DNA of 51,916 nt from Pseudomonadota bacterium. GTDB taxonomy: Bacteria; Pseudomonadota; Gammaproteobacteria; Acidiferrobacterales; Acidiferrobacteraceae. Made by a program: the position numbers and the translations under genes. The stretch spans positions 1-51,916 of the forward strand of contig JAKARW010000006.1 of assembly GCA_021819125.1 (NCBI GenBank), in the 5' to 3' direction. Below are positions 1 through 51,916 of the stretch, one piece after another (position 1 is the stretch's first letter; each line of letters begins with the position of its first letter). The notes beneath the pieces are model-generated. The model was not told the origin of the DNA, searched no databases, and saw only the letters and a list, made by a program, of their open reading frames with translations.

Positions 1-335
1 GTGATAGCCACCGCCCCGCGCGGCCTGCCGATACGGTCAGGCGCCATTGTGATCGTGGATGTCTATCGCTACCATCTTACCGGCGTTCGGACCTACCGCA
101 TCCACCATTTCGCGGTCGCCCCAATGCCCTCCCGGCCATGACCTGTCACGCCGCGCGTCTTGCCGGCTCGACGCCGCGAAGCGGCCGGGGCCTGAGAGGA
201 CCATAATGAAACGAGGTATTGGCATTACGAAGACTATGGCGCGCAAACCCCCACGCAAAGCCCTGGGGGTGCAACACGGGCAGCGCTGGCGCCCCGCCAT
301 GACCAAGCCTGCCGCGCAAGCCCCTGGCTTTAGAT
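1..335. other. Left flank, no supported gene
   Basis: I see no gene here that I can support. Open frames exist on both strands but have no recognisable domain, no good ribosome binding site and run into the insertion sequence. The only visible structure is a short inverted repeat around 247-270 (ACCCCCA ... TGGGGGT). The stretch ends in the presumed left end of the IS200/IS605 element. Confidence 0.4.
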
Positions 336-797
336 ATGGGTGAACGGCAGATGGCTTATTATCTGATACGGAACTTGTATAATGAGCGCATACCAAAATA
401 TAAGATAAAATACAAATCGAACAAGAACGTGGTGTTTTCTTGCAAATACCACGTTGTGTGGTGTCCGAAGTATCGCCGGGACGTGCTGGTAGACGGCGCT
501 GATGCGCGACTCAAGGAGATTGTACAGCAGGTGTGTTCCGAGACGGGCAGCGAGATACTGGAGATGGAAGTCATGCCGGATCATGTGCCTCTACTGGTGG
601 AAGTGGACCCGCAGTTTGGGATCCATCACCTGATCAAGCTGATCAAAGGACGTTCCTCGCGCCTCTTGCGCCAGGAGTTTCGCTGGTGCCGTACCCGATT
701 GCCCAGTCTCTGGACCAATAGCTATTTCGCTTCCACCGTAGGCGGCGCTTTGCTGGAAATCGTCAAATAGTACACTGAGCAGCAAAAACATGTCTAA
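336..797 (+). pseudogene. tnpA: IS200/IS605 TnpA Y1 transposase, inactivated
   Basis: Single-strand transposases of this family cut and join DNA with a histidine pair (HUH) and one tyrosine on a C-terminal helix. The fold is recognisable from KNVVFSCKYHVVWCPKYRR (residues 30-48) and MPDHVPLLVEVDPQ (80-93). Two lesions are visible. The HUH motif reads H-V-P (residues 83-85; codon 588-590 is CCT), so the second metal-ligand histidine is lost. A TAG stop at 768-770 lies directly before the codons Y-T-E-Q-Q that should carry the catalytic tyrosine; the frame then stays open to TAA at 795-797. A CAG to TAG change would explain the stop. The true start is uncertain; ATG 336 is the first in frame. 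Confidence 0.8.
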
Positions 798-2327
798 ACC
801 GCGCATCAAATCCGGGAAAACAAAGACGCGTAAAGCGCCCAAGGAAAAGAAGCCCGCTTTTGTCCTGGAGTTGCCATTGGTCGCGAATCCCCACGAAAGC
901 CGTGTGCTGGCGGTGCGCTTCGAGGCGGGACGGCAGTTGTATAATGCCGTGCTGGGCGAGGCGCTGCGGCGGCTGGATAGGATGAAGCAATCCAGGTCCT
1001 GGCAAGCGACACGGAAGATGCCCAAAGGGGAACTTGGTTCACCAGAACAAAAAGCGCGCGCCGCCGAGTTTTCCCTGATCACCAAAACCATCGGCTTTAC
1101 GGATTACGATCTGCAAGCCTATGCCACACAGTGCAAGAACGCCTGCTGGATCGGGGATCACCTGGACGCCCACACGACCCAGAAAATCGGCACCCGGGCA
1201 TTCAAAGCGGCACAACGCTATCAGTTTTGCAGCGGTGGCCGTCCACGCTTCAAAGCTAAGTGGAGGGCCTTGGAATCCATAGAAGGTAAAAGCAACGCGG
1301 CGGGTTTGCGTTGGCGCGACGACCATCTGGAATGGAGCGGGCTCAAGCTCAAGGCGATCTACAACCAGAAGGACCCCCACGGCATTCAGGCCTTCGCCTT
1401 GCAAAACCCGGTCAAATACTGCCGTCTGGTACGGCGCATCATCCGCGGCAAGACGCTGTGGTTCGTGCAACTGGTGATCGCCGGGTTCCCGAAATGGAAA
1501 GATAAAAACCCCATCCGGCAGGGCAAAAGCGCCATCGACATCGGCCCGTCCACCATCGCCGCCGTCTCGGAAACAGATGCGTTTCTGGACAAGTTCTGCG
1601 CCAACGTACCCAATCTGCAAAAGGCGATTCGCCGGATTCAGCGGGCCATGGACCGGTCGAAGCGCGGGTCGAACCCGGATAATTACAACAAGGACGGCAC
1701 CATTAAAAGGCCGGCGCCCGGCCAGAGCCTGCAATGGGTGTTCACTAACGGATACCTGCGCCTGCGCGCCAGACTGCGGGAATTGCATCGGGTGCTGGCG
1801 GCCTATCGCCGCACGGAACACGGGAAACTGGCAAACCGCGTCGTCGCCATGGGCAATACCGTCATGGCGGAGCAATTGAGTTACAAGGCCTTTCAGCGGA
1901 TGTTCGGCAAGAGCGCCCGGACCGGGCACCTGGGGAATTCATGGATCACTTGCGTCACAAGGCTGAAAGCGCCGGTGGCGAGGTGATCGAATTCCCCACC
2001 CGGCCCACGAAACTCTCGCAGAGTTGTCACTGCGAGGCGGTGGTGAAGAAACCGTTGAGCCAGCGCTGGCACGATTGTCCGTGCGGTGTTTGTGCGCAAC
2101 GGGATTTGTACAGTGCGTATCTGGCCCTGCATGTGCGTCAATATACAAAGGATGAAAATCAGGTCTGGAGATTGGACACCGAATCGGCCCGCGTGGGCTG
2201 GTGCGCAGTGGAACCGCTGCTGGGGAAAGCGGTGTCCGATGTGGTGCAAGCTGCGAAAGGCGGGCGGTTGCCCGTAAGCTTTGGTGTGTCTAAAAAACTC
2301 ACCAGAGACAGAGCGGCTCTTTCCTGA
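790..2327 (+). pseudogene. tnpB: TnpB RNA-guided nuclease of IS605, frameshifted
   Basis: TnpB proteins are RuvC-like nucleases guided by an RNA from the element's right end, ancestral to Cas12. The first frame (790-1986) holds the N-terminal region, the RuvC-I aspartate in AIDIGPSTIAAV and the RuvC-II glutamate in MAEQLSYKAFQRMFG. A second frame, open to 2327, continues with A-P-G-E-F-M-D-H-L-R, the zinc-finger cysteines (SCHC ... CPCG) and the RuvC-III aspartate in QRDLYSAYLA. The switch from frame 1 to frame 3 lies near 1915-1926; loss of one C in the stretch at 1922-1926 would explain it. All catalytic residues are present but split over two frames, so no full protein is made unless the shift is a sequencing error or is bypassed. 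ATG 790 overlaps the ancestral tnpA end. Confidence 0.85.
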
Positions 2328-2533
2328 AGGTGCCAGATCGTTTCGGCCCGGTCATTCGGGCGATTCTGTGTATGAGAAGAACCGTGGGTTGTAATGAGGC
2401 CCGGTAATTGGATGTTGTAGTTGTGTTGAGCAGTAGCGGCGGCACAATGAGAGCCCGGTAGACTTATGCACAGTGGCATCCATCGGCTACGGGGGAGAAG
2501 AACCCCCCGGCTTTAGCCGTGGAGAGGTTCAGG
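2328..2533 (+). ncRNA. Candidate omega RNA / IS right-end hairpin
   Basis: In IS605 elements the guide RNA of TnpB is encoded from the 3' part of tnpB through the right end, and the guide is the host DNA just outside. Here the 206 bases after tnpB end in the hairpin at about 2503-2529 (stem with CGGC-TTTA-GCCG core), which matches the usual right-end structure. If this RNA is made, its guide would be host bases from about 2534, which run over the start codon of the HNH gene at 2543. The boundary and the transcription are inferred only. Confidence 0.4.
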
Positions 2534-2542
2534 ACCAAAACA

Positions 2543-3464
2543 ATGGATGCCGACGATGCCTTGCTACGCAAGGCATCCTTCGACCACGTACACAGACTTC
2601 AGGGGCTCCATGGCCACCTGACGGCCGCCGAGGTCGCCAATGGCTTCCTGTTCGACGGGGTCCGTATCCCCCTTATCAATCCCCAGCGAGGCATCTTCAA
2701 ACCGCGACAGATGCGGTTTTGTCTTTCTATCAGGACAGTCTTCCCGAGAAGCGGCTCCCGGATCTGGTATGACGACCAGCGCGACGCGCACCAGAAGATC
2801 TTCGGTGCCCGCGATACCGTGGATTATGCCTTCATGGGCCAAGATCCCAAGGCCCCCGAGAATCAGTGGTTGCGCGTTGGCACTCATGGACCGGGTGCCG
2901 CTCATCTATTTCCTCGGTTTCGCGCCAGGACTTTACCAAGCGATCGTCCCGGCGTTCATCGCCGAATGGGACGCGACGCGCCTTATCGCCAGCATCGCCT
3001 TCGGGCTCCCCGGCGAGGCGGCGCTGTCCTTACCCGAAACCGTACCGGAGCGCCGTTACGCGCTCGATACTGTCAAAAAACGCTTGCATCAAGGAACGTT
3101 CCGGGAGGCTGTCCTTACGGCCTATAAGGGGCGCTGCGCCCTATCAGGGCTCCCCGAGACAAGACTCCTGGATGCGGCGCACATTGTTGCCGACGGCGAC
3201 ACCGGTTACGGACAACCGGTCGTATCCAATGGCATCCCGCTCTCCAAGATCCACCACGCGGCCTTCGATGCCCACTTGATCGGCATCGATCCCGATTACC
3301 GCCTCCACGTCTCTGAAAAACTCCTGGTTCAGCATGATGGGCCGATGCTGGAGGCATTAAAGCGCCTGAACGGGGGCACCATCTACCTCCCGACCCGCGA
3401 CCGTGATCGCCCGGACCGCGAACGACTCGCCCGGCGCTTCGAGGATTTTCGTGCCGCGCAGTGA
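2543..3464 (+). pseudogene. HNH endonuclease, frameshifted
   Basis: The product resembles stand-alone HNH nucleases of the 'putative restriction endonuclease' kind (PF13391-like). The first frame from ATG 2543 gives about 111 residues ending in PENQWLR. The matching continuation, starting near D-R-V-P-L-I-Y-F, is in another frame, so a net +1 (or -2) change lies between about 2875 and 2890. The C-terminal half is intact: DAAHIVAD with the first catalytic histidine, SNGIPLSKIHHAAFD with the asparagine and second histidine, then a typical tail IDPDYRLHVSEKLL. Joined, the protein would be about 306 residues. The insertion sequence ends about 10 bases upstream of the start and has probably removed its promoter, consistent with decay. 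A sequencing error is the alternative explanation. Confidence 0.8.
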
Positions 3465-3605
3465 TGGCATCAGGCCGCGACAGGGATACGGAAGGTTCGG
3501 TATGGCAGTCCCGCCACAAGCCTCGCCTTGAGGATCCCCGTACCGCCACGCTATTGCCCCGTGTCGGGAAAGACCGTGTGGTGCCGCGCCCCATGGGGCC
3601 TTAAC

Positions 3606-4028
3606 CTAGCCGCTTGGGGTTTGGAAGCCTCGAGGTACCCGCGCATCGCAGCGCAAGTTGTAGCCGCCCTCCCGATTGGCAATGAGCTCCCATTCGCCGA
3701 CGCCCCGGGCATCGTCGGCGAACCGCTCCCGACGCCGCGCGGCCAGTTCTTCGTAGGCCTCTTTCACCTCACAAGGCGTGATGCGGGCATAGACGACCCT
3801 CTTCAGGGCCTCAAGGAATTCCGGCTGATGCCAGCAGGGCATGGCCATTACGTGACTATTCCACACCCAAACAATGAATTCCCACGTTGCGCGTATTTCA
3901 TCGAGAGACGGCGACTTGCCTAGCGGCAACAACAACGGCTCACCGAACTCGAGGAGAGTCGCGGAGATCTTGGTGTCGGGAAAACGCGGGGCCTGGACGC
4001 GCGCGCGTCCGTAAGGGGTTTGGTCCAT
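3606..4028 (-). CDS. Hypothetical protein
   Basis: I do not recognise the family. The frame is open to ATG 4124; I prefer ATG 4028 (sequence MDQTPYGRARVQAPRFPD...), giving 140 residues, but neither start has a convincing ribosome binding site. The middle is a plausible folded soluble protein, with hydrophobic and tryptophan-rich segments around TWEFIVWVWNSHVMAMPCW and an acidic/arginine-rich helical part (EVKEAYEELAARRRERF). No membrane segment or signal peptide is seen. It reads toward the HNH pseudogene and lies downstream of the tRNA-Gln terminator, so it needs its own promoter, which I could not find. It could be a species-specific gene. Confidence 0.5.
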   Translation of the reverse strand: MDQTPYGRARVQAPRFPDTKISATLLEFGEPLLLPLGKSPSLDEIRATWEFIVWVWNSHVMAMPCWHQPEFLEALKRVVYARITPCEVKEAYEELAARRRERFADDARGVGEWELIANREGGYNLRCDARVPRGFQTPSG

Positions 4029-4157
4029 TCTGTAAGTCCAGGTATCGCGCGCAACGGCTCGATAACGCTCACCCGAAAATGCACCCTCCTCACCGCTCGC
4101 CGCTATCCCCTTGCAGGCCGACATCTCGATGCCCCGAGCCGTAGCCTCGGAAGGCGC

Positions 4158-4187
4158 AAAAAATGGGCTTTAAGTTACCTTAAGCCC
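4158..4187 (-). terminator. Intrinsic terminator after tRNA-Gln
   Basis: On the minus strand GGGCTTAAG pairs with CTTAAAGCCC (one bulged A) around a GTAA loop and is followed by ATTTTTT. It starts 10 bases beyond the tRNA 3' end and would end the rplM-rpsI-tRNA transcript. Confidence 0.8.
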
Positions 4188-4197
4188 TCGGCATTAT

Positions 4198-4271
4198 TGG
4201 CTGGGGGACGAGGATTCGAACCTCGGTTAACGGAGTCAGAGTCCGCTGTCCTACCACTAGACGATCCCCCA
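4198..4271 (-). tRNA. tRNA-Gln (anticodon CUG)
   Basis: A 74-base cloverleaf can be drawn: acceptor TGGGGGA/TCCCCCA followed by discriminator G and an encoded CCA end; D arm with AGTGGTAGG; anticodon stem GCGGA/TCCGT with loop CTCTGAC, giving anticodon CTG; T arm CGAGG-TTCGAAT-CCTCG. It begins 14 bases after the rpsI stop codon and has no promoter of its own in that gap, so it is probably processed from the ribosomal protein transcript. Confidence 0.95.
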
Positions 4272-4285
4272 AAAAGAGGAGCGCC

Positions 4286-4678
4286 TTAGCGCTTCGAGTA
4301 CTGCGGCCGCTTGCGGGCCTTATGGAGGCCGACCTTCTTGCGCTCGACCTCGCGCGCATCGCGCGTCAGAAAACCCGCGCGCCGCAACGGCAGGCGCAGC
4401 GATTCATCATAGGCCAGCAAGGCGCGCGCGATGCCGTGCAGCACGGCGCCCGCCTGGCCGCTTGGACCGCCGCCACGGACGTTCACCTTGACGTCAAAAT
4501 GATTCAGAGTCTCGGTCACCGCGAACGGCTGGCGCACGAGGGTGCGTGAAGTCTCACGCCCGAAATACTCATCGACGGGCCGGTTGTTGACCACAAACGC
4601 GCCCTTCCCGCGACTTAAGTACACGCGCGCATTGGCGGACTTGCGCCGCCCTGTCCCGTAATGCTTGGCTTCGGCCAT
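4286..4678 (-). CDS. rpsI: 30S ribosomal protein S9
   Basis: S9 is a small-subunit protein whose basic C-terminal tail reaches the P-site tRNA. The 130-residue product has the family signature: N-terminal [15 protein letters not shown], the [20 protein letters not shown] motif near residues 69-88, and the invariant tail [17 protein letters not shown]. Length and start are standard. It follows rplM by 9 bases, the universal L13-S9 operon order, and precedes tRNA-Gln. Confidence 0.98.
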
Positions 4679-4687
4679 ATCGGTTCC

Positions 4688-5125
4688 TTATCCCTTTCTC
4701 AATTCGAGCGGCTTGGGCTGCTGCGCCGTATGCTTATGAGCGCCGCCGGCAAAGACCTTCAGTTTGCGCAACATCTGGCGACCGAGAGGCCCCTTGGGCA
4801 ACATCCCGCGCACCGCCGCCTCGATCACCTCTTCGGGCGCGCGGGCCTTCATTTCCGTGAAGGTGTGCGTCTTCAACCCGCTCTGATACCCGGAATAGCT
4901 GTGATAGAGCTTGTTCTGGGCCTTGCGGCCGGTCACCTGCACCTTTTCTGCGTTGACCACGACGATATAGTCGCCGGTATCCACATGCGGCGTGAACTCA
5001 GCCTTATGCTTACCGCGCAGCCGACGCGCAAGCTCTGTGGCAAGGCGGCCCAACACATGATCCGTGGCGTCGACGACAAACCAGTCGCGCTTTACTGTCT
5101 CTGACTTAGCCGTGAAGGTCGTCAT
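4688..5125 (-). CDS. rplM: 50S ribosomal protein L13
   Basis: L13 is an early-assembly protein of the large subunit. The product has [19 protein letters not shown]-like N-terminal sequence ([19 protein letters not shown]), [18 protein letters not shown], and the family motif [16 protein letters not shown], with 145 residues against about 142 in E. coli. The frame is open further upstream, but ATG 5125 ([15 protein letters not shown]) fits the family start; the ribosome binding site is weak. A promoter is placed 38 bases upstream, and rpsI follows. Confidence 0.97.
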
Positions 5126-5162
5126 GGAAATCTTTTCCGAGGCGAAGAGTACGAAGGGCCGC

Positions 5163-5191
5163 ATGGTACGGAGGAGCAGCCGCGCTGTCAA
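5163..5191 (-). promoter_or_regulatory. Sigma70-type promoter of rplM-rpsI
   Basis: On the minus strand TTGACA (5191-5186) is separated by 17 bases from TACCAT (5168-5163). The bases after the -10 are GCGGCCC, a GC-rich discriminator of the sort seen at stringently controlled ribosomal promoters. Transcription would start near 5156, giving a leader of about 30 bases before rplM. Confidence 0.65.
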
Positions 5192-5257
5192 CGTTTTCCA
5201 TGGGATAGCGCGGGATAACAGTTGACCCCGGCGCGCATTGTGGTATATAGAGTGCAG

Positions 5258-5289
5258 AAAAAAAGAAGGCGTGGGGTAAACCACGCCTT
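5258..5289 (-). terminator. Intrinsic terminator of the candidate small RNA
   Basis: On the minus strand AAGGCGTGG and CCACGCCTT form a perfect 9-bp stem around TTTACC and are followed by CTTTTTTT. It lies between the promoter at 5364-5392 and the rplM promoter. Confidence 0.85.
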
Positions 5290-5357
5290 GAACCACCACT
5301 AGGAGGATGGAGGAGCCGGTAGGCAGTAGGGCTCGCGGCCCTTTCTGCAGAAAGCAT
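5258..5357 (-). ncRNA. Candidate small regulatory RNA
   Basis: A near-perfect promoter (5364-5392) would start a transcript at about 5357 that ends at a strong intrinsic terminator (5258-5289), a unit of about 100 bases with no good open reading frame. Visible structure in order: hairpin CUUUC-UGCA-GAAAG, hairpin GGGC-CGCGA-GCCC, an unpaired pyrimidine-rich stretch containing GCUCCUCC and AUCCUCCU, then the terminator stem. The two CCUCC stretches are complementary to Shine-Dalgarno sequences, as in several anti-SD small RNAs. The alternative is an rplM leader with an attenuator, but rplM has its own good promoter downstream of the terminator. Confidence 0.55.
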
Positions 5358-5363
5358 ATAATA

Positions 5364-5392
5364 ATTATCTAATATAAATCCCTCGCTGTCAA
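5364..5392 (-). promoter_or_regulatory. Strong sigma70 promoter of the candidate small RNA
   Basis: The minus strand reads TTGACA (5392-5387), a 17-base AT-rich spacer, then GATAAT (5369-5364): eleven of twelve consensus bases at optimal spacing. The local AT-richness stands out from the GC-rich surroundings. It faces rplM but is cut off from it by a terminator. Confidence 0.8.
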
Positions 5393-5423
5393 GGGGGTGT
5401 TCGTAACCTTGCATCGTAAGACC

Positions 5424-5456
5424 ACTAAAGGAGAGGCTGGTTCCCGGCCCCTCCTT
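5424..5456 (-). terminator. Probable terminator after the ferredoxin gene
   Basis: AAGGAG/CTCCTT plus a further 6-bp stem with a three-base loop lie directly after the ferredoxin stop codon. The T tract on the minus strand is short (TTT), while the plus strand has a longer one, so direction is uncertain. Confidence 0.45.
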
Positions 5457-5458
5457 TT

Positions 5459-5773
5459 TTAATCGCGGTCCAGGCGTAGCCGATCGACGGGCCGCCCGCC
5501 AATGACGTGCTGCTCCAGGATCTCGTCGATGTCCTCGCGGTCGACGTAGGTGTACCATACGCCGTCTGGATAAATGACAAGGACCGGCCCTTCCTCGCAA
5601 CGGTCCATGCAGCCGGCGGTATTGATGCGTACGCCATCCCGACCCGCAAGCCCCAGCGCCTTGATCCGCTCCTTGGCATAATCCCGCAAGGCGCGCGCGT
5701 CCTGCTGCTGACAACACCGCCGGCCGTCGGTACGCTCATTCGTGCAAAAAAAGACGTGCTGTCTATAGTACAA
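5459..5773 (-). CDS. [2Fe-2S] thioredoxin-like ferredoxin
   Basis: The 104-residue protein resembles the Shethna-type ferredoxins with thioredoxin fold, small electron carriers of unknown partner. Cysteines C10 (HVFFCTNER), C20 or C21, C55 and C59 (TAGCMDRCEEGP) match the four cluster ligands; VLVIYPDGVWYTYV and the closing HVIGGRPV are also typical. The only start that fits the family is TTG at 5773; no ATG is in frame nearby. The gene is divergent from the GlcF-like gene, with 9 bases between the two start codons, which suggests shared control. Its role could be to serve the neighbouring iron-sulfur oxidoreductase, but this is inference. Confidence 0.85.
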   Translation of the reverse strand: MYYRQHVFFCTNERTDGRRCCQQQDARALRDYAKERIKALGLAGRDGVRINTAGCMDRCEEGPVLVIYPDGVWYTYVDREDIDEILEQHVIGGRPVDRLRLDRD

Positions 5774-5782
5774 GAGGCCCCC

Positions 5783-7015
5783 ATGCCGCTTTTTGCCCCA
5801 AACCCGAGTGACGATCCATCACCCGCGCTCGCCGCTGCCATACGCGAGGCCTGCGACCATTGCGTGGCCTGCGGCCTATGCCTGCCGCACTGCCCTACTT
5901 ATGGGGACAGTCTAAACGAAAACGAGTCCCCGCGCGGACGCATCAGCCTGTTGCGCGCCGTCGCCGACGGCACCTTGCCGGTCACGCCGGCTTTGACTGC
6001 GCACATCGACCACTGTCTTGGCTGTCTCGCCTGTGAAAAGGTCTGTCCGAGCCGGGTCCCCTATGGGGCGCTTTTGAAAAACGGCCGCGCCTGGCTTACC
6101 CAAAAGAGCCCCCGGACCTGGCGGCGACTGTGGTACCGGTCCCTGATTCGGGCGGTCGACCTGCCCGGAGCCATGGCCACCGCCTATGCCCTGGCGCGCG
6201 CCCTCGGGTCTTTGCCGTGGCCACGCACCGCACGCGCGGGCCTACGCGATGTCGTGCGCGGTCTGCCCGCGCGGCCCCACGGGGCGCGCGCCGATCCGGG
6301 TGATGCGGGTCCGGCCGATGTCGCGCTGTTCCGGGGATGCACCGCCGATCTCGACCGTCCGACACTCCATGCCGCCATCCGCGTCTTGCACGCCGTCGGC
6401 CGCCGCGTCTGCGTGCCGCGCTCCCAAGGTTGTTGCGGGGCGCTCGCCGCCCACGCCGGGTTCGCGGATATCGCCTGCCGCCAGCGGCGACGCAATCGCC
6501 ATGCCTTCGCAGACAGCGCCCCGGCGCTCGTGTCCATAACATCGGGCTGCGCCGCCGAACTTCGCCACACCGGCCCGGAATCAGACGACCGGTTCCCGGC
6601 GGTCTACGACATTCATCGTTATCTGGTGGAACAGACCGACCTCGACCGCCTTGCGCTGTCGCCGTTGCCGCGGACCATCGCCGTGCATGACCCCTGTTCG
6701 CTGCGCAACGCGCTTGCAGGCGAGCGCTTCGTCTACGACCTGCTCGCCCGCATCCCGCAGGCAAAAGTGATTGCACTGCCTGGTAACGAGGTCTGCTGCG
6801 GCGCCGCCGGCGATTATTTTCTGCGTGAACCGGCGCGCGCACAGACCCTCGCCCATGCCAAGGCCGCCGCCGCGCGAGCGGTCGGCGCCGATATCGTGGT
6901 ATCCGCCAACATCGGCTGCGCCCTGCACCTCTCCGCCGCGCTCGCCCGGCAAGGGGCGCCGATCCCGGTCTGCCATCCGCTTTGGGTGGTGGCCGGGCAA
7001 CTCCCCCCACTTTAG
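5783..7015 (+). CDS. glcF: Glycolate oxidase iron-sulfur subunit-like protein
   Basis: GlcF passes electrons from the flavin subunits of glycolate oxidase. The 410 residues (E. coli GlcF is 407) show two 4Fe-4S motifs: C27-C30-C33-C37 in CVACGLCLPHCPTY and a second in CLGCLACEKVCP, then two cysteine-rich CCG domains (SQGCCGALAAHAGF and NEVCCGAAGDYF, the latter after HDPCSLRNAL). ATG 5783 has AAGAGG upstream. No glcD or glcE lies in the window, so a related role (lactate or another hydroxyacid oxidase) is possible. Glycolate metabolism would make sense in a Calvin-cycle organism that also carries gph. Coq7 follows 24 bases later. Confidence 0.85.
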   Translation: MPLFAPNPSDDPSPALAAAIREACDHCVACGLCLPHCPTYGDSLNENESPRGRISLLRAVADGTLPVTPALTAHIDHCLGCLACEKVCPSRVPYGALLKNGRAWLTQKSPRTWRRLWYRSLIRAVDLPGAMATAYALARALGSLPWPRTARAGLRDVVRGLPARPHGARADPGDAGPADVALFRGCTADLDRPTLHAAIRVLHAVGRRVCVPRSQGCCGALAAHAGFADIACRQRRRNRHAFADSAPALVSITSGCAAELRHTGPESDDRFPAVYDIHRYLVEQTDLDRLALSPLPRTIAVHDPCSLRNALAGERFVYDLLARIPQAKVIALPGNEVCCGAAGDYFLREPARAQTLAHAKAAAARAVGADIVVSANIGCALHLSAALARQGAPIPVCHPLWVVAGQLPPL

Positions 7016-7039
7016 TGACCCGTGCTAAAGTGTCGCGTT

Positions 7040-7675
7040 ATGAGAACATTCACCCGCATCGACCGCGTCATCGACCAACTCGACCAAACCCTGAAGTCTA
7101 TGCTCGTGCCACCACCTGCTGACCCCTACCCCGAGACCGTGCCGCGGGAACAGGGTGAGCTGTCATCCGAGGAGCGCACGCTCGGGGGCCGCCTCATGCG
7201 TGTCAACCATGCAGGCGAGATTGCCGCGCAAGCGCTCTATCAGGGGCATGCGCTGTGCGCACGGGATGCCCACGTGCGCGACACCCTACGCGCAGCCGGT
7301 CGTGAGGAGCTTCAGCACCTCCACTGGACGGCGGCGCGCATCAAGGAACTCAAGACACACAAAAGCTACCTCACGCCCATCTGGTATCTGGGGTCCTTCA
7401 CCATCGGGGCGGCGACCGCCCTACTGGGCGACAAGGTCAGTCTCAGTTTCGTCGCCGAAACCGAGCGCCAGGTCGTAGCCCATCTGCAAGACCATCTGGC
7501 CAAGCTTTCGGCCGCCGACCAAAGAACGCGGGCGATCGTAGAGCACATGGCCGCCGACGAGGCGCGACACGCGACCTCGGCCATGGAGGCCGGGGGGCGC
7601 CCCCTACCATGGCCGGCGCCGCTTGCGATGCGTCTGGCGGCGCGCGTCATGACCGAGACCGCATTCTGGATTTAG
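7040..7675 (+). CDS. coq7: Ubiquinone biosynthesis hydroxylase Coq7
   Basis: Coq7 is a membrane-associated di-iron monooxygenase that hydroxylates 2-polyprenyl-3-methyl-6-methoxy-1,4-benzoquinol, the next-to-last step of ubiquinone synthesis, using oxygen. The 211 residues contain the carboxylate-bridged iron ligands in MRVNHAGEIAAQALY, EELQHLHW, ETERQVVAHL and DEARHA. The conserved VNHAGE motif makes the call firm. ATG 7040 fits the family start (MRTFTRIDRVID). The stop overlaps the convergent VOC gene by 4 bases. It implies aerobic growth. Confidence 0.95.
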   Translation: MRTFTRIDRVIDQLDQTLKSMLVPPPADPYPETVPREQGELSSEERTLGGRLMRVNHAGEIAAQALYQGHALCARDAHVRDTLRAAGREELQHLHWTAARIKELKTHKSYLTPIWYLGSFTIGAATALLGDKVSLSFVAETERQVVAHLQDHLAKLSAADQRTRAIVEHMAADEARHATSAMEAGGRPLPWPAPLAMRLAARVMTETAFWI

Positions 7676-8097
7676 AGGCCTCGCCTCTCTTGCACGGCCG
7701 GGCTTAGGGCCTGCGGCGGCAGGAAAATCAGCTGGACGAGCGTACCTTCCGGGTCGTTGCAATAAAGACTGCGAGACCCGTCGCGATGAGTACGGGGGGC
7801 GGCTGCGATTCGCACCCGGGCGGCCTGCAGTCGCTCGTGCCAGACATCCACATCGCCTGCGCTTGCGACCGAAAATCCAATGTGATCGAGGGCGCCTCCC
7901 GGTTGCGGGGTACCTCGGTGCAGGGCGAGATTGTCCGAACCCGAGGAGAGATAGACGTTGTCGGGATCCGGCCGCCACACCACGACAAGCCCAAGGACCC
8001 CGGCATAGAATGCCTCGCAGGCCTCGAGATCCGCGCAGATGAGCGCCACATGGTTGAGGCGCACCGCGGCGGTCTTGGGCAAGCCGTTATTCGACAT
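7672..8097 (-). CDS. VOC-family protein (glyoxalase/dioxygenase fold)
   Basis: The vicinal-oxygen-chelate fold binds a metal with ligands from paired beta-alpha-beta-beta-beta modules. The 141-residue protein shows the usual pattern: VRLNHVALICADLEACEAFY at the start with a ligand histidine, GGALDHIGFSV in the middle, and YCNDPEGTLVQLIFL at the end with the glutamate. The substrate cannot be told from sequence; relatives include glyoxalase I, fosfomycin resistance proteins and extradiol dioxygenases. ATG 8097 overlaps the OsmC gene by 11 bases, so it is the last gene of the trpGDC transcript. Confidence 0.85.
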   Translation of the reverse strand: MSNNGLPKTAAVRLNHVALICADLEACEAFYAGVLGLVVVWRPDPDNVYLSSGSDNLALHRGTPQPGGALDHIGFSVASAGDVDVWHERLQAARVRIAAAPRTHRDGSRSLYCNDPEGTLVQLIFLPPQALSPAVQERRGL

Positions 8098-8506
8098 CCA
8101 CGATCTCGAATGAATGGCTGATCTCGGCGGTCTTGCCAAGCATGATCGACACCGAGCAATATTTCTCGGCGGACAGGCGGATCGCCCGCTCCACCGCCGC
8201 CTCCTTCAACCCTCGGCCGCTCACCACGAAGTGCACATGCATGCGGGTAAACACCTTCGGGTCCTCCTCGGCGCGCTCGGCCTCGAGGCGCGCGCTGCAG
8301 CCACGCACATCGGCGCGCCCCTTACGCAGGATATGGACGACATCAAAGGAAGTGCAGCCGCCCATCCCGGCCAACACAAGCTCCGTCGGCCGCGGCCCTA
8401 GGTTGCGCCCCCCATGATCCGGAGGGCCGTCCATCGCGATCCGATGGCCGCTCTCGGTGGTAGCCGTAAACGCGGCCTCCCCGTCCCACTCAACCACTGC
8501 TTTCAT
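8087..8506 (-). CDS. OsmC-family peroxide-handling protein
   Basis: OsmC/Ohr-type proteins reduce organic peroxides with a cysteine pair. The 139 residues carry C51 in GMGGCTSFDVVHIL and C117 in EKYCSVSIMLGKTAEI, the expected peroxidatic and resolving positions. The sequence is nearer the YhfA/OsmC-like branch than Ohr. ATG 8506 has GAGGAG at good spacing and overlaps the trpC end by 17 bases, so translation is probably coupled. Its presence in a trp transcript is unexplained by pathway. Confidence 0.88.
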   Translation of the reverse strand: MKAVVEWDGEAAFTATTESGHRIAMDGPPDHGGRNLGPRPTELVLAGMGGCTSFDVVHILRKGRADVRGCSARLEAERAEEDPKVFTRMHVHFVVSGRGLKEAAVERAIRLSAEKYCSVSIMLGKTAEISHSFEIVDVE

Positions 8507-9302
8507 CGACCCGCTCCTCGAACAATTCAGCAAGCCTTGCGCCTGGATCCTCGGCCACCATGAAGGCCTCGCCCACCAGGAACCCGCGCAACCCGGCGGC
8601 CTTGAGACGCCTGACCTCGTCGCGCCCGAGGATTCCGCTCTCGGTTACGACAAGACGCCCGGGAGGCACAAACCCTACCAGCTCCAGCGTCCGATCTATG
8701 GTCGTGACAAAGGTGCGCAGATCGCGGTTATTGATGCCGAGCAGACCGCCTGGAAGCGCCAGGGCGCGCTCGAGCTCGTCGGCGTCATGCACCTCGATCA
8801 GGGCGTCCAGGCCATAGGCCTGGGAGGCCGCGTACAGCTCCTCGAGTTCCCCGGAAGACAGGGCCGCCACGATCAGCAAGACGCAATCTGCGCCCATGGC
8901 CCGCGACTCGGCGATCTGATAACCATCGACCATGAAATCCTTGCGCAACACCGGCAGCGCGCAGGCCTCGCGGGCGCGCGCGAGGTCGTCATCATGCGCC
9001 CCAAAATAACCGGCATCGGTCAGAACGGAGAGCGCCGAGGCGCCCGCGCGTTCGTAGGCGCGCGCCACCGCTGCCGGATCCAGACCGTGGCGCAACACGC
9101 CGCGACTGGGCGACGCACGCTTCATCTCCGCGATCACCGCCGGTCGGCCGCGCTCCACGGCACGTGTCAGTGACGCCACAAACCCACGTGCCGGGGCCCC
9201 GGCACGGATACGCGCCTCGAGATCCGCAAGCCCGACGCGCGCGCGGGCGCGCGTGACCTCGCCGCGCTTGTCGGCCAAGATGCGCGCCAGGACCCCGTTC
9301 AC
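8490..9302 (-). CDS. trpC: Indole-3-glycerol phosphate synthase
   Basis: TrpC closes the indole ring from carboxyphenylamino-deoxyribulose phosphate in tryptophan synthesis. The 270-residue TIM barrel is monofunctional (no TrpF fused). Signature segments: VIAEMKRASPSRGVLR with the catalytic lysine, SVLTDAGYFGAHDDDL, LPVLRKDFMVDGYQI, LLGINNRDLRTF and VVTESGILGRDEV. The start is GTG 9302, overlapping the trpD stop by 4 bases (GTGA). Confidence 0.97.
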   Translation of the reverse strand: MNGVLARILADKRGEVTRARARVGLADLEARIRAGAPARGFVASLTRAVERGRPAVIAEMKRASPSRGVLRHGLDPAAVARAYERAGASALSVLTDAGYFGAHDDDLARAREACALPVLRKDFMVDGYQIAESRAMGADCVLLIVAALSSGELEELYAASQAYGLDALIEVHDADELERALALPGGLLGINNRDLRTFVTTIDRTLELVGFVPPGRLVVTESGILGRDEVRRLKAAGLRGFLVGEAFMVAEDPGARLAELFEERVDESSG

Positions 9303-10327
9303 ACAAGCCCCCGCGTAAAGGCCACGAATTCGTCGAGCTTGGCCGCCGGCCGCCCCTCTTGCAACAACGCCTGCGCGTGCGCCACACCAGCCCCGATATC
9401 CGCGACCAGCCCGGCCACATAAAGGGCGGCCCCGGCGTTCAGGATGACCGCCACCGTGGCCGGTCCCTGATCGCGTCCCGCAAGCACCCGCTTGAGCACA
9501 TCGAGGCTTGCCCCCGCCGAATCCACCTTGAGGGCGTCGATCCCCCCCGTCGGCAGCCCGAAATCAGCGGGCTCGAGCCGATAGCGGCTCAGCACCCCAT
9601 TCTTCATTTCACACACATCGGTCGCCGCCGCCGGACTGATCTCGTCTAGACCGTCATCGGAATGAACCACCAGGGCATGGCGGCCGCCGAGGGCTGCGAG
9701 CGCCGATGCGAACGGTTCCAGCAGTGCGCCGGAGAACACCCCCACGAGCTGGCGCGGGGCGCGTGCCGGATTGGTGAGCGGTCCCAGCATGTTAAAGAGG
9801 GTACGTATACCAAGCTCCCGGCGCGGTCCGGCGGCATGGCGCATCGCCTCGTGGTGGCGCGGGGCAAAGAGAAAACCCACGCCGACATGGTCGATGCATA
9901 GCGCCACCTGCGCCGGGGTCAGGGTGAGGACGGCGCCCGCGGCCTCGAGCACATCAGCGCTACCCGACCGGCTCGACACCGACCGATTACCGTGCTTGGC
10001 CACTTTGGCCCCCGCACTCGCGCACACAAGCGCCGTGGCCGTGGAGATATTGAACGTCGACGCCCCGTCGCCCCCGGTCCCACAGGTATCGATCAGGTGG
10101 CCGGTATCGGCGACCGTAACCGGGGTCGACAGATCACGCAGCACCTCGGCTGCGGCCACGATCTCCTCGACTGTCTCGCCCTTCATGCGTAAGCCCATGA
10201 GCAGGGCGCCGATCTGCGCCGGCGTCCCGGCCCCGCTCATGACCACCGACAAGGCCTCCTTCATCTCGACGGCATTGAGATCGTCTCCGGCGGCGAGCCG
10301 CGCAATGGCGCCTGTCAGAGCGCTCAC
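9299..10327 (-). CDS. trpD: Anthranilate phosphoribosyltransferase
   Basis: TrpD joins anthranilate to PRPP. The 342 residues have the PRPP-binding glycine-rich motif [18 protein letters not shown] (about 82-99), [19 protein letters not shown] and the [11 protein letters not shown] segment, all diagnostic. The protein is not fused to TrpG as it is in E. coli. GTG 10327 overlaps the trpG stop by 4 bases, typical of coupled trp genes. Confidence 0.97.
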
Positions 10328-10899
10328 GGGCGCTCACTACGCAGAAAGTTCTCGAGCAACGCATGGCCCTGCTCGCTTAGGATCGACTCCGGGTGGAACT
10401 GCACGCCTTCCACGGGCCACCATTTATGGCGCAACCCCATGATCTCGCCGTCATCCTGACTTACGGCGGTAATTTCCAGACATTCGGGCAGGTCCTCTTT
10501 GGCCACCACGAGCGAGTGGTAGCGGGTCGCCGTGAAGGGATCGGGTAGGCCGCGAAAGACGCCCGCGCCCCCATGAGATATAAGCGAGGTCTTGCCGTGC
10601 ATCACGCGCCCGGCGCGCACGACCCGCCCACCGAACGCCTGCCCTATGCTCTGATGCCCCAAACATACGCCAAGCAACGGTATGCGCTCGCCGAAACGCA
10701 TGATGAGATCCAGCGATATGCCCGCCTCGTTCGGCGTGCATGGGCCGGGGGAGATGACGATCCGTTCGGGCGCCAGACGCTCAATCTCATCGAGCGAGAT
10801 CTGGTCGTTGCGCGCGACATGCACCTCCTCGCCCAATTCACCCAGGTACTGCACAAGGTTATAGGTAAACGAGTCGTAGTTATCGATCATGAGCAACAA
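10324..10899 (-). CDS. trpG: Anthranilate synthase glutaminase component
   Basis: TrpG (class I glutamine amidotransferase) feeds ammonia to TrpE; close relatives also serve p-aminobenzoate synthesis. The 191 residues have nucleophile C79 in [15 protein letters not shown], the oxyanion motif [11 protein letters not shown] and the catalytic dyad in [10 protein letters not shown]. The conserved N-terminus [11 protein letters not shown] begins at a TTG (10899); AAGGAG lies 11 bases before it and too far from the internal ATG at 10890, so the TTG is preferred. TrpE is not adjacent: it lies beyond a 2.7-kb insertion. Confidence 0.95.
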
Positions 10900-12173
10900 A
10901 GTCGATTTATCTCCTTGTTAAACATGCGGTTATGGTGCCCGCACGCCATGGGATACCCGCTATTTGCGTCCCTCACCCTGACGTATCGCAAAAACTCCAT
11001 GGGAATGAGCCTATTGTGCCAGACGCACGGGCACTTCGTCGATCAATTGAACGAGGCGGCCCCATCATTCACGTTCACATAAAAGCCATGCGGCGGCCGG
11101 TCTTTGCGTCAAGCCGCGATGTCATGCGCCACCCTTGTGAATGGCGCCGCGAGCCTCCTCAAACCGTTGAGTGGTGCGACGGCAAAACGATCGAGGAAAG
11201 GGCCTGATGGAGCCGGCGCCCCTCGGCCGAATGGTGCGGGCGGATGGCCGCGATGGCGCCACCGCGCCCAGAAAGTGGGCGTGGGTCGTGAACGCGGATT
11301 GGCGCGCGGGGGACCGCCCTCGCGGGATTGGCCGCGCGCCGAACGCCCCTCATGGATGTCGGGGGCATTGCGCGCCTTCACGCAAACCCGGCCGGCGCCC
11401 CAAAACAGCGGGCGGCGACATGGGGCTCCTTGGTCTTTCTGGAGGATATATAGGGCGCCGCCTGCCACGCTTTTGCGCATTGCCCTCAGGGATTGCGCGT
11501 GTTGGGCGCTTGCGCGAACGACGGAGGACGCCTATAAGCGGGTGTGAGGTTTCTTAAAAGAAATGGTGGCAGGTGGCCGCCGATCAGGCGGCTAGAGGTT
11601 CGAGATCCTGGGCCGACGATGTTTTCGACAAGGCGTCCGCCATCACAACAGATGGTCGATGACACGGTCGTGACGCAACGGGCCAGACGGCGAGGGCAAA
11701 CCCGATGCACCCCTTGGTGCCAAGAATGCGGCGAGAAGATCAGGACGTCCTCGGCGAATTCCCTTAAGGGGCCGCGGGCCCCGGCCTCTAACCGAGGGCC
11801 GAGTATAAGACTGCGGCCCACGACTTTGTTGAGCGTAATGCATGCAACATGACTTACCAAACCAGGAGACGCCCATAATTAAGGTGTATAATGAAAGCTT
11901 GTACACTCTGGGATCAACTACCTCGCCCCAAGTGGGTTCGATCAAACGGATCAAGATTGATCCGTCATGAGCCAGCCGGTTCGTGCGGCGGCTGTGATCG
12001 GCTCATATCCAATGTACCGCCGGCACTCCATGGTAATGGAACATGCTGGGCTAGCGGGAGCGAGTGAATTACCGACAGTAACCATCCGGTGGCCGCAGGC
12101 GCATGAGCCTCTTTGCTGCACTTTCGGATACTGTGGTCCTGTCATATTGCATGCCGGTGGTTTTGGAGCATAA
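10900..12173. other. 1.27-kb stretch without a supported gene
   Basis: Several open frames of 60-150 codons exist on both strands but none has a recognisable motif, a good ribosome binding site or sensible composition. Visible structure: a GC-rich nested inverted repeat around 11748-11812 (CCTCGG ... CCGAGG enclosing GGGGCC-GCG-GGCCCC), a TATAAT at 11887-11892 facing the nitronate monooxygenase gene without a convincing -35, and a perfect palindrome at 11946-11965. The stretch must contain the trpG promoter, which I could not identify. Together with the next gene it separates trpG from trpE. Confidence 0.5.
11946..11965. promoter_or_regulatory. Perfect 20-bp palindrome, operator-like
   Basis: ACGGATCAA-GA-TTGATCCGT has two perfect 9-bp arms. 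It lies 208 bases before the nitronate monooxygenase start and 54 bases after a TATAAT. Its symmetry fits a dimeric repressor or activator site; it is not followed by a T run, so it is not a terminator. Confidence 0.4.
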
Positions 12174-13478
12174 ATGAAGTGCGTTGATGATTTCCGATGG
12201 CGAATCGGTAAGAAAGAACTGCTACCCATCATGATTGGTGGGATGGGCGTCGATATCTCCACCGCGGAGCTATCGCTGGTGGCCGCGCGCCTGGGCGGAA
12301 TCGGGCATATCTCCGATGCCATGGTCCCGACCGTGTCCGACCGGCGCTTCAAGACCCGATTCGTGAAGGAAAAACAAAAAAAGTATAAATACAATGTCCT
12401 GAACCGGGACAAGTCGGACGTGAAATTCGATCTCGAACAGCTGGCCTTGGCCACCAAGCTGCATGTAGGCCGCACGATGGAGGCCAAGCAGGGCGAAGGC
12501 CTGATTTTCATCAACTGCATGGAAAAGCTGACCATGGGCAATCCGCGCGAGACGTTGCGCGTGCGGCTGTCTGCGGCGATGGACGGCGGGATTGATGGCA
12601 TCACGCTAAGCGCGGGGCTGCATCTGGGCTCGCTCGCGCTGGTAGAGGATCATCCGCGTTTTCGCGACGTGAAGTTCGGCATCATTGTTTCTTCGCTACG
12701 GGCACTGGTGTTGTTCCTGCACAAGAGCGCGCGCCTCAACCGCCTACCAGATTACATCGTCGTGGAAGGCCCGCTCGCGGGCGGGCATCTCGGTTTTGGC
12801 ATGGACTGGGCGCAGTACGACCTGAAGACGATCGTAAACGATGTTCACCGGCATCTTGCGCAAAAAGGGCTCGATATTCCGGTCATCCCGGCCGGCGGCA
12901 TCTTCACCGGCACGGACGCCGTGGAGTTCCTGGAAGCGGGGGCGGCCGCGGTGCAGGTCGCAACACGCTTTACCGTCACCAAAGAGTGCGGTCTGCCGGA
13001 CAAGGTGAAACAGGAGTACTTCAGGGCCGAGGAAGAAGACATCGAGGTCAACCTGATTTCCCCCACGGGCTACCCCATGCGCATGCTAAGGAACAGCCCG
13101 CCCATCGGCGCCGGTATTCGCCCGAACTGCGAGGCGTACGGCTATCTGCTGGATGGATCAGGCAACTGCGCCTACATAGATGCCTACAACCGTGAACTCG
13201 ATAAGCATCCGGACGGCGCAAATATATCCGTGCGGGACAAGACCTGCCTATGTACCCACATGCGCAACTACGATTGCTGGACCTGCGGGCACTACACCTA
13301 TCGGCTTAAAGACACCACACGCCGATTGCCGGACGGGTCCTATCAGATATTGGATGCGGAACACGTCATTCGCGACTATCAATATAGTGTCGATCATCAA
13401 ATCGCACTACCCGAGGGCTATCGACACCATTGCGCCGCGGGGGCCAAGGCCGTCGAAGTTTTGAGTGATCGCGACTAG
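12174..13478 (+). CDS. Nitronate monooxygenase-like flavoprotein with Cys-rich C-terminus
   Basis: The N-terminal 300 residues are an FMN TIM barrel of the 2-nitropropane dioxygenase family: GGMGVDIS near the start, VEGPLAGGHLGF for FMN binding, and IPAGGIFTGTDAVEFLEAGAAAVQVATRF for the phosphate site. Such enzymes oxidise alkyl nitronates; related barrels act as enoyl reductases. At 434 residues it is longer than the usual 320-360. The extra C-terminal part holds C358-x-C360-x7-C368-x2-C371, plus further cysteines, and could bind zinc or an iron-sulfur cluster. ATG 12174 has GGAG upstream. It lies opposite to the trp genes, convergent with trpE. Confidence 0.8.
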   Translation: MKCVDDFRWRIGKKELLPIMIGGMGVDISTAELSLVAARLGGIGHISDAMVPTVSDRRFKTRFVKEKQKKYKYNVLNRDKSDVKFDLEQLALATKLHVGRTMEAKQGEGLIFINCMEKLTMGNPRETLRVRLSAAMDGGIDGITLSAGLHLGSLALVEDHPRFRDVKFGIIVSSLRALVLFLHKSARLNRLPDYIVVEGPLAGGHLGFGMDWAQYDLKTIVNDVHRHLAQKGLDIPVIPAGGIFTGTDAVEFLEAGAAAVQVATRFTVTKECGLPDKVKQEYFRAEEEDIEVNLISPTGYPMRMLRNSPPIGAGIRPNCEAYGYLLDGSGNCAYIDAYNRELDKHPDGANISVRDKTCLCTHMRNYDCWTCGHYTYRLKDTTRRLPDGSYQILDAEHVIRDYQYSVDHQIALPEGYRHHCAAGAKAVEVLSDRD

Positions 13479-13584
13479 GAAATGGCGCGGGTCCCCTTCG
13501 GGGGATCGGGATAGCGCCATGGCCCTCGTCTTGCCCCGTTTAACAAACAGTCACGCCGGGAATGTTGATGGGGCCGGTCATAAA

Positions 13585-15120
13585 TCATAGGTCCCCTGTT
13601 TTGGGCGCCGCCACTGTCCCCTCATGAGACTCGCCCTTCGATCCGAAGCCCGACGCCGCGAGTTCCGCCGCCTTGATCATGGCCCGCGCCTTATTCATGG
13701 TCTCGTCCCACTCGCGCTCAGGTACCGAGTCCGCCACAATCCCGGCGCCGACCTGCAAGAATAGCCGACCGTTACGCACCACCGCGGTGCGGATGGCGAT
13801 CGCCATGTCCATATTGCCATCCCAACCGATGTACCCCACCGCGCCGCCGTACAATCCGCGCCGAACCGGTTCCAGTTCGTCTATGATCTCCATGGCGCGT
13901 ATCTTGGGGGCGCCAGTCAAGGTCCCCGCCGGAAACGTCGCGCGTAAGACGTCGAAGGCGTCGAGGCCCGGCCGCAGACGCCCGGTGATATGCGATACGA
14001 GATGCATGACATGCGAATACCGCTCTATGGTCATGCGGTCGGTCACCGCCACGCTCCCGGTTTCCGCCACCCGCCCGATATCATTGCGCCCGAGATCGAC
14101 GAGCATGACATGTTCGGCCCTCTCCTTGGGGTCCGCCAGAAGTTCGGCGGCAAGTTGCGCGTCGCGCGCATCATCTTGACTACGTGGACGCGTGCCGGCG
14201 ATCGGCCGAACCGCCACCTCGCGACCATCGAGCTTGGCCAGGATCTCGGGTGACGATCCGACGACGTGAAATTCGCCGAGATCGAGCAGATACATGTAGG
14301 GCGAAGGGTTGATACGGCGCAACGCCCGATACAGATCGAGCGGCGTAAAGGTCGCTTGCGCCGATAACCTTTGCGACAGCGCCACCTGCATGATATCGCC
14401 CGCGGCGATGTATTCGCGCGAGCGCTCGACGGCGGCCTCGAAACCCGACCGCGTGAACCCCGAGACAAAATCGGCCTCGCGCACCGCCTGCGGCGACTTG
14501 TGCCCAAACATCGGTGCCGTAATCGGCTCACGCAAGGCCCCCTCAAGCTCGTCGAGGCGCCGCTCGGCCCGCGTCCGGCCGGTCTCGCCCTCGCTCACAT
14601 CGGCATGTACGACCAAGGACAAGGTGCCGCGCAGGTTGTCGAAAATGACCACATCCTCGCTCACAAGGAACAAGGCGTCAGGCCCGCCGATCTCGTCGGG
14701 CTTTAGGTTTTCGCCGAGAGTCGTCTCGATGTGACGGACCGTCTCGTACCCGAAATACCCGACCAGACCACCGTGAAATCGTGGCAGACCGGGATCCGGC
14801 AGCACCTCGAAGCGGGCCTTGAAGGCCCGCACCGTAGCCAGGATGTCGTCGGTCCATCCCCGCTCGATGATCTTTCCGTCGCGCTCGACTGTGACCTCGC
14901 GCCCAAAGAGGCGCAGACAGGTCCGCGCCGGCAGACCGATCAGCGAATACCGGCCCCACTTCTCACCACCGTGCACGGATTCCAGCAAATAGGAATACCG
15001 GCCCTGCGCGAGCTTTAGATAGCAACTCAACGGGGTATCAAGATCGGCCGGCACCTCGCGCACGACGGGGGCGAGGCGGCCGCCGATAACATCAAATGTC
15101 AAACTGCGCTTTTCTGGCAT
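13585..15120 (-). CDS. trpE: Anthranilate synthase component I
   Basis: TrpE makes anthranilate from chorismate with ammonia supplied by TrpG. The 511 residues contain the tryptophan feedback-site LLES motif (SYLLESVHGGEKWGRYS), the chorismate domain segments RNDIGRVA, SHITGRLRPGLDAFDVLRATFPAGTLTGAPK and RRGLYGGAVGYIG, and the closing metal-binding GAGIVADSVPEREWDET. I chose ATG 15120 because GAGGA lies 9 bases upstream; an ATG at 15129 is only 2 bases from that site. It follows gph by about 70 bases. No leader peptide with tryptophan codons was found. Confidence 0.96.
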   Translation of the reverse strand: MPEKRSLTFDVIGGRLAPVVREVPADLDTPLSCYLKLAQGRYSYLLESVHGGEKWGRYSLIGLPARTCLRLFGREVTVERDGKIIERGWTDDILATVRAFKARFEVLPDPGLPRFHGGLVGYFGYETVRHIETTLGENLKPDEIGGPDALFLVSEDVVIFDNLRGTLSLVVHADVSEGETGRTRAERRLDELEGALREPITAPMFGHKSPQAVREADFVSGFTRSGFEAAVERSREYIAAGDIMQVALSQRLSAQATFTPLDLYRALRRINPSPYMYLLDLGEFHVVGSSPEILAKLDGREVAVRPIAGTRPRSQDDARDAQLAAELLADPKERAEHVMLVDLGRNDIGRVAETGSVAVTDRMTIERYSHVMHLVSHITGRLRPGLDAFDVLRATFPAGTLTGAPKIRAMEIIDELEPVRRGLYGGAVGYIGWDGNMDMAIAIRTAVVRNGRLFLQVGAGIVADSVPEREWDETMNKARAMIKAAELAASGFGSKGESHEGTVAAPKTGDL

Positions 15121-15189
15121 GATAGTCATTCCTCAAGGGGTACGGGGCGGTCATCGTTCCCTTAAGGCGCCATCGACGGCCGAGGCCCA

Positions 15190-15897
15190 TCATGGCAGGG
15201 CCTTCGCGCACAAGAAGCGCCCTTCAAAGCGGAAGAAATTCCGGACATCAGCAAATGTCGGGGTTACGGCCGCAGCCCCAAGCGCCGTGAGATCGACGCC
15301 GTGATGATAACCGTAGGCAACCGCGAGCGCCGGCATCCCGGCGGCCTTGGCCGCGCGCATGTCGTTTCCGGAATCTCCCACGAGCGCGGCCCCGTGGCGG
15401 ACGACGCCGAGGCGCTCACAGGCCGTTACCAGCGGCAAGGGATCGGGTTTCACGCGTGGCAGCTCGTCGCCGCAGAGAATGAGGTCAAAATAACTTGCGA
15501 TATTCAAAGCCCGCAACAGGGGCTTTGCGAACCGCCCGGCCTTATTGGTGACACAGGCCATGCGAAACCCGTCGGCGCGCAGATCCGCAAGGGTCTGCGC
15601 GACGCCTGGATACAAGCGGCTACGGTCAGCGACGTGGGCCTCGTAATACGTGTTATAGAGGGACTGCGCCTCTTCGAAGAGCGCCGGGTCCGGCTCGGCG
15701 AAGCGCTCACCGGTCAAGGCCCGCTTGATGAGCCGTGGAACCCCGTCTCCAATCCACCCGCAGACGGCAGCCTCATCACGCACCGGGCGCCCAAGCCTCG
15801 TCAACATGTGATTGGCGGCATCGGCAAGATCGGGGGCGGTATCAATCAAAGTACCGTCCAGATCGAACAAAAGCCCTGCCAACGGGAAGATCGTCAT
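15190..15897 (-). CDS. gph: Phosphoglycolate phosphatase
   Basis: Gph removes phosphate from 2-phosphoglycolate, a by-product of RuBisCO oxygenation and DNA repair. The 235-residue HAD-family protein has the nucleophile motif [17 protein letters not shown], the motif II threonine in CVTNKAGR, lysine in RVKPDP and the acidic motif [18 protein letters not shown]. Its start overlaps the rpe stop (ATGA). In this autotroph it fits salvage of phosphoglycolate, feeding the GlcF-type oxidase. Confidence 0.93.
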
Positions 15898-16562
15898 GCC
15901 TTAGCGATCTCCTCGCGCATCTTTTGGATGGTAGCCCGATAATCGGGCGTGCCGAAGATCGCCGAACCTGCCACAAAGGTATCGGCACCGGCGGCTGCGA
16001 TCTCGCGTATGTTGTCGACCTTCACGCCACCATCTATCTCAAGGCGTATCGGGCGCCCATGGGCATCGATGCGCGCGCGCACCGCGCGTAACTTGTCAAG
16101 CGCGGATCGGATAAAGCTCTGGCCCCCAAAGCCCGGATTTACGGACATGATCAGGATCATGTCGACCTTATCCATGACATAATCCAAATAGGAAAGCGGG
16201 GTCGCGGGATTGAACACGAGGCCGCACCGGCAACCGCTATCCTTGATAAGGCTCAAAGAGCGGTCGACATGCTCGCTTGCCTCCGGATGGAAGGTGATGT
16301 AGGTCGCGCCGGCCTTCACGAAATCCGGGATGAGGCGATCGACGGGCTTGACCATGAGATGCACGTCGATATCGGCCTTGACCCCATTTTTGCGCAGGGC
16401 CTCGCACACCAGCGGACCTATCGTCAGATTGGGAACATAATGGTTGTCCATGACGTCGAAGTGAACGATGTCCGCGCCCGCCGCCAGCACGGAATGGACC
16501 TCCTCGCCGAGACGAGCGAAATCCGCCGAAAGGATTGAAGGTGCAATCTTGAAGTCGCGCAT
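15894..16562 (-). CDS. rpe: Ribulose-phosphate 3-epimerase
   Basis: Rpe interconverts ribulose 5-phosphate and xylulose 5-phosphate in the pentose phosphate and Calvin pathways. The 222 residues show the standard start [34 protein letters not shown] with catalytic aspartate and histidine, [19 protein letters not shown] and [13 protein letters not shown] 16562 fits the family; the longer upstream frame is not conserved in character. It opens the rpe-gph-trpE cluster, the order common in gammaproteobacteria. Confidence 0.97.
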
Positions 16563-16860
16563 GAATGGCCCCAAAGCTAAAGTCGGCAATGTACCCGATA
16601 GCGCGCCGATTTGCAGCACCCGCACGAGACCCTCGACGCCGGCGCAAGGCTGCTTTATGGTTCCGGGAGGGGCGCCGCCCAAAGCGGGCATGCGGACCCA
16701 GGAGATCGCATCCTGGGTGGGTGGGGTTTTTTAAGAAGACCGGCCGTCGGCCGGCGATATGCGGAATCGGACGCGATGCCGACCGTCCACAATGAGATAA
16801 CTGAGGCGCGGCGTTTTGCCGGTTTGACGCGTCTTGCATCCTTAAGGTAGAGGTCGAGCC

Positions 16861-18378
16861 ATGACAGAAGTCCCCCAGCCCTGCGTACTCCTCGTATTTG
16901 GAGCCACCGGCGATCTCGCTCGGCGCAAACTTATGCCGGCACTTTTTCGGCTCCATGTCAGGGGCCTGCTCCCCAAGGGCTTCGCAGTCCTGGGCGCGAG
17001 CCGAAGGCCCCTGTCGCATGACCAGTTCCGGGCACTCATGCGCGAGGCCTGCACCCAATTTTCCCCAACCCCCCCGAGCGACGAACAGTGGGGGAGCTTC
17101 GCCGAACGCCTCTATTATGAAACCGGGCATTTCACAGACCAAACCCTGTTCCAGCGACTGAACATGTCTTTGCGCGAGATCGATCACCGCCACGAGACCC
17201 AAGGAAACCGCGTCTTCTATCTTGCGACTTTGCCAAGCAACTATCCACTGCTCGTCCGCCAGTTTCGGGGAGCGGAGATGGTCAACAAGATCGACGACCG
17301 TCCGTTCACGCGCCTTATCGTCGAAAAGCCCTTCGGCCACGACCTCGACAGCGCCATCGCTTTAAACGATGAGATCGCGACCGTGTTTCGCGAGGATCAG
17401 GTCTACCGGATCGACCACTATCTCGGCAAGGAGACCGTCCAGAACATTTTGGTGTTTCGGTTCGCAAACGCCATATTCGAACCTCTGTGGAACCGCATCC
17501 ACATCGATCACGTCCAGATCACGGCCGCGGAGACTTTGGGGATCGAGGGCCGCGGGAGCTACTACGAAGAGACCGGCGTTTTGCGCGACATGGTGCAAAA
17601 CCATCTGCTGCAGATATTGAGTCTGGTGGCGATGGAGCCTCCCCTATCATTCGATGCCGACGCGATACGCGACAAAAGGGCCGAGGTGTTCCGCGCACTG
17701 CGGCGATTTACGGGTCCAGAGGATATAGCCGCGGCCACGGTCCGCGGCCAGTATGGGCCGAGCGTGGATGGATCCCTGAAGGCCTACCGGGCCGAGCCTG
17801 GGGTCGATCCGCAATCGCCGGTCCCGACATACATGGCGCTGCGCGTGTTCGTCGACAATTGGCGCTGGCAGGGCGTGCCCTTTTATATCCGGACCGGTAA
17901 ACACCTACGGCGCTCCACGTCAGTGGTGGTGATCCAGTTCCGTCAGATCCCGTTTTGCCTCTTTGGACAGGACCAGGTGCGCTCGCACATAGAGCCCAAC
18001 CGGCTCGTATTGCGCATCCAGCCCCACGAGGGCATTAGCCTCGGCTTTAGCATCAAGGCCCCCGGCAACGAGACATACGTCGACCACACGCGCATGCGCT
18101 TTACTTACAGCAATTATTACGAGGGTGAGATGCCGCTCGCCTATGAACGGCTGTTGACGGATGTCATGCGCGGCTATGCGGCACTATTTGCCCGTCGCGA
18201 CTCCGTTGAAGAGGCATGGCGCTTCGTGACCCCGATTCTCGATGCCTGGACGCAAGATCCGGCCCATGACTTCCCCAACTATGCCGCTGATAGTGACGGG
18301 CCCGAAGCGGCCAACGCGCTTTTAGAAGCTGACGGCCGATCATGGCACCCCTTGGATCCCCCGGCACCATCATCATGA
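16861..18378 (+). CDS. zwf: Glucose-6-phosphate 1-dehydrogenase
   Basis: Zwf oxidises glucose 6-phosphate with NADP, the entry to the oxidative pentose phosphate pathway. The 505 residues have the dinucleotide-binding start [17 protein letters not shown], the catalytic signature [13 protein letters not shown] (around residue 180) and [20 protein letters not shown]. Length is normal. Divergent from rpe across 298 bases that must hold both promoters. Its stop overlaps the pgl start by 4 bases. Confidence 0.97.
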
Positions 18379-19082
18379 TCTTTACCATCGCCCCAGACGA
18401 AGAGAGCCTAGCGAGCGCCCTTGCCGATCGGCTCATAGTCGAGATCCAGGCGGCCTTGGCGCACACCCGCCCGTTACGTATCGCCCTAGCCGGCGGGTCC
18501 ACCCCGCACCGCCTGTATGAGGAATTGGGCCGCCATGCGGCCACACTCCCCTGGCAGGCGCTCGAGATATTCTTTAGCGACGAACGCGCGGTCGGCCCGC
18601 AGGACCCGGCCAGCAACTACCGTCTCGCCTACCTGCCCTGGCTGTCAAAGGCCCCGCCCGGTACGCTCATTCACCGCATCCCCGGGGAACTTGGGGCGCA
18701 AGCCGCGGCGGATGCGTATGACGATCTGCTAGGACACGCGGTGGCCGACGGACAGGCCCTCGATATCGTGCTGTTAGGCTTTGGGCCGGACGGCCATGTC
18801 GCCTCGCTGTTTCCCGGAGCGTCTCTTGCTACAACCCGCCGCGCCGAGGCGGTGCCCGCGACCGCAGATCGTATCGCGCGCATCACCCTGACCTTGCCGG
18901 CCCTGCGGGCGGCGCGTCGGCGCATCATCGTCGCTCAAGGGGTTGCCAAGGCGGACGCCTTACGCGCGAGTCTCGCGCCCGGGGCCGCGACCCCGCTTGC
19001 AAAGCTCATGGCCCAGGCGCCCGTCGAGTTTTGGCTGGACCGCGCGGCCGGACAGGCGCTGTGCGCCCACGGCACTTCTTAA
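18375..19082 (+). CDS. pgl: 6-phosphogluconolactonase
   Basis: Pgl hydrolyses 6-phosphogluconolactone, the step after Zwf. The 235-residue DevB-type protein has [16 protein letters not shown], the [20 protein letters not shown] segment and [17 protein letters not shown] 18375 overlaps the zwf stop (ATGA), showing translational coupling; an upstream in-frame ATG at 18342 is less likely. Confidence 0.95.
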
Positions 19083-19192
19083 AGAGCCGCACTTGATATT
19101 ATAACGCGCGCCTTTGAGCGGGTGGCGCGATACGGTTCCTGCCGCATGGGGACCTCGAGACCGCATGCCGCGTCATAGACCTTGCTCTGCCC

Positions 19193-19879
19193 CTAGAAGC
19201 GGTGCCGTCGATCGTTTAGGCCCACACGCACCCGAAACACAGTCGCACGCTGGGGCATGCTCTTTGTGAACGACGGGTAGCTACGATCACGTACCGCCGC
19301 CAAGGCCGCCCGGTCGATCGCGCCAATACCGCTCGATCGCATGATACGCACCCACAGCAGACGGCCGGCAGGGGTCAGCTCGAAGGCCACCACGGCCTTG
19401 CCGGACAGGTGCAACGCCGCGACGCGCGGCGGTACCACGAGGCCTTGTTGGATACGTGTACGCAGCATCACCGCGTAGCGGTCCACCGCTTGGGCCACAA
19501 CCGCGCGGGACGGTGGTGGCGGGGGTGTCGGAGGGCGTGGCACGGCCTTGGGCCTCGGCGGCGGCACCTTCTTCACGGGTGTCGGCAAAGGGACCGGGCG
19601 ATGATGCACGATCGGTCGAGGTTTGGGCGGCACGGGTTGAGGCTTTGGTAGGGGTCGGGGCCGAACGATCGGATGCGGCCGGGGCGGCTTGGGCAAGGTG
19701 ACGAAATGCACGGCCATGGGCTTACGGCGCAATCCCACGGTCTTGGGCTCGGAATTCACCCACGCCACGAGACTCACAAATACGAGCCCCTCGAGGGCGA
19801 GCGCCAGCAGCATCGCCCGCAAGAACGAGAAACGCTTCTCGGGGACCGGCGAGGCAACAGGCAGCAACGAAGCGCTCAT
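19193..19879 (-). CDS. tonB: TonB energy-transducing protein
   Basis: TonB spans the periplasm and passes inner-membrane proton energy from ExbB-ExbD to outer-membrane receptors. The 228 residues show a single N-terminal membrane anchor (LRAMLLALALEGLVFVSLVA), a long proline/lysine/arginine-rich spacer (about 60-135) and a C-terminal TonB domain with AVVAFELTPAGRLLWVRI and IDRAALAAVRDRSYPSF. ATG 19879 is chosen because it puts the anchor in its usual place. It is the last gene of exbB-exbD-tonB, 19 bases after exbD. Confidence 0.92.
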   Translation of the reverse strand: MSASLLPVASPVPEKRFSFLRAMLLALALEGLVFVSLVAWVNSEPKTVGLRRKPMAVHFVTLPKPPRPHPIVRPRPLPKPQPVPPKPRPIVHHRPVPLPTPVKKVPPPRPKAVPRPPTPPPPPSRAVVAQAVDRYAVMLRTRIQQGLVVPPRVAALHLSGKAVVAFELTPAGRLLWVRIMRSSGIGAIDRAALAAVRDRSYPSFTKSMPQRATVFRVRVGLNDRRHRF

Positions 19880-19898
19880 AAAGATCGTTCCCGTTTTA

Positions 19899-20297
19899 TC
19901 AGCGCTGATGCGCGGCGATGCCGATGCTGGCCACGCCGGCCTTGCGCGCCGCACTCATGATCGCCACGAAATCTTGAAAGGGCACGCTCTTGGCTGCCGC
20001 GATCGTGACATCCGCGCGTCGTCCGCCCACCCGTTGCGATAGGAGGCGCGCCAACGCCGCGCGCCGAACGACATGGCCCTGGACATGGATCTTTCCGCTG
20101 GCCGTCAAGCTGATCAGGATCTGCGGCCGAGGAAGCCTCTTGGCGGTGCTGGCCTGCGGCAGGGCGAGCCCCAGACCATGATCAGGGATCATGCGCAGGG
20201 TCAGGATCATGAAAAAGACCAGCAGAAAGAACATGACATCGATCATGGGAATGAGCTCGATGCGTCCCTTTTTCGTCTCGAAATACCGCATCCTCAT
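19899..20297 (-). CDS. exbD: Biopolymer transport protein ExbD
   Basis: ExbD forms the proton channel core with ExbB. The 132 residues have the short cytoplasmic start, then one membrane helix with the essential aspartate in IPMIDVMFFLLVFFMILT, and a periplasmic domain ending TIAAAKSVPFQDFVAIMSAARKAGV. The start overlaps the exbB stop by 4 bases. Confidence 0.95.
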   Translation of the reverse strand: MRMRYFETKKGRIELIPMIDVMFFLLVFFMILTLRMIPDHGLGLALPQASTAKRLPRPQILISLTASGKIHVQGHVVRRAALARLLSQRVGGRRADVTIAAAKSVPFQDFVAIMSAARKAGVASIGIAAHQR

Positions 20298-20986
20298 GAG
20301 GATTTCGCCATACGCGCGCGCGCGGCGCCATGATCGACCACGGGTTCGCCATCGGAGACGATATTGACCGGTGCACCATCCATACGGTTTAGCAGCATGG
20401 TCTTTACGATATCCAGCTGGTGCAAAACGACGCGCACCTTGTTATTGAGACCGTTGAAGGCGAGCAGACCGGTCATCGCCACGAACAGCCCCGAAGCGGT
20501 GGCCACCAGGGCATCGGCGATACCGCCCGTCACGGCGGTCGGGGCATGCCCGGGCGCCGATAGCACGGAGAACGCATGAAACATGCCCACGATCGTCCCG
20601 AAAAGCCCCAAGAGCGGCGCCAGGGTCACGACGGTATCGAGAATCCACAACCGCTTGTCGAGGGCCGGGGCGAGGCGCAGGGTCGCCTCATCGAGTCGAT
20701 TGGCAAGCTGCTCGCCGTTCGTGACTCCCATATGGCGCGCCGCCACATCAAGCAAGACCGCCTCCGGGAGGTTGGGGGCAGTGGCCGCAAGCCCCGAGAG
20801 CTGGGCGCGCGTCGCCTCTTTCAAGGCGCCCAACCGCTCGACGAGACTGTTGCCCTCAAGCAGGGTGCGGCGCAGATACCATGAGCGATCGATGATGACC
20901 GCAAGCGCGATCGTCAGGATCACGACCATGAGATAGAGTACGCCATCCGAGTAGTTCGCGAGATGGATCAGGTAATGAATAGTCAT
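20294..20986 (-). CDS. exbB: Biopolymer transport protein ExbB
   Basis: ExbB is the pentameric scaffold of the TonB motor. The 230 residues have three membrane helices: one near the start (GVLYLMVVILTIALAVII), and two in the MotA/TolQ/ExbB domain, with TLAPLLGLFGTIVGMFHAF and ADALVATASGLFVAMTGLLAF. ATG 20986 has a strong GGAGGG site. It is the first gene of exbB-exbD-tonB; no Fur box was recognised upstream. Confidence 0.95.
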   Translation of the reverse strand: MTIHYLIHLANYSDGVLYLMVVILTIALAVIIDRSWYLRRTLLEGNSLVERLGALKEATRAQLSGLAATAPNLPEAVLLDVAARHMGVTNGEQLANRLDEATLRLAPALDKRLWILDTVVTLAPLLGLFGTIVGMFHAFSVLSAPGHAPTAVTGGIADALVATASGLFVAMTGLLAFNGLNNKVRVVLHQLDIVKTMLLNRMDGAPVNIVSDGEPVVDHGAARARMAKSS

Positions 20987-21420
20987 CGCTAGCCCTCCAT
21001 AAAGGCGACACAATGACGTCCTTATATGACCTGCGTTTGGCGCAAAAATGACAGTTACATGACAACGCACGGGATTTCGCACCCCGCAAGGACTTAAAAC
21101 AGACCGGCCGCGGCCGGGCCAAGGCGCCCATGCCCCTGGTGCCGGATCTCGCGAGCCGCCGTTATCCTGCGCGATTTCTGAGTATAGGGGGCGCCCACGG
21201 CACGGAACGCGGGAATACCGCAAGTGACGGCGTCAGAACGAAAATGCCGGAAGGCGCATAGGCCTTGCATCGAGCACGACGTGCACGCGTTTTAAGCGAC
21301 GCGGCGCTTGCGCCTTGCCATATGAAGGATGGCTCAGGTGGCACGCAGGGGGTGTCGCAAGCGGTTGACAGTCGCAGTCGAGTTGCGTATGAGGGAGGGT
21401 TTCATCTGAGGTAGCCCTTT
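20987..21420. other. Divergent intergenic region exbB/copD-like
   Basis: This 434-base region separates exbB (minus) from the CopD-like gene (plus). It holds the plus-strand promoter at 21365-21393. For exbB I see only a weak TATAAG-like -10 near 21020. No other gene or repeat was found. Confidence 0.5.
21365..21393 (+). promoter_or_regulatory. Promoter of the CopD-like gene
   Basis: TTGACA (21365-21370), a 17-base spacer and TATGAG (21388-21393). The predicted start near 21400 leaves a 20-base leader containing GAGG before ATG 21421. Confidence 0.55.
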
Positions 21421-21870
21421 ATGTCTTATCTGATCGCGATCCACGGGTTGCTGGCTGTCCTATGGGTTGGAGGTATGTTTTTTGCCTATGTGATCCTGCG
21501 ACCCGCCGCCCAACCTCTTGAAACGGCTCACCGCCTGGCCCTTTGGGCGCGAACGTTCGGCCGCTTCTTCCCGTGGGTATGGGGCGCGGTCATTGTCTTG
21601 CCCGTGAGCGGTTACTACTTGGCCATCGCCCGCTTCGGCAGTATGGCAGTCGTGCCCCCATACGTGAACATCATGCAAGGGCTCGGGATCATCATGATCT
21701 TGATGTTCCTCCACATCTTTTTCGCCCCCTACCGGCGCCTGCGGCGCGGGGTCGAGAGCGGTGACTTCGTACAGGCCGGGCATGCCCTTTCACAAATCCG
21801 CCGACTGGTCGCGGTCAACATGGCGCTCGGACTTATCACCATATTCGTCGCCCTTGCCGGCGCCAACTGA
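21421..21870 (+). CDS. CopD-like integral membrane protein
   Basis: The 149-residue protein has four predicted membrane helices (about 3-26, 50-70, 84-102 and 128-147) with the pattern of the CopD/DUF2269-like group: start [22 protein letters not shown], a charged loop [18 protein letters not shown], and [19 protein letters not shown]. Histidines in helices 1 and 3 could bind haem or copper, as in relatives, but the function is unproven. It has its own promoter and precedes rimO by 47 bases, so the two may be co-transcribed. Confidence 0.75.
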
Positions 21871-21917
21871 GCGCACCCCGGCTCTTCAGACCTAAACCTC
21901 TTTCCCAGGACCCCTCC

Positions 21918-23252
21918 ATGCCGCGCCCGCCATCGACCCCTCGGGTCGGCTTTATAAGCCTTGGCTGCCCCAAGGCCCTGGTCGATTCCGAACAGATCCT
22001 GACCCGGCTGCGAAGCGAGGGCTACCACACCGCCGCTTCCTACCGCGATGCCGATCTCGTCATCATCAACACCTGTGGATTCATTGATGCCGCGGTCGAG
22101 GAATCCCTTGACGCGATAGGCGAGGCCATGACCGACAATGGGCGCGTGATCGTCACGGGGTGTCTGGGTGCCAAGGCCGAGCTTATCCGGGCACACTACC
22201 CCGAGATCCTGGCGGTCACGGGGCCACACGACGCGCCCGCCGTCATGGCCGCCGTGCATGCCCACCTTCCGAGACCTCACGACCCCTTCGTCGACCTCGT
22301 TCCGCCGCAGGGTATCAAACTGACACCACGCCACTACGCCTACCTCAAAATATCGGAAGGCTGCAATCACAGCTGCCGGTTTTGCATCATCCCCTCGTTG
22401 CGCGGACGCTTGGTCAGTCGCCCCTTGGGGGATATCGTGGGCGAGGCCGAGCGTTTGGTGGAAGCCGGCGTACGGGAGCTTCTTATCGTCTCGCAGGACA
22501 CCAGCGCCTACGGTACCGATCAAAAGCATCGCGTGGGATTTGTGGGTGGTCGCCCGGTGAGGATGTCGTTTCCGGGACTGGTCACGGAACTTGCAAGGCT
22601 CGGGGTATGGGTGCGGCTACACTATGTCTACCCCTACAAAAGCGTGGACCAGGTCCTTGCGCTCCTCGATACCGACGGTGTGCTGCCCTACCTCGATGTG
22701 CCCTTCCAGCATGCGCACCCGCGCGTGCTGGCCGCCATGCGCCGACCGGCGGGGCGCGCGCATCCGAGCGCCTGCGTCAAGGCGTGGCGTAAGGCGCGCC
22801 CAGACCTCGTATTGCGCAGCACCTTCATTGTGGGCTTTCCGGGCGAGACCGAGGCCGAATTCGAGACCTTGCTCGAGTTCATAGAAGACGCCGGCATCGA
22901 CCGGCTCGGGGCATTCGCCTATTCACCGGTAGAAGGGGCGGTGGCCAATACCCTGCCAAATCCCGTTCCGGAGGACATCAAACAAGAACGCCTCGAACGG
23001 CTCATGACCCGCCAGGCGGCCTTGTCCGCCGAACGCCTCAAAGCACGTATCGGCCGGACCTGCCGGGTGTTAGTCGACGCGCGGACTGAAGACGGCCTGA
23101 TCGGCCGCAGCTATGCCGAAGCCCCCGAGATCGACGGCGTGATTCATATCGCGGCGGCCGAGGCCAGACCGGGGGATTTCGTGGACTGTCGGATCGTCGC
23201 GACCGACATTCACGACCTGACGGGCATCGTCGCTACGACCTTTGAGCGTTGA
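21918..23252 (+). CDS. rimO: Ribosomal protein S12 methylthiotransferase
   Basis: RimO is a radical SAM enzyme that adds a methylthio group to an aspartate of ribosomal protein S12. The 444 residues show the N-terminal MTTase domain with cluster cysteines ([31 protein letters not shown]), the radical SAM motif [17 protein letters not shown] and a C-terminal TRAM domain. The [12 protein letters not shown] sequence separates RimO from MiaB. AGGA lies upstream of ATG 21918. Confidence 0.96.
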
Positions 23253-23329
23253 GCGTTAAACGACCCGGACCGAAGTCACAACGGCCGAGCCCTTCGACGC
23301 GACGGCCCACACCGCGCAGCCCGAAGGCC

Positions 23330-23749
23330 TTAAGCGCCGGATGCCAGCGCGTCACGCACCGCCTCGAGCTTGGCGCGTACCTCCCAGCCGATCTCGGTCA
23401 CACGCGCATTGTTGACGATCGCCAAAACCGACACCGGATCCATGAACGACACCTTCGTCGTCCCTTCCTTGGCCGTTTCGCTCACGACCACATTGCAGGG
23501 TAGCAAGAGACCGATGTCGGGTTCCGCCGAGATCGCCTTATCGGCAAGCACGGGATTACAAGCCCCTAGTATGTTGTAGCGCGGCATATCCCGGCCCAGC
23601 TTGGCCTTCATCGTGGCGCTCACATCGATCTCGGTCAGAACCCCGAAACCCTGGCCCTTGAGCGCCTCGACCACTCGCGCCCGCACCGCCTCAAACCCAC
23701 CCGCCACCTCAACATCGAACCCATAAGCCACCTGCCCGCTTTCTATCAT
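23330..23749 (-). CDS. DUF302 family protein
   Basis: The 139-residue soluble protein matches the DUF302 pattern: an N-terminal strand-helix unit (GFEAVRARVVEALKGQGFGVLTEIDVSATMKAKLG), RYNILGACNPVLADKAISAEPDIGLLLPCNVVV, and VSFMDPVSVLAIVNN. The function of the family is unknown; it is often found in sulfur and metal oxidising bacteria. A strong AGGAGG site precedes ATG 23749. It is the second gene after 23793-24206 and is convergent with rimO. Confidence 0.9.
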   Translation of the reverse strand: MIESGQVAYGFDVEVAGGFEAVRARVVEALKGQGFGVLTEIDVSATMKAKLGRDMPRYNILGACNPVLADKAISAEPDIGLLLPCNVVVSETAKEGTTKVSFMDPVSVLAIVNNARVTEIGWEVRAKLEAVRDALASGA

Positions 23750-23792
23750 GAATACCGCCTCCTGTAATCACGCCCATCTTATTGCCGTTGCC

Positions 23793-24206
23793 TCACATGC
23801 CGCGGTCGCGCCTCGTCAAGGGTGTAACCGCAGGCGACCTTCCGCGAAGGTGGTCACCGCACCGATCCAACCGCTCATCGAGCTTATTGGCAAGCCGTTG
23901 GGGGGCTTCGCCCATCAAAAGCCCCGCATGAAAATGATAGAGATGCACCTGACATGGCACCGGTTCGTGCAAGCCACGTGTACCGATCCGAAAGCTTACC
24001 CATGCCATGAGGGGGATGTCATTGACAAGCGAACGCGCCACCCACAATCGGCGCTTCACACAGACGATCATGCGCAACGGGGCAATCTCGACATCCAGAG
24101 GTTCGCCAAGTCGCGTCAGCGCAAGCGACACGCGGTTGTAACAGGCCGCGTCGATCATCTTCGGCAGGATCCGGATCGGGGCGCGGGTTCGGGGATCAAA
24201 GGTCAC
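23793..24206 (-). CDS. Conserved-looking hypothetical protein
   Basis: I do not recognise a domain. The start is GTG 24206 (VTFDPRTRAPIRILPKMIDAACYNRV), chosen because GGGGGAGG lies just before it; the longer upstream frame lacks any site. The 137 residues look like a soluble alpha/beta protein with a repeated hydrophobic pattern (IAPLRMIVCVKRRLWVARSLVNDIPLMAWVSF) and a histidine-rich patch (CQVHLYHFHAGLLMG). It precedes the DUF302 gene by 43 bases and is probably in one transcript with it. The terminator of the Calvin operon lies upstream. Confidence 0.7.
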   Translation of the reverse strand: MTFDPRTRAPIRILPKMIDAACYNRVSLALTRLGEPLDVEIAPLRMIVCVKRRLWVARSLVNDIPLMAWVSFRIGTRGLHEPVPCQVHLYHFHAGLLMGEAPQRLANKLDERLDRCGDHLRGRSPAVTPLTRRDRGM

Positions 24207-24323
24207 GACGCCTCCCCCATTTGACCGCAAGGCCCGAGTATGCCACGAAAGGGTGGTGCATGGACAGGGGCCCGGAGAGGAGCGCCTGGCCTCACCGAGA
24301 CAATCGCGCTTACACACAGCCAA

Positions 24324-24357
24324 AAAGCCCCGCGGGCCCTAAAACCCGCGGGGCTTT
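24324..24357 (-). terminator. Terminator of the Calvin/glycolysis operon
   Basis: A perfect 13-bp stem (AAAGCCCCGCGGG / CCCGCGGGGCTTT) with an 8-base loop lies 18 bases after the fba stop. On the minus strand it is followed by TT; it is nearly symmetrical and may act in both directions. Confidence 0.85.
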
Positions 24358-24375
24358 GCGTAGCTACCCCGTAGG

Positions 24376-25440
24376 CTAGTTGACGCGCGGGTTTAGTTCA
24401 CCCTTGGCATAGCGCTTGATCATATCCTCGAGATCGATGACCCGGATCTTGGAGGCCTTCCCAGCCGAACCAAAGGCCTCGTAACGCGCCTTGCAGATGT
24501 CCTTGCCGGCCTGCACCGAGTCCTTCAGGAACTTCCGCGGATCAAAGTTCTTCGGGTTCTTCGCGAGACTGCGACGGATGGCGCCAGTAATCGCAAGCCG
24601 CAGGTCGGTATCGATATTGACCTTGCGCACGCCGTACTTGATTCCTTCCTGGATCTCTTTCACCGGCACGCCGTAGGTCTCGCCGATATCGCCGCCAAAC
24701 TCATGAATGATCTTGAGCCACTCCTGGGGGACAGACGAGGAGCCATGCATAACGAGATGGGTATCGGGGATGCGCTTATGGATCTCCTTGATACGCTCGA
24801 TTGCCAGAATATCGCCGGTCGGCGGCCGCGAAAACTTGTAGGCCCCGTGGCTCGTTCCGATGGCGATAGCTAGCGCGTCCACCTTGGTCTTCTTCACGAA
24901 ATCCGCCGCCTGCTCGGGATCGGTGAGCAGTTGGTCATGCGACAATTTGCCCTCGGCACCCGAGCCATCTTCCTCGCCTGCCATGCCGGACTCGAGCGAA
25001 CCCAAGCATCCAAGCTCGCCTTCCACCGACACCCCGACCGCGTGCGCCATATCCACCACACGGCTCGTGACGTCGACATTGTACTCATAGCTAGACGGCG
25101 TCTTCATGTCTTCCCTCAAAGAACCGTCCATCATCACCGAGCTAAAGCCGGAGCGTATCGAACGCTGGCATACCGCCGGGCTTGCGCCGTGGTCCTGGTG
25201 CATCACAATCGGGATATGCGGGTACTGCTCGATGGCCGCCAAAATGAGATGACGCAAAAACGGCTCGCCGGCGTAACTGCGCGCCCCGGCCGATGCCTGG
25301 ACAATCACCGGGCTGTCGACCTCGTGCGCGGCCTGCATGATCGACTGTATTTGTTCCATGTTATTCACATTGAAGGCGGGCACGCCGTAGCCGTGCTCGG
25401 CGGCATGATCCAGTAGTTGGCGCAGAGATACGAGGGACAT
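24376..25440 (-). CDS. fba: Fructose-bisphosphate aldolase, class II
   Basis: Fba condenses triose phosphates to fructose 1,6-bisphosphate; the Calvin-type class II enzymes also make sedoheptulose 1,7-bisphosphate. The 354 residues have zinc ligands in [10 protein letters not shown] and VEGELG, the HGAYKFS segment and [11 protein letters not shown]. The sequence belongs to the subtype usual in cbb operons (CbbA). AAGGAG precedes ATG 25440. Last gene of the operon. Confidence 0.96.
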
Positions 25441-25473
25441 TGTTTTCTCCTTAAAATTGCTAGTGAAACGAGT

Positions 25474-26916
25474 TCAATCGCTGACTGAAAAGTCGCCGGC
25501 GCGCACGATCTTCATGGTATTTGTGCCGCCGGGCTTGGCCAGCGGCTCGCCGATGCTGAGGATGACGAGGTCGCCGTCCCGGACCGCGCCCCGTCGCCGC
25601 AGTTCGTCAATGGCTTCGGTCATGATACGCTCGGGGTCAGTGGAGGTCAGGGAAAATCCCACCGGATAAACGCCACGGTAGAGAGTCACCTTTCTACGGG
25701 TTTCCACATGCGGCGTCAAGGCGTAGATCGGCACCGCCGAACTGATACGCGACATCCAAAGCGGCGTGGATCCGGATTCCGTCAGGGAGGCTATGGCACG
25801 CACCGGAAGATGGTTGGCGCTGTACATCACCGCCATCGCGATGGCTTCATCGACGCGCTCGAAATGATTGGACATGCGGTGCATGGAAAACGCCGCCTCG
25901 TCCTCTTTTTCGGCCTCACGACACACCCGATCCATGGCCGCCACCGCCGCCACCGGGTGCTTACCTGTGGCGGTCTCGGCGGACAACATGACGGCGTCGG
26001 TCCCATCCAACACCGCGTTCGCCACATCCGACACCTCGGCGCGCGTCGGTATCGCGTTCTCGATCATCGACTCCATCATCTGCGTCGCAGTAATGACGAC
26101 CCGGTTCATCTTGCGCGCCAAGCGAATGATGCGCTTTTGAACAGGTGGCAAGGCCGCATCCCCGATCTCGACGCCCAGATCGCCACGCGCAAGCATGATC
26201 GCATCGGACACCCGGATGATCTCCTCGATCGCCTCCACGGCCTCGGCGCGTTCAATCTTGGCGACGATTCCGCCCGTGCCCCCGGCGGCGCGCAGCAATG
26301 CACGCGCCTCCTCGATATCCTTGGCGTTACGTGGGAAGGAAATGGCGACATAATCCGCCTGAATCTGCGCCGCCGACTTGATATCTTCCCTATCCTTATC
26401 GGTCAGCGCATGCGCGGACAAGCCGCCGCCCTGACGATTGACACCCTTGTTGTCGGACAACTCGCCGCCGACGACCACGCGGCACACGATCTCGGCGCCG
26501 CTTACCTCGTCCACCCATAAAACGATACGCCCGTCGTCTAGCAAAAGGGTGGCCCCGCGCGCCACATCCTTCGGCAACGCCTTATAGGTCAACCCCACGC
26601 GCGTGGCGTCACCTGCATCGAGCGGCAACTCGGCATCGATAACGAACCGCTGGCCCTCCTCGAGCCGTACCCGCTTGCCCTTGAAGCGTCCGATGCGGAT
26701 CTTGGGGCCTTGCATGTCGGCGATGACGCCGATCTGCCGTCCATGGGCCTGCGCGCGATCCCTTACCAGTTCGGCACGCTGCTTGTGAACCTCGGCTAAA
26801 TCATGGGAGAAATTGAGGCGTACTACATCCACCCCAGCCTCGATCAGTTTGTCGAGGACCTTGGGATCGTCCGTGGCGGGACCCAAGGTTGCCACGATCT
26901 TCGTTCGGCGCTGCAT
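25474..26916 (-). CDS. pyk: Pyruvate kinase
   Basis: Pyk transfers phosphate from phosphoenolpyruvate to ADP. The 480 residues show MQRRTKIVATLGPATDDP, VVRLNFSHD, the active-site helix ITATQMMESMI, VMLARGDLGVEIG and the C-terminal domain. ATG 26916 is the family start; the frame open to a TTG further upstream adds unconserved sequence. It sits between pgk and fba, as in several autotroph cbb clusters. Confidence 0.96.
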   Translation of the reverse strand: MQRRTKIVATLGPATDDPKVLDKLIEAGVDVVRLNFSHDLAEVHKQRAELVRDRAQAHGRQIGVIADMQGPKIRIGRFKGKRVRLEEGQRFVIDAELPLDAGDATRVGLTYKALPKDVARGATLLLDDGRIVLWVDEVSGAEIVCRVVVGGELSDNKGVNRQGGGLSAHALTDKDREDIKSAAQIQADYVAISFPRNAKDIEEARALLRAAGGTGGIVAKIERAEAVEAIEEIIRVSDAIMLARGDLGVEIGDAALPPVQKRIIRLARKMNRVVITATQMMESMIENAIPTRAEVSDVANAVLDGTDAVMLSAETATGKHPVAAVAAMDRVCREAEKEDEAAFSMHRMSNHFERVDEAIAMAVMYSANHLPVRAIASLTESGSTPLWMSRISSAVPIYALTPHVETRRKVTLYRGVYPVGFSLTSTDPERIMTEAIDELRRRGAVRDGDLVILSIGEPLAKPGGTNTMKIVRAGDFSVSD

Positions 26917-27028
26917 GCCTACGACATGGCAACGGTGTTTACCGTCGCCGCCCTGCAATACTTACCCATAGTCGCCCTTACCCCGCCTCTGCGCCCATAA
27001 CCGCCCGCTGCGCGGCCGGATCGCCGCC

Positions 27029-28210
27029 TCAAGCGGCGCCCCGTTCTTCCAGTATCGCCACAGCGGGGAGAGTCCGGCCCTCGAGAAACTCGAGGAATGC
27101 CCCGCCGCCGGTCGAGATGTAGCTGATCTTATCCGCCACGCCATATTTGGCGACGGCCGCAAGGGTATCCCCGCCGCCCGCGATCGAAAACGCATCGCTC
27201 TGCGCGATCGCCCGCGCCAACGCGCGTGTTCCATCCCCGAACTGATCGAATTCAAAGACTCCGACCGGTCCGTTCCAGACTATGGTACCGGCTTTGCGCA
27301 GGATATCGGCGAATAGCGCCATGGTTTTGGGTCCCACGTCAAAGATCATGTCGTCTGGTCCAACGTCCTTGGCACCCTTCAAGGTCGCGGCGGCATCGGG
27401 TGCGAACTCCTTACCACACACGACGTCCACCGGAATCGGAATCGACGCACCGCGCGCATTGGTCTCTTGTATCAGCTGCTTTGCGGTATCGACGAGGTCG
27501 GGCTCCGCGAGCGACTTCCCAATGGGCAGACCGGCGGCCGCCATGAAGGTGTTGGCGATGCCCCCGCCTACGATCAATTGGTCCACGCGCTTGGCGAGAC
27601 TTTCAAGGACAACGAGCTTACTCGAGACCTTGGAGCCCCCGACGATGGCGACCATCGGCCGCTTGGGGTTATGAAGGGCCCGTCCAAGGGCATCGAGTTC
27701 GGCGGCAAGCAAGGGGCCCGCGCATGCGATGGGCGCGTATTTCGCGACGCCATGAGTCGACGCCTGGGCGCGATGCGCGGTACCGAAAGCATCCATCACG
27801 AACACATCGCACAAGGCCGCCATCTTGCGCGCCAACTCGTCGTTGTTCTTTTTTTCACCCTTGTTGAAGCGGACGTTTTCGCACAACACCACATCTCCGT
27901 CCTTCAACCCCGGCACCCCGTCCAGCCAATTGGCGATGAGCCGCACGGGCTTACCCAACAATCCGCTTAGGTGCTCGGCGACCGGCGCCAGCGAGTATTT
28001 TGCGTCCGCGACCCCTTCCTCGGGACGGCCGAGATGCGACATGAGCATGACACGTCCACCCTTGCCGCTCGCCTTGGTGATTGTCGGGAGACTCGCGCGG
28101 ATACGCGTGTCGTCGGCCACCTTGCCGTCTTTTAGCGGGACATTCAAATCCTCTCGAATCAAGACCCGCTTGCCGGCGAGATCGAGATCGGCCATTTTGC
28201 GTATCGTCAT
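27029..28210 (-). CDS. pgk: Phosphoglycerate kinase
   Basis: Pgk phosphorylates 3-phosphoglycerate in the Calvin cycle, the first step after RuBisCO. The 393 residues have [25 protein letters not shown], the [12 protein letters not shown] hinge segment and the nucleotide loop [17 protein letters not shown] lies before ATG 28210. It follows gap by 19 bases. Confidence 0.97.
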
Positions 28211-28229
28211 ATCGGTCTCCCGAGGCCTA

Positions 28230-29243
28230 TCAACGGGCCTTCATCAAGGCTACGGTGGTGTCCAGCATACGATTCGAGAACCCCCACTCGTTGTCGTACC
28301 AAGCCAGGACCTTGACAAGATTCCCTTCCATGACCTTGGTGAGGGTGGCCTCGTACGTGGACGAAGCCGGGTCGTGATTGAAATCCACCGATACGAGTAG
28401 CTTGTCGTTATAGTTCAGAATCCCCTTCAATTCGCCGTCCGCCGCGGCCCTCATGATCGCGTGAATCTCATCTTTGGTTGTGTTGCGCGCGGCGGTAAAC
28501 GTAAGGTCCACGAGCGAGACGTTGATCGTCGGTACGCGCACCGCGAAACCATCGAGCTTGCCATTCAGATCCGGCAACACGAGCCCCACCGCCGCGGCGG
28601 CACCGGTCTTGGTCGGGATCATCGACTGCGTCGCCGAGCGCGCGCGGCGCAGGTCGCTGTGGTAGACGTCGGTTAAAACCTGGTCATTGGTGTAGGAATG
28701 CACGGTGGTCATGAGGCCGTGCTTGATGCCGATCTTTTCATGCAAGGGCTTGACGAGCGGCGCCAAGCAATTGGTGGTGCACGAAGCGTTCGAGATCACC
28801 GTATCGGAGGCCTTGAGCGTGGCATGGTTCACGCCATAGACGATGGTGGCGTCCACATCCTTGCCACCGGGGGCCGATATGATGACCTTCTTCGCCCCCG
28901 CCCTCAGATGCGCGGAGGCCTTCTCCTTGGTGGTGAAAAAGCCGGTGCACTCATGCACGACGTCGACCTTGAGGTCCTTCCAGGGCAGTTGCGCCGGATC
29001 GCGGTTCGACACGACGCGGATCTTGTCGCCGTTGACGATCATATACTCGCCATCGACCGATACGGTGCCGTGGAAGCGGCCATGGACGGTGTCATACTGC
29101 GTGAGATGTGCGTTGGTCTCGGCGTTCCCAAGGTCGTTGATCGCGACGATCTCGATCTCCTTGTTTCGTCCCGACTCATAGAGCGCGCGCAGCACGTTCC
29201 GTCCGATGCGCCCATAGCCGTTGATCGCAACTCTGATTGCCAT
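28230..29243 (-). CDS. gap: Glyceraldehyde-3-phosphate dehydrogenase
   Basis: Gap reduces 1,3-bisphosphoglycerate to the triose phosphate in carbon fixation. The 337 residues have the Rossmann start [19 protein letters not shown], the catalytic cysteine in [13 protein letters not shown] and the C-terminal [14 protein letters not shown]. The aspartate-rich IVAINDLG in the cofactor loop suggests NAD rather than strict NADP use. ATG 29243 fits the family start. Follows tkt by 82 bases. Confidence 0.97.
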
Positions 29244-29325
29244 ACCACCATCTCCCATAGAATGAAGTATTCGGAAAGGGTGCCGGAAGGCGGCTTTAAG
29301 ACCGTCCGCCTCCCGGCCCCGCAAA

Positions 29326-31371
29326 TTATTTCAGCAGTGACAAGACCGCCTCAGTGACACGGGCCGCTGTGAAGCCAAAATGCTCGAACAACGCCTCCGC
29401 GGGCGCGGATTCCCCGAACCGGTCGATACCCACCACCGCGCCATCAAGTCCCACATATTTGCGCCAGAAACTGGTAACACCGGCCTCGACTGCGACCCGC
29501 CGGGTCACGGTCTTTGGCAAAACTGACTCGCGGTAAGCACCATCCTGCGCATCGAACACTCCGGTATTGGGCATGGACACGAGCCGTACCCGGCGCCCTG
29601 CCTCGTTAAGCTTCTTGTAGGCCTCCATCGCGATCCCGACCTCGGAGCCGGTGGCAATGATAATGGCCTCCGGGGTGCCGCCTTGGGCCTCGGCCAAAAC
29701 ATAGCCTCCCTGGCTGATCTGCTTTATGGTCTCGCTCGAACGCGACTGATGGACGAGTTTTTGCCGCGAGAATATGAGGCAGCTCGGACCATCGACACGG
29801 TACAAGGCCTCCTTCCAGGCCACCGCCGACTCGACGGCATCGGACGGGCGCCAGACCGACATATTCGGGATCATGCGCAAAGTGGCCAACTGTTCGATCG
29901 GCTGGTGCGTCGGGCCGTCCTCGCCGAGACCAATGGAATCGTGCGTGTAGACGAAGACCACGCGTTGCTTCATGAGCGCCGCCATGCGCAGCGCGTTACG
30001 CGCATACTCCGAGAACATCAGGAACGTCGCGCCGTAGGGCACGAAACCCTTGTGCAGCGCGATGCCGTTCATGATGGCCGACATTCCGAACTCGCGCACC
30101 CCGTAATAAATGTAGTTGCCGCCAGGATTCTCCGCCGATACCCCCCGGCAACCGGACCACAGGGTGAGGTTCGAGCCCGCGAGATCCGCCGACCCGCCCA
30201 TGAGTTCGGGCAGCTTCGGCCCTAGCGCGTTCAAGGCATTCTGAGAGGCGTTGCGTGAGGCGATGGTCGCCGCCTTGGTATTGGTCTCGGCGATGTAGTG
30301 GTCGACGTGCGCGCCGAAATCCTTGGGCAAATCACCCTGCATGCGCCGCAGGAATTCCGCGGCAAACTCGGGGTACGCAGCGCGGTACGCATCGAAACGC
30401 CGCCGCCAATCGGCTTCAATCTGGTCCCCGCGAGTCTTGGCGCTCCACCCCTGATAGATGGCATCCGGGATCTCGAACGGCCCATACTTCCAGCCTAACC
30501 GCTCGCGCGTGGCCGCGACCTCCTTTTCGCCGAGGGCCGCCCCGTGACTCTCCTCCTTGCCCTCCTTGTTCGGTGACCCAAACCCGATCACCGTCTGACA
30601 GCAGATGAGCGACGGCTTATTGGTGACCTTGCGTGCCGCTTCGATCGCCGCCTTGACCGCTTGCGCATCGTGGCCATCAACGCGTGGCACCACGTGCCAT
30701 CCATAGGCCTCGAAACGCTTAGGAGTATCGTCGGTAAACCAGCCGTGCACCTCGCCATCGATGGAGATACCGTTGTCGTCATAAAAGCCGATCAACTTGC
30801 CAAGACCCAGGTGTCCTGCAAGCGAGCAGGCCTCGTGGGAGATACCCTCCATCAGGCATCCGTCGCCTAGAAACACGTAGGTGTGGTGGTTGACGATCTC
30901 GTGCCCAGGCTTATTGAACTCGGCCGCAAGCGCGCGCTCGGCGATCGCCATGCCCACGGCATTGGCCAACCCCTGGCCCAGGGGCCCGGTCGTGGTCTCA
31001 ACGCCCGGCGTGCAGCCGTATTCCGGATGCCCCGGGGTCATGGAACCCATCTGGCGAAAACGTTTCAGCTCCTCCATGGGTAGGGCGTATCCGGTAAGGT
31101 GCAACAGGCTGTAGAGCAGCATGGAGCCATGGCCGTTCGACAACACGAAGCGATCGCGATCGGCCCACGCCGGGTTGGCCGGGTTGTGCTTCAAGTAGTC
31201 GTTCCAGAGGACCTCGGCGATGTCCGCCATGCCCATGGGCGCGCCCGGATGGCCGGAATTGGCCTTCTGCACAGCATCCATGCTGAGTGCGCGCACGGCA
31301 TTGGCAAGTTCACGGCGGCGTGGGTCGAAGTGACCCGCCGCTTTCGAGCGGCTTTCGGGCTTCACAGACAT
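29326..31371 (-). CDS. tkt: Transketolase
   Basis: Transketolase moves two-carbon units between sugar phosphates with thiamine diphosphate in the Calvin cycle. The 681 residues contain the cofactor motif [13 protein letters not shown]...DDN (about 160-195), the family signature [19 protein letters not shown] and [12 protein letters not shown] near the start. GAGGAT precedes ATG 31371. Between prk and gap. Confidence 0.97.
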
Positions 31372-31399
31372 GATTAATCCTCGAAAAAAACAGTAATCC

Positions 31400-32323
31400 C
31401 TACTCGTAGTGGCCGGACGAGGCCTTCAGCAGGTGATAAGCGACCAACAGCTGCGTCAATGCGAGCGGGTGCGACCGCAACTTCTCCCCGGTCGTGCCGG
31501 TGATGTCGCCGAGACTCTCGTGCCGCAGATGATGATGTTCGCCCGGGATAAGACGCCACAAGAGATCCTCCAGACGCTTCGCCTTCTCATCTGAGATGTT
31601 GCCGTCGATCTCGAGCCGGTCCACCGGCAGACCCATATCGCGATCAAGTTCCATGTGGATACCGTTACCACCCTGCTTTAGGACATCGGAAAGGTCCGGA
31701 TGGGGCAAGGTGGGACGCAAAACCAGAGAGGCGTTCAGATGGCTCCCGGTCTCCTTCTTATCGGTCTCGGGGGGCCAAAAACAGATGACCATATCCGCCC
31801 ACTTGCGCTGAGGCCGGATGAACGCCTCGGAATCCGGCTCGCGTAGCTTCATCTCCTTTGCCACGGCCTCGGCCGTATGCCCACGCTTTTGCGTATCGCG
31901 CCGCATCTTCCACTGATAACGAAGATCTTCGGGCGGGGCGAGATAGAGCTTCACGTCATACGCGTCGCGCATGGCCCTGGTCGAGAACCCGAGCAGGCCC
32001 TCGACGATGATGAATTCCTTGGCCTCGACATAGGATGGCGGGTCGAAATCCCCCGTGGCATGGTTATAATGAGGCTTCAGGATGGATTGACCTTCCTTGA
32101 GCAGATGCAGGTGCTGCTCAATGATGTCCATATAATTGCAGTCGGGATGCAGGGCGGTCAGCCCCTTCTCGGCGCGCTGGACGCGGTTATATTTGTGATA
32201 GTCATCGGTGCAGATAACGGTGCACCGGTGCGGTCCGATAACCTTCGCTATCCCGCTTGTGATAGTCGTCTTCCCGGCCGCCGAATCACCGACGATCCCC
32301 AACAGGATCGGTCTCTTTTGCAT
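31400..32323 (-). CDS. prk: Phosphoribulokinase
   Basis: PRK makes ribulose 1,5-bisphosphate, the RuBisCO substrate, and is unique to this carbon-fixation cycle. The 307 residues begin with the P-loop [12 protein letters not shown] (residues 9-20), then [23 protein letters not shown], the catalytic-aspartate strand [10 protein letters not shown] and the arginine-rich [15 protein letters not shown]. The P-loop and EGLLGF sequences resemble the class II (cyanobacterial/plant-like) group more than the short class I proteobacterial enzymes, but the redox cysteine in the P-loop is absent. GAGGAG precedes ATG 32323. First gene of the operon; no cbbR or RuBisCO gene is in the window. Confidence 0.92.
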
Positions 32324-32442
32324 CTCACTGCTCCTCGATCAGGAGGGGTGATCCGGCAAACCACGCCTTACCGCCCGCCCCACCCATGAATGAACGTTCT
32401 TCTTTAAAGTCGCGCCGCCAGAGGGTTTCCGCCTACCGACAA

Positions 32443-32481
32443 GAAAAATCCCTTTGGCGGTCCAATCTCCCACCAAAGGGA
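32443..32481 (-). terminator. Intrinsic terminator after the IMPase gene
   Basis: On the minus strand TCCCTTTGG pairs with CCAAAGGGA over a 15-base loop and is followed by TTTTTC. It ends the thioredoxin-IMPase transcript and separates it from prk. Confidence 0.8.
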
Positions 32482-32576
32482 CGCGATCTGCCGCCCGGGC
32501 CGGGCCGACAAACCCGACCGCGGTCAAGAGCCGCGTATTTTCCCTCACCTTGCCCCTATTCGGCAATAGTCGGGCC

Positions 32577-33407
32577 CTAACACCTTGCGGCATTATGGCC
32601 GATCCATGCCCGCCAGGCCTCATGCAGGTCCAAAGAACAGGCCGCAAGCGCCGACGACGGCGCAAGGCCATCGTAAGGCAATGGGCCGCCGTCGAGCGTC
32701 GTGGCAACCCCACCCGCCTCCATCAGGATGAGACTGCCGGCTGCATAATCCCACAATTTCTGGCCTCCATGCACGGAGAGCTGGGCGCGTCCGGCTGCGA
32801 GCCAGCACCACTCGAGGGCGCACGACCCCCAATTGCGCTGCGACCCGTATGGGGGGTCGACACCAAGCCGCCCCGCGAGCTGGGGCTTCAAACGCTTGAA
32901 ATCCACCAGTGCCACGCATCGTCGCAATGCCGGCGATCGTTCCGGCGGGTGCAGGCGTTTACCATTCAGCCAGGCGCCCTGACCGCGCAGCGCCTTGAAA
33001 CACTCCCCGCGCACCGGGTCATAAACCACGCCCAGGACCGGGCCTCCATTTTGCAGCAACGCGAGCGACACCGCGAAAAATGGCAACCGGTTCACGAAAT
33101 TCGTGGTCCCATCGAGCGGGTCGAGACACCAGGCGCCGCGCGCAGACCAAAGCGCGGCATGCTGCTCAGCCTCAGACATCTCCTCGCCCACCATGGCAAA
33201 CTGCGGCCAGCGGCGGCACAGCTCCTTGACGAGCCACGCCTGCACGGCGGTATCCGCTGCGGTTACGAGACTGCCGTCTTCCTTGAGCCGCGACCCGCAC
33301 GCGCCAAAGAGCGGCATGATCTCGCGCTGCGCGACCTCGCGAACAAGGCCCTCCAGGACCTCGAGCGCGGCAGGAGTGCAAGGATCGAGGCCCAGGCCGG
33401 CCGTCAA
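32577..33407 (-). CDS. Inositol monophosphatase-family phosphatase
   Basis: The family hydrolyses small phosphate esters (inositol phosphate, 3'-phosphoadenylates, histidinol phosphate, fructose bisphosphate) with metal ions. The 276 residues show the metal motifs MVGEEMSE, LDPLDGTTNFVN and KLWDYAAGSLILMEAGG. The substrate cannot be fixed; CysQ-like, SuhB-like or sugar-bisphosphatase roles are open. No ATG fits: TTG 33407 is 9 bases after AAGGAGG, directly after the stop of the thioredoxin-like gene, and is the likely start. The position just upstream of the prk operon makes a sugar-bisphosphatase role worth considering, but it is a separate transcript. Confidence 0.85.
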   Translation of the reverse strand: MTAGLGLDPCTPAALEVLEGLVREVAQREIMPLFGACGSRLKEDGSLVTAADTAVQAWLVKELCRRWPQFAMVGEEMSEAEQHAALWSARGAWCLDPLDGTTNFVNRLPFFAVSLALLQNGGPVLGVVYDPVRGECFKALRGQGAWLNGKRLHPPERSPALRRCVALVDFKRLKPQLAGRLGVDPPYGSQRNWGSCALEWCWLAAGRAQLSVHGGQKLWDYAAGSLILMEAGGVATTLDGGPLPYDGLAPSSALAACSLDLHEAWRAWIGHNAARC

Positions 33408-33411
33408 AAGT

Positions 33412-33966
33412 TCACGCCTCCTTCCATTTGATGGAGCAGCCGATGCTCGGAATCTGCTCGCGTGGCCCCTGGCCGGTACGCGCCACCTGGACCATGGCCT
33501 CAAAAAGCTCCCGGCGCGCGCCGACCACCGGCTCCTTGCGGCTCGCATCGAGCCGGCCCCGGTATTGAAGCGTAAGATCGGGCCCATAACCGAAAAAATC
33601 CGGCGTGCAGACCGCCCCGAAGCGCCGCGCCACCTCCTGCGTCTCGTCGTACAAATACGGGAATGGGAAGTCGTATTCGCGCGCGACGCGCTGCATGTTC
33701 GCAAACGAATCCTCCGGATAATCCGTCGGATCGTTGGACATGATGGCGCAACTTCCGATCCCCTCCGCGCGTAATGCGGCGGCGTCGCGGATGAGGCGAT
33801 CTCGGATTGCCTTCACATAAGGGCAATGATTGCAGATGAACATCACGAGCAGGCCCCGCTCACCGCGTACATCGGCGAGACCAAGAGTGCGGCCGTCGGT
33901 GGCCGCAAGCCTAAAATCGGGGGCTCGCCGCCCGAAGTCACATACTGGAGTTTCTGTGCTAACCAT
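33412..33966 (-). CDS. Thioredoxin-fold redoxin family protein
   Basis: The 184-residue protein has the AhpC/TSA-redoxin layout: an N-terminal strand part with RRAPDFRLAATDGRTLGLADV, then the redox motif VMFICNHCPYVKAIRDRL (a CxxC of sequence CNHC near residue 45-48), and CTPDFFGYGPDLTLQYRGRLD. This CNHCPYVK group is widespread but uncharacterised; thiol-disulfide exchange is the expected activity. It is cytoplasmic (no signal peptide seen). Its end overlaps the ribosome binding site of the IMPase gene, so the two are coupled. Confidence 0.88.
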   Translation of the reverse strand: MVSTETPVCDFGRRAPDFRLAATDGRTLGLADVRGERGLLVMFICNHCPYVKAIRDRLIRDAAALRAEGIGSCAIMSNDPTDYPEDSFANMQRVAREYDFPFPYLYDETQEVARRFGAVCTPDFFGYGPDLTLQYRGRLDASRKEPVVGARRELFEAMVQVARTGQGPREQIPSIGCSIKWKEA

Positions 33967-34381
33967 AGCGCCTCGTCAAACTGGCGTGCCGTGGGGGCTG
34001 CATTATGGCACACCCTGATCGACCGCTGTCTATACTGGCGTAGGGGACATAGGTCGCACAACCGCCACCCACACGGTCGTGTACGATGGCAAGTTGCCTT
34101 GCGACGTCGGTTGCGCGCTGCAAGCCCCGCGTCTACAGCCCGTCCTGAAGGCCATGTGACCCACGAGTCCCGCCTCGGGGCGCCCCATGCGGGACACAAA
34201 GGCGGTGGAAGGTTCGCCGCGATCACCAGCCAGTAGGCCATGCGGGGCCCATCTTGATATCGGGGCCGCCCGTCTAGGCGCGGCTGAGCCGGGATCACGA
34301 TTAAGGCCTGTCATGGCCATGATAGGCCGGGCCCAGGTCCTACAGGGGCGTCTCGCGAAACCAGGCCGGGCAACGATACTC
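33967..34381. other. Intergenic region, no supported gene
   Basis: The 415 bases between the redoxin gene and chpC hold no recognisable coding sequence. A minus-strand extended -10 (TGC-CATAAT) is at 34002-34007. No clear terminator with a T run follows chpC. Confidence 0.45.
34002..34007 (-). promoter_or_regulatory. Possible extended -10 promoter of the redoxin gene
   Basis: CATAAT preceded by TGC on the minus strand; start expected near 33995, 30 bases before ATG 33966. No good -35 is seen, which is usual for extended -10 promoters. Confidence 0.35.
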
Positions 34382-34852
34382 TCAGGGGCTGCCGGGGGCC
34401 GCCGCCGCGTCGTAGAACAGTTCTTTGAGCCCGGCCAGATCCGGAATACCCGCACGCTTGCCGTCGATGTCGAGCGACACCGCGAGATATGGGTGCACGG
34501 CGTCTTCGTCGGTAAGCAGCACAGACGGCGTTTCTATCGTCCGCGACTGCGGCTCGGCATTGGTCAGGATCGCGAAGAATTCGGTCGACGCACGGCCCGG
34601 GAGTGGATAAAAAACCGCGACCCGGGAACTGGGCCCGATGAGGGCGGGCGGTCCCCAAAAGCGGCCCAAATCACACACCGCAATGGGCCGTGACCGCCAA
34701 CTCATCACGCCAAGGACCCACGGCGGACTTAAAGGGAGCGGCGTCAACGCCTCGATCATCCCGACCTCCGCGACCAGCGCGCTTGGTACCAAGAGATAGC
34801 GGTCGCAGACCGGCAACAACAGGGCGTGAACACGATCACGGGTCAAGGCCAT
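34382..34852 (-). CDS. chpC: CheW-like protein ChpC
   Basis: ChpC is a second CheW-type linker of the Pil-Chp twitching system in Pseudomonas. The 156 residues have the CheW pattern: LLLPVCDRYLLVPSALVAEV, LSPPWVLGVMSWRSRPIAVCDLGRFWG and the C-terminal beta barrel segment. GGAGG precedes ATG 34852, which overlaps the previous gene by 17 bases. Last gene of the pil-chp operon. Confidence 0.75.
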   Translation of the reverse strand: MALTRDRVHALLLPVCDRYLLVPSALVAEVGMIEALTPLPLSPPWVLGVMSWRSRPIAVCDLGRFWGPPALIGPSSRVAVFYPLPGRASTEFFAILTNAEPQSRTIETPSVLLTDEDAVHPYLAVSLDIDGKRAGIPDLAGLKELFYDAAAAPGSP

Positions 34853-35291
34853 GGTCGCCCTCCAATGCGCGCAGGTAGGCCGCGACCGCGTCGGCCGCCA
34901 ATACCAGGGTCAGGCCGCCTCGGCTCACCGCAGCCCCCGGGAACAGATGTCGCCCCGGGACCGGCGCCGGTCCAAGCGGCGTGAAGGGCTCAACCCGCAA
35001 TTCACTAGCGGACAAGAGCCTCAGATCATCCACCAGGAGACCGGCCGGCCGCGACGTGCCGATGCCAAGAAACACCGCCCGCGTCCAGGCACTTTCGGGA
35101 ATCGGCATCCAATCCGGCCCCAGGGCATAGGCGCGCCATGACGCGCCATGAACGGTGCGCTCCGCCGCCGCCCGCCCCTTGCGTGCGACCTGCATATTCT
35201 CGCGCGGCTCAACGAGGATGTCCGGAAAATTGGGCATGAGATAGGCCCGACCGGCGAATCGCAATTCCAGGTAATGGCGCAGATCGGTCAT
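34836..35291 (-). CDS. Uncharacterised Pil-Chp operon protein
   Basis: The 151-residue product lies between chpA and chpC, overlapping chpA by 4 bases (ATGA) and chpC by 17, so it is translated with them. I see no catalytic motif. The pattern HYLELRFAGRAYLMP ... GLLVDDLRLLSASELRVEPFTPLG ... GLTLVLAADAVAAYL resembles the strand order of a diverged CheW-like domain, so it may be a further coupling protein or a reduced one. It occupies the place where Pseudomonas has chpB, but shows no CheB methylesterase motif. Confidence 0.6.
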   Translation of the reverse strand: MTDLRHYLELRFAGRAYLMPNFPDILVEPRENMQVARKGRAAAERTVHGASWRAYALGPDWMPIPESAWTRAVFLGIGTSRPAGLLVDDLRLLSASELRVEPFTPLGPAPVPGRHLFPGAAVSRGGLTLVLAADAVAAYLRALEGDHGLDP

Positions 35292-38200
35292 GAATGGCCC
35301 CGCCGCAACAACACCTCAATCTCCCGGCGCAGGTCCTCCTCCTGGTACGGCTTTCCGAGATAGACATCGACCCCAAGCGCCATGGCGCGCTCACGGTGCT
35401 TGTACCCCGACCGCGACGTGATCATGATAATGGGGACGTGGCGCACGCGCGGGTCGGCGCGCACCCGTGCCGTGAGTTCGTAGCCATCCATGCGGGGCAT
35501 CTCGATATCCACGAGCATGACATCCGGGATGCGATCACGCAGCTGCTCCAGGGCCTCGATCCCATCTTTGGCGGTCGCGGCATCGTAACCTTGCTTTTGC
35601 AGGAAACGGCTCGTGACCTTGCGCACGGTTAGCGAGTCGTCGACGATCAGGACATACGGCCGCTCCACGACTGGCGCCTCGGCCGCCACAGCGGTCACGC
35701 GCAGGCCCTCGGCCTCGTTCCACAGGGCCGGGATATCGAGGATCAGCAGGACGCGCCCGTCGCCCATGATGGTCGCCCCAAAGAGTCCGCGTATCTCGCT
35801 CAATTGCGGACCGAGGGACTTGACCACGACCTCGCGGGTCCCAAATAGGTTGTCCACCCCGACTGCAACCTCCCGCGCATCGAGCCGCAAAAGCAAAACC
35901 GGCAGCTTACGCGGCCATTCACCCCCGCGCGGGATACCCAAACGCGCCCCCAGATCCATGAACGGATAGTCCTTGCCTCCATAGCGCAGACTGGGATGAT
36001 CGGCCGCCAAGGCCTCCATTATCGCTCCAGACGGCGCCTCCACGATATTGACGATGGCCGCGAGCGGAATCGCGAACATCTGATCGTTGCACCCTATCAT
36101 GAGCGCCTGGGCGATTGATAACGTAAGCGGCAATCGTATGATGAAGGTCGTCCCTCGGCCCGCCTGGGTGTCGACGCTGATCGCGCCTCCGAGTTTCTTG
36201 ACCTCGTTATGCACGACATCCATGCCCACGCCGCGGCCCGACAAGTGGGTGATCTTCGCCGCGGTCGAAAAACCCGGCAGCAGGATGAACTGCATGACCT
36301 GCTCATCGCTGACCATCGCCGCCGCCGGCACAAGCTTGCGCTCAATGGCCTTGGCGCGTATCCGCTCGACGTTCAGTCCGGCGCCGTCATCCGACAGCCG
36401 GATCACGATCTCCCCGCTCTCGTGGGCGGCCTGTATGGTAATAGCGCCCACCGGGCGCTTTCCGAGACGTTGACGCTCGGCTACCGACTCCAGCCCATGA
36501 TCTATGGCATTGCGAATCATGTGCTCGAACGGGCCGATCATGCGCTCCAATAGATGGCGGTCGAGCTCGACGTCGGCCGCGGCCAAGACGAGCTCCGCGC
36601 GCTTATTGAGCTCGCGCGCCGTCTGCCGGACGATCTGCCGCAGTCTGTGGGCCTGGGTGGCGAATCGCACCATGCGCGTACGCATCAGGCCTTCCTGAAG
36701 CTCGGTATTCACGCGCGCCTGCTGCTGGAGGACGGCCTCCGCCTGGCTCGCCACCCCATCTAGGGTGCCGTGCACGGTGATCAAATCGTGCAAATTCTCG
36801 GTCAGGCCTCGCGACAGATGCTGGAGCCGCGAGTAACGATCGAACTCCAAAGGGTCGAAGTCTTGGGCGACATTACCCTCGTCGACGCGCGCGCGCGACA
36901 CGATCTGGGACTCGGCTTGTATCTCGAGTTCGCGGACCTGCTCCCGGAAGCGCTTGACGTTGCCGTTTAGCTCGGCCAGGTGCCCTTTCAAGCTAAAGAT
37001 CTGCTGCTCCATGCGCGCGCGCGCGATACTGACCTCTCCGGCATAGGCCACCAACCGATCGAGAAGCGCGGTACGCACCCGCACTTGGCTTGCGGCCTCG
37101 GCCTGAAAGAGATCCTCGGCCGGGTCGTTTAGGGCCGGCGATTCGACGGTCGCGGCGGCAGGCGCGACCACGGGTATCGGGGCCGGTGGCGCAACCGGTC
37201 CGTCGGCGGCCGGATTTTCATCCGACAAGCTTGCGATCAACGCCCGCGCGGCGTCCTCGCCCGAGATATCACGACCCGACAAGAAGGCGTTATAGAGCGC
37301 GCCCAGCTGTTCGGCGGCCGCATCCAATAGCGTGAACAATCGGTCATCGCGCGGCTGGAGGCCTTCCTCGACACGCCGCAGGAGGTCTTCCGTGGTGTGC
37401 GCCAAATCACCCATGCGCCCGGCGCCGCACATGCGCGCGCCACCTTTCAGGGTGTGCAGGACGCGCTTTAGCGAATCAAGCAGATCGGCGCGGTCCCGAT
37501 GCTCGCGCCATTGGGCAAGCGCCGCTTCGAAGCTGTCCAGGAGATCGCGCGCCTCGTCGCGGAAAATGGCGCGCAGTTCAGGGTCGATCGCCTCGTGGGC
37601 CGCGTCCGCCCCCGTCGGTGCAACCGCGCTCTCAAACACCGGGGCGCGGACGGCATCAGCGGTTTGTTCCGCAAACAGCCCGGCCACGTCGGCGGTGGCC
37701 CCGGCGTGATCGTCGGGTACGGCCTCACGTACCCCTTCCTGCAGGGTCAGATTCTTTTGCCACCAGGTGAGCCCGGGCGCCGGCAGCCCCTCCCGGCTAA
37801 GCCCATCCAGACGATCGGCAAGGGCTGCAAACGGCGCATCTGGATCGGTGTTGCCGTCTAGGGCGACGAGCAGGGATTCGACTGCCGTGGCCAGATGCGT
37901 CAAGAGATCGACGGCCTCGGTCCCGAGCGGGATTTGATCGATTTCACGGGCTTGGAGGTACCGCTCTATTCCGGCACAGGACTCGGCCATGGCAAGCAGC
38001 GCCACGGAACGTGCGCTTCCCTGCATCGTGTGCACGGCCCTCAGGAGCTCGGCGGATACCGGGCGGTCAGCGCCGCCGGCCAGAGCGCCTGCCAATACGC
38101 GCAGGTGGTCACGCGTCTCGGTCATGAAGATATCACGCAGCACCGGGTCTGCGGAAAGCGGCGACACGCCTTGCGACGAGGCCGGTTGGGCGGCCGGTTT

Positions 38201-40495
38201 TGGCTCGTCGCGACCCGCGATCAAGGCCTCGCCATGGGCGGCGGCCTCGCCGGACGGCGCCACGAACCCTTTGTCCTCGGCCGATGGGGTGATGGTCGTC
38301 CCGGCGGCACGCGGCATGGATGTGTCCACGGACGGCTCGCGTCCCGCCGCCAAGGCCTGGAGCGCGTCGCGAATGACGGCCATCTCCGGAAGCCTCTGCC
38401 CCTGCTCCACGGCCACCACCCAATCCCGCACCGCCTCGTAGGCGTGCGTCACCCATACGAGCGCGGTGGGATCGGCGGCGCGCTCGCGCGCGCGGATCTT
38501 GTTCAAAAGCGCCTCGGCATCATAGGACAGCTCGGCGATTTCGCCGGCCTCGACCATGCGTCCGCTGCCCTTCAAGGTGTGAAACGCGCGCCGCGTGACC
38601 GTCACGGCATTTTCGTCGGACAGGTCGGCGCGCCATGCCGGCAGCGCCTCCTCAAGCTGCGCCACCGCCTGATGCGCATCCTCGAGGAACACCGGCAGGA
38701 TCTCCGGGTCTATGGCGATCTGAGGCGCCGCCACCGCCACCGCCGGCGCCCGACCGTCACCCGCCGTCTGTGGCGCGACGTGCGGGGTGGTGATCGTGCC
38801 TGAAGCTTCGTTGAGCGGTCGCGCGAGGTCGAAAAGCACGCCTGGGCGTAAGGCGTGGCCGCGCTCCAGCCCGTTGACATGCGCCTCAAGGCCCGCAACC
38901 GCGGCCGCCAAGGCCTCGGCGAGCGTCTTTTCGGGGCCCAGATCGCCCTGCACCAAGCGGTTTAGCACGCCATGGAGGGCGCGCGCCAGATCGGCCGCCG
39001 GCTCTTCCTCCAGCACCCGAAAGGCTGCTTCCACCTGCGCCGCCAAGCCCGGTATGCCTGCCAATCCGTCGCGGTCCCGGGGGGAGGCGGCAAACGCCAC
39101 GAAGGCCTCTTCGATGCGCGCCAGGTTGGCGCGGATTTCGGCGGACACCGCGCCCACCAGTTGCCGCCGATCCTGAGCCGACAACGGCGCCTCCGAGACC
39201 TCCAAGCCGCTGGCATCGGGCGCCAATGAAAGACTCGCAAGCATCCGGGTGCGCTCGTCGACGCCAAGCCGCCAGCCGGAGGCGCCATAGGGGATTTCGC
39301 GGGCCGCGCTTTCGATCTGTAAGAGCCCCTGCGCTAAAGCCATGGCCACCGCTCCGGATTTTTGGAGATGCCCGTCGGCAAGCGCGCGGCAGGCTTGAGC
39401 GGCCGCCTGTGTGAGCGCGCCGAGCGGCGCGACCTCGAGGGTCACGAAGGTCTTGGCCATCTTGTCTAGCAGCCGCACCAGTTCGTTATTGGCGGCGTCC
39501 CCCGTTTCCTGCGGGTCGAAGCAGCGCGATAGCAAGGACTGGGCCTGCGCGATTTCCTGACTAAGCGCGCTTGCGATCGATCGGAGCGCGGCGATCGAGG
39601 CCTCGGGGAGTTCGTCTTCCGTCGGCTTTACGAGGCCGAAGGCCTCGCGAACGGCGATAATGGCGGGATCGGACGAGGCACCCTCACGCAGGACAAACAG
39701 CATATCGCGCGTCAACCGCTCGCAGGCGCTACGGCTGCCACCCCGATCCTTGCCGTCGGCAAAGCGTTTGAGCAACTGGTCGAGCCGCGAGATGAGTTTC
39801 TTATCCTCGACGCGCGGATCCGTCTCGCCAATCAAACGCCACAGGAACGCCTCGGCCACCCACAGGCACTGGGCGAGTGGCGCAAACGCGACATGCGCGC
39901 GCCAGCCGCGCACGAGGTCTGGCATACTGCGCCGCTGCCCCTCATCGGCCGTCCCCCTTAGCCACTTGAGCTGCGCCGCCTGAAAAAATGGGCGCTGCTG
40001 GCGAAAGGCCTCGACAAACCCCGCGTCGTCGGCGGCCATGTTTCCTGGCGGCCGCACGGTAAGATCCACTTGAAAAAAGGCCTGCGCCAGCAGCGGCTCG
40101 GCGCCCCGGCCGGCGCGCAGTTCGTTTGCGAGCCCAAGCAGACTCAGGCCGTCGCCCAGGCCGCGGGCCTGGATGCGGTCGAGAATATCCGGAAGGAGCA
40201 GCAAGACGCGCGCCAACGGCTCGAGAGTCTCCTCGCGAGGGGGCTCAGTCGTGCTAAGCAGCGCCTGCACCGAAGCCTCGGCCTCGCCCACAAGATCCGC
40301 AAGGGCATCGACCTCGACCATCTTTAAGGTGCCGCTGACCTGATGGAGGTAGCTTGCGCAGAGCCTCAGCTTGGCCTCGTCGGCGCGATGCTCCACGAAG
40401 GCCTCGAGCGCCAGCCGCGCCTGCTTCAAGGTCTCATCTATCTCGTCTTTGACCCACCCCAGCGTCCCGAGATCGATACTGCTTTCGGTGACCAT
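35288..40495 (-). CDS. chpA: Pil-Chp hybrid sensor kinase ChpA/PilL
   Basis: ChpA is the histidine kinase of the type IV pilus chemosensory system. In the 1735 residues I see four HPt-type phosphorylation sites (H51 in LHQVSGTLKM; about 638 in HTLKGSGRMV; about 819 in HTMQGSARSV; about 1012 in HTLKGGARMCG), a P3-like dimer region, the ATPase domain (FEHMIRNAIDHGLE; DDGAGLN; GRGVGMDVV), a CheW-like domain and a C-terminal receiver (VLIVDDSLTVRKVTSRFL, phospho-aspartate in MLVDIEMPRMDGYE). It is shorter than the 2472-residue Pseudomonas protein. ATG 40495 is preferred to the overlong frame that runs into pilJ. Confidence 0.93.
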   Translation of the reverse strand: MVTESSIDLGTLGWVKDEIDETLKQARLALEAFVEHRADEAKLRLCASYLHQVSGTLKMVEVDALADLVGEAEASVQALLSTTEPPREETLEPLARVLLLLPDILDRIQARGLGDGLSLLGLANELRAGRGAEPLLAQAFFQVDLTVRPPGNMAADDAGFVEAFRQQRPFFQAAQLKWLRGTADEGQRRSMPDLVRGWRAHVAFAPLAQCLWVAEAFLWRLIGETDPRVEDKKLISRLDQLLKRFADGKDRGGSRSACERLTRDMLFVLREGASSDPAIIAVREAFGLVKPTEDELPEASIAALRSIASALSQEIAQAQSLLSRCFDPQETGDAANNELVRLLDKMAKTFVTLEVAPLGALTQAAAQACRALADGHLQKSGAVAMALAQGLLQIESAAREIPYGASGWRLGVDERTRMLASLSLAPDASGLEVSEAPLSAQDRRQLVGAVSAEIRANLARIEEAFVAFAASPRDRDGLAGIPGLAAQVEAAFRVLEEEPAADLARALHGVLNRLVQGDLGPEKTLAEALAAAVAGLEAHVNGLERGHALRPGVLFDLARPLNEASGTITTPHVAPQTAGDGRAPAVAVAAPQIAIDPEILPVFLEDAHQAVAQLEEALPAWRADLSDENAVTVTRRAFHTLKGSGRMVEAGEIAELSYDAEALLNKIRARERAADPTALVWVTHAYEAVRDWVVAVEQGQRLPEMAVIRDALQALAAGREPSVDTSMPRAAGTTITPSAEDKGFVAPSGEAAAHGEALIAGRDEPKPAAQPASSQGVSPLSADPVLRDIFMTETRDHLRVLAGALAGGADRPVSAELLRAVHTMQGSARSVALLAMAESCAGIERYLQAREIDQIPLGTEAVDLLTHLATAVESLLVALDGNTDPDAPFAALADRLDGLSREGLPAPGLTWWQKNLTLQEGVREAVPDDHAGATADVAGLFAEQTADAVRAPVFESAVAPTGADAAHEAIDPELRAIFRDEARDLLDSFEAALAQWREHRDRADLLDSLKRVLHTLKGGARMCGAGRMGDLAHTTEDLLRRVEEGLQPRDDRLFTLLDAAAEQLGALYNAFLSGRDISGEDAARALIASLSDENPAADGPVAPPAPIPVVAPAAATVESPALNDPAEDLFQAEAASQVRVRTALLDRLVAYAGEVSIARARMEQQIFSLKGHLAELNGNVKRFREQVRELEIQAESQIVSRARVDEGNVAQDFDPLEFDRYSRLQHLSRGLTENLHDLITVHGTLDGVASQAEAVLQQQARVNTELQEGLMRTRMVRFATQAHRLRQIVRQTARELNKRAELVLAAADVELDRHLLERMIGPFEHMIRNAIDHGLESVAERQRLGKRPVGAITIQAAHESGEIVIRLSDDGAGLNVERIRAKAIERKLVPAAAMVSDEQVMQFILLPGFSTAAKITHLSGRGVGMDVVHNEVKKLGGAISVDTQAGRGTTFIIRLPLTLSIAQALMIGCNDQMFAIPLAAIVNIVEAPSGAIMEALAADHPSLRYGGKDYPFMDLGARLGIPRGGEWPRKLPVLLLRLDAREVAVGVDNLFGTREVVVKSLGPQLSEIRGLFGATIMGDGRVLLILDIPALWNEAEGLRVTAVAAEAPVVERPYVLIVDDSLTVRKVTSRFLQKQGYDAATAKDGIEALEQLRDRIPDVMLVDIEMPRMDGYELTARVRADPRVRHVPIIMITSRSGYKHRERAMALGVDVYLGKPYQEEDLRREIEVLLRRGHS

Positions 40496-40520
40496 CTTAC
40501 CCCCGGCCGGCACGTCAGCC

Positions 40521-42650
40521 TCAGGCCGGCAGCTTGAAGCCTGCAACCGACGCCTGCAGTTCGCCCACAAGATCGGAGAGCTTGGCGATGGACTCCGCTG
40601 TCTGCTGGGTGCCCGCGGACGTGGTCGCCGTCGCCTCCTGGATCTCGGTCATGCTGGTCGAAACCGAAGTCGCGGCCTCCGATTGCACGCGCGCGTCTTT
40701 GGCGATACGCACGATGAGCGCCGACAGCTGTTCTGACACCGACTCGATCTGGCCGAGCGCCTGACCCGCGGCATCCGCAAGACGCGTGCCCTCGACCACG
40801 CCGTTTGTCGCCTTCTCCATGGAGTTCACGGCCTCATTTGTATCGGCCTGAATGGTCTTCACGAGGTCTGCGATCTGCTTTGTGGCACCTCCCGAGCGTT
40901 CCGCAAGCCTTTGCACCTCGTCTGCCACCACCGCGAAGCCGCGCCCCGCATCCCCGGCCATGGCCGCCTGAATGGCGGCGTTCAGCGATAGAATGTTGGT
41001 TTGCTCGGCAATGTCGTTGATGAGCTCCACGATTTCACCGATCTGCTGCGAGCTCTCGCCGAGACGCTTAATACGTTTCGCGGTCTCCTGGATCTGCTCG
41101 CGCATCTCATCCATGCCCTTGATCGTATTCTGCACGGCCTCGGCGCCGCGCTTGGCCGTCAGCACCGAGCCTTGCGCCACCTCCGCCGACCGGCTGGCGC
41201 TCTGTGACATGTCGTCCATCGACTTTGCCATCGTTCGTATGCGCTCGGTCGTTGCCAGGATCTGCGCGGCCTGACGCGTAGCGGCGTCGTTCAGCTCGGC
41301 GGCCGTGCGGCGACTGCGATTCGAGGCACTTGCCACCTCCTGCGCCGTGGTGTTGATGTGATACACAACGTTGCGCATCTCCTTCACGGCGTAGTTGATG
41401 GAGTCCGCGATCGCGCCTGTAATCTGCTCTGTCACCTGCGGCTGGATCGTCAGGTCGCCGTCGGCGAGGTCGCCCATCTCGTCAAGCAGCTTCAAGATCG
41501 CGTCTTGCGTCTCGCGGTTCTGGTTTGCGCTCTGCCGGGCGCGCATACGCTCGTCACCGACCAGTTTGCGCCCGAGCAACAGAAGAAACATGAGCGATAA
41601 CCCGGCCAGGGCATAGCCCGCGTATTTCTCGAATTCGCGCCGATGAGAAAGCGCGATGTAACCGTTCACGAGGGCGCGGCTTTGGGCAAGCAGCTTATTA
41701 CTCGTATGGAGGATCTTGGTGCCCGCGCGCTGCGCCACGAATAACGGCGCGGCATCGGCCAGAATGCCCCGCACGGCTTCATCCATGGCCGTGAAGGTTC
41801 GAACGGCGCGCGCGTACTTGGTCTGCGCGACCGCCGGCAGCTCCGGCCCCAACTGCGTCTGGGTCTGCTTGAAGAGCTTCGCGTCCTCACCGAATTCCGC
41901 GGCCGCCACGGCCGCCGCGCTGCCGCCTTCGGCAAACAGATTCACCTCCATCGTGATGCGCTGGCTCAGCATGCCTTGGCGCCCCGCGAGATAGATGATC
42001 TGAGGCGACATGTGGGCGCGCATGCCGCGCGTCACGATCTCGTCCCACAACGCAAGCAGCATGGGCGCGGTCTGGTTCACGGTCGCCACGTAGTCGTGCA
42101 TCATGAGCGCCGGCTCTTCCTGCTTTACGATCTCGTCTACATGGCGGCGCACGCCAAGCCAGGTGGTATTGAGCGTCATGAGCGCCGGGCGCACCAGCAT
42201 CGGGCTTGGCGGTATTCCGAGGCTTGCGTTACCGTTTTCGAGGCTGTCGATAATATTCTGGTATTCGATACGCGAGTGCCTGAGATCACGAAATGCGCTT
42301 TCCTCGCCGAGATTCGCCGCCGCGGCATCCTTTGCGATACGCTGCGACAACATGAGCAGCTGATCGGATTGCTCGATATATTTCGCGTCCCGGTTGGCCT
42401 GCTGGGCCTCCGAACCAAACAGGATCGCGACCCCGACGAGCGACACGACCATCAGCAGGAGCAGGACCGTGACACGGGTGATGGCGCGACCGGCGCGCGG
42501 CCCCTTCTTGTCACGCTCGGCCTTGGCGCCTTTTTTGGACGCCGGCTGCACCTCGACGAACCGTTCGCCTTGCCCGCCACCCAAGGATGCCATCTCTTCG
42601 GTCGGCTGATCCAAAACGACCCCCTTCCTTTTGGATAGTCTCGCCACCAT
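40521..42650 (-). CDS. pilJ: Type IV pilus chemoreceptor PilJ
   Basis: PilJ is the methyl-accepting-type receptor of the Pil-Chp system. The 709 residues have a basic cytoplasmic start, a membrane helix (about 59-81, [20 protein letters not shown]), a periplasmic part with two PilJ-type repeats each containing an MLSQRI motif ([13 protein letters not shown] and [13 protein letters not shown]), a second membrane helix near 346-366, a HAMP region and a signalling hairpin with [36 protein letters not shown] precedes ATG 42650. No PilK methyltransferase gene follows. Confidence 0.95.
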
Positions 42651-42708
42651 AATCGTTATTCCTCGTAAACGTTCTTTAAGTGCGCTCGCGCCCGCTTGGT
42701 GCCGATCT

Positions 42709-43254
42709 TTAAGCCGCGACGTGCTTGAATGTCAGGCTTTCCGTAAGCGAACGCAGATCAAAGACGCCCCACAACGTATCGTCCTGCGCATAGGCTGTCT
42801 GCACATGCATGAGAACGGCGTTGTCGAGCCCCGCGATGTCGCGCCGATCCCGCTCGGCATCGAAATGCTTTAACCCCAAAACCTCGTTGACCACGAGTGC
42901 CGTACTGAAATCACCGACGTGCATCACGAGCAGGCGCGCCTTGTCGTCCATGGGCACCGGTGCCTTGCCGAAGTATTCCGCCAGATCGATGATGGTTAAA
43001 AGCGACCCGCGCACGTTCGCGACACCCTTCACCCAGCGTTTCGTGCCGGGGACACGCGTGACCTCCGGGCGCACCAGCACCTCGGCGATCTGGTCGAGCG
43101 ATACGAGCAGCGACAGGCCCGCGAGCCTGAATCCAAGCCCGCTCCATAAGGGCGCGGCCTGCGTCTGTTCCGGCAGGCCTGGGGCCTGCGCCCGCGCCTC
43201 AGCCTGCATCCGCAGGAGAAGCGCAAACGCGCTATCCTGGGCGATATCGCTCAC
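42709..43254 (-). CDS. pilI: CheW-like coupling protein PilI
   Basis: PilI links PilJ to the kinase ChpA. The 181 residues show a CheW domain: [47 protein letters not shown], and [13 protein letters not shown]. The start overlaps the pilH stop by 4 bases; pilJ follows 58 bases later. Confidence 0.92.
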
Positions 43255-43613
43255 AGCGCCCGGATCTTGTCGAGCAGCACGCTTTCCACGACCGGCTTCA
43301 CGATGTAATCCTTTGCACCCTGACGCAAGCCCCAGGCCTTGTCGGTCTCCTGTCCCTTGGTGGTGCAGATGATGATCGGGATGCCGGCGGTGGCCGGGCT
43401 CTTCGATATCGTCCGGGTCGCCTCGAACCCGCTCATGCCGGGCATCACCACATCCATAAGGATCAAGTCTGGACGCATGGTCTTGAGCTTCTCGAGGCTT
43501 TCCTCGCCACTGCGCGCCGTGGAGATCGTAAACCCGTTACGCCCCAGCATCTCCTGCAGAAGGTGCAGCTCGGTTGGCGAATCGTCCACTACCAGAATAC
43601 TCTTAATCGCCAT
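43251..43613 (-). CDS. pilH: Response regulator PilH
   Basis: PilH is a single-domain CheY-like regulator of twitching motility. The 120 residues have the acidic pair in LVVDDSPTELHLL, the phospho-aspartate in LILMDVVMPGMSGFE, the threonine in IICTTKG and the lysine in YIVKPV. GGAGAG precedes ATG 43613. Second gene of the operon. Confidence 0.93.
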   Translation of the reverse strand: MAIKSILVVDDSPTELHLLQEMLGRNGFTISTARSGEESLEKLKTMRPDLILMDVVMPGMSGFEATRTISKSPATAGIPIIICTTKGQETDKAWGLRQGAKDYIVKPVVESVLLDKIRAL

Positions 43614-43679
43614 TATCGCTTCTCTCCTTTTACTATCCCTAAAAATGCACCAATCGCAGGACGTTGCGACCGCGGGCGG

Positions 43680-44045
43680 CTAGTGCACGTGCCGGGCAAT
43701 GACTTCCACCAATTCTTCCTGAGTGAAGGGCTTGTTCACATGCTCCTCGGATCCCGCGATGCGCCCGCGCGCCTTGTCGAACAAGCCGTCCTTGCTCGAG
43801 AGCATGATGACCGGTATATGCTTGAAATCCTTGTTGTTCTTTATCAAAAGACAGGTTTGGTAGCCGTCTAGCCTGGGCATCATGATATCCACGAAGATGA
43901 TGTCCGGCCTCCGGTCGGTAATAACCGACATGGCCTCGAAACCATCCCCCGCCGTATAGACGTCGTAGCCCGCCTTCTTCAAAAGGGCCTCCGCCGTTCG
44001 TCGTATCGTATTGCTGTCGTCGATTACCATAACCTTGATGCCCAC
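43680..44045 (-). CDS. pilG: Response regulator PilG
   Basis: PilG is the CheY-like regulator that promotes pilus extension. The sequence KVMVIDDSNTIRRTAEALLKKAGYDV, VDIMMPRLDGYQTCLLIKNN and VIMLSSKDGLFDKARGRIAGS is closely like the Pseudomonas protein. I prefer GTG 44045 (121 residues) because GAGGA lies just upstream and the length then fits; the frame is open to ATG 44126, which has no ribosome binding site. First gene of the pil-chp operon, divergent from gshA. Confidence 0.92.
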   Translation of the reverse strand: MGIKVMVIDDSNTIRRTAEALLKKAGYDVYTAGDGFEAMSVITDRRPDIIFVDIMMPRLDGYQTCLLIKNNKDFKHIPVIMLSSKDGLFDKARGRIAGSEEHVNKPFTQEELVEVIARHVH

Positions 44046-44319
44046 GGGAATCCTCGCCGCTACGTTTCGGGCGGCTGCTTTGAGCCGACCCGCGCTTCTT
44101 TGTGCACCCTCCTGATTTACTAGCATAAACCGTTTACAAAATCCATTTAAGGCGCAGATAAAAAATTTCCGGCCCGCCTACCGCGGACCGCCTTCCGGGC
44201 CGCCGAGAGTGGTACCGGCCGGGTATATTGTCACACATTTTAAAGTCGGGCCGGCGCCTTTCCTTTCGTTCTCGCATGGTGTCACTATTTGCCCTTCTTT
44301 CACGTAGCGAGGTCCGCTC

Positions 44320-45630
44320 ATGAACCGTGAGCCCAGGCACCACCCCGTCCCGCACCTCACAACCGCCCTCACCGGCCCCTTATTGGCCCTCGAAGAGCGG
44401 TTTTTGGAGCGTGAGACGCGGATCGAGCAGTGGTTTCACGAGAAATGGCTCGCGACGCCCGTCCCTTTCTACACCTCGGTCGACTTGCGCAACGCCGGGT
44501 TCAAGCTCGCCCCGGTGGATACTAACCTGTTCCCGGCCGGATTCAACAACCTCAACCCGGCCTTCCACCCGCTGTGCGTGCAGGCCCTGCAGGCGGCCGT
44601 CGAACGTCTTTGTCCGCGGGCGGCGCGCATTTTGCTGATACCGGAGAACCATACCCGCAACACCTTTTATTGGGAAAATATCGGCGCGCTGCTCATGCTC
44701 CTGGAGCGTGCCGGCTACAAAGTCCGTATCGGGTCGCTGTTGGCGGGCGACGCGCTGCCACCATCGATAACGCTGGCAAGCGGGCGCGTGATTCCCTTGA
44801 CGCCGATCGTCCGTACCGGGGACCGTGTCGGTGTCCCGGACTTTAACCCCTGCCTCGTACTTTTGAATAACGATCTGTCCGCAGGCCCCCCGGCCATCCT
44901 GCAGGGCCTTGCCCAGCCGGTCATGCCTCCGCTGTCGCTCGGCTGGTGGAACCGCCTGAAATCCGGCCACTTCACCCAATATCGGCAGCTCGCCATCGAA
45001 TTCGGGGCGCTGAACGACATAGATCCCTGGCTCATCGATCCGATCTTCCGCCGTTGCGGGCAAATCGACTTTCAAAAACGCGAGGGCGAGGACTGTCTTG
45101 CCCGGAACGTCGAGGAGGTCTTGCGCCTGGTCGGGGAAAAATACCAGGAATACGGCATCACCCAGAAACCTTTCGTGATCGTCAAGGCCGATGCCGGGAC
45201 CTATGGCATGGGCATCATGACCGTGCATCACGCCGACGAAGTCCGCCAGCTCAATCGCCGGCAACGCAATAAAATGGCGGTGATCAAGGAAGGCCAGACG
45301 GTGCAGGAGGTCATGGTGCAAGAGGGCGTCTATACGTTTGAGACGCTGGGACCCGAGCAGGCCGTGGCCGAACCGGTGGTCTATATGGTGGACCGCTTCG
45401 TGGTGGGGGGCTTTTACCGCCTCCACGGGGCGCGCGGCACAGACGAAAACCTGAACGCACCCGGCATGCAATTCCAGTCACTGGCGTTTGCCGAATGCTG
45501 CACAAACCCCGACGGAACCCAGTCCCCGGACTCGGGGCCTAACCGCTTTTACGCCTATGGCGTCGTGGCGCGCCTTGCGCTGCTCGCCGCCGCCTGCGAA
45601 CTCCAGGTGGCGCCCGGAGGGACCAAATGA
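44320..45630 (+). CDS. gshA: Glutamate-cysteine ligase, Acidithiobacillus type
   Basis: The enzyme makes gamma-glutamylcysteine, the first step of glutathione synthesis. The 436 residues resemble the family first seen in Acidithiobacillus ferrooxidans (TIGR02049-like), not the E. coli or plant types: LDLR-like VDLRNAGFKLAPVDTNLFPAGFNNL, PENHTRNTFYWENIGAL, VKADAGTYGMGIMTV and FVVGGFYRLHG. The stop overlaps the gshB start by 4 bases, which supports the pathway assignment. Confidence 0.92.
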   Translation: MNREPRHHPVPHLTTALTGPLLALEERFLERETRIEQWFHEKWLATPVPFYTSVDLRNAGFKLAPVDTNLFPAGFNNLNPAFHPLCVQALQAAVERLCPRAARILLIPENHTRNTFYWENIGALLMLLERAGYKVRIGSLLAGDALPPSITLASGRVIPLTPIVRTGDRVGVPDFNPCLVLLNNDLSAGPPAILQGLAQPVMPPLSLGWWNRLKSGHFTQYRQLAIEFGALNDIDPWLIDPIFRRCGQIDFQKREGEDCLARNVEEVLRLVGEKYQEYGITQKPFVIVKADAGTYGMGIMTVHHADEVRQLNRRQRNKMAVIKEGQTVQEVMVQEGVYTFETLGPEQAVAEPVVYMVDRFVVGGFYRLHGARGTDENLNAPGMQFQSLAFAECCTNPDGTQSPDSGPNRFYAYGVVARLALLAAACELQVAPGGTK

Positions 45631-46592
45631 CACGGCACCTAGTAGTAGTGATGGATCCGGTCGATCACATCAAGGCTTACAAAGACACGACCGTGGGACT
45701 GTTGCGCGAGGCCGGCCGGCGCGGCTATCGCATAGACTTCCTTGAGGCCCGCGACCTCGCGCTTGAAGCCGGACACCCCATGGCGCGGGTCCGAAGCATG
45801 GATGTACGCGACTCTGACAAGGACTGGTGTGAACTCGGCGAGATACGCCGCCTCGCCTTGGCGGACGCCGACATCATACTGATGCGCAAGGACCCGCCCT
45901 TCAATATGGACTATATCTACGCGACCTATCTGCTCGAACACGCGCAGGCGGCCGGGGCGCTTGTGGTCAACGACCCGACGAGTCTGCGCAACGCCAACGA
46001 GAAGTTGTTCGCGACCTGGTTTCCCGACTGCATGCCCCCTACCCTCGTGACCTGCCGCAAGGACGCCTTGCATACCTTCCTGCGGGAACAGCGGGACATC
46101 ATTGTAAAGCCCCTAGACGGCATGGGCGGCAGTTCGGTGTTCCGAGTGGCGATGGGCGACCCTAACATCAACGTGATCTTCGAGACCATGACCGGCAATG
46201 AGCAGCGCCTTACCATGGCGCAACGCTACTTGCCGGCCATAGCAGAGGGCGACAAGCGCATCCTCATGATAGACGGGGAACCGGTCCCGTTTGCCCTGGC
46301 GCGTGTGCCCGCGCCCGGCGAGACACGCGGGAATCTTGCCGCGGGCGGGACCGGGGTCGGTCAACCGCTCAGCGCATCGGACCGGCGGATCTGCGAACGG
46401 GTGGGTCCGGCGCTCGCCGCGCGTGGCCTCATCTTCGTCGGGCTCGACGTCATAGGGGAATCGCTGACCGAAATCAACGTCACAAGCCCTACCGGCCTGC
46501 GCGAACTAGACCGGCTCTTTGACCTCAATATCGCAGGCGACCTTTTTGACGTTTTGGAACGTAAAATCGCCAAGGACCGCAAAACCCCATGA
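45627..46592 (+). CDS. gshB: Glutathione synthetase
   Basis: GshB adds glycine to gamma-glutamylcysteine. The 321-residue ATP-grasp enzyme has VVMDPVDHIKAYKDTT at the start, RKDPPFNMDYIYATYLLE, the glycine-rich ATP loop PLDGMGGSSVFRV, and the metal-binding INVTSPTGLRELDR near the end. It is overlapped at both ends by 4 bases (gshA before, the TonB-like gene after). Confidence 0.97.
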   Translation: MTRHLVVVMDPVDHIKAYKDTTVGLLREAGRRGYRIDFLEARDLALEAGHPMARVRSMDVRDSDKDWCELGEIRRLALADADIILMRKDPPFNMDYIYATYLLEHAQAAGALVVNDPTSLRNANEKLFATWFPDCMPPTLVTCRKDALHTFLREQRDIIVKPLDGMGGSSVFRVAMGDPNINVIFETMTGNEQRLTMAQRYLPAIAEGDKRILMIDGEPVPFALARVPAPGETRGNLAAGGTGVGQPLSASDRRICERVGPALAARGLIFVGLDVIGESLTEINVTSPTGLRELDRLFDLNIAGDLFDVLERKIAKDRKTP

Positions 46593-47458
46593 CGCCCGCG
46601 CGGCTCACGCCCGCCGACCGCCTCGGCATCGCACTCTTTCTCGCGGGGCTTTTGCACCTCGTGCTGATCCTGGGCGTGCGCTTTGACATGCCTCACGGAT
46701 CGCAGGGGCATGCGCTCGATGTGACGCTCGTCCAGGCCGTAAGCCATGCACGCCCGCGCCATGCGCGGCGACTTGCGCAAGTCAACGTCCGCGGCGGGGG
46801 CGGCGTGCATAAGAAACACGCGGCCCACACGCCGTTTATATCCACCGCTCAGGATGGGGGGACACCGCGACCACGGGTACGACGGCGCGCGCGCCACGCG
46901 TCGGCCGATCACCTCCGATTGCTGCGCGCAAGGCGAGGTCCGCTGCATCTCACATTCGCCAAACCCGCCTGGCAACTGCAGGCCGCCATCGCCGAGCAAC
47001 TCGGTATCGCCCAACAGCTGGCCGACGAAGAGGCGCGCCTCAAGGCCGAAATCCACCGCGATTGGCGTGCCGCGCGGGCCGCGGGTCGCAGCCAAGGCGG
47101 GGTCTCCGCGCGCCGTTTCGCTTACGCCGGCTACATCATGCGCTGGGTTCGAAGAATGGAGCGCGTCGGAAGCCTGCAGTACAGGCGCATGTTTGCCGGA
47201 CATGACCTGACCGGATCACTCATCCTCGAGGTCAAAATTCTCAGAAACGGCGGCTTGAAAAGCGTCCAGATCCTGCGCCCATCACGCTATCCGGCACTTG
47301 ACCGTGCCGCGGTCACCATGGTGTGGCACGCCGCCCCATTCGCGCCCCTTCCGGCGGTGCGCGGGCCCGCGCTTCAGATCCTGCCGATTATCGAAACATG
47401 GCGGTTTCAAGGGGGGCATATGACGGGGACGGCACCCTCGACAAACGCCACCCCTTAA
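46589..47458 (+). CDS. TonB-like protein (TonB3 position)
   Basis: The 289 residues have an N-terminal membrane anchor (LGIALFLAGLLHLVLILGV, about 12-30), a basic periplasmic spacer rich in arginine and histidine rather than proline, an amphipathic helix (about 130-155) and a C-terminal TonB-type domain (LTGSLILEVKILRNGGLKSVQIL, LDRAAVTMVWHAAPFAPLP). In Pseudomonas the gene at this place between gshB and yqgE is tonB3, needed for twitching motility, so a pilus-related job is plausible here beside pil-chp. A second, classical tonB lies at 19193-19879. Confidence 0.82.
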   Translation: MTPARLTPADRLGIALFLAGLLHLVLILGVRFDMPHGSQGHALDVTLVQAVSHARPRHARRLAQVNVRGGGGVHKKHAAHTPFISTAQDGGTPRPRVRRRARHASADHLRLLRARRGPLHLTFAKPAWQLQAAIAEQLGIAQQLADEEARLKAEIHRDWRAARAAGRSQGGVSARRFAYAGYIMRWVRRMERVGSLQYRRMFAGHDLTGSLILEVKILRNGGLKSVQILRPSRYPALDRAAVTMVWHAAPFAPLPAVRGPALQILPIIETWRFQGGHMTGTAPSTNATP

Positions 47459-47642
47459 ACCCGGACTTCCCTTGAAAGACCGGCGGCCATGCCGGATACT
47501 TAAAGCCGAACTTACAGATTGCGCGTCTGGGCGAGGGGGCATGGGCATAGGATGGCCGCCCATCGTCTGGCTCAGGTAAACGGCGCTCAAGGGGTGTCGG
47601 CTGCGCGAGGCCGCCCATACACTACTTCGCTGCGAGGGCCCC

Positions 47643-48206
47643 ATGAATATGACCACACCGCTCGCCAATCAATTTCTCATCGCCATGCCCGGACTTGGCG
47701 ATCCCAACTTCTTTCGCACCGTGACCCTGATCTGCGAACATAGCGAGCAGGGGGCCATGGGTATTATTGTCAACCGGCCCGTCGACCTGACGTTGGGCGA
47801 CGTCTTCCAGCAGCTCGACATCGCCAATCCCGATGCGCGTACCGCCAAACAGGCGGTCTATCTAGGCGGCCCCATCCAAAACAACCGCGGCTTTGTCTTG
47901 CACGAACCCCTTGGCGCCTACGAATCAACGTTAGCGGTGAGCGAGACGTTGGGCGTGTCGACCTCGCGCGATGTCCTGACGGCAATTGCGAACCACGAGG
48001 GTCCGGCGCGCTTCCTGCTGGCACTTGGCTATGCCGGATGGGGTCCCGGACAACTTGAACAAGAGATCGCCGATAATGCCTGGCTCAGTGTGCCGGTAAG
48101 CTCCGAGATCTTGTTTCAGGTGCCCTCCGATACGCGTTGGTCGGCGGCCGCCCACCTGCTTGGCGTTGACATGGCCCAGCTCTGCGGGGATGCGGGCCAC
48201 GCGTGA
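47643..48206 (+). CDS. yqgE: UPF0301 family protein YqgE/AlgH
   Basis: The 187-residue protein matches the YqgE/AlgH family of unknown biochemical function: NQFLIAMPGLGDPNFFRTVTLICEHSEQGAMGIIVNRP at the start (given here across residues 9-46), YLGGPIQNNRGFVLH and LGYAGWGPGQLEQEIADNAWL. It is linked to ruvX and pyr genes in many gammaproteobacteria. The stop overlaps the ruvX GTG start. Confidence 0.95.
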   Translation: MNMTTPLANQFLIAMPGLGDPNFFRTVTLICEHSEQGAMGIIVNRPVDLTLGDVFQQLDIANPDARTAKQAVYLGGPIQNNRGFVLHEPLGAYESTLAVSETLGVSTSRDVLTAIANHEGPARFLLALGYAGWGPGQLEQEIADNAWLSVPVSSEILFQVPSDTRWSAAAHLLGVDMAQLCGDAGHA

Positions 48207-48658
48207 GCGCACAGACCTACCTGGGATTCGATTATGGGACGAAGAGTATAGGGGTCGCGGTCGGACGCCTGCCGAGCGCTCGCGCCGAGGGGGCCGGGTG
48301 CGTTGCCGGACTAAAGAGCGGACCGGACTGGGACGCCATCGCACGACTCGTGCGGCTCTGGCAACCGCAGGGATTGGTCGTCGGGCTCCCGCGCAACATG
48401 GATGGCACCGACAACGCCATGACCGCGCTGAGCCTGCGTTTCGGGAGGCGCTTGGACGGCCGCTATCATCTCCCGGTATACTGGGTCGACGAACGGCTGA
48501 CCACGGTCGCGGTGCGCGAGCATGTCAGAGATACGGGGACCCGCAAGACCCGGCGCAAGGCCATGCTTGACACCTTGGCGGCCGTGGCGATCCTTCAGGC
48601 ATTCTTTGATGAGCCCGAGTGCCGCGCGCACGGGCTGCAACAGGGCGAAACAGGGTAA
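48203..48658 (+). CDS. ruvX: Putative Holliday junction resolvase RuvX (YqgF)
   Basis: RuvX is an RNase H-fold protein linked to 16S rRNA maturation and to junction resolution. The 151 residues have the catalytic aspartate in LGFDYGTKSIGVAVG, VVGLPRNMDGTD and the VDERLTTVAVRE motif. The start is GTG 48203, coupled to yqgE by a 4-base overlap. Confidence 0.94.
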   Translation: MSAQTYLGFDYGTKSIGVAVGRLPSARAEGAGCVAGLKSGPDWDAIARLVRLWQPQGLVVGLPRNMDGTDNAMTALSLRFGRRLDGRYHLPVYWVDERLTTVAVREHVRDTGTRKTRRKAMLDTLAAVAILQAFFDEPECRAHGLQQGETG

Positions 48659-48673
48659 AGGAATGGGGCATCC

Positions 48674-49162
48674 GTGATCGACGTGGAAGAGGCGCTGGCG
48701 CGCGTAATCGACGGGGCACGGGCCTTTAGCGAACGCAAACCGCTCCTGATTGGCATTCACACGGGCGGGGTATGGGTGGCCGAGCGCCTCCATAAGGGCC
48801 TGGGGCTTACTGAGCCGCTCGGGACCCTCGATATTTCGTTTTACCGGGATGACTTCAGCCGGGTCGGCATACACCCTCAGGTCAAGACCTCGCACCTCCC
48901 CGTTTCACTCGATGGACGTCACATCATCCTGGTCGATGACGTCCTGCATACCGGGCGCACCATAAGAGCGGCCATGAACGAGATATTCGATTTTGCCCGC
49001 CCCGCATCCATTGCGCTCGCAGTCCTCATCGTGCGCGATGGCCGGGAACTCCCGGTGCAACCGGACATCGCCGGGGCGACGATATCACTGGCGCCACGGC
49101 AACATATCAAGCTGACGGGACCCGACCCCTTGGGTATCCGGATTATGGAGAAGGGCGAATGA
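48674..49162 (+). CDS. pyrR: Pyrimidine regulatory protein / uracil phosphoribosyltransferase PyrR
   Basis: PyrR binds UMP and, in some bacteria, controls pyr mRNA; it also has uracil phosphoribosyltransferase activity. The 162 residues have the PRPP loop [19 protein letters not shown] and an N-terminal [16 protein letters not shown]. The start is GTG 48674. No PyrR-binding leader was recognised in the short gap before it. Overlaps the pyrB start. Confidence 0.95.
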
Positions 49163-50130
49163 TGGCCGCACAGCCCGGCAATGCCCACCGCCTACGGCAC
49201 TTCCTCACGACCGAGGACCTAAGCGGCGGCGCGATCAGCGAGATCCTGGACACGGCTGAATCCTTCATCAGTGTCGGCGAACGCGAGATCAAGAAGGTGC
49301 CGCTTTTACGCGGTAAGACCATCGTCAATCTGTTTTTCGAGGCCAGCACTCGTACGCGCACCACCTTCGAGATCGCCGGCAAGCGCCTGTCGGCGGACAT
49401 CATCAACATCAATACCAGCGTGTCCTCCACCCAAAAGGGCGAGAGCCTGCTCGATACCGTACGCAATCTCGAGGCCATGCACACCGACCTGTTTGTGGTC
49501 CGTCACCCGCTGAGCGGCGCCGCCGACCTCATTGCCCGTTCGGTGCCAAGCCATGTACATGTCGTCAACGCCGGCGACGGACGCCACGCCCACCCCACCC
49601 AAGGTCTGCTCGACATGTTCACCATCCGCCGCTACAAGGGTGATTTCCGGCGGCTTACGGTGGCCATCGTGGGCGATGTCCTGCACTCGCGCGTGGCGCG
49701 CTCGCAGATCCACGCCCTGACGGCCCTCGGCACCAAGGAGGTGCGCGTCGTAGGTCCCCGCTCGCTTTTGCCGGCCGTGGTCGAGACCCTCGGGGTCAGT
49801 GCCCACACGGACATGGCCGCGGGCCTGTCGGGCGCCGACGTCATCATCATGCTGCGACTCCAGTTCGAGCGCATGAGCGGGGCCTTGATCCCAAGCGCCG
49901 GCGAATACTTTGACCTCTACGGCTTGACTCGCGAACGTCTGGCGCTCGCCAACAAGGATGCCATCGTGATGCATCCCGGACCCATGAACCGTGGCCTCGA
50001 AATCGCCTCGGATGTGGCCGACGGCCCGCAATCGGTGATCCTGCCGCAGGTCACCAACGGTATCGCGGTACGCATGGCCATCCTTGCGCGTCTTGCCGGG
50101 GCCTCCGCCGCAGAGGGTCGGACACCATGA
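49159..50130 (+). CDS. pyrB: Aspartate carbamoyltransferase catalytic subunit
   Basis: PyrB joins carbamoyl phosphate and aspartate in pyrimidine synthesis. The 323 residues have the carbamoyl phosphate motif [13 protein letters not shown], the aspartate-binding [11 protein letters not shown], and [10 protein letters not shown]. It belongs to the class that forms a complex with a DHOase-like PyrC', whose gene follows with a 4-base overlap; no pyrI is present. Confidence 0.97.
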
Positions 50131-51413
50131 ATATCGCCATAGTCGGCGGTCGCGTCATCGATCCCGCGCGGGGCCTCGATACCACCACCTCGCTGTTCGT
50201 GCAAGACGGCGTGATCGCGGGCCTCGGTGAGGCTCCTGCGGGCTTCATGCCCGGACGCACGATAGACGCCCAAGGCCTTGTGGTATGCCCGGGCCTTATC
50301 GATCTGCGCGCGCGGCTACGCGAACCCGGACTCGAGCACAAAGGAACGGTGGAGACCGAGACACACGCGGCATTGGCCGGTGGAATCACGCAACTGTGCT
50401 GTCCACCAGACACGAACCCGGTCATGGACACGCCGGTCGCGGCCCAATGGCTGATCGACCGGGCACAATCCCTTGGAGGCGCGCGCGTCCGGCCGATCGG
50501 CGCCTTGACACGGGCATTGAGCGGGACGCACCTCGCGGACATGCACGCCTTGCATCGGGCAGGCTGCGTGGGCGTCGGCAATGCACTCGTCCCCATCAAA
50601 GATACCGCCGTCTTGCGCCACGCCCTGGAGTATGCGGCCGGGCTTGGGCTGCTCGTGTTCCTGACGCCCGAGGATCCGTGGATGTCGCCGGTGGGCGTTA
50701 TACACGAGGGCCGGATGGCGACCCGCCTAGGGCTCGCGGGGATCCCGGAGAGCGCCGAAACCATAGAGATCGCCCGCGCCCTCATGCTGATCGAGGAGGC
50801 CCGGGTGCGCGCACATTTTTGCGGGATCTCATCGGCGCGCGGCGCGGCCTTGATCGCGGAAGCCAAGAACCGGGGCCTCGCCGTCACCGCCGATACGCCG
50901 ATCCATCAGCTGTATGTGACGGAAGACGACATCGGCATCTTCGACACCAACTATCGTCTGCGCCCGCCGGCGCGCACCGCCGCCGACCGTGATGCCCTGC
51001 GCGCGGCACTGGCGGCGGGCGTGATCGATGCGCTGTGCTCCGATCATCAGCCGCATGAGGCCGACGCCAAGGAACGCCCGTTCAGCGATGCCGAACCCGG
51101 GATCGCGGGGCTCGAGACCCTTCTGCCGTTGACCCTGCGTCTCGTGGAATTGAACACCCTCACCCTCAAGGATGCCTTGGCTGCGGTAACCAGTCGCCCG
51201 GCGGCGCTTCTTGGAATACCGGAGGGGACACTCGGCACCGGCCGGCGCGCAGACATCTGTATCTACAACCCTCAGGCCACATGGACGCCGACTACCGCCT
51301 CGGTTCGCACCCGCGGATGCAACAGCCCGTTCTACGGTACGCTCATGCGTGGCCAAGTCATGGTCACCATCCAGGGGGGGCGCATCGCCTACGAGCGGTC
51401 CGAGCCCCGATAA
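50127..51413 (+). CDS. pyrC': Non-catalytic dihydroorotase-like PyrC' (PyrX)
   Basis: The 428 residues are a dihydroorotase-type amidohydrolase ([60 protein letters not shown]). Active enzymes have H-x-H right after the L-I-D; here residues 61-63 are R-A-R, and the later H-V-S-type ligand is F-C-G-I-S-S. With the metal ligands gone it should be inactive, as for the Pseudomonas PyrC' that holds the ATCase dodecamer together. A working dihydroorotase must lie elsewhere in the genome. Coupled to pyrB. Confidence 0.93.
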
Positions 51414-51916
51414 CGCCAAACCGCCCCGCGATCAGGCCTTTATTGAAAAGGGCTATAGAAAAAAGAGGTTGGCTTGTGATCATGGGGTGGTGAAGGAAAA
51501 AAGGCCTGTAGTGTGCAAGAAGTGGCTCACTAAAGCCCTTCTCAATAGGGGCCGTTCTGGGCAGGGCCTGGTTGAACAAGCGGTCGTGGCGCGGCAATCC
51601 CATTCTCTGCCTTGTGGTTCATCATCCCCAACCCGTGCATGGGAACCGGGGGCGCCACGGAAGCGGACCTTCCTGTGCGGCCTGGGGGAGTATTATCGGC
51701 CATAACGCTTGCGTTGCTTCGACATCAGTCATTCCCAATACCAGACCTCCATGGCCATCACTCTCGTTATCTGTTTCTGATCGGTTCGCAACCGCCCGCC
51801 CAAGCAAGATATTTCGATCCCGCGAGTCGCTCGGACATAAAGGACCAACACCTGCTCTCGGAAAGGGTAGAACGGTCAGACCGCTATGAAGTCCAGCAAC
51901 CTCGACGCCTTCGAAT
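51414..51916. other. Terminal region without a supported gene
   Basis: These 503 bases after pyrC' hold no coding sequence I can support; frames on both strands have unusual composition and no motif. The G+C content falls in places compared with the genes before it. The one structured element is the pair of inverted repeats at 51435-51553. Confidence 0.5.
51435..51553. repeat. Imperfect 19-bp inverted repeats, MITE-like
   Basis: GGCCTTTATTGAAAAGGGC (51435-51453) and GCCCTTCTCAATAGGGGCC (51535-51553) are inverted copies matching at 16 of 19 positions, enclosing 81 bases. No flanking duplication is seen. It could be a small non-autonomous element, an insertion-sequence remnant, or chance. Confidence 0.35.

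Follow-up and report, generated by a model that had tools for sequence, protein, structure and literature searches.

Introduction

The closest described relatives of the small RNA (sRNA) reported here are the RNAs of the Rfam family RF02278 (Betaproteobacteria toxic sRNA) and the double-hairpin RNAs ncS03, ncS05, ncS27 and ncS62 of Burkholderia cenocepacia (PMC4603805, PMC5688073), which occur in three to five copies. Overexpression of NcS27 results in slower growth (PMC5688073), and the RNA is described as aiding metabolic shutdown under nutrient deprivation. S17 of Bordetella pertussis is generated from a ~190-nt precursor through RNase E processing, is linked to BvgA and represses BP2158 through its CU-rich Site 1, which pairs with the leader/5′ UTR of the mRNA, as demonstrated by compensating mutations (PMC11722255); its overexpression in E. 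coli is hardly toxic. NmsRA and NmsRB of Neisseria meningitidis form a tandem pair regulated through RelA, and mutating either of their anti-Shine-Dalgarno (anti-SD) stretches abolished regulation (PMC5362039).

Here we analyse an sRNA gene located in a stretch of 51,916 nucleotides from a gammaproteobacterium of the Acidiferrobacteraceae (order Acidiferrobacterales), the whole of which will be referred to as the window. The predicted RNA aligns with RF02278 over its full length, shows the same succession of CUCCUCC, a CCUCC-loop hairpin and a terminator hairpin, and in some genomes shares the rplM-osmC neighbourhood with that family. Compared to RF02278, the loop is shorter, CUCCUCC is not preceded by UGU, a 5′ hairpin is added and the promoter is different, and the RNA is encoded by one copy only. 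With S17 it has in common two hairpins and CU-rich sites positioned as at the 5′ end of the short S17 form and in its first loop. The S17 gene adjoins coq7, which is also found near the sRNA gene in the window, and from the printed S17 reverse primer the sequence following the loop can be deduced as TGGTGGATTTAGCCCG, which is similar to TGGTGGTTCAAGGCG in the present RNA (PMC11722255). Unlike the processed S17, the RNA is predicted to be ~100 nt long as a primary transcript. The layout also resembles that of NmsRA/NmsRB, with three stem-loops and two anti-SD stretches, the first separating stem-loops 1 and 2 and the second located in loop 2 (PMC5362039), whereas the tandem arrangement of the Neisseria pair is absent from this genome, which has a single copy.

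Results and Discussion

Anatomy of the sRNA Gene

The features of the gene, which is predicted to lie on the minus strand, are collected in Table 1. Its promoter (TTGACA-17-GATAAT) matches the sigma-70 consensus in 11 of 12 positions, a score that was not reached in 200 shuffles of this upstream region; the shuffles in all promoter tests preserved base composition only. Folding the minus strand of 5258-5357 yielded three stem-loops, namely one at the 5′ end, a weak one in the middle and the terminator, with −35.5 kcal/mol, compared to −25.9 ± 3.1 for shuffled sequences (z −3.1). The first-pass annotation had proposed a self-contained gene consisting of a near-consensus promoter, hairpins and a terminator within about 100 bases upstream of rplM, and these elements were all confirmed. 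Both anti-SD stretches that it had placed in the unpaired part are present as well; the last bases of the first one reach into stem-loop 2, and the second one is situated mostly in the loop.

A small open reading frame starting with the ATG at 5357 was rejected, as length differences among relatives are frequently not divisible by three and it is not preceded by a ribosome binding site. The transcribed strand (5357-5258) does not contain GGA, so the repeated GGA in hairpin loops characteristic of CsrB/RsmZ is not found.

Table 1: Predicted features of the sRNA gene and its downstream neighbours (window coordinates).
Feature	Position	Strand	Remark
Complete sRNA gene	5392-5258	−	promoter, 5′ hairpin, CUCCUCC, small hairpin, terminator
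sRNA transcript region, about 100 nt	5258-5357	−	predicted start near 5357
−35 hexamer TTGACA of the sRNA promoter	5387-5392	−	inside TTGA-N13/14-TATtAG in 15/16 family members
Conserved promoter element TATTAGATAATTATTATA, possible operator	5357-5374	−	contains the −10 hexamer; sole exact match in genome
−10 hexamer GATAAT	5369-5364	−	17-base spacer from −35
5′ hairpin (stem-loop 1), sequence variable	5323-5348	−	fold and stem covariation in relatives
First anti-SD stretch CUCCUCC	5309-5315	−	invariant in 16 genomes, save first C in one
Second anti-SD stretch UCCUCCU, mostly in loop of stem-loop 2	5301-5307	−	invariant in family
Stem-loop 2: CCAUC/GGUGG, loop CUCCUAGU, CUCCU within loop	5293-5310	−	sequence comparison with relatives
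Intrinsic terminator (stem-loop 3), 9-bp stem, 6 G-C pairs	5266-5289	−	compensating stem changes in relatives
T run after terminator stem	5265-5258	−
Promoter-like site of rplM (TTGACA-17-TACCAT), 3′ of sRNA terminator	5163-5191	−	kept in family alignment
rplM (L13), downstream neighbour, ATG at 5125	4688-5125	−	neighbour conserved
rpsI, after rplM	4286-4678	−

Conservation and Covariation

The region 5′ of rplM was recovered by DNA search in 16 of the 18 genomes of the family; no convincing match was obtained in the remaining two, whose completeness is 77 and 80%. Across these 16 relatives hardly any change is seen in the core CUCCUCCAUCCUCCU..GGUGG, and the surrounding sequences differ. In the family alignment TCCTCCATCCTCCTAGTGGTGGTTC is invariant throughout the 16 genomes, representing three genera, and the 5′ hairpin is different in almost each of them. 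When the predicted structure was held fixed on this alignment, 93% of the cells were able to pair and eight pairs showed double changes, which none of 500 shuffles equalled; structures slid along the alignment paired at 41–52%. The core invariance and the covariation of the 5′ stem argue that the region is more than a chance arrangement, and both the covariation in relatives and the conservation of CCUCC, proposed earlier as checks, thus turned out in favour of the gene.

Stem-loop 2 does not vary inside the family, which therefore neither supports nor contradicts this hairpin. At its position, betaproteobacterial sequences carry CCACC/GGTGG and CCATGTC/GATATGG; judged from these alignments it is the same hairpin, its stem being identical or changed yet pairing. 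The terminator stem has diverged widely in distant relatives with pairing retained. Exact copies of the core were found in database records labelled Acidiferrobacterales, Acidiferrobacteraceae, Sulfuricaulis, Muproteobacteria, unnamed Proteobacteria MAGs and one Nitrospira MAG, and the genus of the window is probably Acidiferrobacter or a neighbouring one; a full-text literature search with the core sequence yielded no paper.

Relation to RF02278

A scan of the whole window with Rfam at gathering thresholds detected a tRNA as sole match. Using cmscan, the sRNA aligned with RF02278 at 30.6 bits (E 2e-4 for 401 bases), which does not reach the gathering score of 50. This alignment spans the whole model (positions 1-64), with hairpin 1 and the terminator hairpin both present, and it includes the two CU-rich anti-RBS stretches of the family, of which one is single-stranded and the other lies in the first loop. 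As some matches near 30 bits also occur in other genomes of the phylum, this score alone is weak.

As a second line of evidence, a model (R1) was built solely from the window's family. With R1, the RNA was detected in 46 of the order's 57 genomes and, at E ≤ 0.001, in 85 of the 369 genomes sampled from the class (one genome per species), usually 5′ of rplM. Twenty R1 loci, five from the order and 15 from elsewhere in the class, were then scanned with Rfam. RF02278 matched the place found by R1 in 19 of them (E ≤ 0.05), and tandem copies as well, with 31.1–48.7 bits and thus consistently below 50; for L077, a locus of the window's own family, no RF02278 match was listed at E ≤ 0.05. An intermediate locus, L039, scores 65.6 bits on RF02278 and carries both CTCCTCCATCCTCCTCCTTTGGTGGATTT and, upstream of it, the TATTAGAGAATTCTAATA element.

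Based on the distribution of R1 matches, the common locus and such intermediates, the sRNA is by homology a diverged relative of RF02278, and by Rfam's own rule it is not a member. The first-pass annotation had recognised no described family, which has to be revised in view of this end-to-end match and the shared locus. The seeming restriction of RF02278 to Betaproteobacteria is probably a threshold effect, since all RF02278 matches in the 20 loci of order and class fall below the gathering score.

Genomic Neighbourhood

The sRNA gene is separated from rplM by about 130 bases, and coq7 (7040-7675) and an osmC-like gene (8087-8506) are located nearby in the window. Outside the order, rplM was found within about 1.5 kb at 21 of 26 loci of the class scan, and several RF02278 genes above the cut-off lie between osmC and rplM or adjoin osmC and coq7. 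The synteny with rplM, kept in most genomes, would be expected if the sRNA and its terminator were a cis-acting leader or attenuator controlling read-through into rplM-rpsI. Such a function appears highly improbable, as rplM has its own conserved promoter-like site past the terminator, several genomes (loci L095, L097, L110, L113 and L118) have no rplM within the fetched 1.5 kb of the sRNA, one of them with three tandem copies, and some RF02278 relatives adjoin osmC/coq7 or other genes. Own promoter and terminator, independence of rplM in some genomes and the conserved core are in line with the earlier proposal of a self-contained gene for a C/U-rich anti-SD RNA, which probably acts in trans.

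The three copies at L097 (G621:C3:141743-142058) are arranged head to tail and resemble the tandem sibling RNAs of Neisseria. A further hairpin is present in the window at 5423-5459, between a ferredoxin-like gene and the sRNA promoter; its loop is GGGAACC in most of the family and its arms covary.

Promoter Module and Possible Regulators

Comparison of the upstream regions revealed a module, TTGACA-N12-TATTAGAnAAT, which at the sequence level is conserved across orders and is described here for the first time. In addition to the family members (Table 1), TTGA-N13/14-TATtAG was detected at 12 of 16 loci in the order's other families and at 11 of 26 elsewhere in the class, compared to 0.015–0.045 expected from shuffles, with the bases between TTGACA and TATTAG varying freely. 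In that form it was found at none of 21 RF02278 loci. The promoter element is TATTAGAnAATnnTnATA. In L039 it is a perfect dyad, TATTAGA-GAAT-TCTAATA, and this symmetry suggests that the element over the −10 region may serve as an operator. The L039 dyad, TATTAGAGAATTCTAATA, is situated about 40–60 bases 5′ of the core of an RF02278 gene above the cut-off and is the same element as in the window. Elsewhere in the window's genome two copies with one mismatch were found, which show no clear theme; one of them is located downstream of a spermidine-synthase-like gene. The other one (L162, 1501-1518) immediately precedes an hdrC-like gene, close to DsrE/TusA-like genes.

A 6-1-6 palindrome, GATAATTATTATA, overlaps the −10 region, its centre base is variable among relatives, and the genome contains two genes of the Fur family. 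GATAAT-N-ATTAT might thus be read as a Fur box, and the sRNA as iron-responsive and repressed by Fur at plentiful iron. We consider this unlikely: the other near matches in the genome are all inside long reading frames, with none being intergenic at iron genes, and in genomes outside the order TATTAG is retained and most right halves are not, so that in general the conserved element does not represent a Fur box.

In sister families the sigma-70 type promoter is located farther upstream, 124–166 and mostly 124–145 bases from the core. Most of these families have a second predicted site of the −24/−12 sigma-54 type at 71–84 bases from the core (e.g., TTGGCCCGAAGTTTGCT), with up to 13 of 14 consensus positions (p ≤ 0.02 by shuffling); this putative second promoter is also new here. 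Putative tandem promoters, with a proximal sigma-54 type site and, in most cases, a distal sigma-70 type site, were observed at the sister-family loci L078-L093, L135, L136, L146 and L149. The sigma-54-type site is absent from the window's family. Loss of rpoN was rejected as the cause, since 51 of the order's 57 genomes, the present one among them, have this gene.

Proposed Mechanism and Targets

We consider it very probable that the stand-alone sRNA gene represents a gammaproteobacterial branch of the RF02278/NcS27/S17 kind, which probably blocks translation by Hfq-assisted pairing with ribosome binding sites. Within this explanation, the anatomy, the covariation of the 5′ stem, the core invariance, the distribution, the common locus, the homology to RF02278, the promoter module and the presence of hfq in this genome were computed here. 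We infer that in this organism the RNA is expressed in response to a physiological signal and would bind Hfq; through its two exposed elements, the CUCCUCC separating stem-loops 1 and 2 and the CUCCU in loop 2, it would then pair with ribosome binding sites in a set of mRNAs, thereby blocking their translation and repressing them in trans. Judged from the relatives that have been studied, its targets are probably genes of transport and catabolism, which would be damped when growth slows.

Ribosome binding sites complementary to the sRNA over 8 bases (1.85 Mb, roughly called gene starts) numbered 27, compared to 26–38 for controls with similar CCUCC content, so that no particular group of targets emerged. 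One candidate leader is that of an alcohol-dehydrogenase-like gene (L294) with AGGAGGATGG before its ATG. This missing target excess would also suit a general Shine-Dalgarno decoy, in which the CCUCC stretches act as a translation brake without a specific target set. The core indeed complements Shine-Dalgarno sequences generally, and relatives are described as toxic or growth-slowing when overexpressed. S17 and NmsR, on the contrary, have been demonstrated by mutation to act on particular mRNAs, the low toxicity of S17 in E. coli does not fit a general brake, and the invariance goes past CCUCC into the stem arms, which together make a mere decoy very unlikely.

Significance

In Rfam and in the literature found, this RNA is regarded as betaproteobacterial. 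Our data point to a widely conserved anti-SD RNA of Gammaproteobacteria, which was missed there because its members score under the cut-off; in terms of sequence, the sRNA represents a branch of the NcS27/S17 kind that has diverged and is unannotated. The nearly invariant core over such distances argues for strong constraint. It is conceivable, though we regard it as doubtful, that the RNA is an ancient beta/gamma core regulator that has been kept next to rplM and osmC/coq7, controlled by a DNA-binding protein at −10 sites resembling TATTAGA-N4-TCTAATA, to which Sulfuricaulis-like families have added a sigma-54 promoter. If so, nitrogen or carbon status would set a brake on metabolism at the level of translation. 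Owing to the conserved promoter module, the search for the regulator is directly testable.
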